This document shows positions 1 to 64,000 of a DNA stretch of 64,000 nucleotides, one piece after another. Position numbers and translations under genes: made by a program. Below the pieces are notes generated by a model. The model had not been told where the DNA came from. It saw nothing but the letters and a program-made list of their open reading frames with translations, and did no database searches. The stretch spans positions 1,382,684 through 1,446,683 of the forward strand of contig NZ_JH815185.1 in the NCBI RefSeq assembly GCF_000296385.1, in the 5' to 3' direction. Origin of the DNA: Lachnoanaerobaculum sp. OBRC5-5 (GTDB lineage Bacteria > Bacillota > Clostridia > Lachnospirales > Lachnospiraceae). Each line of letters begins with the position of its first letter. Position 1 is the stretch's first letter.

Positions 1-314
1 TCTTTTTTATTTAAGTTGATTGTATAATCTCTTGGAGTAGGTGCGAATACAACACCGCCACCCTTCCACTGAGGTGATCTTGTTGAACCCTGACGTGCAT
101 GTCCTGTACCTTTTTGCTTCCAAGGCTTTCTTCCGCCACCACTAACTTCGGAACGGGTCTTTGCCTTTTGTGTTCCCTGACGCTTGTTTGCCAACTGTGC
201 AACAACTGCCATATGAACTAAATGCTCGTTAACATTAACTCCGAACACAGCATCATTTAATTCTATACTACCTACTTCTTTTCCTTCAATATTAAATACT
301 GATATATTAGCCAT
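1..314 (-). CDS. rplD: 50S ribosomal protein L4 (partial, C-terminus beyond window)
   Basis: N-terminal ~104 residues of ribosomal protein L4, an early-assembly protein of the large subunit that binds 23S rRNA and lines the exit tunnel. The translation starts [15 protein letters not shown] and contains the basic loop segment [20 protein letters not shown], which is diagnostic for L4. The ATG at 314 has a GGAGG-type site just upstream, and the gene follows rplC by 22 bp, in the standard S10-operon order rpsJ-rplC-rplD. The gene runs off the left edge of the window, so its end is not seen. In enterobacteria L4 also represses its own operon; whether it does so here is unknown. Confidence 0.96.
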
Positions 315-336
315 TTGTGTTCCTCCTTTCTGTTAG

Positions 337-1014
337 TTATTTCTTCTTAACAGTTTCTTTTAATGTTATTAGAGCCTTCTTTGAACCCGGCATTGAACCC
401 TTTACAAGGATAAGGTTCTTATCTGCATCAACTCTTACGATTTCAAGATTCTGTGTAGTTACCTTCTTTGCGCCCATATGTCCAGGCATTCCTTTGCCCT
501 TAAATACATGGCTTGGATCTGAAGATGAACCGTTTGAACCCTGATGACGGTGGAACTTGGAACCGTGACTCATAGGTCCTCTTGACTGTCCATGACGCTT
601 AATAGCACCCTGGAATCCTTTACCCTTTGAGATAGCAGTTGCATCAACCTTATCTCCTGCAGCGAAGATATCTGCTTTGATTTCAGCCTTTGGAGCATAC
701 TCTGATGCGTTCTCAAACTTGAACTCTCTGATAAATCTTCCGGCAGCAAAAACTTCTCTCTTCTTATCACCGTTCTCTACAACAGCCTTCTCAACTCCTG
801 CCTTAGCAAGGTGACCTGCCTTAGCCTTATTAACCAACTTTGTACGGATCTGTCCATATGCAACCTGAACTGAATTGTATCCGTCATTTTCCTCTGTCTT
901 AACCTGTGTAACAACACATGGTCCTGCAAGAAGAACTGTTACAGGTATTAACACACCGTTCTCATCGAAAATCTGTGTCATACCGACTTTTCTAGCAAGT
1001 ATTGCCTTCTTCAT
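337..1014 (-). CDS. rplC: 50S ribosomal protein L3
   Basis: Large-subunit protein L3, 225 residues, slightly longer than the usual ~210. It starts [16 protein letters not shown], a typical L3 opening, and carries the conserved loop with [10 protein letters not shown] and [20 protein letters not shown] that reaches toward the peptidyl transferase centre. The extra length appears to lie in the middle (about residues 80-125) in a charged, weakly conserved stretch. It is 76 bp downstream of rpsJ and 22 bp before rplD, and is part of the S10 operon. The identification is secure. Confidence 0.97.
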
Positions 1015-1090
1015 TAATATACCTCCTGGTTTATTCTACAGCGGAGCACTCTGTGCTCATCCTAGAGCAGGATTAACGCTATTTAGCGGA

Positions 1091-1408
1091 TTATCTACTC
1101 TTCATTTTGATGTCTATGTTCACACCTGCTGGCATTTCCAATCTGGAAAGTGCATCAACAGTCTTCTGTGATGGTGCAATGACATCAATCAGTCTCTTGT
1201 GAGTTCTCTGCTCGAACTGCTCACGAGAGTCTTTGTACTTATGTACAGCTCTAAGGATAGTAACCACTTCCTTCTTTGTTGGTAGTGGAACAGGTCCTGA
1301 AACAGCTGCTCCTGTCTTCTTTACAGTATCAACAATTCTTGCAGCACAGCTGTCAACTAATTGATGATCATAAGCTTTTAATGTGATTCTCATTACCTGA
1401 TTTGCCAT
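1091..1408 (-). CDS. rpsJ: 30S ribosomal protein S10
   Basis: Small-subunit protein S10, 105 residues; it sits near the 30S head and also takes part in transcription antitermination as NusE in well-studied bacteria. [20 protein letters not shown] at the start and [10 protein letters not shown] in the middle are S10 signatures. The frame stays open to a GTG at 1468, but the ATG at 1408 is chosen because GGAGGCGG lies just before it and family proteins begin there; the extra codons fall inside the structured leader. First gene of the S10 operon. Confidence 0.97.
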
Positions 1409-1628
1409 AAAAAAAGCCGCCTCCTTTTCAATCTTTATAAAAGAAATTGACAAGTGGTGACTGTACACTCTTCCGTGCGTGTCATAGTGACTAACCCACG
1501 AAAATACTCAATATGAGATGCTGTTTGTACAGTGACTTGTCGCCAGTTTTTGCAACATGACCTTCGCTCCACATAAAACCCGTAAACGGCAACCTATGCT
1601 TCTTAGCTATCAATGTCACAGCCATACT
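1409..1628 (-). promoter_or_regulatory. Structured leader of the S10 ribosomal operon
   Basis: About 210 nt between the predicted promoter and rpsJ hold no gene on the coding strand. Two distant arms at 1449-1467 and 1526-1541 are complementary (GACAAGTCACTGTACA in the RNA against TGTACAGT...ACTTGTC), giving a long stem with a ~58-nt apical part. The lower arm ends about 40 nt before the start codon. A long paired leader in front of the S10 operon suggests autogenous or attenuation control, as known for L4 in enterobacteria. The sequence does not obviously match that leader, so the mechanism is inference. The rest of the gap, 1658-1725, shows nothing recognisable. Confidence 0.6.
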
Positions 1629-1657
1629 AGGATAGCACAAACAAAAACCGATTGCAA
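1629..1657 (-). promoter_or_regulatory. Predicted sigma-A promoter of the S10 operon
   Basis: On the minus strand TTGCAA (1652-1657) is followed after exactly 17 bp by TATCCT (1629-1634), with a TGC just before the -10 box. Position and spacing fit a vegetative promoter giving a leader of about 210 nt. Confidence 0.6.
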
Positions 1658-1725
1658 GCACTTTTTTAAAATTATTTTTATTTCACAGCTTTTATAGTAT
1701 TTTCGTGAGTTATATTTTAATACTT

Positions 1726-2274
1726 CTAATCGAAGTTTTTTCTTAAGTTATGCTGCTCCATAAACTTTAATATAGCAAATGCCATAAAACTGTTTATAGG
1801 AAGTAAAATCATGTTTTTTACCACTCTCATAGGCAAAATAGCAAGGAAGGCTTTTCCGTATAATATATTGAGCCAAAGTGTACCAAGCAATATATTACAT
1901 AAAAAGCTTACCAAAACTTCAGCTACCAATATCCTTGTTATCGAAACAGGCTTTTTATATAGAAGACTTCCATATATAAGGCCTGCTATGACAGCATTAA
2001 ATGTAAATCCCGGAAAGAAAGGTCCGGTAGGTTTTATCATATATTTTACAATATCGGTAATTGCACCGAATATACTTCCGACTATCGGTCCGAACAAATA
2101 TCCTATACTTACGGTAGTCAATGAGGAAAAACCGATTTTCAGGAAATTTCCTATTTGAACGGTAAAAGCACCAAGTATAATTGACAGAGCCACAAACATT
2201 GCAACTGTCGTAATTGTCTTTACCTTTTTCAATTCATTATATGAAAATAAAAATATCTCTTTTATATCTTCCAT
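1726..2274 (-). CDS. folT: Folate-type ECF transporter S component
   Basis: Substrate-binding membrane subunit (182 residues) of an energy-coupling factor vitamin importer, probably for folate. About five or six hydrophobic segments follow a short cytoplasmic N-terminus; the pattern GYLFGPIVGSIFGAITDI followed by KPTGPFFPGFTFNA is the family motif of FolT-like S components. Such proteins dock on a shared EcfAAT module encoded elsewhere. It lies 9 bp downstream of the malic enzyme gene and is probably cotranscribed with it. QueT or PanT cannot be fully excluded, but the PTGPFFPGF segment favours FolT. Confidence 0.8.
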   Translation of the reverse strand: MEDIKEIFLFSYNELKKVKTITTVAMFVALSIILGAFTVQIGNFLKIGFSSLTTVSIGYLFGPIVGSIFGAITDIVKYMIKPTGPFFPGFTFNAVIAGLIYGSLLYKKPVSITRILVAEVLVSFLCNILLGTLWLNILYGKAFLAILPMRVVKNMILLPINSFMAFAILKFMEQHNLRKNFD

Positions 2275-2283
2275 AACTGTATC

Positions 2284-3459
2284 CTACTTTCTGACAGCAC
2301 CGCTATCTATAGCAGCTTTTTCTACCGCCTTGGCTACAGCCTGCGCCACCGACTTATCAAGTGCGGAAGGTATAATATTTTCCGCATTAAGATCCTCGGG
2401 CTTTATATACTCCGCAATAGCCTTTGCCGCAGCCTTTTTCATATCATAATTAATATCTCTTGCGCCTGCATTAAGTGCCCCTCTGAATATACCCGGGAAA
2501 GCAAGTACATTGTTTATCTGATTCGGTCTGTCACTTCTTCCGGTTCCCATTACAGCTACACCGGCTTTTATTGCTTCGTCATATGAAATCTCAGGGTTCG
2601 GATTTGCCATGGCAAAGACTATCGGCTTGTCAGCCATTGTCTTTATCATATCCTCGGTAAGGATATTTGCTACAGAAACTCCTATAAAAACATCCGCACC
2701 TACAAGAGCATCTGATAAGTTTCCTCTCATATCGTTAAGATTGGTAACTGTACACAGCCACTCCTTATGATCTTTTATACCCTGAGGTCTGGTCTTATAC
2801 AGTATACCGAACTCATCACAAGCCGTTATATCCTTCACACCCGATTCCAATAGCATTTTTATAATTGCAGTACCGGCGCTTCCCGGTCCGTTCAGCACAA
2901 CTTTTATTTCAGACATTTCCTTTTTTACAAGTTTGAGAGCATTGATAAGTGCCGCTGTAACAACTATTGCGGTACCATGCTGGTCATCATGAAATACAGG
3001 TATCTCAAGTTCTTTCTCAAGTCTTTCTTCTATTTCAAAGCATTTCGGTGATGCAATATCTTCCAAGTTTATTCCACCGAAGCATGGCGCAATATTCTTT
3101 ACAGTCTTTATTATCTCCTCCGTATCCTTTGTATCTACACATATAGGAAAAGCGTCCACATCACCGAACTCTTTAAAAAGTATAGCCTTACCCTCCATTA
3201 CAGGCATTGCGGCCTTCGGGCCTATATCTCCAAGTCCGAGCACAGCCGTTCCGTCTGAAACTACCGCCACAAGATTTTTCTTTGCAGTATACTTCCACAC
3301 ATTTTCAGGATCCTTTGCAATCTCTCTACAAGGTTCCGCTACTCCGGGAGTGTATGCAGTACTCAAATCATCTCTGTTATTTATTTTTATTTTACTTACA
3401 ACAGCAATTTTACCGCCGTTTTCCTCGTGTAATTTTAAAGCTTCTTTACTATAATCCAT
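2284..3459 (-). CDS. NAD(P)-dependent malic enzyme (oxaloacetate-decarboxylating)
   Basis: Converts malate to pyruvate and CO2 with reduction of NAD(P); cytoplasmic. The 391-residue length is that of the short bacterial malic enzymes without a phosphotransacetylase domain. Visible features are the N-terminal SKIKINNRDDLSTAYTPGVA motif, the metal-site region EDIASPKCFEIEERL and FHDDQHGTA, and a Rossmann glycine motif NGPGSAGTA. The C-terminal NQINNVLAFPGIFRGAL is also typical. An extended -10 promoter (3501-3529) precedes it. Cofactor preference cannot be read from the sequence. Confidence 0.93.
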   Translation of the reverse strand: MDYSKEALKLHEENGGKIAVVSKIKINNRDDLSTAYTPGVAEPCREIAKDPENVWKYTAKKNLVAVVSDGTAVLGLGDIGPKAAMPVMEGKAILFKEFGDVDAFPICVDTKDTEEIIKTVKNIAPCFGGINLEDIASPKCFEIEERLEKELEIPVFHDDQHGTAIVVTAALINALKLVKKEMSEIKVVLNGPGSAGTAIIKMLLESGVKDITACDEFGILYKTRPQGIKDHKEWLCTVTNLNDMRGNLSDALVGADVFIGVSVANILTEDMIKTMADKPIVFAMANPNPEISYDEAIKAGVAVMGTGRSDRPNQINNVLAFPGIFRGALNAGARDINYDMKKAAAKAIAEYIKPEDLNAENIIPSALDKSVAQAVAKAVEKAAIDSGAVRK

Positions 3460-3500
3460 ATTACCACCTTTATAAAAGTCTTATAAAAATTCTTTGATGT

Positions 3501-3529
3501 ATTCTAGCATAAAAAGACTTACTTTTCCA
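3501..3529 (-). promoter_or_regulatory. Predicted promoter for malic enzyme-folT
   Basis: On the minus strand TGCTAGAAT (-10 at 3501-3506) is an extended -10 element with a weak TGGAAA -35 box 17 bp upstream (3524-3529). It lies about 40 bp from the malic enzyme start and downstream of the tRNA terminator. Confidence 0.45.
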
Positions 3530-3568
3530 TTTAATAGGAAGATTTTTAATGTAAAATATTTTTGCATT

Positions 3569-3599
3569 AAAAAAACTGCATGAATTCCTCATACAGTTT
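3569..3599 (-). terminator. Intrinsic terminator after tRNA-Leu
   Basis: The RNA of the minus strand folds AAACTGTATGA against TCATGCAGTTT (one G-U pair) with a 5-nt loop and runs into seven U residues. It starts three bases after the tRNA 3' end. Confidence 0.85.
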
Positions 3600-3601
3600 A
3601 A

Positions 3602-3684
3602 TGCCGGTGGCGAGACTCGAACTCGCACACCCTTTCGAATAACAGATTTTGAGTCTGTCGCGTCTGCCATTCCGCCACACCGGC
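3602..3684 (-). tRNA. tRNA-Leu (anticodon CAA)
   Basis: An 83-nt class II tRNA. Acceptor arms GCCGGTG and CACCGGC pair fully with discriminator A. The D-arm region holds GCGGAATGGCAGACGC, the anticodon arm is ACAGA-CTCAAAA-TCTGT with CAA at the centre, a long variable arm follows, and the T arm is GCGAG-TTCGAGT-CTCGC. The 3' CCA is not encoded. The long variable arm and CAA anticodon assign it to leucine UUG codons. A terminator follows at once. Confidence 0.96.
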
Positions 3685-3741
3685 TCATTACTTGACAATA
3701 TTAGCATATGAGCGCAATATTTGCAAGTAATTTTTTATTGT

Positions 3742-4503
3742 TTACTCTTTTCTTCCTGCAAAACAGATATACCCAAGTTCCCTTTTATTATCCATCATAA
3801 AAGAGCGCATTCTCTGAAAATATTCTTTATTAAATTCCTGTAATCCTGTTTTTATAATACTTAATGCCTCGAATATTCCCTCATCTTTCATCATTCCCGG
3901 AATACTCATAAGTGTCATAGGGCCTGTTTTACTTTCCACTTTAAATCCGACCCTTTCAAAGCAGGATTCCCAACCATCGCTCAAAAGAGGTTCAACATTT
4001 ACATTTATAGCTCTGCTAAGTCCTATTCGAAGCTCCTTCGCCCTTTCATTATTATTATCTGTAATTAAAACCACATCCTGAGTTACTACCATACCACCCG
4101 GTTTTAATACCCTATAATACTCTCTTAAAGCTTTTTCCTTTTGATCTCCCAAAAGCATTGTAAGCATCGCTTCATTAATTACCACATCAAAGCTCTCATC
4201 TTCAAAAGGCAGATCAAATGCATTTCCATATATGGCTTTTACTTTGTTCTCCAATCCATTATCTTTTATTTTCTTATCAGCCTTTTCAATTGCCTTCTCA
4301 TCAAGATCCACCCCCACAATATCACATCCATATTTTTTTGCTATATGAACTAAAGTAGTCCCCATATTGCAGGCAACCTCAAGAACTTTTGAGTCCTCCT
4401 TAATATCAGCCTTTTCAAGCAGCCAGTTAGTTGCCTCTATTCCTCCCGGTCTAAGCCTTGTCTTACCAATTCTTGCCAGGAATTCATGTCCTTTTTCCGC
4501 CAT
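3742..4503 (-). CDS. Class I SAM-dependent methyltransferase
   Basis: A 253-residue cytoplasmic methyltransferase of unknown substrate. Motif I reads VLEVACNMGTT (residues ~40-50), with CNMG in place of the common GCGTG. It is followed by acidic motif II (VGVDLDEKAI), NAFDLPFEDESFDVV as motif III/IV and LKPGGMVV as motif V. It resembles the UbiE/COQ5-like branch. The gene sits directly behind a DtxR/IdeR-like palindrome and 99 bp downstream of a MATE exporter gene. Iron-responsive control and a small-molecule substrate are possible, but this is inference only. Confidence 0.85.
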   Translation of the reverse strand: MAEKGHEFLARIGKTRLRPGGIEATNWLLEKADIKEDSKVLEVACNMGTTLVHIAKKYGCDIVGVDLDEKAIEKADKKIKDNGLENKVKAIYGNAFDLPFEDESFDVVINEAMLTMLLGDQKEKALREYYRVLKPGGMVVTQDVVLITDNNNERAKELRIGLSRAINVNVEPLLSDGWESCFERVGFKVESKTGPMTLMSIPGMMKDEGIFEALSIIKTGLQEFNKEYFQRMRSFMMDNKRELGYICFAGRKE

Positions 4504-4536
4504 AATAATCCTCCTGTATATAAAACTATAGCTAAT

Positions 4537-4564
4537 TTAGTTAGGTTTCACTAACCAAATTATA
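4537..4564 (-). promoter_or_regulatory. Promoter with DtxR/IdeR-like operator
   Basis: The imperfect palindrome TTAGTTAG-gtttca-CTAACCAA (4537-4558) has 8-bp arms with one mismatch and resembles the TTAGGTTAG/CTAACCTAA boxes bound by DtxR/IdeR/MntR metalloregulators. A TATAAT -10 box on the minus strand (4559-4564) abuts it, so a bound repressor would cover the transcription start. The -35 box is weak. Which metalloregulator binds, if any, is inference. Confidence 0.5.
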
Positions 4565-4602
4565 ACATATTGTTTTCTAAATATACAGGAAATTAATCAT
4601 AT

Positions 4603-5934
4603 TTATGTATTTTTATATAGTACAAAGCTGAATACAACACAAATCAACTCAGTTACCAAAAAAGCGCTCCATATTCCCTTCAAACCGAAAGTCTTTGATC
4701 CGATAAACATTACCGGAATCAATACCAAAAGCTGTCTGCAAAGATTTATTAATATGCTTTTCCCCACATTCTTTGTGGACTGCATATATGATGCAATCAT
4801 TGTGGTAATTCCAACAAATACATAGCTTAAACTCATTACTCTGATACCGAAAATTCCAAACTCAAGAACTTCATCAGGAGTATTGAAAGTCATCAATATG
4901 TTTTTTGTAAATACCCAGAGCAGTACTATACTTATTGATGTAAGTATTATTGCCACAATTGTTCCTATCCTTAAGCTCTCCTTCAACCTGTCTTCTCTCG
5001 CCGCTCCGTAATTATAACTCATTACAGGTATACATCCCTGTATAAGTCCGTTCAGTGTCATTATAACCATCTGCTGTATCTTAAAATACGCTCCAAAAAA
5101 GGCTATAGCAAGCTCAGAGTATTGTTTTAAGAAAAGATTGGTATTATATACCATAGCGGCTCCAAGCACATTCATAATAAAAGACGGAAATCCCACCACG
5201 AATATATCTCTTACATGTTTTAAATGTATTCTGAAATATTTTAAACCAAGCTCGACCTTTTGTTTTTGGAATATAAGCACCAAAAATGCAAGTATTGTAG
5301 ACACAGTATATCCCATAACAGTGGCAATCGCCGCACCTCTTACTCCCATCGGTTTAAATCCGAAATATCCGAAGATAAGTATCGGATCGAATATCAAATT
5401 TGTTAAAACACCTGCTATCTGGAAGCACATGGGAGCCAGCATATTTCCTGCTCCCTGTAATACTTTTTGTATACAAATATGTACTGCGCATGGAATTGCC
5501 ATAAATACACATATATCCATATATGCCATTGCCAAATCAACAGTTTCCGGATCACTTGTAAATGAAAGTATAAATCCCTTAATAATATTCATTGTTATGA
5601 AAGTTACCAGGCTACTAACTACAAATGATACTACAATACCGTTTGCCACTATAGTATTTGCTTTTTCCTCCTCTTTTTCACCCAAATACTTTGCTACAAG
5701 CACACTTACTCCTACTCCAATCCAAATAGCTATAGCAATATAAAGTGTAGTAATAGGGAAAATTATTGATACAGCGCTTAATGATTTCTCGCTGACACAT
5801 GATACAAATATACAATCCAAAAGATTGTAAGAGTATTGCATGCACATAGAAATAAGAGGCGGTATGGACATCTTTAAAATTAGAGATTTTATCGGTTCCA
5901 CCTCCATTTTATTTTTCACACGTACTTCTTCCAT
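4603..5934 (-). CDS. MATE family multidrug efflux transporter
   Basis: A 443-residue inner-membrane protein with about twelve hydrophobic segments in two halves, the layout of the MATE (NorM/DinF-like) antiporters that export organic cations with Na+ or H+. Typical features are the N-terminal PIKSLILKMSIPPLISMCMQ, SIIFPITTLYIAIAIWIGVG, and a second-half repeat with MTLNGLIQGCIPVMSYNYGA. ATG at 5934 follows a GGAGG-like site. No partner genes indicate a substrate. It is upstream of the methyltransferase gene on the same strand, but a separate promoter lies between them. Confidence 0.92.
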   Translation of the reverse strand: MEEVRVKNKMEVEPIKSLILKMSIPPLISMCMQYSYNLLDCIFVSCVSEKSLSAVSIIFPITTLYIAIAIWIGVGVSVLVAKYLGEKEEEKANTIVANGIVVSFVVSSLVTFITMNIIKGFILSFTSDPETVDLAMAYMDICVFMAIPCAVHICIQKVLQGAGNMLAPMCFQIAGVLTNLIFDPILIFGYFGFKPMGVRGAAIATVMGYTVSTILAFLVLIFQKQKVELGLKYFRIHLKHVRDIFVVGFPSFIMNVLGAAMVYNTNLFLKQYSELAIAFFGAYFKIQQMVIMTLNGLIQGCIPVMSYNYGAAREDRLKESLRIGTIVAIILTSISIVLLWVFTKNILMTFNTPDEVLEFGIFGIRVMSLSYVFVGITTMIASYMQSTKNVGKSILINLCRQLLVLIPVMFIGSKTFGLKGIWSAFLVTELICVVFSFVLYKNT

Positions 5935-5959
5935 ATCTCCTCCTTAATTTTTCAAACCT

Positions 5960-5995
5960 TAAATAAACAAAATCAGGGGCAGCATCAGCCACCCC
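5960..5995 (-). terminator. Terminator after etfA
   Basis: Minus-strand RNA folds GGGGTGGC against GCTGCCCC (two G-U pairs) around a UGAU loop at 5976-5995 and continues into a U-rich tract. It lies 24 bp after the end of etfA and closes the pyrimidine operon. Confidence 0.7.
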
Positions 5996-6019
5996 ATATT
6001 CAAAATTACCAACAATCGA

Positions 6020-7057
6020 CTATAATGTAAACTCTCCCGATTCTATACTTGAAACAAGAGCCGGTATGATTTCTTTTAAATCGCCTACAATGCCATAATC
6101 ACAAATATCAAATATAGGTGCATTTTTATCTGTGTTTATTGCAACAATATACTTTGACTCACTCATTCCTGCCAAATGCTGTATAGCTCCCGATATACCG
6201 CAAGCAATATATAAATCAGGTCTGACAGTCGTTCCTGTCTGTCCAACCTGGTGAGATGAGTCTATCCATCCTGCATCAACACAGGCACGTGATGAACCGA
6301 CTTCACCTCCCAAAGCTTTAGCCAGACTTTCAATCAAAGCAAAACCGTCCTTATTTTTGATACCTCTTCCTCCGGATACTATAATCTTGGCATCTGTCAG
6401 ATTTACCCTTTCTTTGTCATGCTCAACTGTTCCTAACAGTTTTGTTCTTATATCCTCTCCTTTAAGTTCAGGAACAATTTTTTCGAAAATTGCACCCGAC
6501 TTGCCTGTTTTCTTGGCTCTTGCCATTACCCCGGGTCTGACTGTAGCCATTTGAGGTCTGTTTTTAGGACATATAATAGTCGCCATAATATTTCCGCCAA
6601 AAGCCGGTCTTGTCATAAGAAGCTTCTTATCTTCTGCATCTACCTCGAGTCCGGTACAATCTGCAGTAAGTCCTGTTCCAAGTCTTGCAGCAAGTCTCGG
6701 TCCTATGTCCCTGCCGATTGAAGTTGCCCCTACTAAGAGCACTTCAGGTTTTCTTTTCTTTACTTCTTTTGATAATACTTCAACAAAACCCAATGTTGAA
6801 AAGTCTTTTAAAAGCTCATGTTCTACATAGTATACTGTATCAACATCATACTCCATAAGCTCCTTTGCGGCCTCTTCGATGTTATATCCGGGTACAATAA
6901 CTGCAAGTTGCTTTCCAAGCTCATTTGCAAGTTTTCTACCCTCACCCATAAGTTCCAATGTTATAGGTAATATCTTACCGTTTACAGATTCCGCAAGTAC
7001 CCATACATCTTTATAGTCATTAAGATTAATGTCTTGATTTACCTTTGCTCTTTCCAC
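6020..7057 (-). CDS. etfA: Electron transfer flavoprotein subunit alpha
   Basis: Alpha subunit (345 residues) of the EtfAB heterodimer that passes electrons to or from an acyl-CoA dehydrogenase through FAD. The C-terminal FAD-binding half contains VSGGRGIKNKDGF, GSSRACVDAGWI, HQVGQTGTTVRPDLYIACGI and SGAIQHLAGM, all Etf-alpha signatures. It starts with GTG at 7057; its GGAGGT site lies inside the last codons of etfB and the start shares one base with the etfB stop codon, so the two are translationally coupled. Next to the acyl-CoA dehydrogenase it probably serves reduction of acrylyl-CoA. Electron bifurcation is possible but not shown. Confidence 0.95.
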   Translation of the reverse strand: MERAKVNQDINLNDYKDVWVLAESVNGKILPITLELMGEGRKLANELGKQLAVIVPGYNIEEAAKELMEYDVDTVYYVEHELLKDFSTLGFVEVLSKEVKKRKPEVLLVGATSIGRDIGPRLAARLGTGLTADCTGLEVDAEDKKLLMTRPAFGGNIMATIICPKNRPQMATVRPGVMARAKKTGKSGAIFEKIVPELKGEDIRTKLLGTVEHDKERVNLTDAKIIVSGGRGIKNKDGFALIESLAKALGGEVGSSRACVDAGWIDSSHQVGQTGTTVRPDLYIACGISGAIQHLAGMSESKYIVAINTDKNAPIFDICDYGIVGDLKEIIPALVSSIESGEFTL

Positions 7058-7869
7058 TACTTGGCACCTCCGGACTGTATCAATTTATTTTCGTATAGTT
7101 TTGTTAAAAGAAGTTTAGCCTTTTCCATAGCTGTATTTCCTTCTATAAACTCACTATGTTTTTCTTTAACAGGTACAAACGAGCGGTGTACATTTGTAGG
7201 TGAACCCTTAATACCTATCTGTGTTTCATCTACATTTAAATCATCAAAGGTCAACACCTCTACCAACTCCTCATCGCTCTCATAAGCCTTGAAGATTCCC
7301 TTTACACTTGGATATCTCACAGTGTTAAGTTCCTTAATAGCTGTAATAAGAGCAGGAAGTTTAACTTCAAATTCATAGTCCTTTGATTCACAATATCTCT
7401 TAACTGTTACCGCACCGTCTTTTAGTTTCAGCTCTTTGGCATATGTCACCTGTGGAATATTAAGGAATTCCGCTATTTCAGGTCCAACCTGTGCAGTATC
7501 ACCGTCTATAGCCTGTCTACCGCATATTATAAGGTCATAACCTCCGATTTTTTCTATAGCAGCCGCCAATATAGTTGCTGTAGCCCAAGTATCGGATCCG
7601 CCGAATTTTCTGTCACTTATAAGATAAGCGCTGTCCGCACCCATAGCCAAAGCTTCAAGCAAAGCCTCTTTTGCCTGCATAGGTCCCATACTTAGTACAA
7701 CGACCTGCGCACCTTTTTCGTCCTTTAACCTTAATGCCGCTTCAAGGGCATTTTTATCATCAGGATTTATTATGCTCTCCACTCCGTCTCTGATAAGTGT
7801 TTTTGTCTCAGGGTTAATCTTGACCTCACTTGTATTTGGCACCTGCTTTATACATACAATGATTTTCAT
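7057..7869 (-). CDS. etfB: Electron transfer flavoprotein subunit beta
   Basis: Beta subunit (270 residues) of the electron transfer flavoprotein. The opening MKIIVCIKQVPNTSEVKI and the internal CGRQAIDGDTAQVGP are family hallmarks, the latter forming part of the nucleotide site. Length and sequence are close to Clostridial EtfB associated with butyryl-CoA or acryloyl-CoA reductase complexes. The start follows an unusual GGGGG-rich ribosome site shared with several genes of this operon. It lies 8 bp after the acyl-CoA dehydrogenase gene, so these three genes form an acyl-CoA reductase module. Confidence 0.95.
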   Translation of the reverse strand: MKIIVCIKQVPNTSEVKINPETKTLIRDGVESIINPDDKNALEAALRLKDEKGAQVVVLSMGPMQAKEALLEALAMGADSAYLISDRKFGGSDTWATATILAAAIEKIGGYDLIICGRQAIDGDTAQVGPEIAEFLNIPQVTYAKELKLKDGAVTVKRYCESKDYEFEVKLPALITAIKELNTVRYPSVKGIFKAYESDEELVEVLTFDDLNVDETQIGIKGSPTNVHRSFVPVKEKHSEFIEGNTAMEKAKLLLTKLYENKLIQSGGAK

Positions 7870-7877
7870 AATACCCC

Positions 7878-9020
7878 CTATTTCAGCACTTCTCTGGCTA
7901 TAACAACCTTGTGAATCTCTGAAGTACCTTCGTATATTTCTGTTATTTTTGCATCACGATACATTCTTTCTAATGGGTAGTCTCTCATATATCCATATCC
8001 TCCATGTATCTGTAACGCCTTATCTGTTACTTCAACGGCTACCTTTGATGCATTAAACTTTGCAATAGCAGCCTCTTTTGTATACGGCATACCGCTTACT
8101 TTAAGGCTTGCCGCTCTATATGTCATCCATCTTGCACACTCAACCTTTGTAGCCATTTCCGCCAGATACCACTGTAATCCCTGCAATGAAGAAATCGGTC
8201 TGCCAAATTGTACTCTTTCCTTTGTGTACTTTACGCTTTCATCCAATGCACCTGCCGCAATTCCAACAGCCTGTGCCGCAATTCCTATTCTTGCACCGTC
8301 AAGTGCAGTCATCGCAATCTTAAAGCCCTTTCCAAGAGGACCGATAAGATTATCTTTAGGAACTCTGCAATTATCAAATATGAGTTCTGCCGTTTCAGAT
8401 CCGTGCAGTCCCATCTTATCTTCAATCTTACCTATTGAAAATCCCGGAGTTCCACGCTCCACAAGTATACAGCTAAGCCCCTTGGTCTTTAATTCAGGTG
8501 ATGTAAGAGCAAATACCAATACATACTTTGCCAATCCTCCGCCTGTTATAAAGCATTTTGTACCGTTTAGAACATACTCTTGTGTACTCTCATCAAATAT
8601 TGCAGTTGTTCTTGCACTTCCCGCATCAGATCCGGCATTCGGCTCGGTGAGGGCAAATGCCCCCAACTCACCACCTGCACATACTACAGGTAAATACTTT
8701 TGTTTTTGTTCTTCAGTACCGAACTTTTCCAGTACGGAAGCAAATATAGTATGTATTGAAAGTGTTGCAGCGGTAGAACCGCAATGTTTTGCTATCTCTT
8801 CCACAGCAATTATCTTTTCGATATCGCTGCCTCCGCTTCCTCCATATTTTTCTTCAGTTCCTATACCGGTTAATCCCATCTTGGTCATCTCCAAAAATAA
8901 ATCTTTTGGAAATTTTCCGCTTCTGTCTATTTCTTCAGCTCTTGGTTTTACCACATTTTCACTGAAGTCGGCTACAGTTTTTTTCAGCATCAACTGTGCT
9001 TTGGAAAAATTAAAATCCAT
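7878..9020 (-). CDS. Acyl-CoA dehydrogenase, probable acryloyl-CoA reductase
   Basis: A 380-residue FAD flavoprotein of the short-chain acyl-CoA dehydrogenase family. Seen: AFALTEPNAGSDA (FAD/substrate loop), CFITGGG, the GRPISSLQGLQWYLAEM helix, and the C-terminal QIHGGYGYMRDYPLERMYRD followed by IYEGTSEI, whose Glu is the catalytic base in this family. By itself it could be a butyryl-CoA dehydrogenase. Its position between a CoA-transferase/ammonia-lyase fusion and etfBA, as in beta-alanine fermentation, argues for reduction of acrylyl-CoA to propionyl-CoA (or methylacrylyl-CoA to isobutyryl-CoA). No crotonase, thiolase or 3-hydroxybutyryl-CoA dehydrogenase gene is nearby, which speaks against butyrate synthesis. 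Confidence 0.9.
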   Translation of the reverse strand: MDFNFSKAQLMLKKTVADFSENVVKPRAEEIDRSGKFPKDLFLEMTKMGLTGIGTEEKYGGSGGSDIEKIIAVEEIAKHCGSTAATLSIHTIFASVLEKFGTEEQKQKYLPVVCAGGELGAFALTEPNAGSDAGSARTTAIFDESTQEYVLNGTKCFITGGGLAKYVLVFALTSPELKTKGLSCILVERGTPGFSIGKIEDKMGLHGSETAELIFDNCRVPKDNLIGPLGKGFKIAMTALDGARIGIAAQAVGIAAGALDESVKYTKERVQFGRPISSLQGLQWYLAEMATKVECARWMTYRAASLKVSGMPYTKEAAIAKFNASKVAVEVTDKALQIHGGYGYMRDYPLERMYRDAKITEIYEGTSEIHKVVIAREVLK

Positions 9021-9033
9021 TTCTTTTCCTCCA

Positions 9034-10602
9034 CTAGATTACGCCTTCTTCTTTTAATTGTTTCAATGTTTCATCATCAAAGCCGTAAACCTCTTTATTA
9101 TGTTGTCCAAGTAGCGGTGCCGGAGCATCTACGCTTCCCGGTGTTTCGCTAAGCTTTATAGGACAACCCTGTATATACATATCACCGATAGTAGGATGCT
9201 CAACATGTACCATCATCTCTCTTGCCTTGAAATGTGGATGTTCTATCGCTTCCTTCATATCAAGTATCTGTCCGCAAGGTATTCCTACCTCTTCAAACAT
9301 ACTCTCTACTTCTGCCTTACCTCTTTGCTTTACCCAATCCACAATTATCTCATGTAAACCGTCATTGTAATTTTTAATTCTGAGATCATTGGTTGCAAAT
9401 TTTTCATTTGTAACAAGGTCCGGTCTGCCTATTACATCACAGAATACCTTGAACAGCTTATCTGTACCTACTCCAAGCGCTATATATCCGTCCTTCGCCT
9501 CATATACATTGAATGGTGAAACTGTAGCATCAATATTTCCCTGTCTCTGAGGTATAATTCCCTTAAGGGTTGTATAGATTATTGCATTTTCAAGCAATGT
9601 GAATATAGTATCTGCCATAGCCACATCTACCTGCTGACCTTCACCGGTTACATTTCTTCTGTAAAGAGCCATAAGTACACCGACGCAAAGATAAATTCCG
9701 GTAACATTGTCGGCTACCGATACACCACATTTTACAGGAGGGGCATCTGTATAACCTGTAAGATTTATCATACCGCCCAAAGCCTGTGCAACGATATCAT
9801 AGCACGGTCTGTTTGAGAAAGGTCCATACTGTCCAAAACCGCTACCTGAAGCATAAATTATCCTTGGATTTATCTTCTTTAATGTCTCATAGTCAACTTG
9901 TAATTTCTTTGTTACTCCGACTCTGAAGTTTTCTACCACCACATCAGCCTCTCTGACAAGGTCATAGAAAATCTCTCTTCCTTTTTCAGTCTTTAAGTTA
10001 AGAGTAACTCCCTTTTTGTTTCTGTTTATAAATGCATAAAATCCGCTCTCACCGCTATTGTCATCCATTGGAGGCCAATATCTTGACTGATCACCTGTAA
10101 GAGGCTCTATCTTTATAACCTCAGCACCGTTGTCTGCTAAAAGTGCGGTACAGAAAGGACCGTTATATGCATGTGTAAGGTCAAGAACTTTCAACCCCTC
10201 AAGCGCTTTTGCCTTCTTTTTCTCTTTTTTTTCCGGAATAATATATTCAAAAATACATACGGTTGAAAGAGGAGGATCTTCCAAAACATCTATAGAGCTT
10301 TCAAACTCAGGCTCCTCAGGGATAACCGCAACCTTAAAAGAACGTACTTCTATAATTGCTCTACCGTTTTCTTCACCCAAAAGTCTCGCCTTATACTCCA
10401 TATAATCTCTGGCAAAACATGGCACAAACAATCTTACTTTTCTTACCTTTGCACATCTGCTCTGATTTCCATAAACCTTGGTCATCAATCTGTTTGCGGT
10501 ATCTTCCATCAAAGTAATAGACCTTGCACCGTTTACAACTCCTCCACCGTAGAAAACATCTCTATCGGACATTCTATATCTTAATGTAACTTCAGTACTC
10601 AT
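9034..10602 (-). CDS. Fusion: ammonia-lyase-like hotdog domain + family III CoA-transferase
   Basis: A 522-residue protein with two domains. Residues ~1-125 match the small beta-alanyl-CoA/3-aminobutyryl-CoA ammonia-lyase (Acl/Kal) family as I recall it: an N-terminal FYGGGVVNGARS segment and, near residue 75, DYMEYKARL...SFKVAV. Its middle is altered (YGN instead of DGD). After a Lys-rich linker (KKEKKKAKALEG), residues ~132-522 are a CaiB/BaiF CoA-transferase with LDLTHAYNGPFCTALLADNG, NLKTEKGREIF and the likely catalytic Asp in RPCYDIVAQALGG. The probable job is activation of beta-alanine to its CoA ester coupled to deamination. The lone hotdog gene upstream looks like the complementary lyase half. 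The domain fusion itself is seen; the activity is inferred from context. Confidence 0.85.
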   Translation of the reverse strand: MSTEVTLRYRMSDRDVFYGGGVVNGARSITLMEDTANRLMTKVYGNQSRCAKVRKVRLFVPCFARDYMEYKARLLGEENGRAIIEVRSFKVAVIPEEPEFESSIDVLEDPPLSTVCIFEYIIPEKKEKKKAKALEGLKVLDLTHAYNGPFCTALLADNGAEVIKIEPLTGDQSRYWPPMDDNSGESGFYAFINRNKKGVTLNLKTEKGREIFYDLVREADVVVENFRVGVTKKLQVDYETLKKINPRIIYASGSGFGQYGPFSNRPCYDIVAQALGGMINLTGYTDAPPVKCGVSVADNVTGIYLCVGVLMALYRRNVTGEGQQVDVAMADTIFTLLENAIIYTTLKGIIPQRQGNIDATVSPFNVYEAKDGYIALGVGTDKLFKVFCDVIGRPDLVTNEKFATNDLRIKNYNDGLHEIIVDWVKQRGKAEVESMFEEVGIPCGQILDMKEAIEHPHFKAREMMVHVEHPTIGDMYIQGCPIKLSETPGSVDAPAPLLGQHNKEVYGFDDETLKQLKEEGVI

Positions 10603-10614
10603 AATACCCCCTTA

Positions 10615-11070
10615 TTAAAGATCAAGTTCTCTCCAAGGGTCAATAACTTCACCACTTGGCTGATTTCCACGTTGTAATTCTTTCTTTACTACAAGTACTA
10701 CAGTACCTTCAGTAATCAATTTTGGAGGATCAAAATAATACATATCTCCCGGATTTGCATCTTTGATACCCATTCTGTAAGCAGGTGTTGCAACCTTATA
10801 TGTACTTATTCTACAGGTTCTTGATGTATTTCCCACCTTTAGCATCTCTGCTCTAAAATTAAGTTGATCACCTACATACGCATCTTCATACAGTTCAACA
10901 TCTGTATATCCAAGGCACAAAGATTCATCACCGTCATTTAATATCATCAACTCTGTTTCAACATCACCGATAAAATCAAACTGTCTTCCAAACGGTATTT
11001 TTCCGTCTACATTATTTGCATCGGCAGTTGTCATATTGTAATTTAATTCCGCTACTTTTCTAACACTCAT
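10615..11070 (-). CDS. Hotdog-fold protein, probable beta-alanyl-CoA ammonia-lyase subunit
   Basis: A 151-residue cytoplasmic protein. FIGDVETELMILNDGDESLCLGYTD, then AYVGDQLNFRAEMLKVGNTS and STYKVAT reproduce the pattern of beta-alanyl-CoA:ammonia-lyase of Clostridium propionicum and of lysine-fermentation Kal (from memory; shown here in pieces). Those enzymes eliminate NH3 from 3-aminoacyl-CoA to give the enoyl-CoA. The N-terminal NGAR segment of the family is missing here but is kept in the hotdog half of the next gene, 12 bp downstream, so the two may form a heteromeric active site. SD AGAGGTG precedes the ATG. Confidence 0.8.
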   Translation of the reverse strand: MSVRKVAELNYNMTTADANNVDGKIPFGRQFDFIGDVETELMILNDGDESLCLGYTDVELYEDAYVGDQLNFRAEMLKVGNTSRTCRISTYKVATPAYRMGIKDANPGDMYYFDPPKLITEGTVVLVVKKELQRGNQPSGEVIDPWRELDL

Positions 11071-11093
11071 TTCACACCTCTGTTCTACTGTAA

Positions 11094-11122
11094 TGTTGGG
11101 GCCAAAATATTTGACCCCAACA
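11094..11122 (-). promoter_or_regulatory. Strong intercistronic hairpin
   Basis: Between the amidohydrolase and hotdog genes the RNA forms a 13-bp stem (TGTTGGGGTCAAA with TTTGGCCCCAACA, one G-U pair) with a 3-nt loop. No proper U-run follows, so it is more likely a partial attenuator or mRNA processing/stability element than a full terminator. Confidence 0.6.
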
Positions 11123-11133
11123 CTTAAATCATA

Positions 11134-12390
11134 TTATTGAGCATCACACTTCAATACTGCATTCAAAAGTACACTGGCACCCTTTGTACACTGCTCAACC
11201 GGTGTAAACTCCTCTTCGCAATGTGAGTGTCCGTCCTTTGAAGGTACAAATATCATTGTAGTAGGCATCATATAGCTTACAAACTGTGCATCATGTCCTG
11301 CACCTGAGTTAATTCTCTGATTTGAATATCCGAGCTCATTTACAGCTTCTGTTACATAACCTACCAGCTTCTCATCATAGTAAACTGTGTCTCGTGACCA
11401 TGCCCTCTCATAACCTGTAGTACAGCCTACTATTTCCTTCGGCATATTCTTTATTACTTCAACAACCTGCTCTATAACCTTAGGATCCTCATGTCTTGCA
11501 TCAATCGAGAACTCTACAAAATCAGGAATAACTGTATGTACATTTGGATGACATACTATCTCACCTGTGGTATATACTAGTGCCTTATCAAGCTTATCAA
11601 GCTCATCATGAAGATACTGTAAAAGCTTTGCAGCTGCATATAATGCATCTTTTCTATATGGCATAGGAGTTGTTCCTGCATGATCTGACTGTCCGAACGC
11701 TTTGATTCTGTAGTTTATCATTCCAAGAACACAGGTAACTATTCCGATATCATTCTTTGCAGCCTCAAGGATAGGTCCCTGCTCAATATGAAGCTCGAAC
11801 ATTGCCTTATAATCCTTAGGATTTAATCTGTTTGCTACATCTCCCTTATAGCCGCTTGCTTCAAGGGCCTCTTTAAATGTCTTATTCTTATCAAGGACTG
11901 AAGTTGATGAAAGCATATCCTCATGCTTAAATTTCTTTCCAATCTCTTCAGGTAAGTAATCATTACAGATAACTCCTGATGACATCATAGCCGGTGGATA
12001 TAAAGATCCTTCCTCATTTGTCCAAATCATTGCTACGAGATTGTGCTTATGAGGTATCTTTTGCTCTGCAACAGACTCCAAGACCTCCATAGCTCCCATT
12101 ACACCTAAAATACCGTCATAGTTTCCACCGTTTCTAACCGAATCGGAATGTGAAGCCATAACAATTGCAGGTAATGTAGGATCGCTGCCCTCTAATGTTG
12201 CATACATATTTGCCATATCATCGGTCTTTATTTTTGCACCTATAGCTTCCATTCTTCTTTTGAATTCAGCTCTTGCCATAAGATTTTCTTTTGAAAGAGA
12301 ATATCTTGTGATACCGCCATGTCCTGCATCACCAAACTGACTCATGGTCTTGATTTTATCTGCCATTCTATCTTCGCTACACTTATACAT
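11134..12390 (-). CDS. Zn-dependent M20-family amidohydrolase, probable N-carbamoyl-beta-alanine amidohydrolase
   Basis: A 418-residue binuclear metal hydrolase. Metal ligands are in SHSDSVRNGGNYDGILGVMG (His, Asp) and TNEEG (Glu), with the ELHIEQGP motif and a dimerisation lid domain around residues 220-330 (GQSDHAGTTPMPYRKDA). This is the carbamoylase/allantoate amidohydrolase branch (HyuC, AllC, AmaB, beta-ureidopropionase). Position after dihydropyrimidinase and PreTA favours hydrolysis of N-carbamoyl-beta-alanine to beta-alanine, CO2 and NH3. Allantoate amidohydrolase is the main alternative, but no allantoin genes are here. The ATG at 12390 is preceded by AGGGGGT. Confidence 0.85.
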   Translation of the reverse strand: MYKCSEDRMADKIKTMSQFGDAGHGGITRYSLSKENLMARAEFKRRMEAIGAKIKTDDMANMYATLEGSDPTLPAIVMASHSDSVRNGGNYDGILGVMGAMEVLESVAEQKIPHKHNLVAMIWTNEEGSLYPPAMMSSGVICNDYLPEEIGKKFKHEDMLSSTSVLDKNKTFKEALEASGYKGDVANRLNPKDYKAMFELHIEQGPILEAAKNDIGIVTCVLGMINYRIKAFGQSDHAGTTPMPYRKDALYAAAKLLQYLHDELDKLDKALVYTTGEIVCHPNVHTVIPDFVEFSIDARHEDPKVIEQVVEVIKNMPKEIVGCTTGYERAWSRDTVYYDEKLVGYVTEAVNELGYSNQRINSGAGHDAQFVSYMMPTTMIFVPSKDGHSHCEEEFTPVEQCTKGASVLLNAVLKCDAQ

Positions 12391-12427
12391 ATTACCCCCT
12401 ATTAAAACAACATATTATTTAAAATCG

Positions 12428-12462
12428 TACTGCCACTACCTATATATAAAGCAGTGACAGTA
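12428..12462 (-). promoter_or_regulatory. Intercistronic hairpin between hydA and amidohydrolase gene
   Basis: RNA arms TACTGTCACT and AGTGGCAGTA pair over 10 bp with one G-U around a 15-nt loop; a short U-rich stretch (GATTTTAAAT) follows. It could act as a weak attenuator or stabilise the upstream message. Confidence 0.5.
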
Positions 12463-12481
12463 AAATACAATCATTAATACT

Positions 12482-13852
12482 TTAACTTCTAGGTACTCTC
12501 TTTACGAATCTACCCATTCCAGGCTTTCCTACGAAATCTCCGTTATCATAGACAAGCTGTCCTCTAAGAAATGTCTTTACAGGATATCCATGAAGCTTCT
12601 TTCCTTCCCATATGGTATGGTCATAGTCGGAATGCATATTATTTACACTTATTGTAAAATACTTATCTCTGTCATAAATAACTATATCCGCATCATTCCC
12701 TACTCTGACTCCGCCCTTCTTATCACATCCGAATATTCTTGCCGGATTTGTTGAGCAAAGAGCTACCGCCTGTGAGAAAGTGATTTTGCCTGAATTAGCT
12801 GCATCAAGCATATATGGATACATATTTTCTACACCTGCACATCCGTTTGGAATCTTTGTAAAGTCGTCAATTCCCCAATCCTTTTCATAACTCTGGAACG
12901 GACAATGATCGGTCGCAACAACATCAACCTGATTTTTCTTTATAGCTTCCCAAAGAGCCTGTCTGCTTTCCTCGCCCTTTATAGGAGGTGAACATACAAA
13001 GTTTCTTCCGTCCTCTCTCTTATATACCTCGCATGTAAACTCAAGGTACTGTGGACAGGTCTCCACATAAATAGGTACGCCCTCTTTCTTGCCTTCTATA
13101 CATGCCTCAAGGCCTTCCTTGTCAGCCATATGAACAATGTATAGCGGTGCATCCAAATGCTTACACCAATGCAAAGCTCTTCTGTCGGCTTCAGCCTCAA
13201 CAAACTCCTGACGTGCCAGATAGTGATACCAAGGACTTAAGTTTCCTTCTTTTTTAAACTTAGCTTCAAAATAATCTATCATATCGGAATTCTCTGCATG
13301 AACATTTACCAATGCTCCAAGTTCCTTCGCTCTGAGAAGCAAAGTCGCAAACATTCCGTCATCTACCATCATTCCGGCTTTTTTGTATACCATGAAGCAT
13401 TTGTAAGAAGTAATACCTTCTTTAACGGCTTCTTCCATCTCTTCAAGTATCTGACCGTCATTAAAGTCTGTAATTATACAATGAGATGCCCAGTCTACAC
13501 AGGCTTCTTTTTCAAGAATGGCTTTTTTGGAATTTACCAAATCCATAATAGTGCCACCTTTTCTCTGAACCGGATAGTCAAATATTGTAGTAACACCTCC
13601 ACAGGCTGCAGCTCTGGTACCTGAAAGGTAACTGTCTGCAGATATTGTTCCTCCGAAAGGCATAGCCAGATGAGTATGTACATCCAATGCTCCCGGAAGC
13701 ACAAGCTTTCCTGTAGCATCCACTACTTCCTTTGCATCCATGTCAAGATTCATTCCCATCTCAACAATCTTACCGTCTTTTACACCCACGTCACACGGGA
13801 ACATATCCGTTGCCGTAACTACAGTTCCACCCTTAATAATTAAATCTAACAT
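12482..13852 (-). CDS. hydA: Dihydropyrimidinase / D-hydantoinase
   Basis: Opens the ring of 5,6-dihydrouracil (or dihydrothymine) to the N-carbamoyl-beta-amino acid. The 456-residue amidohydrolase shows the zinc motif [12 protein letters not shown], the lysine to be carboxylated in [13 protein letters not shown], further metal histidines in VNVHAEN and [10 protein letters not shown], and the catalytic Asp in [10 protein letters not shown]-terminal [10 protein letters not shown] belongs to the beta-sandwich domain. It is 20 bp downstream of preA, matching reductive pyrimidine catabolism. Its hydantoinase relatives act on 5-substituted hydantoins; context decides for dihydropyrimidines. Confidence 0.92.
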
Positions 13853-13872
13853 AGATCAACCCCCCTGATATA

Positions 13873-15135
13873 TTATAGATAACTATTAGTTTCCTTTAAA
13901 TTTATGGTATGATTATCATTCTTATCTTTATAAACGAGTTTACCCGGCTGTATACAATGCATTACCGGACAAACATTTAAGCAGAGATGACATCCTACAC
14001 ATTTATCTTCATTTATTGTAGGTACTCTGGTTGCATAGTCATATTCAATAGCCTGATGTGCCGCATCAAAGCATGATACATAACATCTTCCACATCCGAC
14101 ACATTTTTCTTTATCAATCTGAACCAGAATCTTATATGATCTGTCCAAATCATCAGCTCCCACAATATTTCCTACAGCAGTGCCCACTATATCCTGAAGT
14201 TTATTGATTCCGTAATCATTCATATAATGTGACATACCGCTTATCATATCTTCAACAATTCTATATCCATATTGCATTACTGCAGTTGTTACCTGAAGAT
14301 TTGATGCACCTAACATCAAGAATTCAAGACAATCTCTCCAAGTCTCTATACCGCCCATTCCTGTTATAGGAACTTTACTTACAATAGGATCATGCATTAA
14401 ATCCGATATAAATCTAAGTGCAATAGGTTTTACCGCCGCTCCGGAATATCCTGATATTGCAGATTTTCCGTTGACAACCGGCATTCCTGTTCTTAAGTTT
14501 ATATCAAGATTTGTAATAGATTTTACTGTATTGATTGCAGCTATTCCTTTTGCACCGCCTTCTATAGCAGCTCTTGCAGGAATCTCCATATTTCCAAGAT
14601 TCGGTGTCATCTTTGCTATTATCGGCAATTTAGTACTTGAAGAAGCCACTTCACAATAATGTTTTACCAAATCAGGATTTTGTCCTACATCAGAACCCAT
14701 AGTGGATGATGTCATCTGTGGACATGAGAAATTACACTCAATCATATCCGCTCCGGCCTTTTCAGACTCTTTTGCAAGTATTGCCCACTCGTCATCAGTT
14801 GCGCCCATGATACTTGAAACTATTACTTTATTCGGAAAATCCTTCTTTAGTTGCCTAATAAACTCAAAGTTTACTTCATTCGGCTTATCTGAAGTCATCT
14901 CCATATTCTTAAATCCGGTCCAAGGTGTTCCCTCTTTTGAAGCTATATCAAATCTTGGAGAACATTCATTTGGTATAAAAACACTTATTGTTTTATAAAA
15001 AATACCACCCCAACCGGCTCTCAGTGCCTTAGCACACATCTCGTAATTACTGCCTACAGGTGAAGAAGATAGAAAAAAAGGATTCTCACAATCAACACCC
15101 AAAAAATTTATTGATAAATCTTTTTTCAAAGCCAT
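13873..15135 (-). CDS. preA: NAD-dependent dihydropyrimidine dehydrogenase, catalytic subunit PreA
   Basis: Reduces uracil or thymine to the 5,6-dihydro compound together with PreT. The 420-residue protein has an FMN-binding dihydroorotate-dehydrogenase-like barrel ([76 protein letters not shown]). Its C-terminus carries two 4Fe-4S motifs, [11 protein letters not shown] (residues ~345-355) and [13 protein letters not shown]. This domain order and the close similarity to remembered E. coli PreA make the call firm. It follows preT by 10 bp. Confidence 0.95.
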
Positions 15136-15145
15136 ATTAATCTCC

Positions 15146-16354
15146 TCACCTTATATAATCTAATATCTGGTAAGCCGCTTCTTTTCCTTCATGAACAGAC
15201 TCTACCACTGTTATACCGACACCATGTAATGCGTCACCGCCGGTGAATACTCCATCACCTGCCATAAGTCCTTTATAATCCTCTACCTGGTCCTGGCCTA
15301 TAGCAAAGATAACCATATCTGCCTTAAGTGTCATCTCATTATCGTCCTTCATTCCCTTTGCAACAAGAGCCGTTACATGACCGTTTTCCCCACAGATCTT
15401 TTCAGGCGCAAATCCTGTATAAATAGGAATTCCCATATCTCTTACAAAAGAAATCTCTTCAATATTTGCAGGTGCTTCTTCTATAGTTCTTCTATAGCAG
15501 ATACATGTTTTCTCAGCACCCAATTGTCTTGCGGTTGTAGCACAATCCATCGCTACATCACCACCACCGATTACAATTACTCTCTCCGGAAGCTCTTTTG
15601 TCTCACCGGTTCTTGCTTTAAACAAGAAATCAATAGCCGATTCAACGCCCTTAAGCTCGCTTCCTTCTACTGCAACCTTCTTTGAATCCCAAAGTCCGAC
15701 TCCGACAAATACGGCGTCATACTCACTCTTTAGCTTAGGAATATCTTCAAATTTTATTTCCTTATTAAATTCAAACTTTACTCCCAGCTCTTTTATAAGT
15801 TCTATATCAAAATCCACAACTCTGTCGGGAAGTCTTGTAGGTGTAATACCATATCTCAAAACTCCACCGGCCTTAGCCTGCTTTTCAAAAACAGTTGTAT
15901 CCACTCCTGCAAGTGCAAGCTCTCTTGCGCAAGCAAGTGATGCAGGTCCGGCACCTATCAATGCAACTTTTTTTCCGATTTTATTTCCCGCACTGACAAA
16001 TTTTGCCGACATAGCCTGCTCTTCTTCAACCAGATATCTTTGTATTTTACCAATCTGAATCGGCTTATCTATTCCACATCTGCTACACTCTTCTTCACAC
16101 ATTCTGTCATAAGGACATACCCAAGCACATGAACCACCTAACGGATTATTTTCTCTTATTGTTTCCGCAGCACCTTTTATGTTCTTAAATCTCAGTGAGC
16201 GAATGAACTTAGCCGGATCTGTCCCTGCAGGACATCCCTTAGAACAAGGTGCATCTTCACATAGAAGACACCTGGATGCTTCCTCCATGGCAAGTCTGTA
16301 ATTAAAGCCTTCCGACTTCTCCATGCCATATGCCAATTTTAAAATTTTGCTCAT
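15146..16354 (-). CDS. preT: NAD-dependent dihydropyrimidine dehydrogenase subunit PreT
   Basis: Electron-entry subunit (402 residues) of the PreTA dihydropyrimidine dehydrogenase. The N-terminus has the GltD-like iron-sulfur region [18 protein letters not shown] and [19 protein letters not shown]. After it come a FAD Rossmann motif ([18 protein letters not shown]) and a second NAD-binding motif ([21 protein letters not shown]), then ATG-type FAIGQDQ and [13 protein letters not shown]. This is the small-subunit glutamate-synthase fold that feeds electrons from NADH to PreA. It is first of the enzyme genes in the operon, 25 bp after the DUF1097 gene. Confidence 0.94.
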
Positions 16355-16379
16355 ATTAAAACCCCTTACTTTTTGATTC

Positions 16380-16889
16380 TTAATCCTCTAAAAATTTAGC
16401 TATGACCCAGTCTTTTTTATCGGTCTTCTTGAAAAACTTTGCTAAAATAAATCTTCCCAGATAATCTGATGCGAGCCCAACGATATTTCCCAGGATAAAG
16501 CAAATAATAAGCATCTTCCAATTACCACCTGATGCAAATGCACTGAAGCCGCCCATAAATGTGCAAGTTGCAAATCTGGTCAAATCACAATGAGTGATAT
16601 AAATGATAACTCCACTGAAAATTCCTGTTATCAATCCGTTAAACCATAGACTTCCATTTACATTTACACATAGCCAAATTATGGTACATCCTATAAAGAT
16701 TCCCGCCATATTACTGCATAAAGATCTGATAAAACCGTTTTTACCACAACCGGCTGCATAATAAGATGTACATCCTGCAAAGCCTACCCAAGTTGCTATC
16801 AGCGGACCTGCAAACATAGCTGATATATATGTCCATAGACCACATACAATTATGTTTGATATGGTATTTGATATAATAAATCCCGCCAT
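16380..16889 (-). CDS. DUF1097 family membrane protein (putative pyrimidine transporter)
   Basis: A 169-residue inner-membrane protein with about five hydrophobic segments, resembling the DUF1097/YcdZ family. GFAGCTSYYAAGCGKNG and a short lysine-rich C-terminus (KKTDKKDW) are visible. It is the first gene of the pyrimidine operon, directly after the MerR-type promoter and an AAAGGAGGAC ribosome site. Being first in a degradation operon that otherwise lacks a transporter suggests it moves uracil, thymine or beta-alanine, but the family has no settled function that I know. Confidence 0.75.
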   Translation of the reverse strand: MAGFIISNTISNIIVCGLWTYISAMFAGPLIATWVGFAGCTSYYAAGCGKNGFIRSLCSNMAGIFIGCTIIWLCVNVNGSLWFNGLITGIFSGVIIYITHCDLTRFATCTFMGGFSAFASGGNWKMLIICFILGNIVGLASDYLGRFILAKFFKKTDKKDWVIAKFLED

Positions 16890-16974
16890 ACTGTCCTCCT
16901 TTCCTACATATTTTATTTTAAAATGTTAAATAATTAACTATTACTTGTTTAAGAACTTATTTTATTCAATTATT
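16890..16974 (-). promoter_or_regulatory. 5' leader of the pyrimidine operon
   Basis: About 80 AT-rich bases between the predicted start site and the DUF1097 gene, ending in a strong AGGAGGAC site. No riboswitch-like fold was recognised. The remaining intergenic DNA up to 17232, upstream of the promoter, is very AT-rich and holds nothing else I can name. Confidence 0.5.
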
Positions 16975-17005
16975 ATCTTAGAATATACAGCTATTGTATA
17001 TTCAA
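16975..17005 (-). promoter_or_regulatory. MerR-type promoter/operator of the pyrimidine operon
   Basis: On the minus strand TTGAAT (17000-17005) and TAAGAT (16975-16980) are separated by 19 bp, the long spacer typical of MerR-activated promoters. The perfect dyad GAATATACA-gctat-TGTATATTC (16981-17003) fills the spacer and reaches into the -35 box. A MerR-family gene lies just upstream. Control by that regulator is inferred from architecture. Confidence 0.75.
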
Positions 17006-17232
17006 GTTAAATTTTTCTGAATTTAACATATATTTTATATGTATTTCATTTTTGTCTCCTATAAATTTATTACTCAAAGCATAAATTTACATATAATTAA
17101 TTTAACAAAAAGCAACTATAAGTCTTTTTTTGTGTATATTGCTATTTTTCGAAAGTAATCTTACACAATATCAACTTTGTATTTTTGTTAGTTATGTATA
17201 TCTCAAAATTTTGTAACCTTATTTATGTAAAA

Positions 17233-17263
17233 CAAAAAAGCCTCCCCTAAGGGGAGACTTTTT
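17233..17263. terminator. Bidirectional terminator after the MerR gene
   Basis: AGCCTCCCC-taa-GGGGAGACT (17239-17259) forms a 9-bp stem with a G-U pair; T runs lie on both sides. In the minus direction it would end merR transcripts before the pyrimidine promoter. Confidence 0.85.
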
Positions 17264-17295
17264 ACCGGTATATAAATATACTCTTTATTCAATTA

Positions 17296-18153
17296 TTAGT
17301 TTCTCGGTTTTACCGGAACTATTATTTTTACTATATGTTGATCTGTATTAGGCAGATCCACCGGTGAAAGCATAAATCTTTCTGTTACAGGTCCATCTAC
17401 CATCAGATCGTTTTCTTCTATCCATCTTTTCAAAGAAATATATGTATGCACTATATCGCTGTAATCGCCGACATATATAGCATTGGCGGCAAGAAAGTTT
17501 CCGAATTTCTTTACTTCAGCATCCTTGATATCATTTTCAACTACAATGGAAAACTCCACCTCACAATCTCTGTGAATAAATTGTCCAAACATCTCAGTAT
17601 GATAGGATACAAGTATATCACCCTGAATATTCAGATTCCTTTCTTTTGCAGACTCTATAATATCTATCCATTTTTCCAGACTGACTTTTTCGTTCTTATA
17701 AGACTGCATCATGGTAGTTTTACCAAATACATATACTTCTCTTTGCTTTTCAAGCTTAAAAGAACTTTCTACATTGTAATTATTACTGTCTTCAAGTATT
17801 CTTTGCGCAGATTTAATTTTATTATTTAAAGTAGCAGCTTCTTCATACTTTTTATTGAGCTCAATAATTTCATCTTTTATGGAGTTTTGTTTTTTTGTCA
17901 CTATAAGTTCTATCTTTTGAATATCATCTTCTTTTAATATATTTCTAACCTCTTCCAGCGAAAAGCCCAAATATCTGAGCCTCTTTATGATAAAAAGCCT
18001 TACCATTTGATCATGACTATAATATCTGTAATTATTGTTTTCCTGTCTGATACTTGGAACCATCACATTTATCTTATCATAATATCTTAAAGTCTTTATC
18101 GGTATATTACATATTTCAGATACTCTTCCAATAGAATAATATTTATCTTTCAA
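17296..18153 (-). CDS. MerR family regulator with GyrI-like effector domain
   Basis: A 285-residue transcription factor. Residues 1-75 are a MerR winged helix (YSIGRVSEICNIPIKTLRYYD, then YRYYSHDQMVRLFIIKRLRYLGFSLEEV); a coiled coil follows (~78-115). The C-terminal ~165 residues resemble the effector-binding domain of BmrR/BltR-like proteins, which senses small or aromatic ligands. It lies immediately upstream of the uracil operon, whose promoter has the 19-bp spacer and dyad expected for MerR activation. It follows ldh by 33 bp and may be cotranscribed with it. The ligand could be a pyrimidine or a breakdown product, which is inference. Confidence 0.9.
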   Translation of the reverse strand: MKDKYYSIGRVSEICNIPIKTLRYYDKINVMVPSIRQENNNYRYYSHDQMVRLFIIKRLRYLGFSLEEVRNILKEDDIQKIELIVTKKQNSIKDEIIELNKKYEEAATLNNKIKSAQRILEDSNNYNVESSFKLEKQREVYVFGKTTMMQSYKNEKVSLEKWIDIIESAKERNLNIQGDILVSYHTEMFGQFIHRDCEVEFSIVVENDIKDAEVKKFGNFLAANAIYVGDYSDIVHTYISLKRWIEENDLMVDGPVTERFMLSPVDLPNTDQHIVKIIVPVKPRN

Positions 18154-18186
18154 GTCTATCCTCCAAATGAAACTAAGATGTTTTTT

Positions 18187-19140
18187 TTATTTCTCTTCCA
18201 ACTCTTTATACGTAGCTCTAAGCTCCTCACATGATTTTGCAAACTTTGCCTTTTCTTCATCTGTAAGAGAAAATTCAAGTATTCTTTGAATTCCTGCGCT
18301 GTTTATAACACATGGAACTCCAACGAATACATCATTTTGTCCATATTCACCACGCAGATTTGCCGATACTGTAAGTACTGAATTCTCATCACCAAGTATT
18401 GCCTTTGTAATTCTTGTAAGGCTCATTCCTATACCGTAGTATGTTGCTCTCTTAGCCTCTATTATCTTATAAGCTGCTGTTCTTACATCCTCCTCAATGC
18501 GGTCAAGCTCTTCTATATTTAATTTACCCTTTGATTCGGCTATAAGATCTGTAATAGGCTTTGTTGAAAGCATTGCATTTGACCATGGCACAAACTCCGA
18601 ATCACCATGTTCACCTATAACATAGGCATGCACACTTCTTGGATCTGCCTGTATATAAGATCCGAGAAGATATCTGAGTCTTGCAGAGTCAAGTGCGGTG
18701 CCCGAACCTATTACTCTTCTTGGATTAAATCCTGAAAGCTTGTATGTGATCTCTGTCATTATATCTACAGGGTTTGTAGCCACAAGGAATATTCCGTTAA
18801 AACCGCTCTCTGTGATAGGATCGATAATGGATTTAAACACTTCCATATTTCTCTTTAAAAGATCTCTTCTGCTCTCTCCAGGTGCCTGAGCTACACCTGC
18901 ACATATTACGACAATGTCCGCATTTGTACAGTCACTGTAATCTCCTGCCCAGATTCTCATATGTGAGCCTGAAAAAGCCAAGCCATGATTCAAATCCATA
19001 GCTTCTCCCTCAGCTCTTAATTTATTTACATCTATAAGAACAAGCTCGTCCACAACATTTTGGTTTAACATGGCATATGCATAGCTCATGCCGACCATAC
19101 CGCATCCCACAAGAACAACTTTTCTCTTATCACTTTTCAT
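18187..19140 (-). CDS. ldh: L-lactate dehydrogenase
   Basis: Interconverts pyruvate and L-lactate with NADH. The 317-residue protein has the Rossmann motif VVLVGCGMVGMSYAYAML, a substrate loop AQAPGESRRDLLKRN in which Gln at the selectivity position points to lactate rather than malate, the NPVDIMT motif and catalytic His in IGEHGDSEFVPWS. The frame is open to an ATG at 19158, but ATG at 19140 has GGAGC nine bases upstream and gives the usual N-terminus. It overlaps the end of rlmB by 11 bp. Confidence 0.92.
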   Translation of the reverse strand: MKSDKRKVVLVGCGMVGMSYAYAMLNQNVVDELVLIDVNKLRAEGEAMDLNHGLAFSGSHMRIWAGDYSDCTNADIVVICAGVAQAPGESRRDLLKRNMEVFKSIIDPITESGFNGIFLVATNPVDIMTEITYKLSGFNPRRVIGSGTALDSARLRYLLGSYIQADPRSVHAYVIGEHGDSEFVPWSNAMLSTKPITDLIAESKGKLNIEELDRIEEDVRTAAYKIIEAKRATYYGIGMSLTRITKAILGDENSVLTVSANLRGEYGQNDVFVGVPCVINSAGIQRILEFSLTDEEKAKFAKSCEELRATYKELEEK

Positions 19141-19885
19141 ATATTGCTCCTTTCGCAATCCTCTGTCTGACTATCTCATAAGCCAATACACCACAGGCAA
19201 CAGATGCATTGAGTGAATCAATATCACCGTTCATAGGTATAGAAGCTATGAAATCGCAATTTTTCTTAACACTTTCACTTACTCCGTCTCCCTCATTACC
19301 TATTACAAGTCCGATACTTCCCGTCAAATCAATATTATACATCTTTTCGCCGCCCATGTCTGCACAAACAAACCACATTCCTGCATCTTTCAGCTCCTGC
19401 ATAGTTTTGTTTATATTGGTGACTTTGGCAACAGGTGTATAATTAATTGCTCCTGCAGAAGCTCTTGCCACTACAGCAGTAAGCCCTACGGCTCTGTGTT
19501 TAGGTATAATCACTCCATGAGCACCGCTAAGATTGGCTGTTCTTATGATTGCACCCAAATTATGAGGATCCTCTATGCCGTCTAAAATAAATACAAAAGG
19601 CGGCTCATTTTTTTGTCTTGCCTTTTCCAGTATATCCTCAACACTTGCGTACTCATATGCCGCAACTATTGCAATAACTCCCTGATGCTTCCCGGTCTCG
19701 CTCATTGTGTCAAGCCTGTCTTTGCTCACAAAATTTACATATGTACCATGCTTTTTTGCTTCTCTTAATATTGTAGAAACAGTATAGTCCTTCAAACCGT
19801 CCTGCAAGTATAATTTATCAACAGTTTTACCGCTTCTGAAAGCCTCTATTACCACATTTCTGCCTTCAATGGCATTTTCATTCAT
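19130..19885 (-). CDS. rlmB: 23S rRNA (guanosine-2'-O)-methyltransferase RlmB (TrmH/SpoU family)
   Basis: A 251-residue SPOUT methyltransferase that probably methylates a 23S rRNA guanosine. The N-terminal substrate-binding domain is followed by the knotted catalytic domain with FILDGIEDPHNLGAIIRTAN (motif 1), IGLVIGNEGDGVSE (motif 2) and IPMNGDIDSLNASVA (motif 3). It overlaps mrnC by 4 bp, in the conserved Firmicute string cysS-mrnC-rlmB. Confidence 0.93.
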   Translation of the reverse strand: MNENAIEGRNVVIEAFRSGKTVDKLYLQDGLKDYTVSTILREAKKHGTYVNFVSKDRLDTMSETGKHQGVIAIVAAYEYASVEDILEKARQKNEPPFVFILDGIEDPHNLGAIIRTANLSGAHGVIIPKHRAVGLTAVVARASAGAINYTPVAKVTNINKTMQELKDAGMWFVCADMGGEKMYNIDLTGSIGLVIGNEGDGVSESVKKNCDFIASIPMNGDIDSLNASVACGVLAYEIVRQRIAKGAIYEK

Positions 19886-20334
19886 ATATTCTTTACTCCA
19901 ATATCATTATTTTCCAAAAATCTGTCAAGACCGGTTTTGACAAGTTCAAGCGCTCTGTCAAACTGATTGTCCAGATATAAAAAACCTATAAGGCTTTCAA
20001 ACCCGGTAGCATATTTATAATCAGTCATACTGGCATTCTTTGCCATGGTATGCGGAGAAGAGTTCCTGCCCCTTTTAAATATGGTGAACTCTTCCTCGCT
20101 TAACTCGTCATTTATAAGTTTTATAATCTGTGCCTGTGCTCCCGCTTTTACAAGTGAAGTGGCATCCTTATTAAGTTTATTTACCGGGCGGTTTCCACCG
20201 GATACCAAAATGCTTCTTATTATAAGCTCATATACCGCATCACCTATATAAGCCAGTACCAGCGGAGAAAACTCTTTTGCATCCCTTTTTTCTATATTAA
20301 AAGGTTTCAGAAGATAATCTAAGATCTCTTCCAT
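19882..20334 (-). CDS. mrnC: Mini-ribonuclease III
   Basis: A 150-residue RNase III-type nuclease lacking the double-stranded RNA binding domain; it matures 23S rRNA ends in Bacillus. The signature is LAYIGDAVYELIIRS near residue 28 with the catalytic Asp and a later acidic TGFESLIGFLYLDNQ that supplies the second metal-binding Glu. It overlaps cysS by 16 bp and rlmB by 4 bp. Confidence 0.93.
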   Translation of the reverse strand: MEEILDYLLKPFNIEKRDAKEFSPLVLAYIGDAVYELIIRSILVSGGNRPVNKLNKDATSLVKAGAQAQIIKLINDELSEEEFTIFKRGRNSSPHTMAKNASMTDYKYATGFESLIGFLYLDNQFDRALELVKTGLDRFLENNDIGVKNI

Positions 20335-21728
20335 TTAACTCCCTCTCTTGTATCTTCAAGTACAATACCTCTGTCAAGAAGATCGTTTCTGATCTTATCT
20401 GCAAGTGCAAAATCCTTATTCTTTCTGGCCTGAGTCCTCTGCTCTATCAGATCCTCTATTTCACTGTCAAGGATTTCCGTCTTTCTTTCTGTAATAATTC
20501 CAAGTACGTCACAAAGCGGCTCTATTATATTTAAAAGTCCGTTTGCATACTCGAGTGTAGAGTTTTCATTCAATGAAGTATTTGAAAGCTTTATAAGCTC
20601 AAATATAGCACTTATCGCATCAGCCGTATTGAAATCATCGTCCATTGCGGCTACAAACTTATCCTTTAACACCTTTGCCATCTCAAGATTTGAGAGCTCT
20701 GCATCTGTAATTGGTGAAGAATTATTCTTTTTTTGAACATCCTTTAAATTCTCAACTCCTGTAAGAATTCTCTCCAAACTGTTCTTAGATGCTTCCATAA
20801 GCTCTGCAGAGAAGTTGAGTGGACTTCTATAGTGTGCTGAGAGCATAAAAAATCTTAATACCTGAAGATCGTACTTCTCACTGATATCTCTTACTGTAAA
20901 GAAATTACCTAAAGACTTACTCATCTTTTTATTGTCAATATTTAAGAACGCATTGTGCATCCAATAATTTGCAAAGCTCTTTCCGCTTGCAGACTCCGAC
21001 TGAGCTATCTCATTTTCATGATGAGGGAAGATAAGATCCTCACCGCCTCCGTGTATATCTATCTGATCTCCAAGATATTTTTTACTCATAACGGAGCACT
21101 CAATATGCCATCCCGGTCTTCCCTTTGACCATGGTGAATCCCAGTAAGGCTCTCCGTCTTTTTTAGGTTTCCAAAGAACAAAGTCATTGCTGTCTTCCTT
21201 TCCGTCCTCACCCGTTACCTTAATCTCTCTGAATCCTGACTGAAGTTCATCAATATTCTTATGTGACAGCTTACCGTATCCGTCAAAGCTTTTTACTCTG
21301 AAATATACCGTACCGTCCTTTGCCACATATGCATGGCCGTTTTCGATAAGAGTTGATATCATCTCCTCCATGCCGCCTATCTCTTCTGTTGCCAGAGGAT
21401 TCTTGGTGGCTGGAAGCACATTCATTGCCTCCATATCTTTCTTACATTCATTTATATATCTTGTGGAAATTACAGAGGCATCAACCCCCTCTTCTATCGC
21501 CTTATTGATTATCTTATCATCAACATCCGTAAAGTTTGAAACATAATTTACACCATATCCTCTGTATTCAAAATATCTTCTTACCGTATCAAAGAAAATC
21601 ATCGGTCTGGCATTTCCGATATGTATCAAATTGTAGACCGTAGGTCCGCAGACATACATTCTTACTTTTCCCTCTTCAATAGGCACAAACTCTTCTTTCC
21701 TTTTAGAAAGTGTATTAAAAATCTTCAT
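20319..21728 (-). CDS. cysS: Cysteinyl-tRNA synthetase
   Basis: A 469-residue class I synthetase that charges tRNA-Cys. Seen: MYVCGPTVYNLIHIGNARP (zinc Cys and HIGH-like motif), the WHIECSVMSKKYLG zinc region, GGGEDLIFPHHENE, and KMSKSLGNF. The open frame extends 26 codons upstream into ispF, but ATG at 21728 gives the normal N-terminus MKIFNTLSKRK and has AAAGGAA before it. No T-box leader is present; it lies 10 bp after ispF. Confidence 0.96.
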   Translation of the reverse strand: MKIFNTLSKRKEEFVPIEEGKVRMYVCGPTVYNLIHIGNARPMIFFDTVRRYFEYRGYGVNYVSNFTDVDDKIINKAIEEGVDASVISTRYINECKKDMEAMNVLPATKNPLATEEIGGMEEMISTLIENGHAYVAKDGTVYFRVKSFDGYGKLSHKNIDELQSGFREIKVTGEDGKEDSNDFVLWKPKKDGEPYWDSPWSKGRPGWHIECSVMSKKYLGDQIDIHGGGEDLIFPHHENEIAQSESASGKSFANYWMHNAFLNIDNKKMSKSLGNFFTVRDISEKYDLQVLRFFMLSAHYRSPLNFSAELMEASKNSLERILTGVENLKDVQKKNNSSPITDAELSNLEMAKVLKDKFVAAMDDDFNTADAISAIFELIKLSNTSLNENSTLEYANGLLNIIEPLCDVLGIITERKTEILDSEIEDLIEQRTQARKNKDFALADKIRNDLLDRGIVLEDTREGVKWKRS

Positions 21729-21738
21729 AAAATTCCTT

Positions 21739-22281
21739 TTATCCTTTACTTGGGCATCCGTTGCAGGCAGTGCAATCCTTTGAATCTGTAGATACATAAA
21801 AAGCATCTCTTACCGAATTCAACAGACAAACACTGTGCGCAGATATACCGCTTTCATTTCCTGTAAAGCCAAGCCCCTCTTCAGTGGTTGCCTTTATATT
21901 CAATTGGCTCGGTGATATACTCAGTGTATCACATATCACTTCCTTCATCCTATCAATATGAGGAGCAATTTTAGGCTTTTGCGCAATAACAGTCGCATCT
22001 ATATTTTCTATTATATATGCATTCTCGTCAAGTATATTAGCAACTTTTTTCAAAAGTACAACACTGCTTACATCCTTATATTCCGCTTTTGTATCTGGAA
22101 AATGTTTTCCTATATCTCCAAGTCCTGCAGCTCCAAGTAAAGAGTCCATTATCGCATGTAAAAGTACATCCGCATCCGAATGCCCGAGAAGTCCCAGAGT
22201 ATGCTCTATCTCCACTCCTCCTATTATAAGCTTTCTGCCTTCTACAAGTCTGTGAACATCATATCCATGTCCTATTCTCAT
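21739..22281 (-). CDS. ispF: 2-C-methyl-D-erythritol 2,4-cyclodiphosphate synthase with Cys-rich tail
   Basis: MEP-pathway enzyme forming the cyclic diphosphate intermediate of isoprenoid synthesis. [12 protein letters not shown] supplies Asp8/His10 zinc ligands; [20 protein letters not shown] and [14 protein letters not shown] are family motifs. ATG at 22281 is chosen because the family starts there; the frame is open 26 codons further. At 180 residues it is ~20 longer than usual: after SAHSVCLL the protein continues with a tail ending [11 protein letters not shown], a tight cluster of three cysteines not expected in IspF. Confidence 0.94.
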
Positions 22282-22307
22282 AATTACCTTTCCGTCTCTT
22301 CTATATG

Positions 22308-22337
22308 AAAAAACAGGCAAGTCAAAGACCTGCCTGT
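22308..22337 (-). terminator. Intrinsic terminator upstream of ispF
   Basis: RNA arms ACAGGCA and TGCCTGT with an inner GTC/GAC pair form a hairpin followed by U6 (plus-strand A run 22308-22312). It ends the HPr-like transcript and separates it from ispF. Confidence 0.75.
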
Positions 22338-22401
22338 ATGTTAAACAACTACCGGTCAAGCCGGCTTATTTTAAACCATTTATGATATATCATAAATATG
22401 C

Positions 22402-22644
22402 TTAAGCTATTTTTTCGATTCCCTTCATATGTTCATCTAAAAAAGCTTCCAATTCTTCGTTCTCGCCTGAATATCTGACTGTCAAAACATGTCTAAGATC
22501 CATGCTCAGCACTCCTATAATAGATTTTGCGTCAATCATAATACTGTTATCATATAAATCCACATCAAAATCACACTCGGTAGCAACTTTAACAAAGTTC
22601 TTAGCGTCTTCAACCGACAGAAGGCGGATTTTTCTTTCTTTCAT
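22402..22644 (-). CDS. HPr-like protein lacking the phosphorylatable histidine
   Basis: An 80-residue protein with HPr fold features: IMIDAKSIIGVLSMDL corresponds to the Ser46 region of HPr, and the C-terminal helix is ENEELEAFLDEHM. The N-terminal GLHARPA motif with His15 is absent; the equivalent stretch reads VEDAKNFVKVA. It therefore cannot carry the PTS phosphoryl group from enzyme I but could still be phosphorylated on the serine, as in Bacillus Crh, a regulator of catabolite repression. It lies 117 bp downstream of a normal ptsH. A regulatory role is inference. Confidence 0.7.
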   Translation of the reverse strand: MKERKIRLLSVEDAKNFVKVATECDFDVDLYDNSIMIDAKSIIGVLSMDLRHVLTVRYSGENEELEAFLDEHMKGIEKIA

Positions 22645-22761
22645 ATCTATACCTCATTTTATAACATCGTATTTTGCACAATACAAAATACATTGCATTA
22701 TTTAACCACCAAATATAGGCATTTGTCAAGTATGATATGTTACAAATAGAAAAATTATTTA

Positions 22762-23028
22762 TTATTTTTCACCAAGGCCTGACTCGATAGCCTCTACCAA
22801 AGTCTTCATTGCTTCCTCTTCGTCATCACCTTCAACTATCAGATTTACCTCTGTACCTGACTTGATACCTGCAGCCATAACATTAAGCACGCTCTTTGCA
22901 ACTATCTTCTTCTCACCGTACTCAATTATTATATCTGATTTAAACTTCATTGCTGTCTGTGACAGAACTCCTGCCGGACGTAGGTGCAAACCTGAAGGAT
23001 TCTTGATAGTAATTTTTCTACTTAACAT
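22762..23028 (-). CDS. ptsH: Phosphocarrier protein HPr
   Basis: An 88-residue PTS phosphocarrier. SGLHLRPAGVLSQ contains the His15 that accepts phosphate from PEP-enzyme I, and IVAKSVLNVMAAG holds the Ser46 site of HPr kinase. ATG at 23028 with AAAGGAAG upstream is preferred over the 8-codon longer frame. No ptsI is adjacent, so enzyme I must be elsewhere. Confidence 0.9.
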   Translation of the reverse strand: MLSRKITIKNPSGLHLRPAGVLSQTAMKFKSDIIIEYGEKKIVAKSVLNVMAAGIKSGTEVNLIVEGDDEEEAMKTLVEAIESGLGEK

Positions 23029-23112
23029 AATAATCTTCCTTTCATATTTCAAGATCTTTTGATCATTGATATAAACATTACCTATTAATTATAAATCAAA
23101 GTATACCAATCG

Positions 23113-23760
23113 TCAAACGATATTCTCTCTTGCCTTGGCTCTTTCAATCGACTCTCGTTTTGAAAATGAGCATCCACAATAATCCTGCCTGTAAAGCTCA
23201 TGTTCCTTAGACAAATCCACAGATCTCTTATATCCGTTTTTCTTCTTAAAATTGCTCGGCAAATACTTTACATTATATTCTTTAGCCACCTCTTCGCCTA
23301 TTTCACAAAGTTTTTCGGCATTCTTCATAGGTGAAATGGTAAGAGAAGTTGTAAAATAGTCAAAACCGTAATCTGATGCCGCTTTTGCAGCCTCATGCAG
23401 TCTTAGCTCAAAGCAGATATCACATCTTTTTCCGCCCTCTTTTTCATTTTCATATCCCTTTATTCTGCTGTGAAAAATGCTCGGATCATAATCTCCTTCG
23501 ATGAATTTTACCTCTGAAGTAAAATCCATCTCTTCTATCAGTCTCTTTGCTTCTTCCACCCTGAGCTTATATTCCTTGGTATCATCAATATTCGGATTGT
23601 AAAAAAACACAGTCAAATCAAAATGCTTTTCCAAATATTCCATACAATATGATGAACACGGTCCGCAGCAGGCATGAAGAAGAAGCCTTGGGCGATTGCC
23701 CAAAGCTTCCTCTTTCTTTATAATATCTTCCAATTCTTTTTGTAAATTTCTCTTCATCAC
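23113..23760 (-). CDS. queH: Epoxyqueuosine reductase QueH
   Basis: A 215-residue enzyme for the last step of queuosine synthesis in tRNA, the non-orthologous replacement of QueG. Paired cysteines in [18 protein letters not shown], the [13 protein letters not shown] motif and QDYCGCSFS near the C-terminus provide metal and cluster ligands. FFYNPNID and LTISPMKN are family-conserved. It overlaps the rpoD stop by 4 bp and is probably cotranscribed with it. Confidence 0.93.
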
Positions 23761-24989
23761 GCCAAAAAGTCCCTGATTCTCTTTGATCTGACAGGATTTC
23801 TGAGCTTTCTCAAAGCCTTAGCCTCAATCTGTCTTATTCTCTCTCTTGTTACCTTGAACTCTTTTCCTACTTCCTCCAAGGTTCTAGGATGTCCATCCTC
23901 AAGACCGAATCTAAGCACAATAACCTGTCTTTCTCTTTCTTTCAAGTCACCAAGCAATGTATCGATATGCTCTCTGAGCATTACCGATTCAACATTTCCC
24001 TCAGGTGTCAAAACATTTGCATCTGCAACAAAATCTCCAAGGTTTGAATCATCTTCCTCACCTATAGGAGTCTCCAAAGATGCCGGCTCTCTTGCAATCT
24101 GCATTATTTCCATGACCTTTTCTTCAGTCATATCAAGTGCATTTGCAAGTTCTGTAACACTTGGCTCATAACCCAGTTCCAAAGTAAGTTTTCTTTGCAT
24201 TTTGCTCATCTTGTTTATGGTCTCTACCATATGTACCGGAACTCTTATGGTTCTTGCCTGATCTGCAAGTGCTCTTGTTACAGACTGTCTGATCCACCAT
24301 GTAGCATATGTTGAAAGCTTAAAGCCCTTTGTGTAGTCAAACTTCTCTACACCTTTTATAAGGCCTAAATTACCCTCCTGTACCAAGTCAAGGAAACTCA
24401 TTCCTCTTCCTGTATATCTCTTTGCAATACTTACAACCAAACGAAGGTTAGCTTCTATAAGACGCTGCTTTGCGTATTCATCGCCATCCTGTTTTCTTTT
24501 CGCCAATTCAAGCTCCTCATTTGCTGTCAAGAGAGGTACAGTACCTATTTCTTTAAGATACATTCTTACAGGGTCTTCAGTACCTACACCTTCAAGCAGG
24601 TCAATCGCACTGAGATCTATGTCCTCTTCAGAGTCCTTGTCAAACTCATCATCATCGTCTAAGAGTAGTGAGTCATCATCTACAATACTGTCTATATTAT
24701 CAATATTGTCAATATCAATATTAATATCATCCGAGATGTTTTCATTGATCTCAATACCCTTGTTCTCAAGGTAAGAATAAATCTGCTCTACGCTGTCGGC
24801 ATTCAGCTCCGTACCCGCAAAAAAATCATTTATCTCACCTATATTAAGTTTCATGTCAGAAGCCATGCCCTTATTTACAAGTTCCTCCAGTTTCTGTAAG
24901 AACTCCTGCGGTGACATCTTTTTCTTATTTGCACTTTCACTGCCTTTTGATGCCTTACTTCCTGTAGTATTTCGGTTTTCTTTAGCCAC
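23757..24989 (-). CDS. rpoD: RNA polymerase primary sigma factor
   Basis: Vegetative sigma-70 factor, about 410 residues. Region 1.1 (~35-85) precedes an Asp-rich stretch near residues 90-125. Region 1.2 is [14 protein letters not shown], region 2 includes [20 protein letters not shown] and [14 protein letters not shown], and region 4 ends [19 protein letters not shown]. An ATG at 24998 is possible, but GTG at 24989 has AAGGG at a better distance. Unlike many Firmicutes no dnaG lies in front. Confidence 0.95.
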
Positions 24990-25192
24990 TAAGATCATCC
25001 CTTCACAAATAGATGCCGATAATTGACATATCTATTTTTATTTTATCTGCAAACAATCTGAAATAAATGCACGTTCTTAAAATGAATATAAGTAGCCATT
25101 GTATTTACTTCTATCATTTGCATTGACATTATAATGCTTTTAATATATTTTTTCAAGCGGATATTTATACAGTAAAATTGAAAATAATATCA

Positions 25193-25236
25193 AAAGAGCC
25201 TGTAAATTACTTTGTCGAGTATAATACAAGCTCTTT
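25193..25236 (-). terminator. Terminator after the RpiR regulator gene
   Basis: RNA arms AAAGAGCTTGTA and TACAGGCTCTTT pair over 12 bp (one G-U) with a 20-nt loop and run into UUGAUAUU. It lies 20 bp after the regulator's stop codon. The rest of 24999-25256 is AT-rich and probably holds the rpoD promoter. Confidence 0.65.
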
Positions 25237-25256
25237 ACCGAATTTTCATATAATAA

Positions 25257-26108
25257 TTATCTGGTCGGTCTTGACAGATAAAATCTTCTGTCATCTTCTT
25301 TCTTATTTAAAGTAGTAACGGTATCCTCCAAGATTGCACTCTTAAAAACAGGATCGATATTTATGTACTCACTGTATATAAGGTCAAGTACAAGTAACAT
25401 CGGAAACTGTGGAGAAATAAGATTTCCGTTCTCCAGATATTCAAGTGAAGCCACCAATACAACCTCATCACAGAATTCATGTAAATGAGGGTTGTCCGCC
25501 GCTGTGAAAAATACGGTCTTCTTGCCTCTGTCATGTGCATGCTTTAAAAGGAAAATAATATCCTCAGTCTTACCGCTTATACTGAATGCGACCACTGTAT
25601 CTCCGTCTTTTAAAAATACCGACTGCATTCTTATTCTGTCTGAATCCGTAAGAGAGTCTATATCAAGTCCCACTCTCACAAAACGGCTCTCCATTTCACT
25701 TGCCGCATATCCTGAACTTCCCTTACCTACAGCTATGACCTTCTTTGAATTTACAAGCATCTTCACTATTCTTTGTACCTGATCGTTATCAAGCAGTGAA
25801 TATGCCTTATTCAAAAGATCCTGATATGTATTAAATACATTTTGTGTAGTGCTGTTACCGTTCGGCTTTTTCACTCTTGCACTGTCCAGGTAGGCAAATA
25901 TAAATTCTCTGAAACCTACAAAGCCGCACTTTTTTGCAAATCTTGAAATAGATGCCTGTGATACATAGAGCTGTTCGGCCACATTCTGGATATTTATATC
26001 CATATTTGCATCACATTGTAAAAAATAATCCGCTATCTTTTTTTCAGTATTTGTAAAAAGCGTATATTTTGATTCTATTATCGGAATCACTGATTTTTCG
26101 TATATCAT
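25257..26108 (-). CDS. RpiR family transcriptional regulator (MurR-like)
   Basis: A 283-residue regulator: N-terminal RpiR helix-turn-helix (about 1-75, AEQLYVSQASISRFAKKCGF) and a C-terminal SIS sugar-phosphate-binding domain (~110-240, IAVGKGSSGYAASEMESRF and VVAFSISGKTEDI). RpiR proteins near nanE typically sense amino-sugar phosphates such as ManNAc-6-P or GlcNAc-6-P. It is the last gene of the nanE-ABC importer cluster, 22 bp after the permease gene. Confidence 0.88.
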   Translation of the reverse strand: MIYEKSVIPIIESKYTLFTNTEKKIADYFLQCDANMDINIQNVAEQLYVSQASISRFAKKCGFVGFREFIFAYLDSARVKKPNGNSTTQNVFNTYQDLLNKAYSLLDNDQVQRIVKMLVNSKKVIAVGKGSSGYAASEMESRFVRVGLDIDSLTDSDRIRMQSVFLKDGDTVVAFSISGKTEDIIFLLKHAHDRGKKTVFFTAADNPHLHEFCDEVVLVASLEYLENGNLISPQFPMLLVLDLIYSEYINIDPVFKSAILEDTVTTLNKKEDDRRFYLSRPTR

Positions 26109-26130
26109 TTTCCCCTCTTTCCGCTACTTA

Positions 26131-27015
26131 CTAACCCTTTACAGCACCCAGAGTAATACCTTTTGTAAAGTATTTTTGAAGTGCAATAAACACTATCAGT
26201 ATAGGTGCTGCGGCCAGTGTAGCTCCCGCCATTATAAGTCCGAAATCTGTCGAGTTTTCTGCTTGTAGTTTAGCAATTCCGAGAGAAATTGTCAAATTAG
26301 AAGTAGAACTTAGCATAATAAGTTGCATGAAATAATCATTCCAGCTGTTAATAAATGTGAATATTGCCAAAGCACCCACTCCCGGCTTTACCATCTGGAA
26401 AACTATATCAGTAAATGTTTTAAATTCACTTGCACCGTCAATTCTTGCAGCTTCAAGCATTTCTGTAGGTATACCCTCGGAGAACTGCTTCATAAGGAAT
26501 ACACCGAAAGGCCATCCTACGGTAGGAAGTATAACCGCCCATATAGTGTTATAAAGCTTAAGTGCGGACATCTCTCTGATAAGAGGTATCAGAATAACCT
26601 GCTTAGGCAATGCCATAGCACATACTATAAGTGTAAAAAGTATAATTCTTCCGTGAAATCTCTTTTTTGCAAGTGCATATCCCGCCATAGATGCTGTAAG
26701 GCATGTAAGTACCATGGCCATAACCGCCATAAATACCGTATTTATCATCCATCTTACTGCCGCAGGCGCCATAGGTCCCTTTATGAATCCCAATTCAAAT
26801 ATAGGTGCCGTCTGTCTTGAGAACAGCTTTTTAAAGTTATCAAGTACCAGCTCCTTAGGTATCCAATCAGGTACCGGTGAATTTATTGAAACAGGTGTTT
26901 TAAATGCACCTGTAACTATCCAATACAGTGGAAAAACAAAGCAAAACGCCAAAGCTATCAGTACAATTATCGATACAACAGTATACAGTTTTTTTAGTGT
27001 ATTTGAAGTTTTCAT
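26131..27015 (-). CDS. Carbohydrate ABC transporter permease (MalG-type)
   Basis: A 294-residue membrane subunit with six predicted helices and the EAA loop MLEAARIDGASEFKTF that docks with the ATPase. N-terminal FPLYWIVTGAFKTP and C-terminal QKYFTKGITLGAVKG are typical of MalG-like subunits. It is one base from the partner permease gene; no ATPase gene is in the cluster, so a shared MsmK/UgpC-type ATPase elsewhere is likely. Confidence 0.92.
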   Translation of the reverse strand: MKTSNTLKKLYTVVSIIVLIALAFCFVFPLYWIVTGAFKTPVSINSPVPDWIPKELVLDNFKKLFSRQTAPIFELGFIKGPMAPAAVRWMINTVFMAVMAMVLTCLTASMAGYALAKKRFHGRIILFTLIVCAMALPKQVILIPLIREMSALKLYNTIWAVILPTVGWPFGVFLMKQFSEGIPTEMLEAARIDGASEFKTFTDIVFQMVKPGVGALAIFTFINSWNDYFMQLIMLSSTSNLTISLGIAKLQAENSTDFGLIMAGATLAAAPILIVFIALQKYFTKGITLGAVKG

Positions 27016-27016
27016 A

Positions 27017-27925
27017 TTATCTCTCCTTTGCCACTCTAAACTGAATTGCAGACAATACCGCTATAAATATTGCAAGTACCACGCCCATTGCATTTCCGTA
27101 TCCGTATCTGAACATCTTAAATGCCATATAATAGATATAATACATTACAGTATCTGTTGAATGATTCGGTCCGCCTGATGTTAAAAGCTGTATAAGAGCG
27201 AAACACTGGAAACTGTTAATAGTTGTTATAACAAGAATATATAATGTTGTAGGCATAATCTGCGGCCATTTGATTTTCCAGAATAATTGCAACTCATTTG
27301 CTCCGTCCACCTGTGCGGCCTCAACCAATGAATTATCCACATTTCCAAGTGCGGATACATATAATACTATAGGCTGACCTACAGATGTGGTAAGCAGGAT
27401 AAGTATGATACATGCCAGAGCAAATCTCTCGTCTCCAAGCCAGTTGATATTTGTTTTTAAAACACCTGTACCTTTTCCGATATAATTGAAGATACCGTAA
27501 TAATTATTGTACATCCACTTCCAAACCACTGTAACGGCTACCGAACCGGTGACTACAGGGAGATAAAAGATACATCTGAAAACTGAAAGCACTTTATCAT
27601 TTAGATTGTATATTACGGATGAAACCCACAATGAAAATATACAAACCACAGGAACTGAAACGATAACAATAACAAAGGTATTTTTAAGTGCCTTTAGAAA
27701 AATTCCGTCTTGAAACAGTTCTATATAATTTCCAAATCCGATAAATACATCCTTAGCATCCTTGCCCATCGTAGAATCAAAGAAGCTGGTATATATACAT
27801 ATAATCATCGGTATTATTACAAAACCGATAAAGAATACAAGGCTTGGTAATAAAAACATATAAGCTGAAGCGGTTTCTCTTCTTACCAATTCCTTTGACC
27901 TAGTTGTATAAACACCCTTTGCCAT
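27017..27925 (-). CDS. Carbohydrate ABC transporter permease (MalF-type)
   Basis: A 302-residue membrane subunit with about six helices; YMFLLPSLVFFIGFVIIPM is the first. The EAA loop is SLVEAAQVDGANELQLFWKI. It pairs with the downstream MalG-type permease and the lipoprotein encoded upstream, forming an importer probably for an amino sugar or sialic acid. A hairpin between the binding-protein gene and this one probably lowers permease expression. Confidence 0.92.
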   Translation of the reverse strand: MAKGVYTTRSKELVRRETASAYMFLLPSLVFFIGFVIIPMIICIYTSFFDSTMGKDAKDVFIGFGNYIELFQDGIFLKALKNTFVIVIVSVPVVCIFSLWVSSVIYNLNDKVLSVFRCIFYLPVVTGSVAVTVVWKWMYNNYYGIFNYIGKGTGVLKTNINWLGDERFALACIILILLTTSVGQPIVLYVSALGNVDNSLVEAAQVDGANELQLFWKIKWPQIMPTTLYILVITTINSFQCFALIQLLTSGGPNHSTDTVMYYIYYMAFKMFRYGYGNAMGVVLAIFIAVLSAIQFRVAKER

Positions 27926-27936
27926 GTTTCCCCTTT

Positions 27937-27975
27937 CTAAAAAATGTTGCTAAAGAAACTCTCTAGCAACATTTT
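27937..27975 (-). terminator. Attenuating terminator between binding protein and permeases
   Basis: AAAATGTTGCTA pairs with TAGCAACATTTT over 12 bp with an 11-nt loop, followed by a U run on the minus strand. Such partial terminators downstream of binding-protein genes commonly reduce read-through into the permease genes. Confidence 0.75.
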
Positions 27976-28030
27976 ATAACATGTTAGATCACCTAACTAT
28001 TTTTTAAAGATCAGTATTTTACTACTGTTA

Positions 28031-29392
28031 TTATTGAGCTGCTGCCGCGTTTGCGTTAGTTGTAAATGTTGCGACCTCTGTTGCCACATCGCCGCCTGCA
28101 CCTATTCTCTGAAGCATGTTCCACCACTCTGTACGGGCTGTAGTCCATCCCTTTGTTACCTGATAGTAGTCACCCATTGAAGGCATGAACTTCTCTTCGA
28201 AAAGCTTCATTGCATCAGCTGTCTCTGTTCCCTCATATACACCTGTTACAGAAGGTCTTACAGGGAAGAATCCTGAAGCCTTAACGCTTTCCTTAACCTG
28301 TGCCTCATCATTACATACGAAGTCGATAAATGTCTTTGCAGCTTCAATCTTACCTGCATCTCCGTTGTCAAAGATTCCATATCCCCAGATACCGCCGCAA
28401 AGCTCTGTAACGCCGTCATCACTTGGGAATAACATAGGTATAATCTCATCACCTGCATTTGTCTTTCCTGCAGGGCCGTTATCTGAATTTGTCTGCTGTG
28501 ATGCATTCCAGCAAAGTGACATTGCCAAAGTACCGTTTCTGAAAAGTGTAATCTCATCACCACCTGCTATAGACGGATCGAAGTTTAAACCTGCCTGATC
28601 GACAATTGCCTGTAAAGCTTTCTTGTTCTCTTCAGAATCAACTGTATACTTTGTATGATCCTTATCTGTAAATGTACCTGAGTAAAGATTGTTTACCAAA
28701 GCTCTTGTTCCCTGATCTCCACCCTGTGAAACACAGTAGATAGCACCTACATTTTGCTGTCCTGAATCATATACCGCCTGAACAGCCTTAAGGAAGTTGT
28801 CTGTTGTCCATGTATGTGTATCCAAATCAAGATACTGTAATGCATCAGCCTTCTCAAACATTGTCTTGTTTATAGCCATACAATGTGCAACCATGAATGC
28901 AGGATACTCATAAAACTCACCTGTAGGACTCTTACATGCAGCCTTTACAGGATCATAGATATCTGATGCCGCATCCTTCTCAAACATATCCTTTAAATCA
29001 ACCATGAGTCCCTTTGCACCCCAGTTTGCTACAAGTCTCTCAGGTCCTTCAAGTACGATATCCGGTGCCTGCTTTCCTTCTATAGCTGTGTTGATCTGGT
29101 CATCACCGTTTTGATAGTCAAGATACTCTACAGTTACCTTAATGTTTGGATACTTCTCATTGAACTTTTTGATAATTCCGTCAACTGTTGCAGAGTCTCC
29201 CCATTTTCCTACAGGATATGTCCAAAGTGATACCTCGGCAGTATCTCCTGCCGCTTCACTTGCTCCCTCCTGCTTTGTATCCGCCTTTGAATCAGCCGCT
29301 GCACTTGTTTGATCTGCCGCTTTTCCTCCTCCACATGCCGCGAGCATACCCGCCGCTGTAAGTGTCAAACCTGTTAACAATAATTTCTTCAT
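28031..29392 (-). CDS. Sugar ABC transporter substrate-binding lipoprotein
   Basis: A 453-residue family 1 solute-binding protein. The signal peptide with lipobox (TAAGMLAACGGG, Cys ~20) shows it is lipid-anchored outside the membrane. A Ser/Ala/Asp-rich linker follows, then VSLWTYPVGKWGDSATVDG and the ligand domain with FNEKYPNIKVTVEYLDY. Its neighbour nanE suggests an aminosugar or sialic-acid ligand, similar to SatA-type systems, though no nanA lyase or nanK kinase is in the window. Ligand identity is inference. Confidence 0.9.
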   Translation of the reverse strand: MKKLLLTGLTLTAAGMLAACGGGKAADQTSAAADSKADTKQEGASEAAGDTAEVSLWTYPVGKWGDSATVDGIIKKFNEKYPNIKVTVEYLDYQNGDDQINTAIEGKQAPDIVLEGPERLVANWGAKGLMVDLKDMFEKDAASDIYDPVKAACKSPTGEFYEYPAFMVAHCMAINKTMFEKADALQYLDLDTHTWTTDNFLKAVQAVYDSGQQNVGAIYCVSQGGDQGTRALVNNLYSGTFTDKDHTKYTVDSEENKKALQAIVDQAGLNFDPSIAGGDEITLFRNGTLAMSLCWNASQQTNSDNGPAGKTNAGDEIIPMLFPSDDGVTELCGGIWGYGIFDNGDAGKIEAAKTFIDFVCNDEAQVKESVKASGFFPVRPSVTGVYEGTETADAMKLFEEKFMPSMGDYYQVTKGWTTARTEWWNMLQRIGAGGDVATEVATFTTNANAAAAQ

Positions 29393-29431
29393 ATTTCCTC
29401 CTTAATGAGTCTTACACTCAAGATTATTCCT

Positions 29432-30127
29432 TTACACAACCTGTTCAAGCGCCTTTGAAAATTCTTTTGTTATAAGTTGCGGTCTGGTAATAATTGAACC
29501 TACAACCACACTGAACGCTCCAAGTTCTATTACTCTCCTACATTTCTCAGGTGTATTGATATTACCCTCAGCTATTACCTTATGTTTTACTTTAGCGAGG
29601 ATATTTCTCAATATCTCAAAATCGTTCTCCTCAATCCTTAGCCCTTCACTCTCCTTTGTATATCCGACCATAGTAGTACCGATGAAGTCAAAACCTAATT
29701 CATCCGCAAAGATTGCTTCCTCTTCTGTAGAACAATCCGCCATAAACAGCTTATCCGGATACTTTGCTCTAACTTCTCCAAAGAACTCCTTTAAGCTTTT
29801 CTTATTCGGTCTGAGTCTGTTCGTCGCATCCAGTGCTATTATATCAACTCCCGCTTCTACCAAAGCATCTACCTCGTCCATTGTAGGTGTGATATAAATC
29901 TCACTGTCATCATAATCTTTTTTAATTATTCCGATTATCGGCAAATCCACCTGTTTTTGTATCTCCTTGATATCCACAACAGTGTTTGCTCTGATGCCGC
30001 AAGCTCCGCCCATCTTTGCCGCGAGAGCCATTCTCCCCATAATGAAGTCTGAATGTAACGGTTCATTTTCCAGCGCCTGGCATGAAACAATCAGTTTCCC
30101 TTTTAGGTTTTTGATTCTGTCATTCAT
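29432..30127 (-). CDS. nanE: N-acetylmannosamine-6-phosphate 2-epimerase
   Basis: A 231-residue TIM-barrel enzyme that converts ManNAc-6-P to GlcNAc-6-P in sialic acid or ManNAc breakdown. Family motifs: [69 protein letters not shown] and VIAEGNI. ATG at 30127 is chosen for its GGAGG site; the frame is open 11 codons further. It is the first gene of the importer cluster behind a clear promoter. Confidence 0.94.
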
Positions 30128-30150
30128 TTTTACTACCTCCATCTGAAAGT

Positions 30151-30179
30151 ATCTTACCATTTGTGAAAATAAATTTCAA
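30151..30179 (-). promoter_or_regulatory. Promoter of the nanE-ABC importer operon
   Basis: TTGAAA (30174-30179) and TAAGAT (30151-30156) on the minus strand are 17 bp apart. A palindrome TGGCA-ct-TGCCA (30209-30220) lies 30 bp upstream and could be a regulator site. Confidence 0.6.
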
Positions 30180-30348
30180 TACTTCTATTGTATTCTGTTT
30201 CTACTTTCTGGCACTTGCCAAGCTGTTATTAAAAGTAAACATTTTAAATTGTATTTATTTGTGCACAAAGTACTAATATGCATATTTATCCCACACTTTC
30301 AGGATTGAAAAATTAAAGCCCCCTTTTCTATTAAATCCCCATTTTTCA

Positions 30349-30382
30349 CTAAAAAAGAGATACGAGTCTCCCCATATCTCTT
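30349..30382 (-). terminator. Terminator after the AzgA permease gene
   Basis: AAGAGATA pairs with TATCTCTT (30355-30382) and is followed by U6 on the minus strand; it lies ~45 bp after the azgA-type gene. The rest of the gap to the nanE promoter is AT-rich with nothing recognised. Confidence 0.75.
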
Positions 30383-30426
30383 CATTTATTAAAAACTATT
30401 CAAGGCAGTGAAAATATAAGTAAAAC

Positions 30427-31812
30427 CTAGAGTAATATATACTTCAATATAAACAATATTGAAAGTATATACATAAGCGGTGTAACCTTCTTAGCTCTTC
30501 CTGTAACAGCATTGATAAATACGTAAGATATAATTCCCATTGAAATACCCTCTGAAATACTGTAGAAGAGCGGCATTGCAACTATACAGATATAGCAAGG
30601 AATAGCCTCTGTCATATCTGAGAAATCAATATGTACAACATTTGAGAACATATAGAATCCTACCACTATAAGTGCCGGTGCTGTCGCAAAAGAAGGTATT
30701 GCAAGGAATATAGGTGATAATAACAGTGAAGCAGCAAAAAGAACTGCTGTTGTCATTGCTGTAAGACCTGTTCTTCCACCTTCTGAAACACCTGAAGCGG
30801 ACTCAACGAATGTTGTAACTGTTGTTGTACCAAGCATTGCACCTGCTGTAGTAGCTACAGCGTCTGCAAGTAAAGCACCCTTGATATTTGGAAGCTTACC
30901 GTCTTTATCAAGCATTCCGGCCTTTGTAGATACACCGATTAATGTACCGATAGTATCAAACATATCTACGAATAAGAATGCAAACATAACTACGACAAAC
31001 TCCAATGTTGCAATCTTGTGGAACTCAAGCTTAAATAAAACCGGTCCTATACTCGGTATGCTTAATCCGTTTGAAAAATCAGGTAACACACTGTAAAAAC
31101 CGAGTGCAGGGTTTGGAACATACAAACCTGTAACCTGAGCGATTATACCGAGAACCCATGTTGCCAATATGCCGAGTAAGATATTTCCCTTTACTTCTTT
31201 TACAACAAGGAATGCTGTAATAAGAACACCTATGATAGCGATGACAACTGTAATACCTGCATCATTTCCTGTAGCCAATACACCTTCAACGCCATGTACC
31301 TTGTTGTATTCTCCAAGTGAGAATAATTGTACAAGTGTTTTACCAGCGCCTATAACGATCTTAGCATTTTGAAGTCCGATAAATGCGATAAAAAGTCCGA
31401 TACCCACACTTACAGCTGATTTTAAGTTTTTTGGAACCGCATTAAAGATAGCCTCACGCACATTTGTAACTGAGAGTGCTATAAAAATAATACCTTCTAC
31501 AAATACCGCTGTAAGAGCTGTCTGCCAGCTATATCCCTTACCTAAAACTACACTATAAGTAAAATATGCATTAAGTCCCATACCCGGTGCAAGTGCAAAA
31601 GGATAGTTTGCAAACAACGCCATAAGTGCGGTACCTAAAAATGAAGCTATTGCAGTTGCTGTAAATACGGCACCTCTGTCCATCTCTGCATAACTTAAGA
31701 TATCCGGATTAACCGCCAGTATATATGCCATTGTCATAAATGTTGTTATACCGGCAATAATCTCGGTTTTTACATCGGTTCCGTTTTCTTTCAGTTTAAA
31801 AAACTTTTCCAT
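30427..31812 (-). CDS. NCS2-family purine permease, AzgA type
   Basis: A 461-residue inner-membrane nucleobase transporter with about 12 hydrophobic segments. EIIAGITTFMTMAYILAVNP and ALAPGMGLNAYFTYSVV are AzgA-subfamily signatures (adenine, guanine or hypoxanthine:H+ symport, compare PbuG/PbuO). DTIGTLIGVSTKAGMLD lies in the substrate region. Start at 31812 has GGAGA upstream; the longer frame by 24 codons lacks a site. It ends the riboswitch-led purine operon. Confidence 0.92.
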   Translation of the reverse strand: MEKFFKLKENGTDVKTEIIAGITTFMTMAYILAVNPDILSYAEMDRGAVFTATAIASFLGTALMALFANYPFALAPGMGLNAYFTYSVVLGKGYSWQTALTAVFVEGIIFIALSVTNVREAIFNAVPKNLKSAVSVGIGLFIAFIGLQNAKIVIGAGKTLVQLFSLGEYNKVHGVEGVLATGNDAGITVVIAIIGVLITAFLVVKEVKGNILLGILATWVLGIIAQVTGLYVPNPALGFYSVLPDFSNGLSIPSIGPVLFKLEFHKIATLEFVVVMFAFLFVDMFDTIGTLIGVSTKAGMLDKDGKLPNIKGALLADAVATTAGAMLGTTTVTTFVESASGVSEGGRTGLTAMTTAVLFAASLLLSPIFLAIPSFATAPALIVVGFYMFSNVVHIDFSDMTEAIPCYICIVAMPLFYSISEGISMGIISYVFINAVTGRAKKVTPLMYILSILFILKYILL

Positions 31813-31836
31813 ATATAGTCTCCTTTTTTTTATTAT

Positions 31837-31861
31837 ACTCCGGTAAAAAACGGCCCGGAGT
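31837..31861 (-). promoter_or_regulatory. Hairpin in the leader of the AzgA permease gene
   Basis: ACTCCGG and CCGGAGT (7 bp, 11-nt loop) lie 25 bp before the permease start. The T6 tract that follows is on the plus strand, so it would terminate rightward, not leftward, transcription. It could be a stability or processing element; no aptamer motif was seen beside it. Confidence 0.45.
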
Positions 31862-31939
31862 TTTTTAGTTTCCTTGTAAGTCAATTTTAATTCATAAGAT
31901 TTAAATATATATCACTGCCATTCAATATATTTTAAAAAT

Positions 31940-33673
31940 CTAATCCGCCTCAATGTCTATGAACCTATTCTCAAAAATATCGAATAATCCTCGGGCAGTG
32001 AGTTTCAACTCGGGAATAACAATAAGTGACATAAATGTGAGTGACATAACAGGCTCAAGGCTTTCGTTAACCCCTAATTCAACTACAGCCTTTTTGTGAA
32101 GACTTAAAAGTTTCTTTGAAACCTCTTCACCGCTTAAATCACTCATAAGTCCCGCTACAGGTAAAGACAGGCTTTCAATCACCTTTCCGTCCTTTACCAG
32201 CGCAAAACCTCCACCGTTTTGTTTTACATTCTCAATAGCAAGATTCATCTCATCATCATTTACACCTACACAGATGATATTATGTGAATCATGTGCTACA
32301 GATGCCGCTATGGCACCGCTTTGTATGCCATAACCTTTTATTATTCCCAGTCCAATCTTACCTGTATTGTGATGCCTCTCTATAACCGCACATTTGCAGG
32401 CATCTATATTCTTATCAAAGACAAAAAGACCGTTTTCATCTCTTTTTATCTTTATTTTTGTTTTCTTTGAAAGCACTCCTCCCGCAATCATTTCAATTGC
32501 ATAAACTTCATCAGACTTTAGCCACATTTGTAGCATTTCCTTTTTGAAGTTATCCAGATGTACAGTGTTTGATACATCTGTAAAATCATGCTTTTTTAAC
32601 TCCTTGAGATACTCTCCGTCTCTTGCCGCTTCCTCACCGAGAATATATACCGATGATACTTTGAAATCTTTCAAATCTTCAAAAATCACAAGATCCGCTC
32701 TCTTTCCCGGTACTATCATTCCCCTGTCTTTGAGTCCATAGCAATCACTTACATTCACAGTAGCCATTGCCAAAGCCATAACAGGTGAGATTCCGGCATT
32801 TACCAAAGTTTTCAGATGATATTCAAGATGTCCGTCCTCAAATATAGTCTTCGGTTGTCTGTCATCCGAACATAATAAGCATCTTCTGAAATTAAACTCA
32901 TTTATACCCGGTATAAGTGCGCCAAGATTGTGACAGGCTGATCCCTGTCTTAGCTGTACATAGATGCCTCTTTCAAGTCTGTCTTCCATCTCTTCAAGTG
33001 TGGAGCACTCATGATCCGTGTCAATTCCTGCACAGGCATATGCATTCAGTGCCTTACCGCATAGATTCGGACTGTGTCCGTCTACAATTTTTCCGTGATT
33101 CTTTGCTAAAACAAGTTTATCAAGTGCAATATCATCATTTTCAATGATTGCATTGTAGTCCATAAACTCACCGAGTCCCGGAACATCTTTTGACACTATA
33201 TCATCTGCCATATCCTCAGCCGATATCACATATCCCGCATCCTCCATCTTTGTTGCAGGTACACAGGACGGCATCATATATTTAACTGAAAGGCAGGTGT
33301 TTTTTGCAGCCTCCTGCATATAGTGAAAACCCTTTATACCACATACATTCACTATTTCATGAGGATCCGCTATGACAGTGGTAGTACCGTGAGGTACCAC
33401 CATTCTGCCGAATTCTTCAGGAGTACAGTATGATGACTCTATATGAATATGTGCATCCATAAGGCCCGGTGAGATATATTTCCCTTCTATATCCACCTCA
33501 ACTTCACCATCATATTCTCCAAATCCTGCAATATAACCTTCCGCTACAGCAAGGTCCGCTTTAAATATTTTTCCGCTGCAGACATCCACTATAGATCCGT
33601 TTTTTAGTACAAGATCAGCTTTTTTCTTCCCATTTGCCACATCAATCAGTCGCTTTAAACTATCTTTGTTCAT
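31940..33673 (-). CDS. ade: Adenine deaminase
   Basis: Converts adenine to hypoxanthine and NH3. The 577-residue amidohydrolase-type (bacterial AdeC) enzyme has the metal motif GLMDAHIHIESSYCTPEEF, HGTTTVIADPHEI, and in the C-terminal part SVAHDSHNIICVGVND. The ATG at 33673 has GGAGGGAGT directly upstream and is preferred over the longer frame. It follows xdhC by 29 bp within the purine operon, feeding hypoxanthine to xanthine dehydrogenase. Confidence 0.95.
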   Translation of the reverse strand: MNKDSLKRLIDVANGKKKADLVLKNGSIVDVCSGKIFKADLAVAEGYIAGFGEYDGEVEVDIEGKYISPGLMDAHIHIESSYCTPEEFGRMVVPHGTTTVIADPHEIVNVCGIKGFHYMQEAAKNTCLSVKYMMPSCVPATKMEDAGYVISAEDMADDIVSKDVPGLGEFMDYNAIIENDDIALDKLVLAKNHGKIVDGHSPNLCGKALNAYACAGIDTDHECSTLEEMEDRLERGIYVQLRQGSACHNLGALIPGINEFNFRRCLLCSDDRQPKTIFEDGHLEYHLKTLVNAGISPVMALAMATVNVSDCYGLKDRGMIVPGKRADLVIFEDLKDFKVSSVYILGEEAARDGEYLKELKKHDFTDVSNTVHLDNFKKEMLQMWLKSDEVYAIEMIAGGVLSKKTKIKIKRDENGLFVFDKNIDACKCAVIERHHNTGKIGLGIIKGYGIQSGAIAASVAHDSHNIICVGVNDDEMNLAIENVKQNGGGFALVKDGKVIESLSLPVAGLMSDLSGEEVSKKLLSLHKKAVVELGVNESLEPVMSLTFMSLIVIPELKLTARGLFDIFENRFIDIEAD

Positions 33674-33702
33674 ACTCCCTCCAAAAGTCAAGCTCCTATC
33701 GA

Positions 33703-34194
33703 TCAGTCAATGCCAAGTCTCTTTTTCATTGTCTTTTCAACTGCAACAAGGATATTCTCATATCCTGTACATCTGCAAAGATGTCCTGAGAGCAACTTTC
33801 TGAGTTCTTCTTTTGAATAGAGTTTTCCGCTGTTAAGAATCTCTGTAGCCGACATTACAAATCCCGGTGTACAAAAACCGCACTGGATAGCAGCCTCATC
33901 TATAAATGCCTGCTGCAAATCCGATATCTCACCGTTTGGTCCCATAAGACCTTCCAATGTAAGAATATCCTTGCCCTCAGCCCAAACTGCCAGGTAGATA
34001 CATGAGTTGAATGCCTCTCCGTTTATAAGAACATTACATGCTCCGCACTCTCCTACTTCGCATCCTTTTTTTACGGAAGTAAGTCTATAGTCATTTCTGA
34101 GCATATCTGTAAGTGAACTTCTTACATCTACCATTTTTTCACATTTCTTGCCGTTTATGGTACAACTGACTAATTTATAACTCTGTCCTGTCAT
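33703..34194 (-). CDS. xdhC: Xanthine dehydrogenase, 2Fe-2S subunit
   Basis: A 163-residue electron-transfer subunit with two [2Fe-2S] clusters: a ferredoxin-like motif CEVGECGACNVLINGEAFNSC (N-terminal half, shown in pieces GCEVGECGACNVL and SCIYL) and a helical motif CGFCTPGF ... CRCTGYENI. It overlaps the FAD subunit gene by 20 bp and belongs to the three-subunit XdhABC type. Confidence 0.95.
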   Translation of the reverse strand: MTGQSYKLVSCTINGKKCEKMVDVRSSLTDMLRNDYRLTSVKKGCEVGECGACNVLINGEAFNSCIYLAVWAEGKDILTLEGLMGPNGEISDLQQAFIDEAAIQCGFCTPGFVMSATEILNSGKLYSKEELRKLLSGHLCRCTGYENILVAVEKTMKKRLGID

Positions 34195-35074
34195 CGACCT
34201 TACCTCCTGCCTGCTTTACAGCCTTTTCACAAGCTTTTCTTGCCATAACAACACCGATATGACATCTGAAAGCTTTACTTGCTCTCCATGAATCACGAGG
34301 ATTGATATCTTCCAAAACTTTCTGCGCAAAAGCCTCTATATTCTCCTCATTAACTTCTTTTCCTCTTATAAAGTTTTCCGCTGAAGGAACTCTCATAGGA
34401 ATAGGGCCTGCTACACCGTAAGCTATTCTTACATCCTCAAAGCTCTTTTTATCCTCTGAGAGTTTTACATTTACCGAACATCCTGTAGTAGCGATATCCA
34501 TAGCCTCTCTCATGGCATACTTTATATAATGACCTTTATAACCTTCATAAGCCTTCTTCGGGATAATGATTGCTGTCTGTATCTCTCCCTCTTTTAAATC
34601 CACTGTACCGGCCTTTATATAGAATTCATTTATAGGTACTAATCTTCTGTAGCCTTCTCCGGCTATCTCAACCTGTGCATCCCATGCAAAAAGTGTAGAT
34701 GCGGAGTCGGCTGATGTAACACCGTTACATGTATTTCCGCCGATAGTTCCTATATTTCTGATCTGCGGTCCACCTATCTGATCCACAGCTTCACCAAGTA
34801 CATTGATGTATTTTTGTATAATAGGATTCTTTGTAATATGTGAGAAGCTTGTCAAAGATCCTATTCTTATATTTTCATCGGCATCAAGGCAGATTCCTCT
34901 AAGCTCATCAAGCATATAGATACTTACAAGCTCCTTACCCGCTCTCTTACCTTCTCTTATCTGTACCAAAACATCACTTCCGCCGGCAATAACCTGTGAG
35001 CCCGGATGTTCTTTTAAAAGTCTGCAAGCATCATCTACGCTTGTCGCCTCGTATAAAGCTTTTATATCGTACAT
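34175..35074 (-). CDS. xdhB: Xanthine dehydrogenase, FAD-binding subunit
   Basis: A 299-residue FAD subunit that passes electrons from the Fe-S clusters to NAD+. AGGSDVLVQIREGK and IGTIGGNTCNGVTSADSAS are the FAD-binding motifs of the xanthine dehydrogenase/CO dehydrogenase medium subunits. It is 9 bp downstream of the molybdenum subunit gene. Confidence 0.95.
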   Translation of the reverse strand: MYDIKALYEATSVDDACRLLKEHPGSQVIAGGSDVLVQIREGKRAGKELVSIYMLDELRGICLDADENIRIGSLTSFSHITKNPIIQKYINVLGEAVDQIGGPQIRNIGTIGGNTCNGVTSADSASTLFAWDAQVEIAGEGYRRLVPINEFYIKAGTVDLKEGEIQTAIIIPKKAYEGYKGHYIKYAMREAMDIATTGCSVNVKLSEDKKSFEDVRIAYGVAGPIPMRVPSAENFIRGKEVNEENIEAFAQKVLEDINPRDSWRASKAFRCHIGVVMARKACEKAVKQAGGKVDDRTEL

Positions 35075-35083
35075 TTCTTCCTC

Positions 35084-37375
35084 CTACTTAAGTAAACCTG
35101 CTTTATCAAAATATTCATACAGTTTTTCCGGACGTAAAGGTAATTCATTAACACCTACACCTGTAGCATTCATAATAGCATTTCTTATAGCCGGTGCCAC
35201 AGGACAAACCGGTGGCTCACCCAATGATTTTGTACCGAAAGGTGATGTAGGCTCAGGATTCTCAACAAATGCCGTCTCAAGATGCGGATGATCCATACAT
35301 GTAGATAATTTATAATCGAGTAAGTTGTCATTGAGCACTTTTCCTGTCTTCTTATCTACAAGCTGTACCTCCGAGAGCGCATATCCTATACCCATACTCA
35401 TACCGCCCTCAACCTGTGCCTTTGCAAGTGCAGGGTTGATAAGCTTACCGCAGTCATGTACATTTATAATCTTTGTGAGCTTTGCTTTACACATATCTAT
35501 ATCAACTTCAACTTCCGCAAAGCAGCATCCGAATGAATATGCATTTGACTTAATCTGTGCTGTAGACTCCGCTGTAATATGTCTGCTGTCGCTGAGAGAA
35601 TAAAGTGCTTCCGTTGCCAAATCACTCAATGAAATAAGCTCTCTGTTGTCTGTAGTTCTTATTATCATAGAATTCTTGATATCTGTAATTGAAGGCGGCA
35701 TATTTGTCAAAATATAAGCATAGTCAAGAATCTTCTGCTTCAAAAGTCCTGCAGTCTTTGCAATGGAGAAACCGCCTACATAGGTCTGTCTTGAAGCGTA
35801 TGAACCTGTACCGAAAGGTGTAATATCGGTATCCTGGTTTGAAACAACATGCACTTCATCAGCTCTGATTCCAAGAACTTCTGCAGCCATCTGTGAGAAT
35901 GCCGTATCCGCTCCCTGACCGATTTCAGTCTCACCAAGCTGTAATGTTACGGAACCGTCCTGATTGAGTACCATTCTTGATGATGATGACTCAAGTGATA
36001 TAGGCCAAACTGCGGTATTGTACCAGAATGTTGCCATTCCTATACCTTTTCTTACTCTGCCTGTCTGTTTTGCAAGCTCTTTGACTCTGTTGTCATAGTC
36101 CATATAAGCTTTGCCTTTTTCGATACATTGTCTGAATGTATCATAGTAGTTTTCATTCTTTGAAAAAGCGTCCTTATATCCCTGTGGCATAAGGTTCTTA
36201 AGTCTGAAGTCGATAGGTGGAATACCCATTATCTTCGCAACATCTTCCGTATGAGACTCTACCGCAAACATAGCCTGCGGAATTCCGTATCCTCTCATGG
36301 CTCCGGCTACAGGTCTGTTTGTAAATACAGTATATGCATCGCCTTCAACATTATCACATGGATAAAGCTGTGGGAAAGCACCGAGTCCCTTTGCTGCAAT
36401 TGAATGTCCGTGTGAAGCATATGCACCCTGATTTGAGAATGCTTCTATCTTCCTTGCCGCATATGTACCGTCTTTTCTTACATGGGAAATTATATGGAAC
36501 TTTATACCATGTCTTGTTCTGTTTGCAAAGAAAGTTTCCTCTCTGCTGCAGTCAAGTTTTACAAGATGTCCGCCAACCTGTAATGAAAGGAATGCACAAA
36601 GCGGCTCATAAAGTATATCCTGCTTATTTCCGAATCCACCGCCGATATAAGGCTTGATAACTCTTACATCTCCCCACGGAATTCCTAGAGCCTGACCTAC
36701 GACTCTTCTTGCAATATGAGGAATCTGTGTGGACGCAACTACGGTAATTCTTTTGCCTTCAGCATATGCATAGCAGATAAAGTTTTCAATATGGCAATGC
36801 TGTACAGGCTCTGTAGTATACCATCTGTCAACTACCGTAAGACCCTCTTCTTTAATTGCCTCGGCATAATTACCTCTGCTAAGACTTGTGTGCTTTAAAA
36901 TATTGTTAGGGTAATCCTTATGAATCTGTGGAGCGCCGTCTTTCATAGCTTCCAAAACATCTGTAACCACAGGATACTCTTCATATTCCACTTTTATAGC
37001 TCTGAGCGCCTGATTTGCCGCCACTTCATTTTCAGCTATAACCGCAGCAACATCATCACCGTAAAATTTAACTTCATCAGTAAGAAGCAATCTGTCTGCA
37101 ACGTCCTGATGACTTACATCTGTAGACCATGGGTGTCCTGCTGTAGGGAAGTAATTTCTATACTGTCCAAGGTCAAAACAGGTAACAATCTTAACAACTC
37201 CCTCAATCTTCTCAGCCTCACTTGTGTCAACGGAAAGAACTTTTCCGTGAGCTATTGTGGAATGCACTATTTTTGCCACATATGCTCCTGCATCACATAA
37301 ATCGTCGGTATATTTTGTTCTACCTGTGACCTTGTCAAACGCATCCACTCTGGTGATACTTTTTCCAACCTCCAT
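35084..37375 (-). CDS. xdhA: Xanthine dehydrogenase, molybdenum-binding subunit (probably selenium-dependent)
   Basis: The catalytic 763-residue molybdopterin subunit that hydroxylates hypoxanthine and xanthine. It opens with GKSITRVDAFDKVTGRTKYTDD. IGGGFGNKQD, AGAMRGYGIPQ, GQGADTAFSQM and the active-site Glu in TKSLGEPP match the molybdenum hydroxylase family. The neighbouring selD-yedF-yqeB-yqeC set suggests a labile selenium ligand at the Mo centre, as in Enterococcus and purinolytic clostridia; the polypeptide alone cannot show this. It lies 105 bp after guaD in the riboswitch-controlled operon. Confidence 0.93.
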   Translation of the reverse strand: MEVGKSITRVDAFDKVTGRTKYTDDLCDAGAYVAKIVHSTIAHGKVLSVDTSEAEKIEGVVKIVTCFDLGQYRNYFPTAGHPWSTDVSHQDVADRLLLTDEVKFYGDDVAAVIAENEVAANQALRAIKVEYEEYPVVTDVLEAMKDGAPQIHKDYPNNILKHTSLSRGNYAEAIKEEGLTVVDRWYTTEPVQHCHIENFICYAYAEGKRITVVASTQIPHIARRVVGQALGIPWGDVRVIKPYIGGGFGNKQDILYEPLCAFLSLQVGGHLVKLDCSREETFFANRTRHGIKFHIISHVRKDGTYAARKIEAFSNQGAYASHGHSIAAKGLGAFPQLYPCDNVEGDAYTVFTNRPVAGAMRGYGIPQAMFAVESHTEDVAKIMGIPPIDFRLKNLMPQGYKDAFSKNENYYDTFRQCIEKGKAYMDYDNRVKELAKQTGRVRKGIGMATFWYNTAVWPISLESSSSRMVLNQDGSVTLQLGETEIGQGADTAFSQMAAEVLGIRADEVHVVSNQDTDITPFGTGSYASRQTYVGGFSIAKTAGLLKQKILDYAYILTNMPPSITDIKNSMIIRTTDNRELISLSDLATEALYSLSDSRHITAESTAQIKSNAYSFGCCFAEVEVDIDMCKAKLTKIINVHDCGKLINPALAKAQVEGGMSMGIGYALSEVQLVDKKTGKVLNDNLLDYKLSTCMDHPHLETAFVENPEPTSPFGTKSLGEPPVCPVAPAIRNAIMNATGVGVNELPLRPEKLYEYFDKAGLLK

Positions 37376-37480
37376 ATTATTTCCTCTCTAAATTATTATT
37401 TTTATATTATTTAATTTATATACCTTTATCCTCTTGTAGCGATTGGCTGTGTGTCTTTGTAAGTTGATAAAAATATAAAA

Positions 37481-38749
37481 TTAAAAAGTAACTGTTTTTT
37501 GTCCGGATACATATTTTGCTCTCAATGAGCATTCATCTGACAGATATAGGAATCTTTCAAATCTCTTTCTTATATCATCAATATCCTTATTCAATTCCTC
37601 ATCATTTATTACTAACATATCCGCTTCAAATCCTTCTTCAAAGGCTCCCACCTTTCCGAAGTAACTTCCGGGGATTCTTGTTGCTATGGCAAATGCCTCG
37701 GCAAGCTCCAAAGGTTTTGAATTTTTATCTATATATCTCCAATAAAGCTTTGAAAGCCCTATTGCTTCTACCGCCTGGTTAAATATATTCAGTGAAAATC
37801 CCGCCGCTATATCACTTCCAAGTCCCACCTTAATGCCTTTATCAAGGAACTTCCTTATAGGTGCTATTCCCGATGACAGACATATATTTGACTGCGGACA
37901 ATGAGCGACATACACATTTTTCTCCTTTAAAAGTTCAATCTCCTTTTCATCAGAGTATACACAATGTGCCATAACCGTGTCTACCTTACTTTTATTCAGA
38001 TTACCTCTTTTATTGTAAGCATCCAGATATCCTTCCGAATCCGGACAAAGTTCTCTCACCCATTCCACTTCTTTCGGATTTTCCGATAGATGTGACTGTA
38101 AACCGTAAGTATCACCTCTAATCTTACCAAGTTCTTTCATAAGTTCATCACTGCAACTTGGAATAAATCTCGGAGTTATTATAGGTTTTATATTCTTGTA
38201 TCTGTCTTTACAGATATCAAGCCATTTAACTGTGGAATCTATAGATGACTTTGTAGTCTCAATAAGTTCATCTGTAGAATTCCTGTCCATATTTACCTTA
38301 CCTACAAAACATTTCAATCCGCTCTCTTCAAGCATATCCATCAACAGTATTGTGGCATCTGTATGCAATGTTGCAAATACTACCGCTCTTGTGGAATAGC
38401 TTTTAGTCAGTGCATCAACAAATTTTTTATAAGCTTTTTTTGCATATTCAATATCCTTATATTTTGCTTCCTCCGGAAATGTATATGTATTCAACCAATC
38501 CAAAAGTTCCATATCCATTCCAAGCCCTCTGAAAACAAATTGCGGAGCATGAAGATGCATATCTATAAGTCCCGGTAATATCAAAGAATCTCCGTAGTCT
38601 ACTATCTCTTCATTCTTTAAAGAATCGGGAAATTCATCTTCCGAATATATTTTTGATATAATACCGTCTTCAACCACTAAAAAGCTTTTTTCTCTTATTC
38701 TGATCGTACATTTCTTTGTACAATCCACCAAATTCCCTTTAACTATCAT
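37481..38749 (-). CDS. guaD: Guanine deaminase
   Basis: Converts guanine to xanthine and NH3. The 422-residue amidohydrolase has LPGLIDMHLHAPQFVFRGLG (metal HxH), FATLHTDAT, GLQSHLSENPKEVEW, VMAHCVYS, AHCPQSN and LGSDIAAGFS with the catalytic Asp. The LLDWLNTYTFPEE region marks guanine deaminase rather than other amidohydrolases. ATG at 38749 follows GGGGAGA; the frame is open 22 codons further into the terminator hairpin. It is the first gene after a guanine-type riboswitch. Confidence 0.93.
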   Translation of the reverse strand: MIVKGNLVDCTKKCTIRIREKSFLVVEDGIISKIYSEDEFPDSLKNEEIVDYGDSLILPGLIDMHLHAPQFVFRGLGMDMELLDWLNTYTFPEEAKYKDIEYAKKAYKKFVDALTKSYSTRAVVFATLHTDATILLMDMLEESGLKCFVGKVNMDRNSTDELIETTKSSIDSTVKWLDICKDRYKNIKPIITPRFIPSCSDELMKELGKIRGDTYGLQSHLSENPKEVEWVRELCPDSEGYLDAYNKRGNLNKSKVDTVMAHCVYSDEKEIELLKEKNVYVAHCPQSNICLSSGIAPIRKFLDKGIKVGLGSDIAAGFSLNIFNQAVEAIGLSKLYWRYIDKNSKPLELAEAFAIATRIPGSYFGKVGAFEEGFEADMLVINDEELNKDIDDIRKRFERFLYLSDECSLRAKYVSGQKTVTF

Positions 38750-38764
38750 ATTCTCCCCTAATAA

Positions 38765-38804
38765 AAATATGAGGTGCTTTCCATTGTGCATGGAAACACA
38801 CCTC
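38765..38804 (-). terminator. Riboswitch-controlled terminator upstream of guaD
   Basis: RNA arms GAGGTG...TTTCCAT and ATGGAAA...CACCTC form a long, nearly continuous stem followed by ATATTTTTATT. A smaller hairpin CCCACA/TGTGGG lies between it and the aptamer. It fits the expression platform of a transcriptional purine riboswitch. Confidence 0.75.
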
Positions 38805-38827
38805 ACTCCACCCACAATTTCTGTGGG

Positions 38828-38888
38828 CCTATAGTCAATTATTACGGTAATTGGTAGAGACGCTCAACCGATTATGAGCTTATATAAG
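38828..38888 (-). ncRNA. Purine riboswitch aptamer, guanine type
   Basis: A 61-nt aptamer. P1 is CTTATA/TATAGG, P2 GCTCA/TGAGC with loop TAATCGGT, J2/3 GTCTCTACC, P3 around CAATTA/TAATTG with loop CCGTAA, and J3/1 ACTATAGG. Loops L2 (CGG) and L3 (CCG) can kiss. The specificity base in GACTA is C, which selects guanine-like ligands rather than adenine. J2/3 has a C where most family members have U (the flipped-out position, U48 in xpt numbering). It lies in front of guaD-xdhABC-ade-azgA. Confidence 0.92.
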
Positions 38889-38964
38889 TCCTCTAATTTA
38901 ATATTTTTATGTAAACTCTCCAAAAGAGAAACATAGAATATAATTTAAATATCTATTTGATTAG

Positions 38965-38993
38965 AGGATATCATCTAATTAGGTTTTCGTCAA
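38965..38993 (-). promoter_or_regulatory. Promoter of the riboswitch-led purine operon
   Basis: TTGACG (38988-38993) and TATCCT (38965-38970) on the minus strand are 17 bp apart, placing the start about 70 nt before the aptamer. The rest of 38994-39080 is AT-rich with nothing else recognised. Confidence 0.7.
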
Positions 38994-39080
38994 ATTTTTT
39001 GCGAAGTTTTTATATGAATTATGCCCTATATTTATTTGAATTATCAATATATATATAAGAATTGTACTATTCTATTTTTA

Positions 39081-39668
39081 TCAATGTATTTTATCAAGTA
39101 CATAATAATAAGTTTCTTTCGTATCAATATCCAAAAGTTCGTCTTCATTTTCTATATCTACAAATAAAACCTCACAAATATGCGCTTTTATAAGCTTTTT
39201 GCCGCCTTCTTCTTCTCCAAGTAAAAGCAGTTCATCAAAATACTCACTGGAAAATATACATGGGTTTCCAAGCCTGTTTTTACATCTTACACTACTTATA
39301 GTTTTATTCGATTGTTGAAATTCATCTATTATCTTTGTTATTGTCTGTGATCTTAATAAAGGCTGATCACAGACACCGAATAATACACTTCCTGAATTCT
39401 CAATATTTTTCAGTTTCTCCACCGCAAGCTTTATTGAGCGGGATTTTCCAAGCTCAGGTTTACCATTATATATGGTTATAAATCCGTTCTTTTTATAATA
39501 ATCTAAAATCTCGGTATCCTTACTTACTATTATCTTATTATCAAAGTCATATGCTCTTTTATATATTTTTTCCATATATTGATAGAGCTTAACCCCTTTG
39601 ATATCTGCCAGAAGCTTGTCACCTCCGAATCTTTTACCTTCTCCGGCAGCCAGAATCACCAAATCCAT
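39081..39668 (-). CDS. MocA-like nucleotidyltransferase of molybdenum hydroxylase maturation
   Basis: A 195-residue MobA/MocA-type NTP transferase that would load CTP onto molybdopterin for insertion into the xanthine dehydrogenase. VILAAGEGKRFGGDKLLADI is the nucleotide-binding opening; GVCDQPLL and RLGNPCIFS are family motifs. It overlaps yqeB by one base, as expected in the selenium-dependent molybdenum hydroxylase accessory cluster. Confidence 0.85.
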   Translation of the reverse strand: MDLVILAAGEGKRFGGDKLLADIKGVKLYQYMEKIYKRAYDFDNKIIVSKDTEILDYYKKNGFITIYNGKPELGKSRSIKLAVEKLKNIENSGSVLFGVCDQPLLRSQTITKIIDEFQQSNKTISSVRCKNRLGNPCIFSSEYFDELLLLGEEEGGKKLIKAHICEVLFVDIENEDELLDIDTKETYYYVLDKIH

Positions 39669-40471
39669 TAAGCTTTCCTGCCGCTTATTTTACTAAGTAT
39701 TGCTTCCAGTACCCCGCCTCCTATGGCACTTGCCTTATCAGATACGGTGAAGCAATACTCCCTTTCTGCTCTGGGGTCCACATCTCCCGATTTCATACCT
39801 GTCTTTACTTTTACACCGTCTTGTAAAAGTCCTCTGACAATACCGTCAATATTTGCATATACAGGGGTTTCATCACAGTATGCCAACAAATCTCCTGCCT
39901 TTACATAGTCTCCGATATTTACCTTTGCCTTAAACACTCCGTCTGCAGTTGCCCTGATGATTCTTTCCACAGTGTATCCGCCTATATTTCCGGGAACTCC
40001 CGTATTCGGATAAGCACTTCCGCTCCATATTACTCTGCCGAGATTATGTCCTCTTTTGGTTTCAACTACGGCATGGCAGTCAACTCCTGCTTCAAATCCC
40101 GGTCCTACACCTATTACAATATCGGCATCGGTTATTTTGGTGCCTATATTTGTCTTTGCGATAATTGCATCCACTATCACATCCGGCTTATATTCCTTCA
40201 TAATTTCCCCGCTTGGATCCACTATCACAGGTATACATCCCGACTCCATTACAGTATCAATCATTGAAATATTTTCACAGAGCTTACCTGTTATACCTTC
40301 AACACTTGCCTCACCTGTATAAACGGCAGGTGAGAATGCAACCGTTCTTCTTACCGTAGTAGGTACGGCGATATCAGACATTACTATATCAAATCCCGAT
40401 CTGTACAATCTTAAAGCAATTCCCGTTGCCAAATCTCCGGCACCTCTTATCCAAATCTTTTTGTCCATCAT
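39668..40471 (-). CDS. yqeB: Selenium-dependent molybdenum hydroxylase accessory protein YqeB
   Basis: A 267-residue accessory protein of the YqeB family. KIWIRGAGDLATGIALRLYRSG looks like a Rossmann nucleotide site; IGVGPGFEAGVDCHAVVETKRG and CDETPVYANIDGIVRGLL follow. The family co-occurs with yqeC, orphan selD and molybdenum hydroxylases; its chemistry is unsettled (known of family). It is 11 bp after yqeC. Confidence 0.85.
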   Translation of the reverse strand: MMDKKIWIRGAGDLATGIALRLYRSGFDIVMSDIAVPTTVRRTVAFSPAVYTGEASVEGITGKLCENISMIDTVMESGCIPVIVDPSGEIMKEYKPDVIVDAIIAKTNIGTKITDADIVIGVGPGFEAGVDCHAVVETKRGHNLGRVIWSGSAYPNTGVPGNIGGYTVERIIRATADGVFKAKVNIGDYVKAGDLLAYCDETPVYANIDGIVRGLLQDGVKVKTGMKSGDVDPRAEREYCFTVSDKASAIGGGVLEAILSKISGRKA

Positions 40472-40482
40472 AAACCTTCTCT

Positions 40483-41184
40483 CTAGACTAAAAATTCAAA
40501 ATCACAAAACTCTCTGTTATTATTATATGATGTTATTGAAACCTTGAAATTTTTAAAACCGTTTGCTTCACAGAAAATCTTTATATATTTTTCTATCTCT
40601 AAAGCCTTCTTTACATCTTCTTCAGTGTCGGTTTTATTTATAATAAATAAAGTTTTTCTGTTGTTTACACCTTTAAACTCCGCCCTTTCATCTGTAAGAA
40701 TCTTTGCGGCATCTTCCGTACTGAGAACATGATTCTCATCCCATCCGAAAAGCTTAACAGCTCTTTCATACCTGAAGCATTTTTCACTTATCTTTTTTCC
40801 GACAGCATCAATACCCATACATACTATGCAAATATCGGTATTCTCAGGTATTACAGGCTCCCCTTCTCTTGGGATTTTTATAGGTAAGCGCTTTGCTCCG
40901 TCAGCCTCAACCAATACTATATCGGCATATTTATTAAAATCCCTCACCTCTATTATATCAAGAGATGATAATTTTTCACCTACATCTTTTCCTATAACCA
41001 CAGGTTCATCCTTAAACTCAACTTTTTCAAGCTCTTTTGCAGAATCTATTTCAATATATTCTTCCGGCTTTATTATATGAGTTGTTGTTGTTATAACAAC
41101 TTTTTTGCCTCTTTTAGCAAAATATCTCCCTATATAAAACATGGTGGTGGTTTTTCCACCACCACCAACTAATGAAATTATCAT
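40483..41184 (-). CDS. yqeC: Selenium-dependent hydroxylase accessory protein YqeC
   Basis: A 233-residue protein with an N-terminal P-loop (SLVGGGGKTTTMFYIG), an ADGAKRLPIKIP motif and a GTPase-like NKTDTEED near residue 190. YqeC proteins are markers of selenium-dependent molybdenum hydroxylase systems and probably use ATP or GTP in cofactor maturation. It directly abuts the stop of the NCS2 permease gene. Confidence 0.85.
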   Translation of the reverse strand: MIISLVGGGGKTTTMFYIGRYFAKRGKKVVITTTTHIIKPEEYIEIDSAKELEKVEFKDEPVVIGKDVGEKLSSLDIIEVRDFNKYADIVLVEADGAKRLPIKIPREGEPVIPENTDICIVCMGIDAVGKKISEKCFRYERAVKLFGWDENHVLSTEDAAKILTDERAEFKGVNNRKTLFIINKTDTEEDVKKALEIEKYIKIFCEANGFKNFKVSITSYNNNREFCDFEFLV

Positions 41185-42564
41185 TTATTGCATACCTACC
41201 AATTTCTTTACATCCATATCCTTCGGCAATACGAAGTTTAATAACATTGAAAGTACAAATACGCCCGCTACGGAGTTACCTGCAAAAATATCTCCTATAA
41301 CCTTAGGGAAATAATCAAATATGCCCGGTGTCTGAGTAAATCCTATTCCGATACTTATAGATAAAGCCGCAATTATTGTATTCCTTTGAGTGAATCCGCA
41401 TTTCCCAATCATATCCATTCCACTTACCACTATAGTACCGAACATCACTATTGTACATCCACCGAGTACAGGTTCCGGTAATGTTGAAAAGAATGCACCT
41501 ACCGGTGGGAATATTCCTGCCAATATAAGGATCAATGCACCAAACATAATAGTAAATCTGTTTACTACCTTTGTCATTGCAATAAGACCTACATTCTGTG
41601 AAAATGATGTTATAGGCATACATCCAAACACACCTGATACGGCACTTAAGAAACCGTCACATGCAAGTGATCCCGATACTTCCTTCTCTGTAATGTCTCT
41701 GTCAAGTCCGCCTGCAACAACCGCAGTGGTGTCACCGATAGTCTCTGCAGCAGATACCAAGAAGATTAGAGCAACAGACAAAATTGCACCGGGATTAAAT
41801 ATTGGCTTATATGGCAATACTCTCGGCAATGCAATAAATCCCACTGTATTTATTGTTCCGGTAAAATGCGAAAAATCTACAATACCAAATATAAGAGAAA
41901 TTATATATCCAACTATAAGACCGAACATTACGTTTAGCTGCTTCCAAAATCCCTTTGCAAGTGAACTGAATGCTATACATGATACAAGTGTAATAAGTCC
42001 AACAAGCATATATTTTGGAGCACCGAAATCATCAACATATCCGCCTCCGAAACTTTTTGCACCTACTGCAAGCAGAGAAAAACCTATGGTAGTAACTACA
42101 CAAGCCGAAACTATTGGTGAAACTATCTTTTTCCAATACTTATAAGTTAATCCGAGACAGCCTTCTATACATCCACCGACTATTATCGCACCAATCGCTG
42201 TTTGATAATTAAAATTAGTACCTATGTAGCCTAGTGCCTGCACAAAGGTAAAGCTGACTCCCATTACAACCGGCAATCTTGAACCAATTTTCCATACAGG
42301 ATATAACTGTACCAAAGTTCCAAGGCCCGCTATAAACATGGCACTTTGCATGATTCTCGCAAGCTCCACTCCACCAATCTTATCAGCATCACTTCCAAGT
42401 AACTTTGACGCACCACATACTAGAAGTATAGGCGCCAGATTTGCAACGAACATGGCCATAACATGTTGCAGTCCGAAAGGTATTGCTTTTGCCACAGGAA
42501 CTCTTCCGTCCAATTTGTAAATATTATCAATACTTACATTTGAACTACTTGTCTTTTCACTCAT
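41185..42564 (-). CDS. NCS2-family xanthine/uracil permease
   Basis: A 459-residue inner-membrane symporter with 12-14 hydrophobic segments. FGLQHVMAMFVANLAPILLV is the conserved opening, and the family QXVGXXXXT motif appears as SQNVGLIAMTKV. AETIGDTTAVVAGG is also typical. Clustering with yqeC/yqeB and downstream of the selenium genes favours xanthine or urate uptake (XanQ/PbuX type); uracil is possible given the nearby uracil operon. ATG at 42564 with AAGGAGG is preferred over the 8-codon longer frame. Confidence 0.9.
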   Translation of the reverse strand: MSEKTSSSNVSIDNIYKLDGRVPVAKAIPFGLQHVMAMFVANLAPILLVCGASKLLGSDADKIGGVELARIMQSAMFIAGLGTLVQLYPVWKIGSRLPVVMGVSFTFVQALGYIGTNFNYQTAIGAIIVGGCIEGCLGLTYKYWKKIVSPIVSACVVTTIGFSLLAVGAKSFGGGYVDDFGAPKYMLVGLITLVSCIAFSSLAKGFWKQLNVMFGLIVGYIISLIFGIVDFSHFTGTINTVGFIALPRVLPYKPIFNPGAILSVALIFLVSAAETIGDTTAVVAGGLDRDITEKEVSGSLACDGFLSAVSGVFGCMPITSFSQNVGLIAMTKVVNRFTIMFGALILILAGIFPPVGAFFSTLPEPVLGGCTIVMFGTIVVSGMDMIGKCGFTQRNTIIAALSISIGIGFTQTPGIFDYFPKVIGDIFAGNSVAGVFVLSMLLNFVLPKDMDVKKLVGMQ

Positions 42565-42789
42565 TTTAATCCTCCTTAAAAAAGACATTTATTTTTACAT
42601 CTCTTAGAGATGAAATGTACTAAGGATCAATATTTAAATTTCTTATTGTTAAAAAGATATCAATAGAAAAGGTTTAAATACGCATCAGATATTCTCTGAT
42701 GCGTCAAATATCTACATATTAACTGTTTAATTGTAAACTTTCCTTTGGTATATTTAATAAAAAATATCGTTATAGCTTTTATTTTTCAT
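42565..42789 (-). promoter_or_regulatory. Leader region of the xanthine permease operon
   Basis: About 220 nt of non-coding leader. It contains a perfect 10-bp hairpin ACGCATCAGA/TCTGATGCGT (42680-42704, 5-nt loop) and a short CATCTC/GAGATG hairpin (42599-42613). No classical purine aptamer (no CTACC/CCGTAA elements) was seen. The hairpin lacks a U-run, so it is not a clear terminator. Upstream bases 42819-42913 are AT-rich and empty. Confidence 0.5.
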
Positions 42790-42818
42790 ATACTATCATT
42801 TTTTCTTGCAAAAATCAA
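42790..42818 (-). promoter_or_regulatory. Predicted promoter of the xanthine permease-yqeC-yqeB-mocA operon
   Basis: TTGATT (42813-42818) and TAGTAT (42790-42795) on the minus strand, spacer 17 bp. Confidence 0.5.
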
Positions 42819-42913
42819 TCTAAATATTTTTTTTTATGAGCAAATCATACTATTTTTCAGACTAAACATGTTAATAATTTACATATTTGTTTAACACTGT
42901 TTATTATATAGTT

Positions 42914-43150
42914 TTAATGCCAAACCTTACTTGCCTTATCATACAGAGGATTTTCTTTTTTAATCAAGTTATCTATCAAATCCGCCGACTCAAAAGGAAC
43001 ACACCATGCCAAACCGCAACCTGAGGAAAGTTCTTTCGGAACGGGTATCAGCCTTCCCGGTACATTTTCTTTTGCACACAGACTTTCAAATGCCATTGCG
43101 GCTGTGGTGGTTTGAAAGGTCACTATATATTTCCAACTTTTTTCTCTCAT
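42914..43150 (-). CDS. DUF3343 family protein
   Basis: A 78-residue protein of the DUF3343 family, regularly found beside the cysteine-desulfurase-like gene in orphan-selD loci. YIVTFQTTTAAMAFESLCAK, RLIPVPKELSSGCGLAW and the single conserved Cys in SSGCGLAW are visible; these might bind sulfur or selenium. It shares one base with the desulfurase-like gene. Function unknown. Confidence 0.8.
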   Translation of the reverse strand: MREKSWKYIVTFQTTTAAMAFESLCAKENVPGRLIPVPKELSSGCGLAWCVPFESADLIDNLIKKENPLYDKASKVWH

Positions 43151-44310
43151 TATTCTTCCACTATTTCTTTTATCGCTTTTATAACAGCATCTATTTCTTC
43201 CTCGGTATTAAAATATGAGAATGAAAATCTTGCTATTCCCTCGTCCACTGTTCCAAAAGCCTTATGCATCAATGGCGCACAGTGAGCACCTGCTCTTATC
43301 GCTATATCATAGTCTTCACCAAGATAATCAGCCAGATCTCCCGAATGAATTCCGTCTATATTTAACGGCAAAATACTCCCATGCCTTATAAACTCCGGTT
43401 CTTTTTCAAATTCAGAACAGTCAGTGTAGAACTTTATTCCCTTTATATCCTTTATACCCTTATAAAGCCTTTTTAACAGATACATCTCTTTTTTATGTAT
43501 ATTTGTAATTCCGACTTCATTTATAAAATCAATTCCGGCACCAAGTCCCGCAATACCCATAATATTTAAAGTTCCGGCCTCTAATCTTGTGGGATACTCA
43601 TCAGGCTGCTCCTTATTAAAGGATTGCACACCGCTTCCTCCTACCTTAAAGGTATCTATCAAAATATCGGAATTTATAACTATACCGCCTGTTCCTCCCG
43701 GTCCGAACAGTCCCTTATGCCCCGTAAAGCAGAGGATATCTATCCCCGTTTTATTCATATCTATCTTGATATTTCCGGCACTTTGAGATACATCCGCTAT
43801 AAAATACAGATTATTCTTTTTTGCTATTTTCCCGATATACTCTATATCCGATATTTCACCGGACACATTTGATACATGGTTTACAATTATAGCCTTTGTA
43901 TTTTCTTTTATATGCTTTTCAAATTCATCATATTTTAATTTTCCGCTTTCATCTATTCCGATAAAATCAATGCCTATATGCTTGGTTTTTTCAAGCTTAT
44001 AGAGCGGTCTAAGCACGCTGTTATGCTCCGTTACCGTACTTATTACATGATCTCCACTGCCGAACAGTCCGAACAATACGATATTTAAACTCTCTGTAGC
44101 ATTGGATGTAAAAATCACTTTTGAAGGGTCGCCGCTTCCGAAAAATCTTGAAATCTTTTCTCTTGTTTCATAGACCATTCTACCTGAATCAAGCGCGGCC
44201 CTGTATGCACCTCTTCCGCTGTTTCCATAGGATGTAAGCGCATGGTTTATAGCTTCTATTACATTTATCGGTTTTTTGAATGTAGTGGCGGCATTATCCA
44301 GATAAATCAT
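43150..44310 (-). CDS. Cysteine desulfurase-like PLP enzyme (selenium system)
   Basis: A 386-residue class V aminotransferase fold enzyme. IYLDNAATTFKKP opens the protein; the PLP-binding Lys is in CFTGHKGLFGPGGTGG, and the catalytic Cys is in IRAGAHCAPLMHK. It belongs to the EF2568-like subgroup linked to SelD and YedF, probably delivering selenium or sulfur for SelD. One-base overlaps with both neighbours indicate tight coupling. Confidence 0.88.
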   Translation of the reverse strand: MIYLDNAATTFKKPINVIEAINHALTSYGNSGRGAYRAALDSGRMVYETREKISRFFGSGDPSKVIFTSNATESLNIVLFGLFGSGDHVISTVTEHNSVLRPLYKLEKTKHIGIDFIGIDESGKLKYDEFEKHIKENTKAIIVNHVSNVSGEISDIEYIGKIAKKNNLYFIADVSQSAGNIKIDMNKTGIDILCFTGHKGLFGPGGTGGIVINSDILIDTFKVGGSGVQSFNKEQPDEYPTRLEAGTLNIMGIAGLGAGIDFINEVGITNIHKKEMYLLKRLYKGIKDIKGIKFYTDCSEFEKEPEFIRHGSILPLNIDGIHSGDLADYLGEDYDIAIRAGAHCAPLMHKAFGTVDEGIARFSFSYFNTEEEIDAVIKAIKEIVEE

Positions 44311-44927
44311 TATGGTCTGATTACAAGATCGGCTTCCATGAGATAACTTACAATATCATACATATTTGTCACCTCACCTACCAAAAGCTTCTCACTAAGT
44401 CCGTAATTGTTAAGGCATGCACCACATGAATAGATTTTTGCACCTGCATTCTCCAAAACCTTCAAATCTTCAATACTTGCAGAACCCTCTGTAGTAATTC
44501 TTACACCTGTATTGTAGAACAGGATTTTTGCAGGCGGTATATCCTGTGAACTGAGAGCATAGATAAAGCCCTTTAAAAGAGTCTTACTGAACTCTTCATC
44601 ACCGTCGCCCATCTTATCGGAATCTATTACCACAATTGTTTCTTTTAATTTTATTTCATCAGACTTTACTGCAGTCTTTGTAACAGGTTTAGCCTCGGAA
44701 GCTTCTCCCCCGTTTACATTGATGGTAACGATATACTCCGTATTTGACTTTTTCTCAAAAGATGCCTCGTACTCTTTTTGCTTTGCCATCTTTAAAAGAT
44801 TCTGTACCGCAATCTCATTATCAACACTTACCTCTACCGCTCCGCTTCCGCCGAGTTCTCTTATCGCATTCTTTGTCTTAACCACCGGTATCGGACATGC
44901 ATCACCTATCGCATTTACTTTAATCAT
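44310..44927 (-). CDS. yedF: Selenium metabolism protein YedF (TusA-DsrE fusion)
   Basis: A 205-residue two-domain protein. Residues 1-75 form a TusA/SirA-like domain with the persulfide Cys in GDACPIPVVKTK; residues ~95-205 form a DsrE-like domain with a second Cys pair in IYSCGACLNN. This architecture defines the YedF family of selenium-utilising bacteria, thought to relay Se or S. It lies 9 bp after selD and one base before the desulfurase-like gene. Confidence 0.9.
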   Translation of the reverse strand: MIKVNAIGDACPIPVVKTKNAIRELGGSGAVEVSVDNEIAVQNLLKMAKQKEYEASFEKKSNTEYIVTINVNGGEASEAKPVTKTAVKSDEIKLKETIVVIDSDKMGDGDEEFSKTLLKGFIYALSSQDIPPAKILFYNTGVRITTEGSASIEDLKVLENAGAKIYSCGACLNNYGLSEKLLVGEVTNMYDIVSYLMEADLVIRP

Positions 44928-44936
44928 ATTTTCCTC

Positions 44937-45962
44937 CTATTTATAAGCTACTTTTATAGCTGTATTTTCTTTTTCTTTTATTTCTCCTACTATTGCAGCA
45001 GGCATACCTGCTTCTTTTAATTCATTTAAAAGTGCATCCGCCTCCTCTTCTCCAACAGCAAGCAAAAGTCCGCCTGAAGTTTGAGGATCAAACAGTATCT
45101 CTTCCATAGCAAAAGGAACATCCTCAAAAATCACATTTTCACCCACATGATTTCTGTTTCTCTGTCCTCCGGCAGTAATGAGGAATTCATCCGCCAAAGC
45201 TTTTGCGGCTTCAAATACCGGAATCTGCTTTGCATAAATTTGACAGGACTTATCATCACCCATCATTTCCATAAGATGCCCCAAAAATCCGAAACCTGTT
45301 ACATCGGTGCATGCATGAATATCATACTTTTTTGATATTTCACAGGCATATTTATTTAAAGTTCTCATAGAATCAACAGCTTCATTTAAGGTATTCTCAT
45401 CCGCCTCACCTATTCTTGCGGCAGTACATATAATTCCCACTCCAAGTCTTTTGGTAAGTATCAGTCTGTCTCCCGGTTTTCCGGTATTATTTGAATAAAT
45501 CTTCTTAGGATTTACTATACCTGTAACACTGAGACCGTATTTTACATCAGTATCATCTATTGAGTGGCCGCCTGCAAGCACACCGCCTGCTTCTTTTACC
45601 TTTTCAAGTCCGCCTCGCATTATTTCTCCAAGGATATTTAAATCACTGCTTTGCGGAAAACATACTATATTGAGTGCTGTCTTTACCTCACCGCCCATAG
45701 CATATACATCACTTAAGGCATTTGCTGCCGCTATCTGTCCGAATGTGTACGGATCTTCCACCATCGGCGGGAAGAAATCTAGTGTTTGAACAAATGCAAT
45801 GTCATCAGTAAGCTTATAAACCGCCGCATCATCCTTTGCATCAAAACCCACCATTAAATTTTTGTCAAAATTTTGCCTCGGCAATCTCTCAAGTATATGG
45901 CTGAGTATTCCCGCTCCAAGCTTTGCGGTACAACCTCCGCCTTTACAGTAAAGTTTTTCCAT
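44937..45962 (-). CDS. selD: Selenide, water dikinase (selenophosphate synthase)
   Basis: Makes selenophosphate from selenide and ATP. The 341-residue protein has the active-site segment [10 protein letters not shown] with a cysteine (Cys11) and Lys14 rather than selenocysteine, the glycine-rich ATP region [13 protein letters not shown], and family motifs [47 protein letters not shown] and DPQTSGGLL. No selA, selB or tRNA-Sec is in the window, so it may act as an orphan SelD serving the molybdenum hydroxylase. First gene of the selD-yedF-csd-DUF3343 operon. Confidence 0.96.
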
Positions 45963-46015
45963 ATTGCCTCCTAATATATAACTTATCTATATCGTCAATA
46001 TATAAACTAATGACT

Positions 46016-46045
46016 ATTATAACCCCTTTATATTGATTTTCGCAA
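46016..46045 (-). promoter_or_regulatory. Promoter of the selD operon
   Basis: TTGCGA (46040-46045) and TATAAT (46016-46021) on the minus strand, spacer 18 bp, ~55 bp before selD. Confidence 0.55.
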
Positions 46046-46118
46046 TCAAATCAGGCAAAGATTTTATATAATGTAACATTCGTTAACAAATGAAAGATTT
46101 ATGTAATATTTAAATCAA

Positions 46119-46147
46119 TTGAACAAAATTTATTTATATGTTATAAT
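46119..46147 (+). promoter_or_regulatory. Promoter of the L,D-transpeptidase gene
   Basis: TTGAAC (46119-46124), 17-bp spacer, TATAAT (46142-46147). Start codon follows after a short leader with AAGGAGG. Confidence 0.75.
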
Positions 46148-46199
46148 TTTAAACCATAGTGACTTTAGTTTACTAATGTATTCTTTTTAAGGAGGAAAT

Positions 46200-47675
46200 A
46201 TGCATTTAAAAAGATTTTCAGCTGTATTTGCGTCAGCATTGATGATTTCTTCAGTATTATCATCCAACGTATTTGCAGCAACAATAAGAAGAAATGTCAC
46301 AGCCGGCTCGGTAGCTGTAGAAACATCAGCACAGACCGAAACAGCTGAAAGTACAGAGGCTGCAACTTCTGCAGCTACAGGTGAGGTGGTATCTACAAAC
46401 GATTATATACCTTCCACCATCAACAATGTAAATATGCCTGAAAACCTTGACCTTGACAGCGTAGTTGCCAATGCAGGTCTTGGTAATGTAGGCAACGGAA
46501 ATACAAATCCCGAGCCTGTACTTGGTGAAACTCAGATGGTTCACTTCGGACTTTGGAATACTGCAGATCAGGAGATCTCAGGTGCCGAGACAAACACAAG
46601 TGCTTATGCTTATGCAAAAGACGGTTTTAACAAGCTTTATCTCAATCATTCAGGTATAGGTAGATATTACTACAGAACCTACAATATGAACTCAGGTTGG
46701 TCAACATGGATGAACTCTAAGGAGACTGCACCTATTACAGATCCTGCAAACAAGGTTCAGGCTGTTCAAATAAGAGTAAAAGGATATACAGGTGTAAGAA
46801 GCGACCTTTATTACAAGGCCGTTTTAAATGACGGAACCGTACTTGACTGGGCTAAGAACGGTCAGACTCTCGGTACTATCGGTACAGACAGATATATAGT
46901 AGCTCTTAAGCTTACACTTTGGGACAAGCAGACAGCATTCACAGAGCCGACAAAGGTACTTATGGAAGCTCCTGTTTATGAAGGAACTTATGTAGATGCC
47001 AACGGTCAGGTTCAGTATTCATCAAAAGATGCCTATACCGGATGGGGATTTTATAATAATGACCAGTACTATTTTAAAGACGGTGCAACTCAAAAGGGAT
47101 GGCAGTATATAGACGGATATAAGTATTATCTTGATGAGAATACAGGTGCCGTTGTAAGAGATCTTGAGCCTGTTATGGGATTACAGGATTCTTATGAGAT
47201 TAAGTACAATAAAGCAACAATGACCATGTACATCATGGCTAAAGACGGTGCAAACGGATATATAATTCCTTACAAGACTTTCATGTCAACTGACGGACCT
47301 GCTACACCTATAGGTACATTCAAGACATATGTTAAGTACAGATGGAAAATAATGCATGACAATATCTATTGTCAGTTCCTTTCAAGATTTAAGGACGGAT
47401 ATATCATTCACTCACTTATCTACTATGATAAAGCGGATTCAAACAGACTTGACGCATCTACATACAACTATATTGATGATGCAAGATCTGACGGATGTTT
47501 AAGACTCCGTGCAGGTGATGCGGCTTGGGTATATTACAACACCAAGATGAACACACCTGTTATAGTTTACAACGATCCTACAAATAAGGGTCCTGTTGAG
47601 AAGGACGCTATAGAGCAGCCAATTCCTGCAAACCAGACATACGATCCTACAGATCCTATAATGCAGGGAAGATAA
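46200..47675 (+). CDS. Secreted L,D-transpeptidase (YkuD domain) with wall-binding repeats
   Basis: A 491-residue exported protein. A signal peptide ends near AFA|A at ~27; a Thr/Ser/Ala/Glu-rich linker follows (~30-75). The middle part has an immunogenic-type repeat (SGIGRYYYRTYNMNSGWSTW) and the short aromatic repeats WGFYNNDQYYFKDG and WQYIDGYKYYLDENTG, like choline/cell-wall binding motifs. The C-terminal YkuD domain has PIGTFKTYVKYRWK, IIHSLIYYD and catalytic Cys in ARSDGCLRL, where Asp replaces the His of the usual SHGC. It would cross-link peptidoglycan. Ends at a clear terminator. Confidence 0.88.
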   Translation: MHLKRFSAVFASALMISSVLSSNVFAATIRRNVTAGSVAVETSAQTETAESTEAATSAATGEVVSTNDYIPSTINNVNMPENLDLDSVVANAGLGNVGNGNTNPEPVLGETQMVHFGLWNTADQEISGAETNTSAYAYAKDGFNKLYLNHSGIGRYYYRTYNMNSGWSTWMNSKETAPITDPANKVQAVQIRVKGYTGVRSDLYYKAVLNDGTVLDWAKNGQTLGTIGTDRYIVALKLTLWDKQTAFTEPTKVLMEAPVYEGTYVDANGQVQYSSKDAYTGWGFYNNDQYYFKDGATQKGWQYIDGYKYYLDENTGAVVRDLEPVMGLQDSYEIKYNKATMTMYIMAKDGANGYIIPYKTFMSTDGPATPIGTFKTYVKYRWKIMHDNIYCQFLSRFKDGYIIHSLIYYDKADSNRLDASTYNYIDDARSDGCLRLRAGDAAWVYYNTKMNTPVIVYNDPTNKGPVEKDAIEQPIPANQTYDPTDPIMQGR

Positions 47676-47693
47676 TTTAATATATTAATTGTG

Positions 47694-47727
47694 AGCGGTG
47701 TGAAAGTATTTTACATCGCTTTTTTAT
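47694..47727 (+). terminator. Terminator after the L,D-transpeptidase gene
   Basis: AGCGGTGT pairs with ACATCGCT (one G-U) and is followed by T6. Confidence 0.75.
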
Positions 47728-47753
47728 TTATCTGTTTTTTGGACAATTTTTAC

Positions 47754-47782
47754 TTGTTTAATATGAATTTTTCTATTAAAAT
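47754..47782 (+). promoter_or_regulatory. Predicted promoter of the sodium:solute symporter gene
   Basis: TTGTTT (47754-47759), 17-bp spacer, TAAAAT (47777-47782). Confidence 0.45.
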
Positions 47783-47795
47783 AATAAGTACAGAA

Positions 47796-47840
47796 AGTTT
47801 TATTCAACTTTGACGGATAGATTTTCGGCAGAATAAAACT
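47796..47840 (+). repeat. Perfect inverted repeat in the symporter leader
   Basis: AGTTTTATTC (47796-47805) and GAATAAAACT (47831-47840) are exact reverse complements over 10 bp separated by 25 bp, just downstream of the predicted promoter. It may be an mRNA hairpin or an operator. Confidence 0.55.
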
Positions 47841-47909
47841 ATGTTCGTGAATACTTTGTCGAAAATTCTTTCCAAGGCATCTATGTTTGTGTACAGAAAG
47901 GAGTTTTTT

Positions 47910-49367
47910 ATGGGTGCAAATTGGATCGTAACAGCTGTCGTAATAGTTTATTTGATTGCCATGCTTTTTATAGGCTGGTATTCCTCAACTAAAATCAACA
48001 GTAACACCGACTTTATGGTTGCCGGAAGGCGACTGGGACCTTTTCTTATGGCAGGTACTTTAGCCGCAACGGAGATAGGAGGAGGAAGTTCGTTAGGAGT
48101 TGTCCAAAACGGTATGTCAGGATACGGCTTAAGTGCTGCCTGGTATATTATTACAATGGGAATCGCCTTTGCCATCCTTTCTTTTATAGCACCTAAGTTT
48201 CGTGCCGCTACAGTAAAAACAGTTCCGGAATATTTCCGCAGACGATATGGCAAGGAATCGGGATTTGTTACGGCAATTATTATGTTGCTTCCTCTTATAG
48301 GGCTTACAGCAGGACAATTTATAGCTTCTTCCGTAATTTTATCCACTATGCTTGGAATCAGCTATAAAGTTTCGGTTATTATAGTAGCCGTTGTCGTAAC
48401 AATTTATTCAATTATGGGTGGACTTTGGAGTGTAACATTAACCGATTTCGTTCAGGTATTTTTAATTATTTTAGGTATGCTTGCCGCGGTTCCTTTTGCT
48501 CTTAACTACGCAGGAGGATGGAGCGCCGTTGTTACAAATGTTACACCTGAAACAATGAATCTTTTCTCAGGATATGATTTATTCGGTATTATTTCACTTG
48601 TAATCATGTATGTCGGAACATTCTCCGTCGGACAGGAAGCAGTTTCCCGTTTCTATGCGGCAAAGAACGAGACCGCGGCTAAACAGGGAGCATGGCTTGC
48701 AGCATTGCTTAATTTCATTTATGCGTTTGTTCCTACAATACTGGGAATTATCGTTTTGGCATTAATTAATATGGGAAAATTCTCAGATAAGGACTTTGCA
48801 TCGGTTGGCGCAAGATATGCTCTACCTATTCTTGCTATCCGTACCATGCCTGCCATCGTCTGCGGACTGCTCTTCTCAGGAGTAATTTCAGCTACAATGT
48901 CAAGTTCGGACTCCGACCTTTTGGGTGCAGGTTCTATATTTGCAAATGATATTTACAAGATTTATATTCGTCCGAATGCAAAGAGTTCGGAAGTTATGAA
49001 TGTAACTAAGATAACTATGATTATAGTCGGATTCTTATCTCTTTTGATTGCATTATTTAATACAAAGAGTATTGTATCAATATTGATGTTCTGCTTCACT
49101 TTACGTGCCGCCGGCTCTTTCTTCCCATATGTAATGGGACATTACTGGGCAAAGGCGTCAAAAGCCGGTACTATTGCTTCTCTGATTTTCGGAACAATTG
49201 TTGTGGTTTATCTTGAACAATTTTCCAAGGGATACCTTTTCGGAATCCACTTCTCTCAGGCAATTATACCGGGACTTGTGTTTGCATTTATCGGTTTTGT
49301 AATCTTCTCTATCGCTTTCCCGCCGAAAAATCCGGGAACAGAGCTTTTAGAAGAGGAAGACGATTAA
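47910..49367 (+). CDS. Sodium:solute symporter family protein
   Basis: A 485-residue inner-membrane transporter with about 13 hydrophobic segments. GWYSSTKINSNTDFMVAGRRLGP, AATEIGGGSSLGVVQNG and KTVPEYFRRRYG are hallmarks of the SSS family (PutP/PanF-like). SGVISATMSSSDSDLLGAGS contains the Na+-site serines of TM8. Substrate unknown; the short acidic C-terminus (LLEEEDD) is unremarkable. ATG at 47910 with AAAGGAG is chosen over an in-frame ATG 69 bp upstream that lies in the leader repeat. Confidence 0.9.
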   Translation: MGANWIVTAVVIVYLIAMLFIGWYSSTKINSNTDFMVAGRRLGPFLMAGTLAATEIGGGSSLGVVQNGMSGYGLSAAWYIITMGIAFAILSFIAPKFRAATVKTVPEYFRRRYGKESGFVTAIIMLLPLIGLTAGQFIASSVILSTMLGISYKVSVIIVAVVVTIYSIMGGLWSVTLTDFVQVFLIILGMLAAVPFALNYAGGWSAVVTNVTPETMNLFSGYDLFGIISLVIMYVGTFSVGQEAVSRFYAAKNETAAKQGAWLAALLNFIYAFVPTILGIIVLALINMGKFSDKDFASVGARYALPILAIRTMPAIVCGLLFSGVISATMSSSDSDLLGAGSIFANDIYKIYIRPNAKSSEVMNVTKITMIIVGFLSLLIALFNTKSIVSILMFCFTLRAAGSFFPYVMGHYWAKASKAGTIASLIFGTIVVVYLEQFSKGYLFGIHFSQAIIPGLVFAFIGFVIFSIAFPPKNPGTELLEEEDD

Positions 49368-49442
49368 TATATCCGTATATTTTATTTATATATTTTTTAA
49401 TTATATAAGATGTATTATTTAATTACTAAATAGGAGGATTGT

Positions 49443-50438
49443 ATGTGTCTCTTAACTAAGAATAATGTTAAAGAACGGTATAATTTTTTGATTGCTTTAA
49501 TATGTGATGATAACCAAACTTGTATAGACTCAAAAACACTATACAAAATATTAGAAGTTGGAATTTTAGTGTTTTATAAAAATGGCGATTCTTGGAATCA
49601 TGTGGTAGAATATGTACCTATATCAAATATAAATTATTCCAATAACCAGATTATTGGATTAGAATATTCATTTTATGAAAAACTATATAATCCAATGTAT
49701 GTTTCATTTGATGATTCTGTGACACCAGGTTTTACCGAAATATATATTAATAATGATGGAATTGTTAAACACGAAGAACATTTTGTAGTACCTAAAATAC
49801 TTAAAAAAAATAAAGGTAAAGATATAGGCGAAAGTGTTAAACTATATTTTAGATATGCTTTTAAGAAAGGAATTGAAAAGAACTATGCCTTAACGTTAAA
49901 GTATGATTTTACCTCAGATACTGTAACTCCTATATTCGATCGATATGACATGATTGAAGGTACTGATGAGGGAGATTTAGATAACTGCCAATATTGGGTC
50001 GTTTGTGATGGAATTAAATCACCTCAATCTGATCTTTTATTAAGCTTTACAAATACTAATATTTCACGTGAAGAGATGCAAAATGGTGTTATTATGTACG
50101 GAGTTATAGTTTTAATAGATAGTAGTAATTGTAGTGAGACTATAATTATAAATGGTATATTTACTAGAGACTATATAGTTAAACATATATTTATATACAA
50201 AGATTCGGATGTAACTACTTTAAAAAACATGGTTATTACACCTGACGTTATTAATATATTTGAGTCTTGTGATTTTTCATTTGAGATAGATAGTATAAAG
50301 TTATATGTACCACGAAACACAAAAGCAAAAATTCATTTGAATGATGAAATATATAGGAATAAGTATCCCGAAGGAGTGGATTTAAACGATCCAAAAGGTG
50401 AATTCACTAATAATTTGTTTTTTTTAGAGTATTTATAG
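49443..50438 (+). CDS. Hypothetical protein, AT-rich orphan
   Basis: A 331-residue protein I do not recognise. It has no signal peptide, no clear membrane segment, and is rich in Ile, Asn, Asp, Tyr and Val, suggesting a soluble beta-rich protein. Two repeated patterns of short beta-like stretches are visible (e.g. VLIDSSNCSETIIINGIF). Codon choice is far more AT-rich than the flanking genes. AGGAGG precedes ATG 49443. Together with the toxin-antitoxin remnant downstream it may be horizontally acquired. No function is proposed. Confidence 0.55.
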   Translation: MCLLTKNNVKERYNFLIALICDDNQTCIDSKTLYKILEVGILVFYKNGDSWNHVVEYVPISNINYSNNQIIGLEYSFYEKLYNPMYVSFDDSVTPGFTEIYINNDGIVKHEEHFVVPKILKKNKGKDIGESVKLYFRYAFKKGIEKNYALTLKYDFTSDTVTPIFDRYDMIEGTDEGDLDNCQYWVVCDGIKSPQSDLLLSFTNTNISREEMQNGVIMYGVIVLIDSSNCSETIIINGIFTRDYIVKHIFIYKDSDVTTLKNMVITPDVINIFESCDFSFEIDSIKLYVPRNTKAKIHLNDEIYRNKYPEGVDLNDPKGEFTNNLFFLEYL

Positions 50439-50638
50439 AAAAAATATATTTGCATAGTATATCCAATAAAATTATAAATATTAATAATTTAAACTGAACT
50501 ATCAGTAAATCTATATTTTCATAATTTCTCCGGCATTTCTTCCTTTCTTTATAAAGAGTTGTCGGGGTTTTTATTTTACCCGGTATAGTTGACGATTTAA
50601 TAACTTTTAAGTATAACTAAATTAAGGAAGGGGGTATT

Positions 50639-50827
50639 TTGTACAATATATACTTTTACAAAGATAAAAATGGGAATGAACCGGTATCTGAGTATATAAG
50701 GGAATTATCAAATAAAAACGGAAGTTTTGTTCTATTGCATCAGTTTATAAAGAAGACTCAGAAAACACCAAAGAGAGAAATTGAAAAAGCAAAACGAGAA
50801 CTTTCAGATTTAATACGAGGGGTATAA
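50639..50827 (+). pseudogene. RelE/HigB-type (phage Gp49-like) toxin with internal deletion
   Basis: A 62-residue remnant starting at TTG with GGAAGGGGG upstream. The N-terminus YNIYFYKDKNGNEPVSEYIREL and the C-terminus FVLLHQFIKKTQKTPKREIE are both typical of Gp49-like/HigB toxins of ~110-120 residues. The middle ~50 residues that form the sheet with the RNase residues are missing, with the join at SNKN|GSF in frame. The toxin is probably inactive. The antitoxin gene follows 3 bp later. Confidence 0.75.
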
Positions 50828-50830
50828 ATT

Positions 50831-51124
50831 ATGAATAGCACAGTAGGACAAAATGCTTTGGAATTTATAGATTCTATATTAACACCCGAGGAAATAGCCG
50901 AAAGTGATTTAAGGGTTGCTCTTATAGATGAACTGATTAAGGCAAAGCAAGAAAAGGGATTAAGTCAAAAGAAATTAGAAGAATTAAGTGGCGTAAAGCA
51001 GCCTGTGATAGCAAGGATGGAAAAAGGTCAAACAAGTCCACAATTAGATCCCATTTTAAAAGTGCTTGCTCCATTGGGCAAAACTCTTGCAATAGTACCG
51101 TTAAATAACAAACCACCGGCTTAG
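50831..51124 (+). CDS. XRE-family antitoxin (HigA-like)
   Basis: A 97-residue DNA-binding protein with helix-turn-helix around residues 35-80: KAKQEKGLSQKKLEELSGVK, IARMEKGQTSPQLDPILKVL. The last codons (KPPA) overlap a strong hairpin that places the TAG stop in its loop/stem. It probably repressed the toxin promoter; with the toxin deleted it may persist as a regulator. Confidence 0.85.
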   Translation: MNSTVGQNALEFIDSILTPEEIAESDLRVALIDELIKAKQEKGLSQKKLEELSGVKQPVIARMEKGQTSPQLDPILKVLAPLGKTLAIVPLNNKPPA

Positions 51125-51132
51125 CCGGTGGT
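51112..51132. terminator. Bidirectional hairpin between antitoxin and potD
   Basis: ACCACCGGC-tta-GCCGGTGGT is a perfect 9-bp stem spanning the antitoxin stop codon. T-rich sequence follows on both strands though without a clean run, so it serves convergent transcripts. Confidence 0.7.
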
Positions 51133-51144
51133 AATTACTATTTC

Positions 51145-52245
51145 CTAGTTTGTTTCCTGTCTGAACTCTTCCCAGAGCTTGTTGTGAAGCTCATTTGCCT
51201 CATCACTGATATTCTCTATCAGCTCTCCGCCCTCAATAAGTGAAATCTTATCCTCAGGGAATACTATAAGGTCCTTCCAATCGTCTGATACATAGCTTTC
51301 AGCAGCTTTGTTTGTAACAAAGTATCCGATGTACTCAAAGCATTTTGCAGCTACTTCAGGCTCATTGATATACTCAAGGAATTTGTATGCAGCCTCTGCA
51401 TTCGGTGCATTTGACGGAATAAAGCTTCCCATTACTCCGAATCCAAGTCCTTCTTTAGGATATACAACTTTTAAATCAGGATTTGCTTTGATTGCCTGAG
51501 TTACCTGTGATGTATACATAAATGCCGCACCTACTTCACCGCTTAAGAGATAATCCTGAAGATTATTGTCATTAATAAGACGTATATTCGGCGCTAAAGT
51601 CTTTAACTTGTCTCCTGCTTCCTGTATCTGAGTAAGATCATTCGTATTGAATGAATATCCGAGTGATTTCAAAGTAATACCGTCTATTACTCTGTAGTTT
51701 CCGATAATACCTACATTACCTGCAAGCTCGGGATTCCAAAGATCGTTATAGCCTTGAATATCCACTTTCACAGTCTCAGGATTATATACTATCAAAGGTA
51801 TACCTGCACCGTAAGGCATTGTGTACTTATTGTCAGGATCATAGAACTTACTTTGGAATAAAGGATTTATATTGTCATATGTAGATATCTTTGACTTGTC
51901 AAGCTCCTTAACAAGTCCTTCTCCTATTGCAAGCTGGATAATATAATCGTCTGCAACAACGATATCATAATCACCGCCCTTAGTCTCTTCAAGCTTTGCA
52001 AGCATTGTCTCATCAAGGTCGAAGTTTGAATAATTTACCTTAACTCCGGTCTTTTCCGTAAAGCCGTCCAATACCTCCTGTGGGAACATTCCGTCCCATG
52101 TATACAGATTTAAAGTGGTCCCCTTAAGAGCGCTGTCTGTGGCAGCTCCTGTGCTTTGCTGTGCGGCATCTTTAGAACCGCCTCCACATGCTGTAAGAGC
52201 AACAGCCGCTCCCAAACCGAGTAAACCTAATACTTTAGATTTCAT
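51145..52245 (-). CDS. potD: Spermidine/putrescine-binding lipoprotein
   Basis: A 366-residue extracellular binding protein of the PotABCD importer. Lipobox LTACGGG gives a lipidated Cys near 20. TLNLYTWDGMFPQEVLDGF is the family opening, where Trp and Asp line the polyamine site; DYDIVVADDYIIQ, MPYGAGIPLIVYNPETV, and FIPSNAPNAEAAYKFLEY are conserved. It is last in the potABCD operon, 16 bp after potC. Confidence 0.93.
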   Translation of the reverse strand: MKSKVLGLLGLGAAVALTACGGGSKDAAQQSTGAATDSALKGTTLNLYTWDGMFPQEVLDGFTEKTGVKVNYSNFDLDETMLAKLEETKGGDYDIVVADDYIIQLAIGEGLVKELDKSKISTYDNINPLFQSKFYDPDNKYTMPYGAGIPLIVYNPETVKVDIQGYNDLWNPELAGNVGIIGNYRVIDGITLKSLGYSFNTNDLTQIQEAGDKLKTLAPNIRLINDNNLQDYLLSGEVGAAFMYTSQVTQAIKANPDLKVVYPKEGLGFGVMGSFIPSNAPNAEAAYKFLEYINEPEVAAKCFEYIGYFVTNKAAESYVSDDWKDLIVFPEDKISLIEGGELIENISDEANELHNKLWEEFRQETN

Positions 52246-52261
52246 TTAATTTACCTCCAAA

Positions 52262-53029
52262 TCAATCTTTCCTTGTTTTTTCCGAAATAAATATTACAAG
52301 CACCGTAATCACAAGTATAACGGTTGCGAGTGCATTTATTTCAGGAGTAATACCTGTCTTCATCTTTGTATATATCTTTATTGCAAGAGTATTTACTGAA
52401 GGACCGGTCGTAAATATAGATATTACCACATCATCAAAGGACATTGCAAATGATAATAATAATCCGGATGCAATTCCCGGCAAAATATATGGTAATGTTA
52501 CATCTCTGAATGTTTCAAACTCACTTGCCCCAAGGTCTCTTGCCGCCTCCTCAAGCGAAAGATCCATTCCCATAAGTCTCGCCCTTACAATCAAAAATAT
52601 ATAAGGTACACAGAATGAACTGTGTGCAATCGTCATGGTTACAAAGCCGAAAGGCAGGTTCATATATGAAAATATAGCCATAAAGACCATTCCGAGAATA
52701 ATCTCGGGAATCATTATAGGCAGAGATGCAAAACCGCTGATGAAATCATCAAAAATAAGTTTTTTCCCTCTCATGGCAAGAGCCGCACTGACACCAATTA
52801 CAAGTGAAAGCATACATGTCAACACCGCCAGTATTATACTGTTTAACAATGCTTTCTTTATATCACCGTAATTAAAAAGCATCTTATACCAGTCGAGAGA
52901 AAATCCTTCCCATACGCTTGTAAGCTTGGATTTATTAAAGGAATAAACTACAGTGAGTATAATGGGAAGATAGTTTAAAACAGTTACCAGCCCCAAAAAT
53001 ATAACGGCCGCTTTTGATACCTTTTTCAA
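52262..53029 (-). CDS. potC: Polyamine ABC transporter permease PotC
   Basis: A 255-residue six-helix membrane subunit. YLPIILTVVYSFNKSKL at the start, the EAA loop SLEEAARDLGASEFETF and MSFDDVVISIFTTGP near the C-terminus are PotC-typical. It overlaps potB by 4 bp. Confidence 0.93.
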   Translation of the reverse strand: MKKVSKAAVIFLGLVTVLNYLPIILTVVYSFNKSKLTSVWEGFSLDWYKMLFNYGDIKKALLNSIILAVLTCMLSLVIGVSAALAMRGKKLIFDDFISGFASLPIMIPEIILGMVFMAIFSYMNLPFGFVTMTIAHSSFCVPYIFLIVRARLMGMDLSLEEAARDLGASEFETFRDVTLPYILPGIASGLLLSFAMSFDDVVISIFTTGPSVNTLAIKIYTKMKTGITPEINALATVILVITVLVIFISEKTRKD

Positions 53030-53880
53030 AATAATCCCTCCAATTCTCCTGTACCCGAAACCTTCTTATAAAGTCTTAAGAATACTATGGTAAGTAACAT
53101 AAGTATTACACTCAGTGCCGCCGCAAAAGGTATATTTCTAAGCTTTGTAAGCTGCTCCACTATAACACTTCCGATAAGAACTATTTTATTTCCTCCGAGT
53201 ATATCTGAGATATAGAAAAGTCCCATACTCGGTACAAATGTAAGTACCACACCGCTTAGAAGTCCCGGCATTGTAAGTCGGAGTGTTATTGTGAGGAATG
53301 ATTCAAGCCTGCTTGCCCCCAAATCTCTGGATGCTTCTATCAGGCTCCAATCCATTTTTTCCACACTGGAATACACTGAAAGTATCATAAAAGGCAGTAA
53401 AAAATATACCATACCTACAAGTACGGCAGGATATGTATACAACAGTTTAAGCGGAGTCTTTGTAATGCCAAAAAACATTAAAAGTTTATCAAGCACACCG
53501 TTACTTCTAAATATTATTATCCATCCGTTCAACCTGATAAGACCGCTGGTCCAAAAGGGAATCATAAGAAGCATCATCATTCTTCTCTTCCATCTCTCAC
53601 TGAGTCTTCCCATAAAATATCCGAAGGGATATCCTATCAAAGTAACCAAAACGGTTGATGCTAAAGCAAGCTTAATGGATTCCAAAAATATATTTAAGTA
53701 AAAAGGATCAAATACTTTTTTATAGTTTTCCAAAGTAAATGTAAAATCAAATCCCCAGGTCTTTGCCTTTGTCAAAAAGCTGATCAGAACCATATAGGCC
53801 AGAGGCAATATTACAAAAAGTATTGTAAAAAGATATATAGGTATTCTAAGCAGATATTTGTTAAGTTTCTTATTTTTCAC
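53026..53880 (-). CDS. potB: Polyamine ABC transporter permease PotB
   Basis: A 284-residue six-helix membrane subunit with EAA loop [20 protein letters not shown] and the conserved [17 protein letters not shown]. It overlaps potA by 11 bp and potC by 4 bp. Confidence 0.93.
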
Positions 53881-54838
53881 CTTGAACCTCCACCATATCT
53901 TTTTTATCCCAGCCTATACTTATAGCATCACCCGGATTCAGATTGATATTCATGCCCATATGTGAAGAAGTAATCTCCTGATTATCTTTCAATCTAACCT
54001 TTACTTTTGAAAGACCTGCGGTAAAACTGTTCTCAATCACTATACCGTCATAATCACCTGCTCCAAGTCTTACATGTTCAGAACGTATTGCATATGTTTT
54101 CTCACCGTCTTTATAGAGATTTGCACCGCCCACAAACTCGGCTACAAAAGCGGTTGCAGGAGTATCATATACTTCACTTGGAGTACCTATCTGTTCTATA
54201 TTACCGTCTCTCATAACAACTATTCTTGAGGACATATTTAAAGCCTCTTCCTGGTCATGAGTTATATATATAAATGTAATGCCGAGAGCCTTTTGAAGCT
54301 TCTTTAACTCCATCTGCATCTGTCTTCTAAGCATCAGATCAAGTGCACCGAGAGGCTCATCCAATAACAATACACTCGGCTTATTTACAATAGCTCTCGC
54401 TATCGCAACTCTTTGCCTTTGACCACCTGAAAGCTGCGCCGGATTTCTTTTTTCAAAGCCTTCAAGCTGTACCAGAGAAAGAGCTTTTTCCACCTCTTTT
54501 TTTATCTCATCGGCAGGCATCTTTTTAAGTCTTAATCCATAGCCTATATTTCTTTCAACATTCATATGAGGGAAGAGAGCATAATTTTGAAATACCGTAT
54601 TTACATCTCTCTTTTCCGGTGCCAGTCCTGTGATATCCTTTCCGTTAAGTATCACCTTGCCGCTGTCAGGACTCTCAAGACCTGCAATTATTCTTATCGT
54701 AGTGGTTTTTCCGCAACCACTTGAACCCAAAAGAGTGATAAACTCTCCTCTACCTATATCAAGGGAGATGTTCTTTAAAACATTCTCACCGTCAAAACTC
54801 TTCTTTATATTTTCCAGACTTAGTATAGTATCTGTCAT
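53870..54838 (-). CDS. potA: Polyamine ABC transporter ATPase PotA
   Basis: A 322-residue ATPase. Walker [14 protein letters not shown], signature [15 protein letters not shown], Walker [13 protein letters not shown] and switch His in THDQEE are intact. The C-terminal ~85 residues form the regulatory OB domain (MOP/TOBE-like). First gene of potABCD; AGGAGGG precedes its ATG. Confidence 0.95.
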
Positions 54839-54932
54839 CTAAATTCCCTCCTAGGGTTATTTGGCTTTATACAATAAAATATAATACCATCTTTTTTAAT
54901 ATAATTCACTAAAAATATTATTTTATCTCGAC

Positions 54933-54961
54933 TTTACTTTTACAAGTTAAAATGCTAAAAT
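54933..54961 (+). promoter_or_regulatory. Predicted promoter of the TrpR-like gene
   Basis: TTTACT (54933-54938), 17-bp spacer, extended TGCTAAAAT with -10 at 54956-54961, in the divergent region shared with potA. Confidence 0.5.
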
Positions 54962-54990
54962 GTAATTACTATTTGAATGGAGCAATTTGT

Positions 54991-55299
54991 ATGAATAATA
55001 AGATCAGGACTGACGCGGTAGACCATCTATTTGACGCCATCCTTACACTAAAAGATAAAGAGGAATTTTATATTTTCTTTGAGGATGTTTGCACAGTAAA
55101 TGAGTTGCTCTCCATCTCTCAAAGATATGAAGTGGCTAAAATGCTGCGTGAAAAGAAAACATATTTGGAGATTGCCGAGGAAACCGGCGCTTCTACAGCT
55201 ACCATCTCCAGAGTAAACCGTTCTCTAAACTATGGAAATGACGGCTATGACCTTGTTTTTAACAGACTCGGTTTATTTGAAAATAATAAGGAAAAATAA
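54991..55299 (+). CDS. TrpR-like protein, YerC/YecD family
   Basis: A 102-residue DNA-binding protein with the Trp repressor fold: LFDAILTLKDKEEFYIFFED, then the helix-turn-helix TYLEIAEETGASTATISRVN and RSLNYGNDGY. YerC/YecD proteins are common in Firmicutes; the regulon is not known to me. ATG at 54991 with GGAGC is preferred over one 39 bp upstream inside the promoter region. It is divergent from potA and may regulate it, but this is inference. Confidence 0.88.
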   Translation: MNNKIRTDAVDHLFDAILTLKDKEEFYIFFEDVCTVNELLSISQRYEVAKMLREKKTYLEIAEETGASTATISRVNRSLNYGNDGYDLVFNRLGLFENNKEK

Positions 55300-55302
55300 T
55301 TT

Positions 55303-55329
55303 TGCCGGAGTTTATACTCCGGCATTTTT
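55303..55329 (+). terminator. Terminator after the TrpR-like gene
   Basis: TGCCGGAGT-ttat-ACTCCGGCA is a perfect 9-bp stem followed by T5. Its T-run touches the rnhA stop codon, so it separates convergent genes. Confidence 0.9.
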
Positions 55330-55936
55330 ATATAAGTCCAAGTGCTTTTTTTGCAAGTTCATCCGCCATATCATTATACTTATCTCCCGAATGTCCTCTT
55401 ACCTTTATAAAATCCACATCCACATGCTTTGAAGCGTTTTTATAAAATTCAACATAATGCATGGTACCGGGCTTTTTGGCTTTCCAATCTCCGTTGCACC
55501 ACTTCTCTATACCCTCATAGTCATAAAAAATACTGATACTCTTTATATCATGATCCAGACAATATTGCATGGCCGCCATAGAACCCTGTATCTCACCTGC
55601 AACATTTCTCATATCGCTCATATCATCCTTTTCAAACTTTTTTGAAAAATAAAGTTCATCATCCTTATGCATCATAACCATGCCATATGAATATGACTTG
55701 GTAGTGTCGTCATAACTTCCGTCAACATAAGCAAAGGCTTCAGATTGTTTCTCTTCGCCTTCCTCTTTATTCTCAACACTCTTTGTTTCGTTTACAAAAT
55801 CCAAAGCCTCTTCCCTGCTTGTAAAACTTTTATAAGCGGCTCCCGAAAATCCGCTAACCGACTTTTTACATTCATCCCATGTCTCAAAGACTCCTGTATT
55901 TCTTCCTTTTCTTACCGCGTAGTATTTCTTTGCCAT
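55328..55936 (-). CDS. rnhA: Ribonuclease HI with N-terminal hybrid-binding domain
   Basis: A 202-residue endonuclease degrading RNA in RNA-DNA hybrids. Residues 1-45 form the RNaseH1_N/viroplasmin-like domain (KYYAVRKGRNTGVFETWDEC). The catalytic core starts ~68 with acidic residues in AYVDGSYDD, NVAGEIQGSM, FYDYEGIEKW and GHSGDKYNDMADELA. ATG at 55936 fits the usual N-terminus MAKKYYAV; the longer frame lacks a site. Confidence 0.93.
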   Translation of the reverse strand: MAKKYYAVRKGRNTGVFETWDECKKSVSGFSGAAYKSFTSREEALDFVNETKSVENKEEGEEKQSEAFAYVDGSYDDTTKSYSYGMVMMHKDDELYFSKKFEKDDMSDMRNVAGEIQGSMAAMQYCLDHDIKSISIFYDYEGIEKWCNGDWKAKKPGTMHYVEFYKNASKHVDVDFIKVRGHSGDKYNDMADELAKKALGLI

Positions 55937-55940
55937 ATAT

Positions 55941-56939
55941 TTACCTGTTCCAAAATATATTTTTCTCTTCTTCACTCAAATTTGCGGCAAACTCCCTTTT
56001 TATTTCAAGGAACTGCTCAAAATTTACTACCATTGAATGAAGTATTGCCCTGTCTTCAAATTCCTCTCGGCTCTTTGGAAGCTGTGAGTTTTTCATCTTT
56101 TCTTTTACAAAATATAAGTCCATCAAAGCATTTACCGCATTATTTGACTCATGCAGTTTAGGCACAAGATTAAAAATAAGTTCAGCCACATCTCTTGCCT
56201 GACTTGGTCTTGTCTTCATGCCCTTACCCTGATCAAAAATATATCTAAGGGTCATGATTTGAGACTTTCTCATTTCCATATAGTTTATAAAATATTTCAA
56301 ATCATAGCTTAGTATATTGTCTTTATCAATATATGCCTTTGAGATTGCACTGTCTATCAGCTTATCAAGCTCATCAAAATCATATTCAAGTTTTACCCTG
56401 TTATTCTCATCTCTTAGAAAGCCTACCAAAGTATCCAGCATGTACTTTATTTCATTTTCTATTTTTGCCTGATATTCCCTTATATGTTTCAAGTTTCTCG
56501 GCATATACATATTTAAAAATATTCCGACGGATGTTCCTATAAGCATCAAAGCCGCTTCATTTTTTACAACATCAAAACTCATATACTTCGTTGCCAAAAT
56601 ATGTGTTACCAAAACGGTACATGGTGAAAGTCCTTCATTTAAATCAAAGACCATACAAACCGCTACAAAAATGAGCAAGTAGCAAACCAGCGCCCATATA
56701 TCATATCCGAATAAACTAAATACGACAAATGAAATCAACATAGCCAGAACAAATGCCGCAATTCTTTTTAATGCAATCTTTATTGTGGATTTTTTTGTAT
56801 CCTGTATACTCAGTAAGGTTATAATACCTGCCGATGCACTGTAGTTTAACCCAAAAATTCCGGCAATAAATATTGCAAGTCCTGTTCCGACAGCAATTTT
56901 TATTACTTTTATCAGATTTATATTTTTAAAATATGTCAT
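55941..56939 (-). CDS. Aromatic acid exporter (ArAE/FUSC-like) membrane protein
   Basis: A 332-residue protein: six hydrophobic segments in residues ~10-150, then a helical cytoplasmic domain. SASAGIITLLSIQDTKKST is conserved in the YgaE-like ArAE family of small FUSC transporters. LVTHILATKYMSFDVVKNE lies in the last TM pair. Substrate unknown. It precedes rnhA by 4 bp on the same strand. Confidence 0.82.
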   Translation of the reverse strand: MTYFKNINLIKVIKIAVGTGLAIFIAGIFGLNYSASAGIITLLSIQDTKKSTIKIALKRIAAFVLAMLISFVVFSLFGYDIWALVCYLLIFVAVCMVFDLNEGLSPCTVLVTHILATKYMSFDVVKNEAALMLIGTSVGIFLNMYMPRNLKHIREYQAKIENEIKYMLDTLVGFLRDENNRVKLEYDFDELDKLIDSAISKAYIDKDNILSYDLKYFINYMEMRKSQIMTLRYIFDQGKGMKTRPSQARDVAELIFNLVPKLHESNNAVNALMDLYFVKEKMKNSQLPKSREEFEDRAILHSMVVNFEQFLEIKREFAANLSEEEKNIFWNR

Positions 56940-56948
56940 AGTCCTCCG

Positions 56949-57911
56949 TTATCTTTTAAAATATAATGCTGTGTGCCTTACCAGCTTATATACTGCAGGT
57001 AAGAAATATTCAAACTTTATAAAAAATCTTTCTCTAAAATCCAGCTCATTATATTCTTTTTTAAAGTCCTTTGACAATATGTTTTTAAAATCTCTTGTAT
57101 TTACATATGTAAGGAAACGAAGTCTCTTTGCGGCACTTAGCACTTCCTCATGAAATCTGTATCCTGAGTCTTCATCATATGCCTTATACATGGCCTCCAT
57201 ATTTTGATAGTACTCTTCCTGTTTTCTTTTGTAATCACCGCTAAACTGTGAGGCTGTCCATGAAGTCGGTACTCCCATTCTGTACACACTCATAACCCTG
57301 TCGATATAATAGGCATCACCGTATTTTACAGAGATTATCTGCATAGGTATATCTCCCACCTTACAGTCAAAATAATACTTGGGCAAACTCTTCATATACT
57401 CTGTTCGTAATAAAAGTGAGGCAGTGGGATAATGTGCTCTTTTATTTATAACTTCTTTTGCACCGACTACACAGTTTCCGGTATAAGGTCTTATAAGGTT
57501 TGGAGAAAATGTGGCATCCAGATTTTCAACCTTCGCAGCATGAAAGCAAAAGCTTATTTCGGGATGTGCATCCATATAATCCACCTGCATTTGAAGTTTA
57601 TTATCATCGCACCAGTAGTCATCTCCCTCACACATGGCTATATATTCTCCGCTTGCTCTTGGAAAGTTGTATTTTCCGCTTGGATTTGTAACCCCTTGTG
57701 AGTACATATTTTCCTCATGAAATAATGGCTTTATAATATCCGGATACTTTTTTTCATATTCTCTTATAATATCTGCCGTATCATCTGTTGATGCATCATC
57801 ATTTATCAGAATTTCTATATCAAAGTTTCTTTTCTGCACCAAAAATGAATCTATTGCCTTTCTTATATATTTACCGTGATTATATGTAATGCAGCATATA
57901 CTTACTTTCAT
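56949..57911 (-). CDS. Family 2 glycosyltransferase
   Basis: A 320-residue GT-A fold transferase. VSICCITYNHGKYI opens the fold, INDDASTDDTADII binds the nucleotide sugar, and CEGDDYWCDDNKL provides the metal-binding DxD. The C-terminal region is amphipathic. Such enzymes build surface polysaccharides or teichoic-acid-type polymers; no polymer cluster is next to it, so acceptor and sugar are unknown. Confidence 0.88.
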   Translation of the reverse strand: MKVSICCITYNHGKYIRKAIDSFLVQKRNFDIEILINDDASTDDTADIIREYEKKYPDIIKPLFHEENMYSQGVTNPSGKYNFPRASGEYIAMCEGDDYWCDDNKLQMQVDYMDAHPEISFCFHAAKVENLDATFSPNLIRPYTGNCVVGAKEVINKRAHYPTASLLLRTEYMKSLPKYYFDCKVGDIPMQIISVKYGDAYYIDRVMSVYRMGVPTSWTASQFSGDYKRKQEEYYQNMEAMYKAYDEDSGYRFHEEVLSAAKRLRFLTYVNTRDFKNILSKDFKKEYNELDFRERFFIKFEYFLPAVYKLVRHTALYFKR

Positions 57912-58091
57912 ACTTTACTCTCTTTTTATATTATTTGCAGGTAAAACCGCACAGGGTTTTAAATACGTTTACTTCAATATCATACTATAACATAAAAGTT
58001 GATATAAAGTGAGTTTTTATTATCTTTATAAAACTTCAAAACTTGTGGATAATCTACTACTGTGGTATTATTGTTCTCATTGGAGGTAATT

Positions 58092-59039
58092 ATGACCAAG
58101 TACACCCTATTGCAATGGATTGCATTTTTTTATATATATTGTTTTTTCGGATGGTGTTTTGAATCCGGATATGCAACTATTAAGGAGAGAAAACTTACAA
58201 ACAGAGGTTTCCTTCGCGGCCCTTATATTCCTATATATGCCTTCGGCGCTATATTTGTTCTGATTATAACAGATAAATTCCAAGGAAATATACTGAAAGT
58301 TTATTTTTCAGGAATGATTGCTGCTACAATACTTGAATATATCACAGGTTATGTGATGGAAAAACTTTTTAAAGTAAAATACTGGGACTATAGCGATCAC
58401 AAGTTCAATTTAAGCGGATATATATCGCTCTCCACCTCTATAGCATGGGGATTTTTATCACTCCTGCTTACCGATTTTTTACAGGTAAATGTCTATAGAT
58501 TTGTATCTAAGATAAATGAGTCAAATTTGAAGACTTCTGTAATAGTTGTTAGTATTATCTTTTTCTCGGATTTGATTCTTTCAATAAAGGCCGCATTCAA
58601 TCTTGCCAAAGCATATACGGCACTTGAAAGGGCTAAGGTTGAATTCCTTGAAGTCAAAGAAAAACTTTCATTGATAGCAGATGACCTTGTAAGTGAGACT
58701 CAAAATAAGCTTGTAGGTATCAAAGACAGTGTGGCAGGACGTGTGAGCCAGGCAAATGAATATATCTCAAACGGAAGAGTGAGTTTCTCATCTTTAAAAT
58801 CCGATATAGAAAATGCTCTTTCGTCACTTTCAAATACGGTTGCTTCAAAGAGTCCGGCTTATCTTGAGCTTAAAATAAAATATGAAGTTGCAAGAGAAAA
58901 GGTATCCTTAAGCTTACCGAAAACCGGAAAAATCATGTCATTCTTTATTAGAAATATGATAAAAGGAAATCCGGGACTTAATAAAAAGTACATCTCTCAG
59001 ATGAAGGAACTTAGTGAAATAAGAAAAAGAAATAAATAA
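58092..59039 (+). CDS. CmpB-type membrane protein (putative ABC transporter permease)
   Basis: A 315-residue protein. The first ~170 residues have five or six hydrophobic helices with FGWCFESGYATIKERKLTNRGFLRGPYIPIYA (pieces FFGWCFESGY and NRGFLRGPYIP), the signature of the ABC_trans_CmpB family. The rest is a long, helical, charged domain without known motif. The family is annotated as putative permease, but transport is unproven. ATG 58092 follows TGGAGGT. Confidence 0.82.
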   Translation: MTKYTLLQWIAFFYIYCFFGWCFESGYATIKERKLTNRGFLRGPYIPIYAFGAIFVLIITDKFQGNILKVYFSGMIAATILEYITGYVMEKLFKVKYWDYSDHKFNLSGYISLSTSIAWGFLSLLLTDFLQVNVYRFVSKINESNLKTSVIVVSIIFFSDLILSIKAAFNLAKAYTALERAKVEFLEVKEKLSLIADDLVSETQNKLVGIKDSVAGRVSQANEYISNGRVSFSSLKSDIENALSSLSNTVASKSPAYLELKIKYEVAREKVSLSLPKTGKIMSFFIRNMIKGNPGLNKKYISQMKELSEIRKRNK

Positions 59040-59043
59040 AGCT

Positions 59044-59092
59044 GAAAGCTACAGGTTTGTACCGACTGTACCTACCCGTAGCTTTTTATTAC
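59044..59092. terminator. Bidirectional terminator between the CmpB-like gene and cca
   Basis: AAAGCTAC...GTAGCTTT forms the stem with inner GTAC/GTAC pairing, followed by T5 on the plus strand. Convergent genes meet here. Confidence 0.7.
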
Positions 59093-60294
59093 TCATTTTT
59101 TGCTATATCAAGAAGCAGTTCTTTATTATTCATTTTAGGTTCTTCAATTACTCTTTTTAATAACTCTTCCAAAATTTCACCGATTTTAGGTCCTTTCGGT
59201 ATTCCAAGTTCCATCAAATCTTTCCCGGTAATATCAAGCATGGATATATCAAAAGCATGATTTTCTTCTTTAATCTTCTCATATCTCTTTTCAATATCAT
59301 TTATTTCTTCCAAAATATTCACATTTTTTCTGTCCGACTTACAGATTTTTATATAGTCCTCAAAGAGTTTTGTACCGAGTCTGTGCAATGACAGTCTTAT
59401 ATCCGAATCCTTCTTCGGTAAAGGTAATTTAAGTTCCTCTATAAGCAGACAGGTATTGATTTTTGTTGCATTATCAGACTTCAATTCTGAGAGTATTTTC
59501 TTTACCGAATTTATATTTTCTACATTTTGCAAAAATACAGTCCAGTACATATGTTTTTCATCACCCAGGTCTCTTTTGTAAAACTGATAAAAGCTTTCAT
59601 CAAGCTTTGCAAACTCTTTACCGATATATTTATAAAGTCCGCTGCTGTATATATACTTTACATTTTCTGCAAAATTTCCTGAAAGTGTCTTATTCAGCTC
59701 TACAAATATTCTCTCCTTGCTGACATTTGACAGTAATGAAGCCTTATCTTTTATTGCAACAAATGTGTCTTTTTCTATTTCAAACCCGAGTTGTGCAGAA
59801 AACCTGATTGCTCTAAGCATTCTCAGAGCATCCTCATCAAATCTCTTATTTGGATCTCCTACAGCTCTAATAATACCGCTGTTTAAATCCTCCTGACCTT
59901 TATATAGATCCACTATACCCTTTTTATGCGAATAAGCCATTGCATTAATTGTAAAATCCCTTCTGCAAAGATCTTCAGAAAGGCTTTTACTGAATGATAC
60001 ACTGTCAGGATGTCTTCCGTCCGAGTAGTTTCCGTCTATTCTGTATGTAGTCAGCTCATAGCCTTCTCCGTCCATAAGTACTGTAATAGTTCCGTGTGCA
60101 ATACCCGTATCAAAGGTCTTTTTAAATATCCTCTTCATTTCTTCCGGAAGAGCGTTTGTAGTGATATCCCAGTCCTTAGGCTTTCTGCAAAGCAGGGAAT
60201 CCCTGACACAGCCACCTACTGCAAATCCTTCAAAACCGTTCTCCTCCAACTTATCTATAATATTTTCAACGTTTTTTGGCAAATCTATTCTCAT
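59089..60294 (-). CDS. cca: CCA tRNA nucleotidyltransferase
   Basis: A 401-residue class II nucleotidyltransferase that adds or repairs the tRNA 3' CCA, needed here since the tRNA-Leu gene lacks CCA. FAVGGCVRDSLLCRKPKDWD holds the catalytic DxD-like acidic pair, RRDFTINAMAY the next motif, and DPNKRFDEDALRMLRAIRF the neck region. ATG at 60294 with AAGGAGAT; the frame runs 55 codons further through the proS terminator and is not real. Confidence 0.92.
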   Translation of the reverse strand: MRIDLPKNVENIIDKLEENGFEGFAVGGCVRDSLLCRKPKDWDITTNALPEEMKRIFKKTFDTGIAHGTITVLMDGEGYELTTYRIDGNYSDGRHPDSVSFSKSLSEDLCRRDFTINAMAYSHKKGIVDLYKGQEDLNSGIIRAVGDPNKRFDEDALRMLRAIRFSAQLGFEIEKDTFVAIKDKASLLSNVSKERIFVELNKTLSGNFAENVKYIYSSGLYKYIGKEFAKLDESFYQFYKRDLGDEKHMYWTVFLQNVENINSVKKILSELKSDNATKINTCLLIEELKLPLPKKDSDIRLSLHRLGTKLFEDYIKICKSDRKNVNILEEINDIEKRYEKIKEENHAFDISMLDITGKDLMELGIPKGPKIGEILEELLKRVIEEPKMNNKELLLDIAKNE

Positions 60295-60357
60295 TCTTAT
60301 CTCCTTAACAAAAGCTGATACCGGGGACATAAGTATATGAATGCTTAAAAACTTAAT

Positions 60358-60385
60358 ATTAAAACCGCAGCCTTCTGACTGCGGT
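60358..60385 (-). terminator. Terminator after proS
   Basis: ACCGCAG-(8 nt)-CTGCGGT stem followed by UUUUAAUAUU on the minus strand. Confidence 0.85.
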
Positions 60386-60397
60386 CTCTTTATTATT

Positions 60398-61837
60398 TTA
60401 ATATGCTTTTCCCCAGTAAACCATCTTTGTAGCCTTCTTGCCGCAACAAACGCATACATCGCTAAGCTGCTCCTGTGCCTCAGGCATACATCTTGATGTG
60501 GCTCCTGCCTCTTCCTTTATCTTGTCCTCACAAGCTCTGTCACCGCACCACATAGCCTTGATAAATCCCGGCTTGTTATCTGCAATATCCTTGAACTCTT
60601 CCATAGTTCTTGCCTCATAAGTATGAGCTTCTCTATGCGCAAGGGCTGTTTCATACATATTTGTCTGAATCTTTTCAAGGCATTCCTTAACTTCACTTTC
60701 AACATTTTCAAGTGATACGAAGATCTTCTCACCTGTATCTCTTCTGACAAATACGCATTGATCATTTTCAATATCCTTCGGTCCGATTTCAATTCTAAGA
60801 GGTATACCTCTCATCTCAGACTCGGCAAACTTAAATCCCGGGCTCTTCTCGCTGTCATCAAGCTTTACTCTTACACCTGCAGCATACAGTCTGTCTTTAA
60901 GCGCATTAGCCGCCTCAAGTACACCTTCCTTATGTGCGGCTACAGGTATTATATTTACTTGAACAGGTGATATATGAGGTGGTAACTTAAGACCTGAGTC
61001 ATCACCATGTACCATTATAACAGCGCCTATTATTCTTGTAGTCATACCGAATGAGGTCTCAAAAACAGGCTTGATTTGATTGTCCTTATCAGTAAATGTT
61101 ACATCAAATGCCTTTGCAAATCCGTCTCCGAAGTAGTGGCTGGTACCTGACTGTAATGCCTTACCGTCATGCATAAGTGCCTCTATGGTATAGGTTGCCT
61201 CGGCTCCGGCAAACTTCTCCTTATCGGTCTTTATACCTCTTATAACAGGTATAGCCAAGTCCTTTTCAAAGAAGTCCGCATATACTTCAAGCATCTGTAC
61301 CGTTCTGTCATGAGCTTCCTTGGCTGTGGCATGAACAGTATGTCCCTCCTGCCATAAAAACTCTCTTGAACGAAGGAAAGGTCTGGTTGTCTTTTCCCAT
61401 CTTACTACAGAACACCACTGATTTAAAAGCTGCGGAAGATCTCTATAACTCTTTACAACCTTTGAGTAGTAGTCACAGAATAATGTTTCCGATGTAGGTC
61501 TGACACAGAGTCTCTCCTCAAGCTCCTCCATTCCACCATGAGTTACCCATGCAACCTCAGGTGCAAAGCCTTCAACATGGTCCGCCTCTTTTTGTAAAAG
61601 GCTCTCAGGTATGAACATAGGCAGATAACAGTTTTGAATTCCTGTCTCTTTAAATCTTCTGTCTATCTCATTTTTCATATTTTCCCATATTGCATAACCG
61701 GCAGGTCTTATTACAAGACAACCCTTTACACTTGTATAGTCAACAAGCTCCGCCTTAAGCACAATATCTGTATACCATTGTGCAAAGTCTTTCTCCATGG
61801 AAGTAATTTCTTCTACAAGCTTTTTTTCTTTAGCCAT
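60398..61837 (-). CDS. proS: Prolyl-tRNA synthetase (archaeal/eukaryotic-like short type)
   Basis: A 479-residue class II synthetase. Motif 1/2 region [38 protein letters not shown], motif 3 GTTTRIIGA-like [16 protein letters not shown] are present. The C-terminal zinc domain has [16 protein letters not shown] and CVCCGKKA and ends in Tyr, as in the archaeal/eukaryotic type, and there is no INS editing insertion. No T-box leader precedes it. Confidence 0.95.
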
Positions 61838-61843
61838 TTTTAT

Positions 61844-61999
61844 TTAATCCTCTATATCTTCTTTTATTTCTTTTTTCTTTCTGATTACCAAATCAGATTC
61901 GGCATCATTTATCCTTCTTTTTAAATACAAATATACCACGATGCCTACAATGAATAATATAATAATTAATGCAATCTCAATTATATTTCTTATTAACAT
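61844..61999 (-). CDS. Small single-pass membrane protein
   Basis: A 51-residue open frame read from the minus strand: MLIRNIIEIALIIILFIVGI, then VVYLYLKRRINDAESDLVIR and a Lys/Glu-rich tail ending EDIED. One hydrophobic helix (~5-26) is followed by a charged cytoplasmic tail. It overlaps the end of the surface-protein gene by 23 bp, with GAGGGGC close before its ATG, and ends 7 bp before proS. It is likely translated by coupling. Function unknown. Confidence 0.6.
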   Translation of the reverse strand: MLIRNIIEIALIIILFIVGIVVYLYLKRRINDAESDLVIRKKKEIKEDIED

Positions 62000-63005
62000 T
62001 GCCCCTCGATTTTTCTCTTCTCTTTTTATTTATCCATTTAACCGCATTTATCATCGGTAATAATACAATTGCAATCCACCATGCATATGCACCGGCAGCC
62101 AAAAGTGTAACACCGTCATATCTGTTAAAGCTTTTATCAGTTGAACCGTTTTCCTCTATACTTTCATCCGCATTTGTTGAAGCTTCAACAGTTTCATTAA
62201 TAACTTCATTATTGCTTATTTCAGTCGAAGTTTCAGTAATATCAGGAAGGCTTGTGAACGTATTGTTTTCAGTCGCATTATCTGTAATTGTACTATCGGT
62301 ATTTACCTCAGTCTGAACATTTTTGTCAACTTCAGATTTACTCACACTGTCATTATCATTTCTTTTATGTTTATGACCTGATTTATTTTCCGGCTGCTTT
62401 GCAGTTTCAGCCTTTTGCGCGGAGCTTTCGGTTGGTTCTACATTATTTGTCGGGTTCTTAGTGTCCGAATTGTCATTGCCGCTCTGAGAGGCTTTTGTAC
62501 CTTTTTTTGAACTTTCCGAATTTTCAATTCTTTTCTTTTTTCCCGATGAATGTCCAAAAGACTTATTCGCATTGGATTTTGTGGCAATATTTTTATCCGG
62601 TATTGAAGGCTTTGTTCCCTCTCCAGAATCTGAAGGCCTTGTAGGCTCAGGTCTCGGATCTATTGGCACGGGCGGTACAGGCAGCTTTTGAATAGTCTCA
62701 TACTGTACATAAAATGTACCGTCCGAAGCGACATATTCTCTTTTTCTTAGCCCGTCCTGCTCATATGTGGGCTCTCTTTCAATTATCCACTCTCCATAGT
62801 TGCTTTCATCTATTCCGGCTGAGGTTTCAACATACCCTGCGTTTGAGCCATGTAAACCTCCGTTTTTTTGAATACCTGTCATATCTACATATGCGGCTCC
62901 AACAGTTGTCGCATTGCCTTTTAGAACACCTACACCGTTTACCGATATAAAGGCGGTCGTCAGTGCCAATGACATAGCACCCATTGCTTTATATTTTTTC
63001 TTCAT
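61977..63005 (-). CDS. Secreted, low-complexity, membrane-anchored protein
   Basis: A 342-residue protein of unknown function. An N-terminal signal peptide (~1-37) is followed by a short folded part with GEWIIEREPTYEQDG and VASDGTFYVQYETI, a Pro-rich patch (PVPPVPIDPRPEPTRP), and about 170 residues of Ser/Thr/Asn/Lys/Glu low complexity. A C-terminal helix (~300-322) and a Lys/Arg-rich tail anchor it; no LPxTG motif is present. It lies 4 bp after a LytTR response regulator gene, suggesting a regulated surface protein. Confidence 0.7.
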   Translation of the reverse strand: MKKKYKAMGAMSLALTTAFISVNGVGVLKGNATTVGAAYVDMTGIQKNGGLHGSNAGYVETSAGIDESNYGEWIIEREPTYEQDGLRKREYVASDGTFYVQYETIQKLPVPPVPIDPRPEPTRPSDSGEGTKPSIPDKNIATKSNANKSFGHSSGKKKRIENSESSKKGTKASQSGNDNSDTKNPTNNVEPTESSAQKAETAKQPENKSGHKHKRNDNDSVSKSEVDKNVQTEVNTDSTITDNATENNTFTSLPDITETSTEISNNEVINETVEASTNADESIEENGSTDKSFNRYDGVTLLAAGAYAWWIAIVLLPMINAVKWINKKRREKSRGNVNKKYN

Positions 63006-63009
63006 TTAA

Positions 63010-63723
63010 TCACCCTATTGCATTTTCTTTCATCGCTTCCTTAAGTCCACTGTAGTACTTTCTTCCCACCGGAATTTCCGTGTTGTCTATCAATGTGATT
63101 TCCTCATAAGTGAATTTCTTTATATGTTGCAATGAAACTAAAAATGATCTATGCACTCTTAAAAAACCTTTTGTAAACAGCAGGTTTTCAAGTTTTCCTA
63201 TTGTTGAAATAAACTCAAAACTTTTACTGCCGTAGTACACGGTTATTATCTTTCCTCTAACTTCAAAATATTTTATATCATTTATCGCGATATTCCTATA
63301 TTCACCGATGCCGGTAAAGAGCATATACTCTTTTGATTTTTCTAATGCCGTTTTAAAAACATCCTTTATTATCTTTACCGTCTTGGCACCGTCAGTCTCA
63401 CCTTTCACAATATAGTTGAAGGCTCTGACGTCAAAAGCCCCCAACATATGATTCTTTGAAACTGTGATGAATACTATCTCTCCGATATATCCGTTTGAAC
63501 GAAGTTTTGATGCGGCTTCCATGCCGTCAATTCCCGGCATATTTATATCCAGAAACATTACATCAATAAGCTCAAGTTTATCTTCCACTTCAAATAACAT
63601 CTGCTTGGCGCTCTCAAACACCTCAAATTCCGTATCAAAGCCCTCCGACTTTGATATATGTGTAGTAATCTCTAACAAATTCTTTCGTTCTATTGGATTA
63701 TCATCACATATAACTACTCTCAT
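63010..63723 (-). CDS. LytTR-type response regulator
   Basis: A 237-residue two-domain regulator. The receiver domain (~1-120) has ICDDNPIERKN acidic residues and the phospho-Asp in MFLDINMPGIDGMEAA. The C-terminal LytTR DNA-binding domain (~140-237) has FEVRGKIITVYYG, GFLRVHRSFLVSLQHIKKF and IPVGRKYYSGLKE. Such AgrA/VirR-like regulators control surface and peptide-signalling genes. No histidine kinase gene is beside it in view. Confidence 0.92.
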   Translation of the reverse strand: MRVVICDDNPIERKNLLEITTHISKSEGFDTEFEVFESAKQMLFEVEDKLELIDVMFLDINMPGIDGMEAASKLRSNGYIGEIVFITVSKNHMLGAFDVRAFNYIVKGETDGAKTVKIIKDVFKTALEKSKEYMLFTGIGEYRNIAINDIKYFEVRGKIITVYYGSKSFEFISTIGKLENLLFTKGFLRVHRSFLVSLQHIKKFTYEEITLIDNTEIPVGRKYYSGLKEAMKENAIG

Positions 63724-63740
63724 AACCCAAACCTTATATC

Positions 63741-64000
63741 CTATTTGTTATTTTTTACCTTCTCAAGTAAATTGTTGATTCTGTTTGTAGGTGTCAAAAG
63801 ACCGCTTATAGTAGAATCATGATTCAAATTGTCGATAATAAGAGCCACATACTTACTCATCTCAACATTGTAGTAATAAGGTTTGCTTAAGAGATTATGT
63901 GACTGGTACACTAAGTTTGTTGTAAATATACCGTCGATAATACCGTTCTCATAATATTTATCAAATTTTGCAAAGCCGTTGGTGAACAGTCCGAAAGTGG
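63741..64000 (-). CDS. prs: Ribose-phosphate pyrophosphokinase (partial, C-terminal end)
   Basis: The last 86 codons of a gene entering from beyond the right edge: TFGLFTNGFAKFDKYYENGI, IFTTNLVYQ, VEMSKYVALIIDNLNHDSTI, SGLLTPTNRI and stop at 63741. The pattern TNLVYQ ... MSKYVALIID.LNHD matches the C-terminus of long Clostridial ribose-phosphate pyrophosphokinases, which make PRPP for nucleotide synthesis. Start and active site are not in the window, so the call rests on this tail. Confidence 0.75.
   Translation of the reverse strand, partial: TFGLFTNGFAKFDKYYENGIIDGIFTTNLVYQSHNLLSKPYYYNVEMSKYVALIIDNLNHDSTISGLLTPTNRINNLLEKVKNNK

Follow-up and report, generated by a model that had tools for sequence, protein, structure and literature searches.

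A putative uracil-to-propionate operon in Lachnoanaerobaculum

Ten adjoining minus-strand genes of the human mouth bacterium Lachnoanaerobaculum, extending from position 16889 to position 6020 of the window (the whole stretch of 64,000 nucleotides analyzed here), appear to encode a complete anaerobic route from uracil, and possibly thymine, to propionate, which would serve mainly as an electron sink and a nitrogen source. We put the probability of this reading, which we draw from sequence comparisons, at roughly 0.84. In the proposed route, PreTA would reduce uracil to dihydrouracil, HydA would open the ring to give N-carbamoyl-beta-alanine, and an M20 enzyme would yield beta-alanine, CO2, and NH3. 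A class III CoA-transferase domain would then set propionate free by transferring the CoA of propionyl-CoA to beta-alanine; an alpha-beta hotdog lyase, composed of a free hotdog protein and a hotdog domain fused to the CoA-transferase, would convert beta-alanyl-CoA to acrylyl-CoA and NH3; and an AcrC-type dehydrogenase with EtfBA would reduce acrylyl-CoA to propionyl-CoA, which would reenter the CoA exchange. The net reaction would be uracil + 2 H2O + 4[H] -> propionate + CO2 + 2 NH3. Since both redox steps consume reductant (two NADH per uracil), the route would be an electron sink and by itself no energy-yielding fermentation. A preliminary description of this DNA had let the pathway end at propionyl-CoA; the route up to that compound is supported, but the end product is probably propionate, because the class III CoA-transferase would swap CoA onto the next beta-alanine. 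Conversion of thymine to isobutyrate by the same enzymes would be plausible. If the reading is true, it explains the fate of uracil in a set of anaerobes carrying PreTA, links nucleic-acid breakdown in mouth and gut to propionate, and gives an electron disposal role to a pathway usually seen as a nitrogen supply.

The genes follow one another in the order previously described (DUF1097, preT, preA, hydA, M20 amidohydrolase, hotdog alpha, hotdog beta/CoA-transferase, acyl-CoA dehydrogenase, etfB, and etfA), with intergenic gaps of 25, 10, 20, 91, 63, 12, 13, 8, and -1 bases, the largest thus being 91 bases. The match between this order and the chemistry from uracil to propionyl-CoA, also pointed out before, holds in that the protein families fit every step and the functions cluster in other organisms too. 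The operon end formerly placed at 17005, however, falls inside the AT-rich leader and probable promoter region (16890..17234, minus strand), as DUF1097, the first gene, begins at 16889; promoter-like matches in the scanned region numbered 41, with 41.4 expected from shuffles, and hence showed no excess. The upper limit is set by a terminator-like hairpin of 13 pairs with a T tail (17235..17263, minus strand), located 3' of a minus-strand gene for a MerR-type regulator with a GyrI-like ligand domain (17296..18153; Pfam MerR_1 and GyrI-like), and the lower limit by a hairpin of 8 pairs 3' of etfA (5976..5995, minus strand). Because the scan for such hairpins returned 9 sites, near the shuffled mean of 6.7, only their placement is informative. 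Whether the operon runs on into the MATE gene (4603-5934) was considered, and this was rejected in view of the hairpin after etfA; a MATE homologue is also present in just 4 of the 38 hotdog-alpha loci that we compared, three of them from the genus and one a 22% match (L064). The MerR-type protein, with homologues in 30 of these 38 loci, probably regulates the operon.

Enzymes of the uracil half

The first gene (16380..16889, minus strand) encodes a DUF1097 membrane protein of the YcdZ type (PF06496, 79.8 bits) with six long predicted helices, for which an uptake role is possible; its structure model reached a pLDDT of 73, and a fold search with this model gave no match with an E value up to 0.001. 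PreT (15146..16354, minus strand; PF14691 and PF07992), the putative dihydropyrimidine dehydrogenase subunit with FAD, NAD(P)H, and Fe-S sites, carries nine cysteines in its N terminus, and for none of the 25 NCBIfam models listed, of 57 matched, did it reach the cut-off. Its gene lies 10 bases upstream of preA, so that the gene for the NAD(P)H/FAD subunit adjoins that for the FMN subunit. PreA (13873..15135, minus strand), predicted to bind FMN and two 4Fe-4S clusters and to reduce uracil to dihydrouracil, scores 585.6 bits against NF006183 (cut-off, 335). Aligned to pig dihydropyrimidine dehydrogenase (DPD), it keeps N609, N668, C671, N736, and T737, which we take to be the active-site cysteine and the uracil-contacting residues.

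HydA (12482..13852, minus strand), the predicted dihydropyrimidinase forming N-carbamoyl-beta-alanine, exceeds the cut-off of TIGR02033 (462.2 bits versus 393.25), matches PDB 3sfw at 3.7e-108, and carries HxH, YK, VHAEN, VHM, and TDH motifs, presumably including the metal ligands of a dihydropyrimidinase. The M20 amidohydrolase/carbamoylase (11134..12390, minus strand) lies above the cut-offs of both TIGR01879 (359.5 bits versus 204) and its strongest model, NF006771 (481.9 versus 399), which is named for allantoate amidohydrolase; its third-best PDB match is an N-carbamoyl-beta-alanine amidohydrolase (8c46, 9.1e-65). The family leaves the substrate unfixed, and a beta-ureidopropionase converting N-carbamoyl-beta-alanine to beta-alanine, CO2, and NH3 is the probable assignment.

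Since D-hydantoinases and carbamoylases acting on other amino acids also belong to these two families, one might suppose that the pair works chiefly on hydantoins or other cyclic ureides, with PreTA a side activity and uracil-derived propionate minor; at locus L082, HYD and M20 adjoin the module in a genome without PreA over the cut-off. We consider this very improbable in view of the strong enrichment of PreA, which exceeds its cut-off in 29 of the 38 hotdog-alpha genomes versus 48 of 398 in a phylum sample (Fisher 3e-17, with the own genome removed and relatedness ignored) and in 2 of 14 control genomes. Also against it, a ycdZ(DUF1097)-preT-preA-hydA set, which matches the first four genes of the operon in kind and order, accompanies the conversion of 5-fluorouracil to fluoro-ureidopropionate in Anaerostipes hadrus, for which no ureidopropionase is reported (PMC11036815). 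According to that study, A. hadrus stops at ureidopropionate, whereas the window adds the carbamoylase and a proposed full route to propionate, which would predict that some bacteria take 5-fluorouracil-type compounds past the point at which A. hadrus halts.

CoA-transferase, acryloyl-CoA reductase, and Etf

The seventh gene (9034..10602, minus strand) is a fusion of hotdog beta (residues 1-128) and a class III CoA-transferase (residues 129-522; PF02515, 441 bits), whose Asp269 is conserved in 35 of 35 relatives and is, we assume from FRC/CaiB, the catalytic aspartate of this class. A frameshift or sequencing artefact behind the fusion is ruled out by its occurrence as a single open frame in four of six genus genomes, including the present one, and by a 539-amino-acid frame starting with hotdog beta at locus L067. 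Downstream, the acyl-CoA dehydrogenase (7878..9020, minus strand) has a YEGT motif at 363 and scores 702.3 bits against NF042972 (cut-off, 640), suggesting an acryloyl-CoA reductase of the AcrC type; PreA, the dihydropyrimidinase, the carbamoylase, and this reductase are thus all above curated model cut-offs. Its putative Etf partners, EtfB (7057..7869, minus strand; PF01012) and EtfA (6020..7057, minus strand, GTG start; PF01012 and PF00766), fall below the cut-offs of the AcrB model NF042971 (289.7 bits versus 475) and the AcrA model NF042970 (403 bits versus 600), respectively. With regard to possible electron bifurcation by EtfBA, the genome also encodes a protein with an RnfC_N domain.

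In carnitine/crotonobetaine reduction (CaiA, CaiB, and FixAB), likewise an electron sink, CoA is recycled by a class III CoA-transferase working alongside an acyl-CoA dehydrogenase and Etf. The proposed route would share this CoA recycling and Etf sink design but differ in its substrate, and the Cai system has neither an ammonia lyase nor pyrimidine genes.

A candidate two-subunit ammonia lyase

Hotdog alpha (10615..11070, minus strand), a proposed subunit of beta-alanyl-CoA ammonia lyase, matches PDB 4mtu at 1.2e-16, and residues 7-96 of hotdog beta match it at 1.4e-5; this structure is the beta-alanyl-CoA:ammonia lyase of Clostridium propionicum. The homology supports the ammonia-lyase step of the preliminary description, although in place of two separate hotdog enzymes there is probably one alpha-beta enzyme, because alpha and beta co-occur, branch as distinct clades, and appear as natural fusions in 10 of 38 loci. 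Such a lyase would be a well-defined enzyme open to assay. At the model cut-offs, neither Pfam nor NCBIfam has a name for either hotdog; alpha was assigned no Pfam family. Both hotdogs lie below the curated cut-off for 3-aminobutyryl-CoA lyase, as does the C. propionicum lyase Acl2 itself: against NF052388 (cut-off, 160), alpha scores 62.5 bits and Acl2 122.3.

Might alpha and beta instead each form a homomeric enzyme of its own, such as a lyase and a thioesterase? Their identity is only 20%, and they fall into two separate clades, alpha forming a group of its own in the tree. A structure model of the natural fusion of L069, for which 8 of the 10 natural fusions plus seven single subunits were used, matched thioesterases best, with a solved ammonia lyase at rank 19 (TMt 0.74, 133 columns), and the fusion model had a pLDDT under 50 at residues 38-45, adjoining the Glu39 region. 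Residue conservation bears on both sides. In an alignment that kept 44 of 45 alpha rows (rows of at most 60 residues were left out), 42 columns are invariant in five Acl and four 3-aminobutyryl-CoA-lyase-like sequences; 13 of these are retained by alpha alone, 6 by beta alone, and 8 by both, and 15 by neither or mixed. Neither protein alone therefore holds all 42 residues, which speaks against independent enzymes, yet the 8 shared columns compare with 7 expected from independent loss, so that the loss looks statistically independent and complementarity does not go beyond chance. Against two independent enzymes, moreover, beta was found in 36 of the 38 alpha loci, that is, in all 36 with an uncut alpha (in L096 and L097 the contig end cuts alpha), and the natural fusions were modelled as two hotdog domains. 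We consequently regard independent enzymes as unlikely.

A more specific form of the two-subunit lyase, in which two diverged hotdogs share one active site of a heteromeric beta-amino-acyl-CoA lyase, within a CoA cycle that uses pyrimidines as disposable electron acceptors and ends in propionate, seems to us slightly favored. On this view, C. propionicum would possess a pair of distinct beta-alanyl-CoA lyases, of which one would serve uracil. BvaB1/BvaB2 of beta-valine breakdown were considered as a two-subunit precedent and rejected, being reportedly enoyl-CoA hydratase-like and each active alone (PMC4619459). The natural fusions observed are of two kinds, alpha to beta or beta to CoA-transferase.

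Recurrence of the gene set across genomes

PreA, HYD, M20, both hotdogs, the CoA-transferase, the acyl-CoA dehydrogenase, EtfB, and EtfA were sought within one fetched stretch at each of the 38 hotdog-alpha loci. The full set was present in eight, three from the genus (L060, L061, and L062) and five from outside it (L066, L072, L079, L080, and L081), the latter with the same genes in other orders. Some of these recurrences are loose, HYD and M20 of L072 being 43% and 57% identical to those of the window. One more locus, L133, was retrieved but left aside. Loci L034 and L132 show the same functions together in genome G113 as well. At another site this genome encodes a lyase that shares all of 144 residues with C. 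propionicum Acl2, and in its C. propionicum-like cluster (L034) AcrC, AcrA, and AcrB are all above cut-offs. C. propionicum very probably carries a joined uracil/propionate cluster itself, to judge from these matches; the earlier view that the parts are known separately is thus weakened where it cites this organism as a separate precedent. Among the loci read, the gene set recurs but the exact ten-gene order, proposed earlier as a search target, was found only in Lachnoanaerobaculum. The clustering of these functions in further organisms, in different arrangements, points to pathway logic rather than chance order, and a chance neighborhood of ten genes was rejected on this ground.

In 16 of the 38 loci, at least one of PreA, HYD, and M20 lies no more than some 10 kb away, compared with none of five loci with a 3-aminobutyryl-CoA-lyase-like hotdog, two of which come from the genus. 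The other 22 loci, several of them short contigs, have none of the three in the fetched stretch, and 9 of the 38 genomes have no PreA over the cut-off; the lower half is therefore a module able to stand without the uracil genes. This could mean that one promoter drives two functional units, the uracil half supplying nitrogen and beta-alanine and the other half acting on another beta-amino acyl-CoA, such as 3-aminoisobutyryl-CoA from thymine or the CoA ester of an imported beta-amino acid, so that the main CoA substrate would be something other than beta-alanine. Consistent with a feed of imported beta-amino acids, a gene for an amino acid carrier of the BrnQ type adjoins the module in 7 of 9 genomes without PreA versus 4 of 29 with it (a tally of 11 loci that leaves out a 29% match in L066; 12 with it). 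Imported beta-alanine would explain BrnQ equally well, however, among solved or curated homologues a beta-alanyl-CoA lyase and an acryloyl-CoA reductase come closest, and the upper half is predicted to make what the lower half consumes. Two units thus appear improbable to us, and a single uracil-to-propionate route remains the preferred reading.

Comparison with known systems

Extended Pyd pathways, like the route proposed here, go beyond beta-alanine after PydA/B/C; they comprise a pathway with PydD/PydE (beta-alanine aminotransferase/malonic semialdehyde reductase) and one from uracil to acetyl-CoA, and reportedly pass through malonic semialdehyde (Yin 2019 and Zhu 2020, as cited in PMC7332683), whereas the window would use CoA activation, ammonia elimination, and reduction. 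Neither PydD nor PydE is among the ten operon proteins, and in the open-licence literature we found no description joining the uracil half and the propionate half. C. propionicum ferments beta-alanine with the lyase Acl (PDB 4mtu/4mzq) and the acryloyl-CoA reductase AcrABC, the same chemistry from beta-alanine to propionyl-CoA as proposed for the window. Acl is a single-gene lyase at a separate locus, in contrast to the window, where a probable lyase of two diverged hotdogs, alpha and beta, is linked with the uracil genes; the C. propionicum lyase locus (L039) resembles the window in having a CaiB-type CoA-transferase beside the lyase. A genome paper is available for this organism, Clostridium (Anaerotignum) propionicum (PMC4832176). 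Kal, the 3-aminobutyryl-CoA ammonia lyase of lysine fermentation, is a homologous hotdog lyase, although alpha and beta of the window score well below its curated cut-off and stand in groups of their own; the Kal-cleavage-enzyme fusion model (NF052388, NF052389) provides a precedent for a lyase fused to another enzyme of its pathway.

Operon layout and pyrimidine genes

The ten genes that the preliminary description had read as one operon leading from uracil to propionyl-CoA, in an order following the chemistry, are correctly listed and ordered on the minus strand, from 16889 down to 6020, with intergenic gaps of -1 to 91 bases. Because a hairpin scan places T-tailed hairpins at both ends, one 3' of the upstream MerR gene and one 3' of etfA, these genes likely form a single transcription unit. 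The operon recurs with identical gene content and arrangement, at 90 to 100% protein identity, in Lachnoanaerobaculum gingivalis, Lachnoanaerobaculum sp. ICM7, and Lachnospiraceae oral taxon 107. The uracil-to-propionyl-CoA reading itself is well supported by sequence and requires amendments concerning electron use, the CoA cycle, and a lyase probably of two subunits. The operon is a variant of two known pathways, the most novel part being a previously undescribed and probably two-subunit lyase. Among the matches listed from the open-licence literature, judged by title, start of abstract, and term counts, none unites uracil breakdown with an acryloyl-CoA/propionate pathway. The searched text of PMC7332683 covers Pyd variants with aminotransferase or reductase extensions and a ferredoxin-dependent PydA, and words starting with acryl or propion are absent from it; a passage of PMC7142369 recounts an old report of uracil conversion to beta-alanine by Clostridium uracilicum.

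In the upper half, three enzymes exceed their model cut-offs. The curated PreA model, with a cut-off of 335, gives PreA 585.6 bits; TIGR02033 (cut-off 393.25) gives the dihydropyrimidinase 462.2 bits; and a hydantoinase/carbamoylase model (cut-off 204) gives the M20 enzyme 359.5 bits. When PreA is aligned to pig dihydropyrimidine dehydrogenase, the active-site Cys (671) and the uracil-contacting Asn/Thr residues 609, 668, 736, and 737 are conserved. The first four genes have their counterpart in Anaerostipes hadrus, in which ycdZ (DUF1097), preT, preA, and hydA are clustered; according to PMC11036815, a strain of this species converts 5-fluorouracil to fluoro-ureidopropionate, a dead end, no ureidopropionase having been found. 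In contrast, the window has a carbamoylase directly after hydA, and therefore its route should continue past the ureidopropionate stage to beta-alanine.

A putative two-subunit lyase

In the lower half, the separate hotdog protein (alpha, 10615-11070) matches beta-alanyl-CoA:ammonia lyase 2 (Acl2) of Clostridium propionicum (PDB 4mtu) at 1.2e-16, and the hotdog part (beta) of the CoA-transferase fusion (9034-10602) matches it weakly (1.4e-5). Both fall below the curated lyase model cut-off of 160, as does Acl2 itself, at only 122.3. The CoA-transferase domain is of class III (441 bits), with one Asp present in 35/35 relatives, and the dehydrogenase scores 702.3 bits on the acryloyl-CoA reductase model (cut-off 640); the Etf subunits remain below their curated model cut-offs.

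A tree of 97 rows, with long branches and unsettled bootstrap, divides alpha, beta, Acl, and the 3-aminobutyryl-CoA-lyase-like proteins into four distinct groups. Alpha and beta occur as a natural single protein of 280 to 283 residues in 10 of 38 loci. An AlphaFold model of one such fusion (L069; pLDDT 75, pTM 0.76; pLDDT below 50 within 38-45, 131-158, and 175-180) has two hotdog-like domains, and its best PDB matches, over the whole length at TM about 0.65, are acyl-CoA thioesterases 12 and 7, which are tandem double hotdogs; 4mtu ranks 19th, as a single-domain match (TMt 0.74). Of the 42 columns invariant across five Acl and four 3-aminobutyryl-CoA-lyase-like sequences, 13 are retained only in alpha, 6 only in beta, and 8 in both subunits; the remaining 15 are retained in neither or are mixed. 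Alpha retains Glu39 and the DGD-SL-L-Y block, and beta retains the Y-GG-VNGAR block and has Arg in place of Acl Glu39. A shared active site would be expected to show such a split, although the counts alone do not prove sharing, the overlap of 8 against 7 expected being no lower than under independent loss. At L067, a 539-residue open frame beginning with hotdog beta (match at 8340), about as long as the window's fusion, accompanies a separate beta.

In this genus, the joining of beta to the CoA-transferase would bring activation and elimination together in a single complex. With class III transfer of CoA from propionyl-CoA to beta-alanine, the CoA cycle would sustain itself after priming; the two reductions would use two NADH or equivalents per uracil, and none of the steps would form ATP directly. 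EtfBA may bifurcate electrons; the source genome (2.93 Mb) encodes an RnfC_N-domain protein.

Recurrence and supply of the module

A pattern-based, non-exhaustive scan of a one-genome-per-species collection yielded the 38 loci with alpha. Matches to beta were present in 36 (in the other two, a contig end cuts alpha itself), to the dehydrogenase and CoA-transferase in 35 each, to EtfA and EtfB in 32 each, to PreA, PreT, dihydropyrimidinase, and M20 in 13 each, and to DUF1097 in 9. The DUF1097 protein (YcdZ type, 16380-16889) has six long predicted helices; a search for a structural match to it found none with E up to 0.001. At least one of PreA, dihydropyrimidinase, and M20 lies nearby in 16 loci and none in 22, the former being a lower bound because several of the 22 are short contigs. 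With PreT set aside, the full enzyme set is present in eight loci, and seven of these include PreT as well. Three of the eight belong to the genus; the others come from Eubacterium barkeri (L066, the one whose stretch lacks PreT), C. thermopalmarium (L072), and three Anaerotignum or Tyzzerella genomes (L079, L080, L081). With HYD for dihydropyrimidinase, ACD for dehydrogenase, and CoAT for CoA-transferase, L072 reads M20-HYD-DUF1097-preT-preA-ACD-etfB-etfA-alpha-beta-CoAT (its HYD sharing just 43% identity with that of the window), Anaerotignum neopropionicum L080 ACD-etfB-etfA-CoAT-alpha-beta-HYD-M20-preT-preA, and Pseudoramibacter L070 DUF1097-preT-preA-HYD-M20-CoAT-alpha-beta, the reductase not being found within the stretch fetched. 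A constant gene set in varying order is as expected from selection for a shared pathway.

PreA exceeds its cut-off in 29/38 alpha genomes versus 48/398 genomes of a phylum sample, own genome included (Fisher 3e-17 with own removed, 3e-15 with the three genus genomes out too; related species are not independent). Within a phylum sample of equal size (398), a match at true alpha level (300 bits) occurs in the source genome only, the best of the next genome reaching 81.2 bits. A BrnQ-type amino acid carrier, a candidate beta-alanine importer, lies beside the module in 7/9 alpha genomes without PreA (L067, L068, L071, L074, L077, L082, L084) versus 4/29 with it (L072, L073, L086, L096), related species again not being independent. 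We read the lower half as a beta-alanine module supplied by pyrimidines or by import. Homologues of the MerR/GyrI-type gene immediately upstream of the operon occur in 30/38 alpha loci, whether or not pyrimidine genes are present, which suggests that the signal sensed by the regulator is shared across the lower modules.

Relation to Clostridium propionicum

A hotdog identical to Acl2 across all 144 residues makes it very probable that genome G113 represents C. propionicum itself or another member of that species. Its classical Acl adjoins a CaiB-type CoA-transferase (L039), and a separate cluster (L034/L132) reads, in coordinate order, preA-preT-M20-permease-HYD-(MerR, other strand)-nitroreductase-beta-alpha-CoAT-etfA-etfB-ACD, with AcrC (696.9 bits), AcrA (708.2), and AcrB (526.8) each above the curated cut-off. 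The classical beta-alanine fermenter appears to carry, besides Acl, a second lyase of alpha-beta type within a uracil cluster. A search of G113 found one copy of the cluster's reductase, with paralogues at 55% and 45%, whereas the C. propionicum genome paper describes three identical acrABC copies (PMC4832176). The small nitroreductase-family protein after beta (L034 8587-9123; L068 10902-11438) has matches in 8/38 loci, one at only 27%.

Two genomes of the same family as G113 (G056 and G067; L035 and L036) hold a tandem pair of Acl-type lyases and a CoA-transferase 67 to 69% like the window's, near an M20 carbamoylase, a diverged amidohydrolase (34 to 35%), and DUF1097, a layout that suggests another ureide-to-beta-alanine link. 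Outside Bacillota, a metagenome-assembled contig named as Desulfovibrio (L095) bears two alpha-beta pairs and a CoA-transferase, possibly through transfer or a binning error. Elsewhere in the source genome, a 3-aminobutyryl-CoA-lyase-like hotdog (L059, G000:C1:1352895-1353260) possibly serves lysine fermentation.
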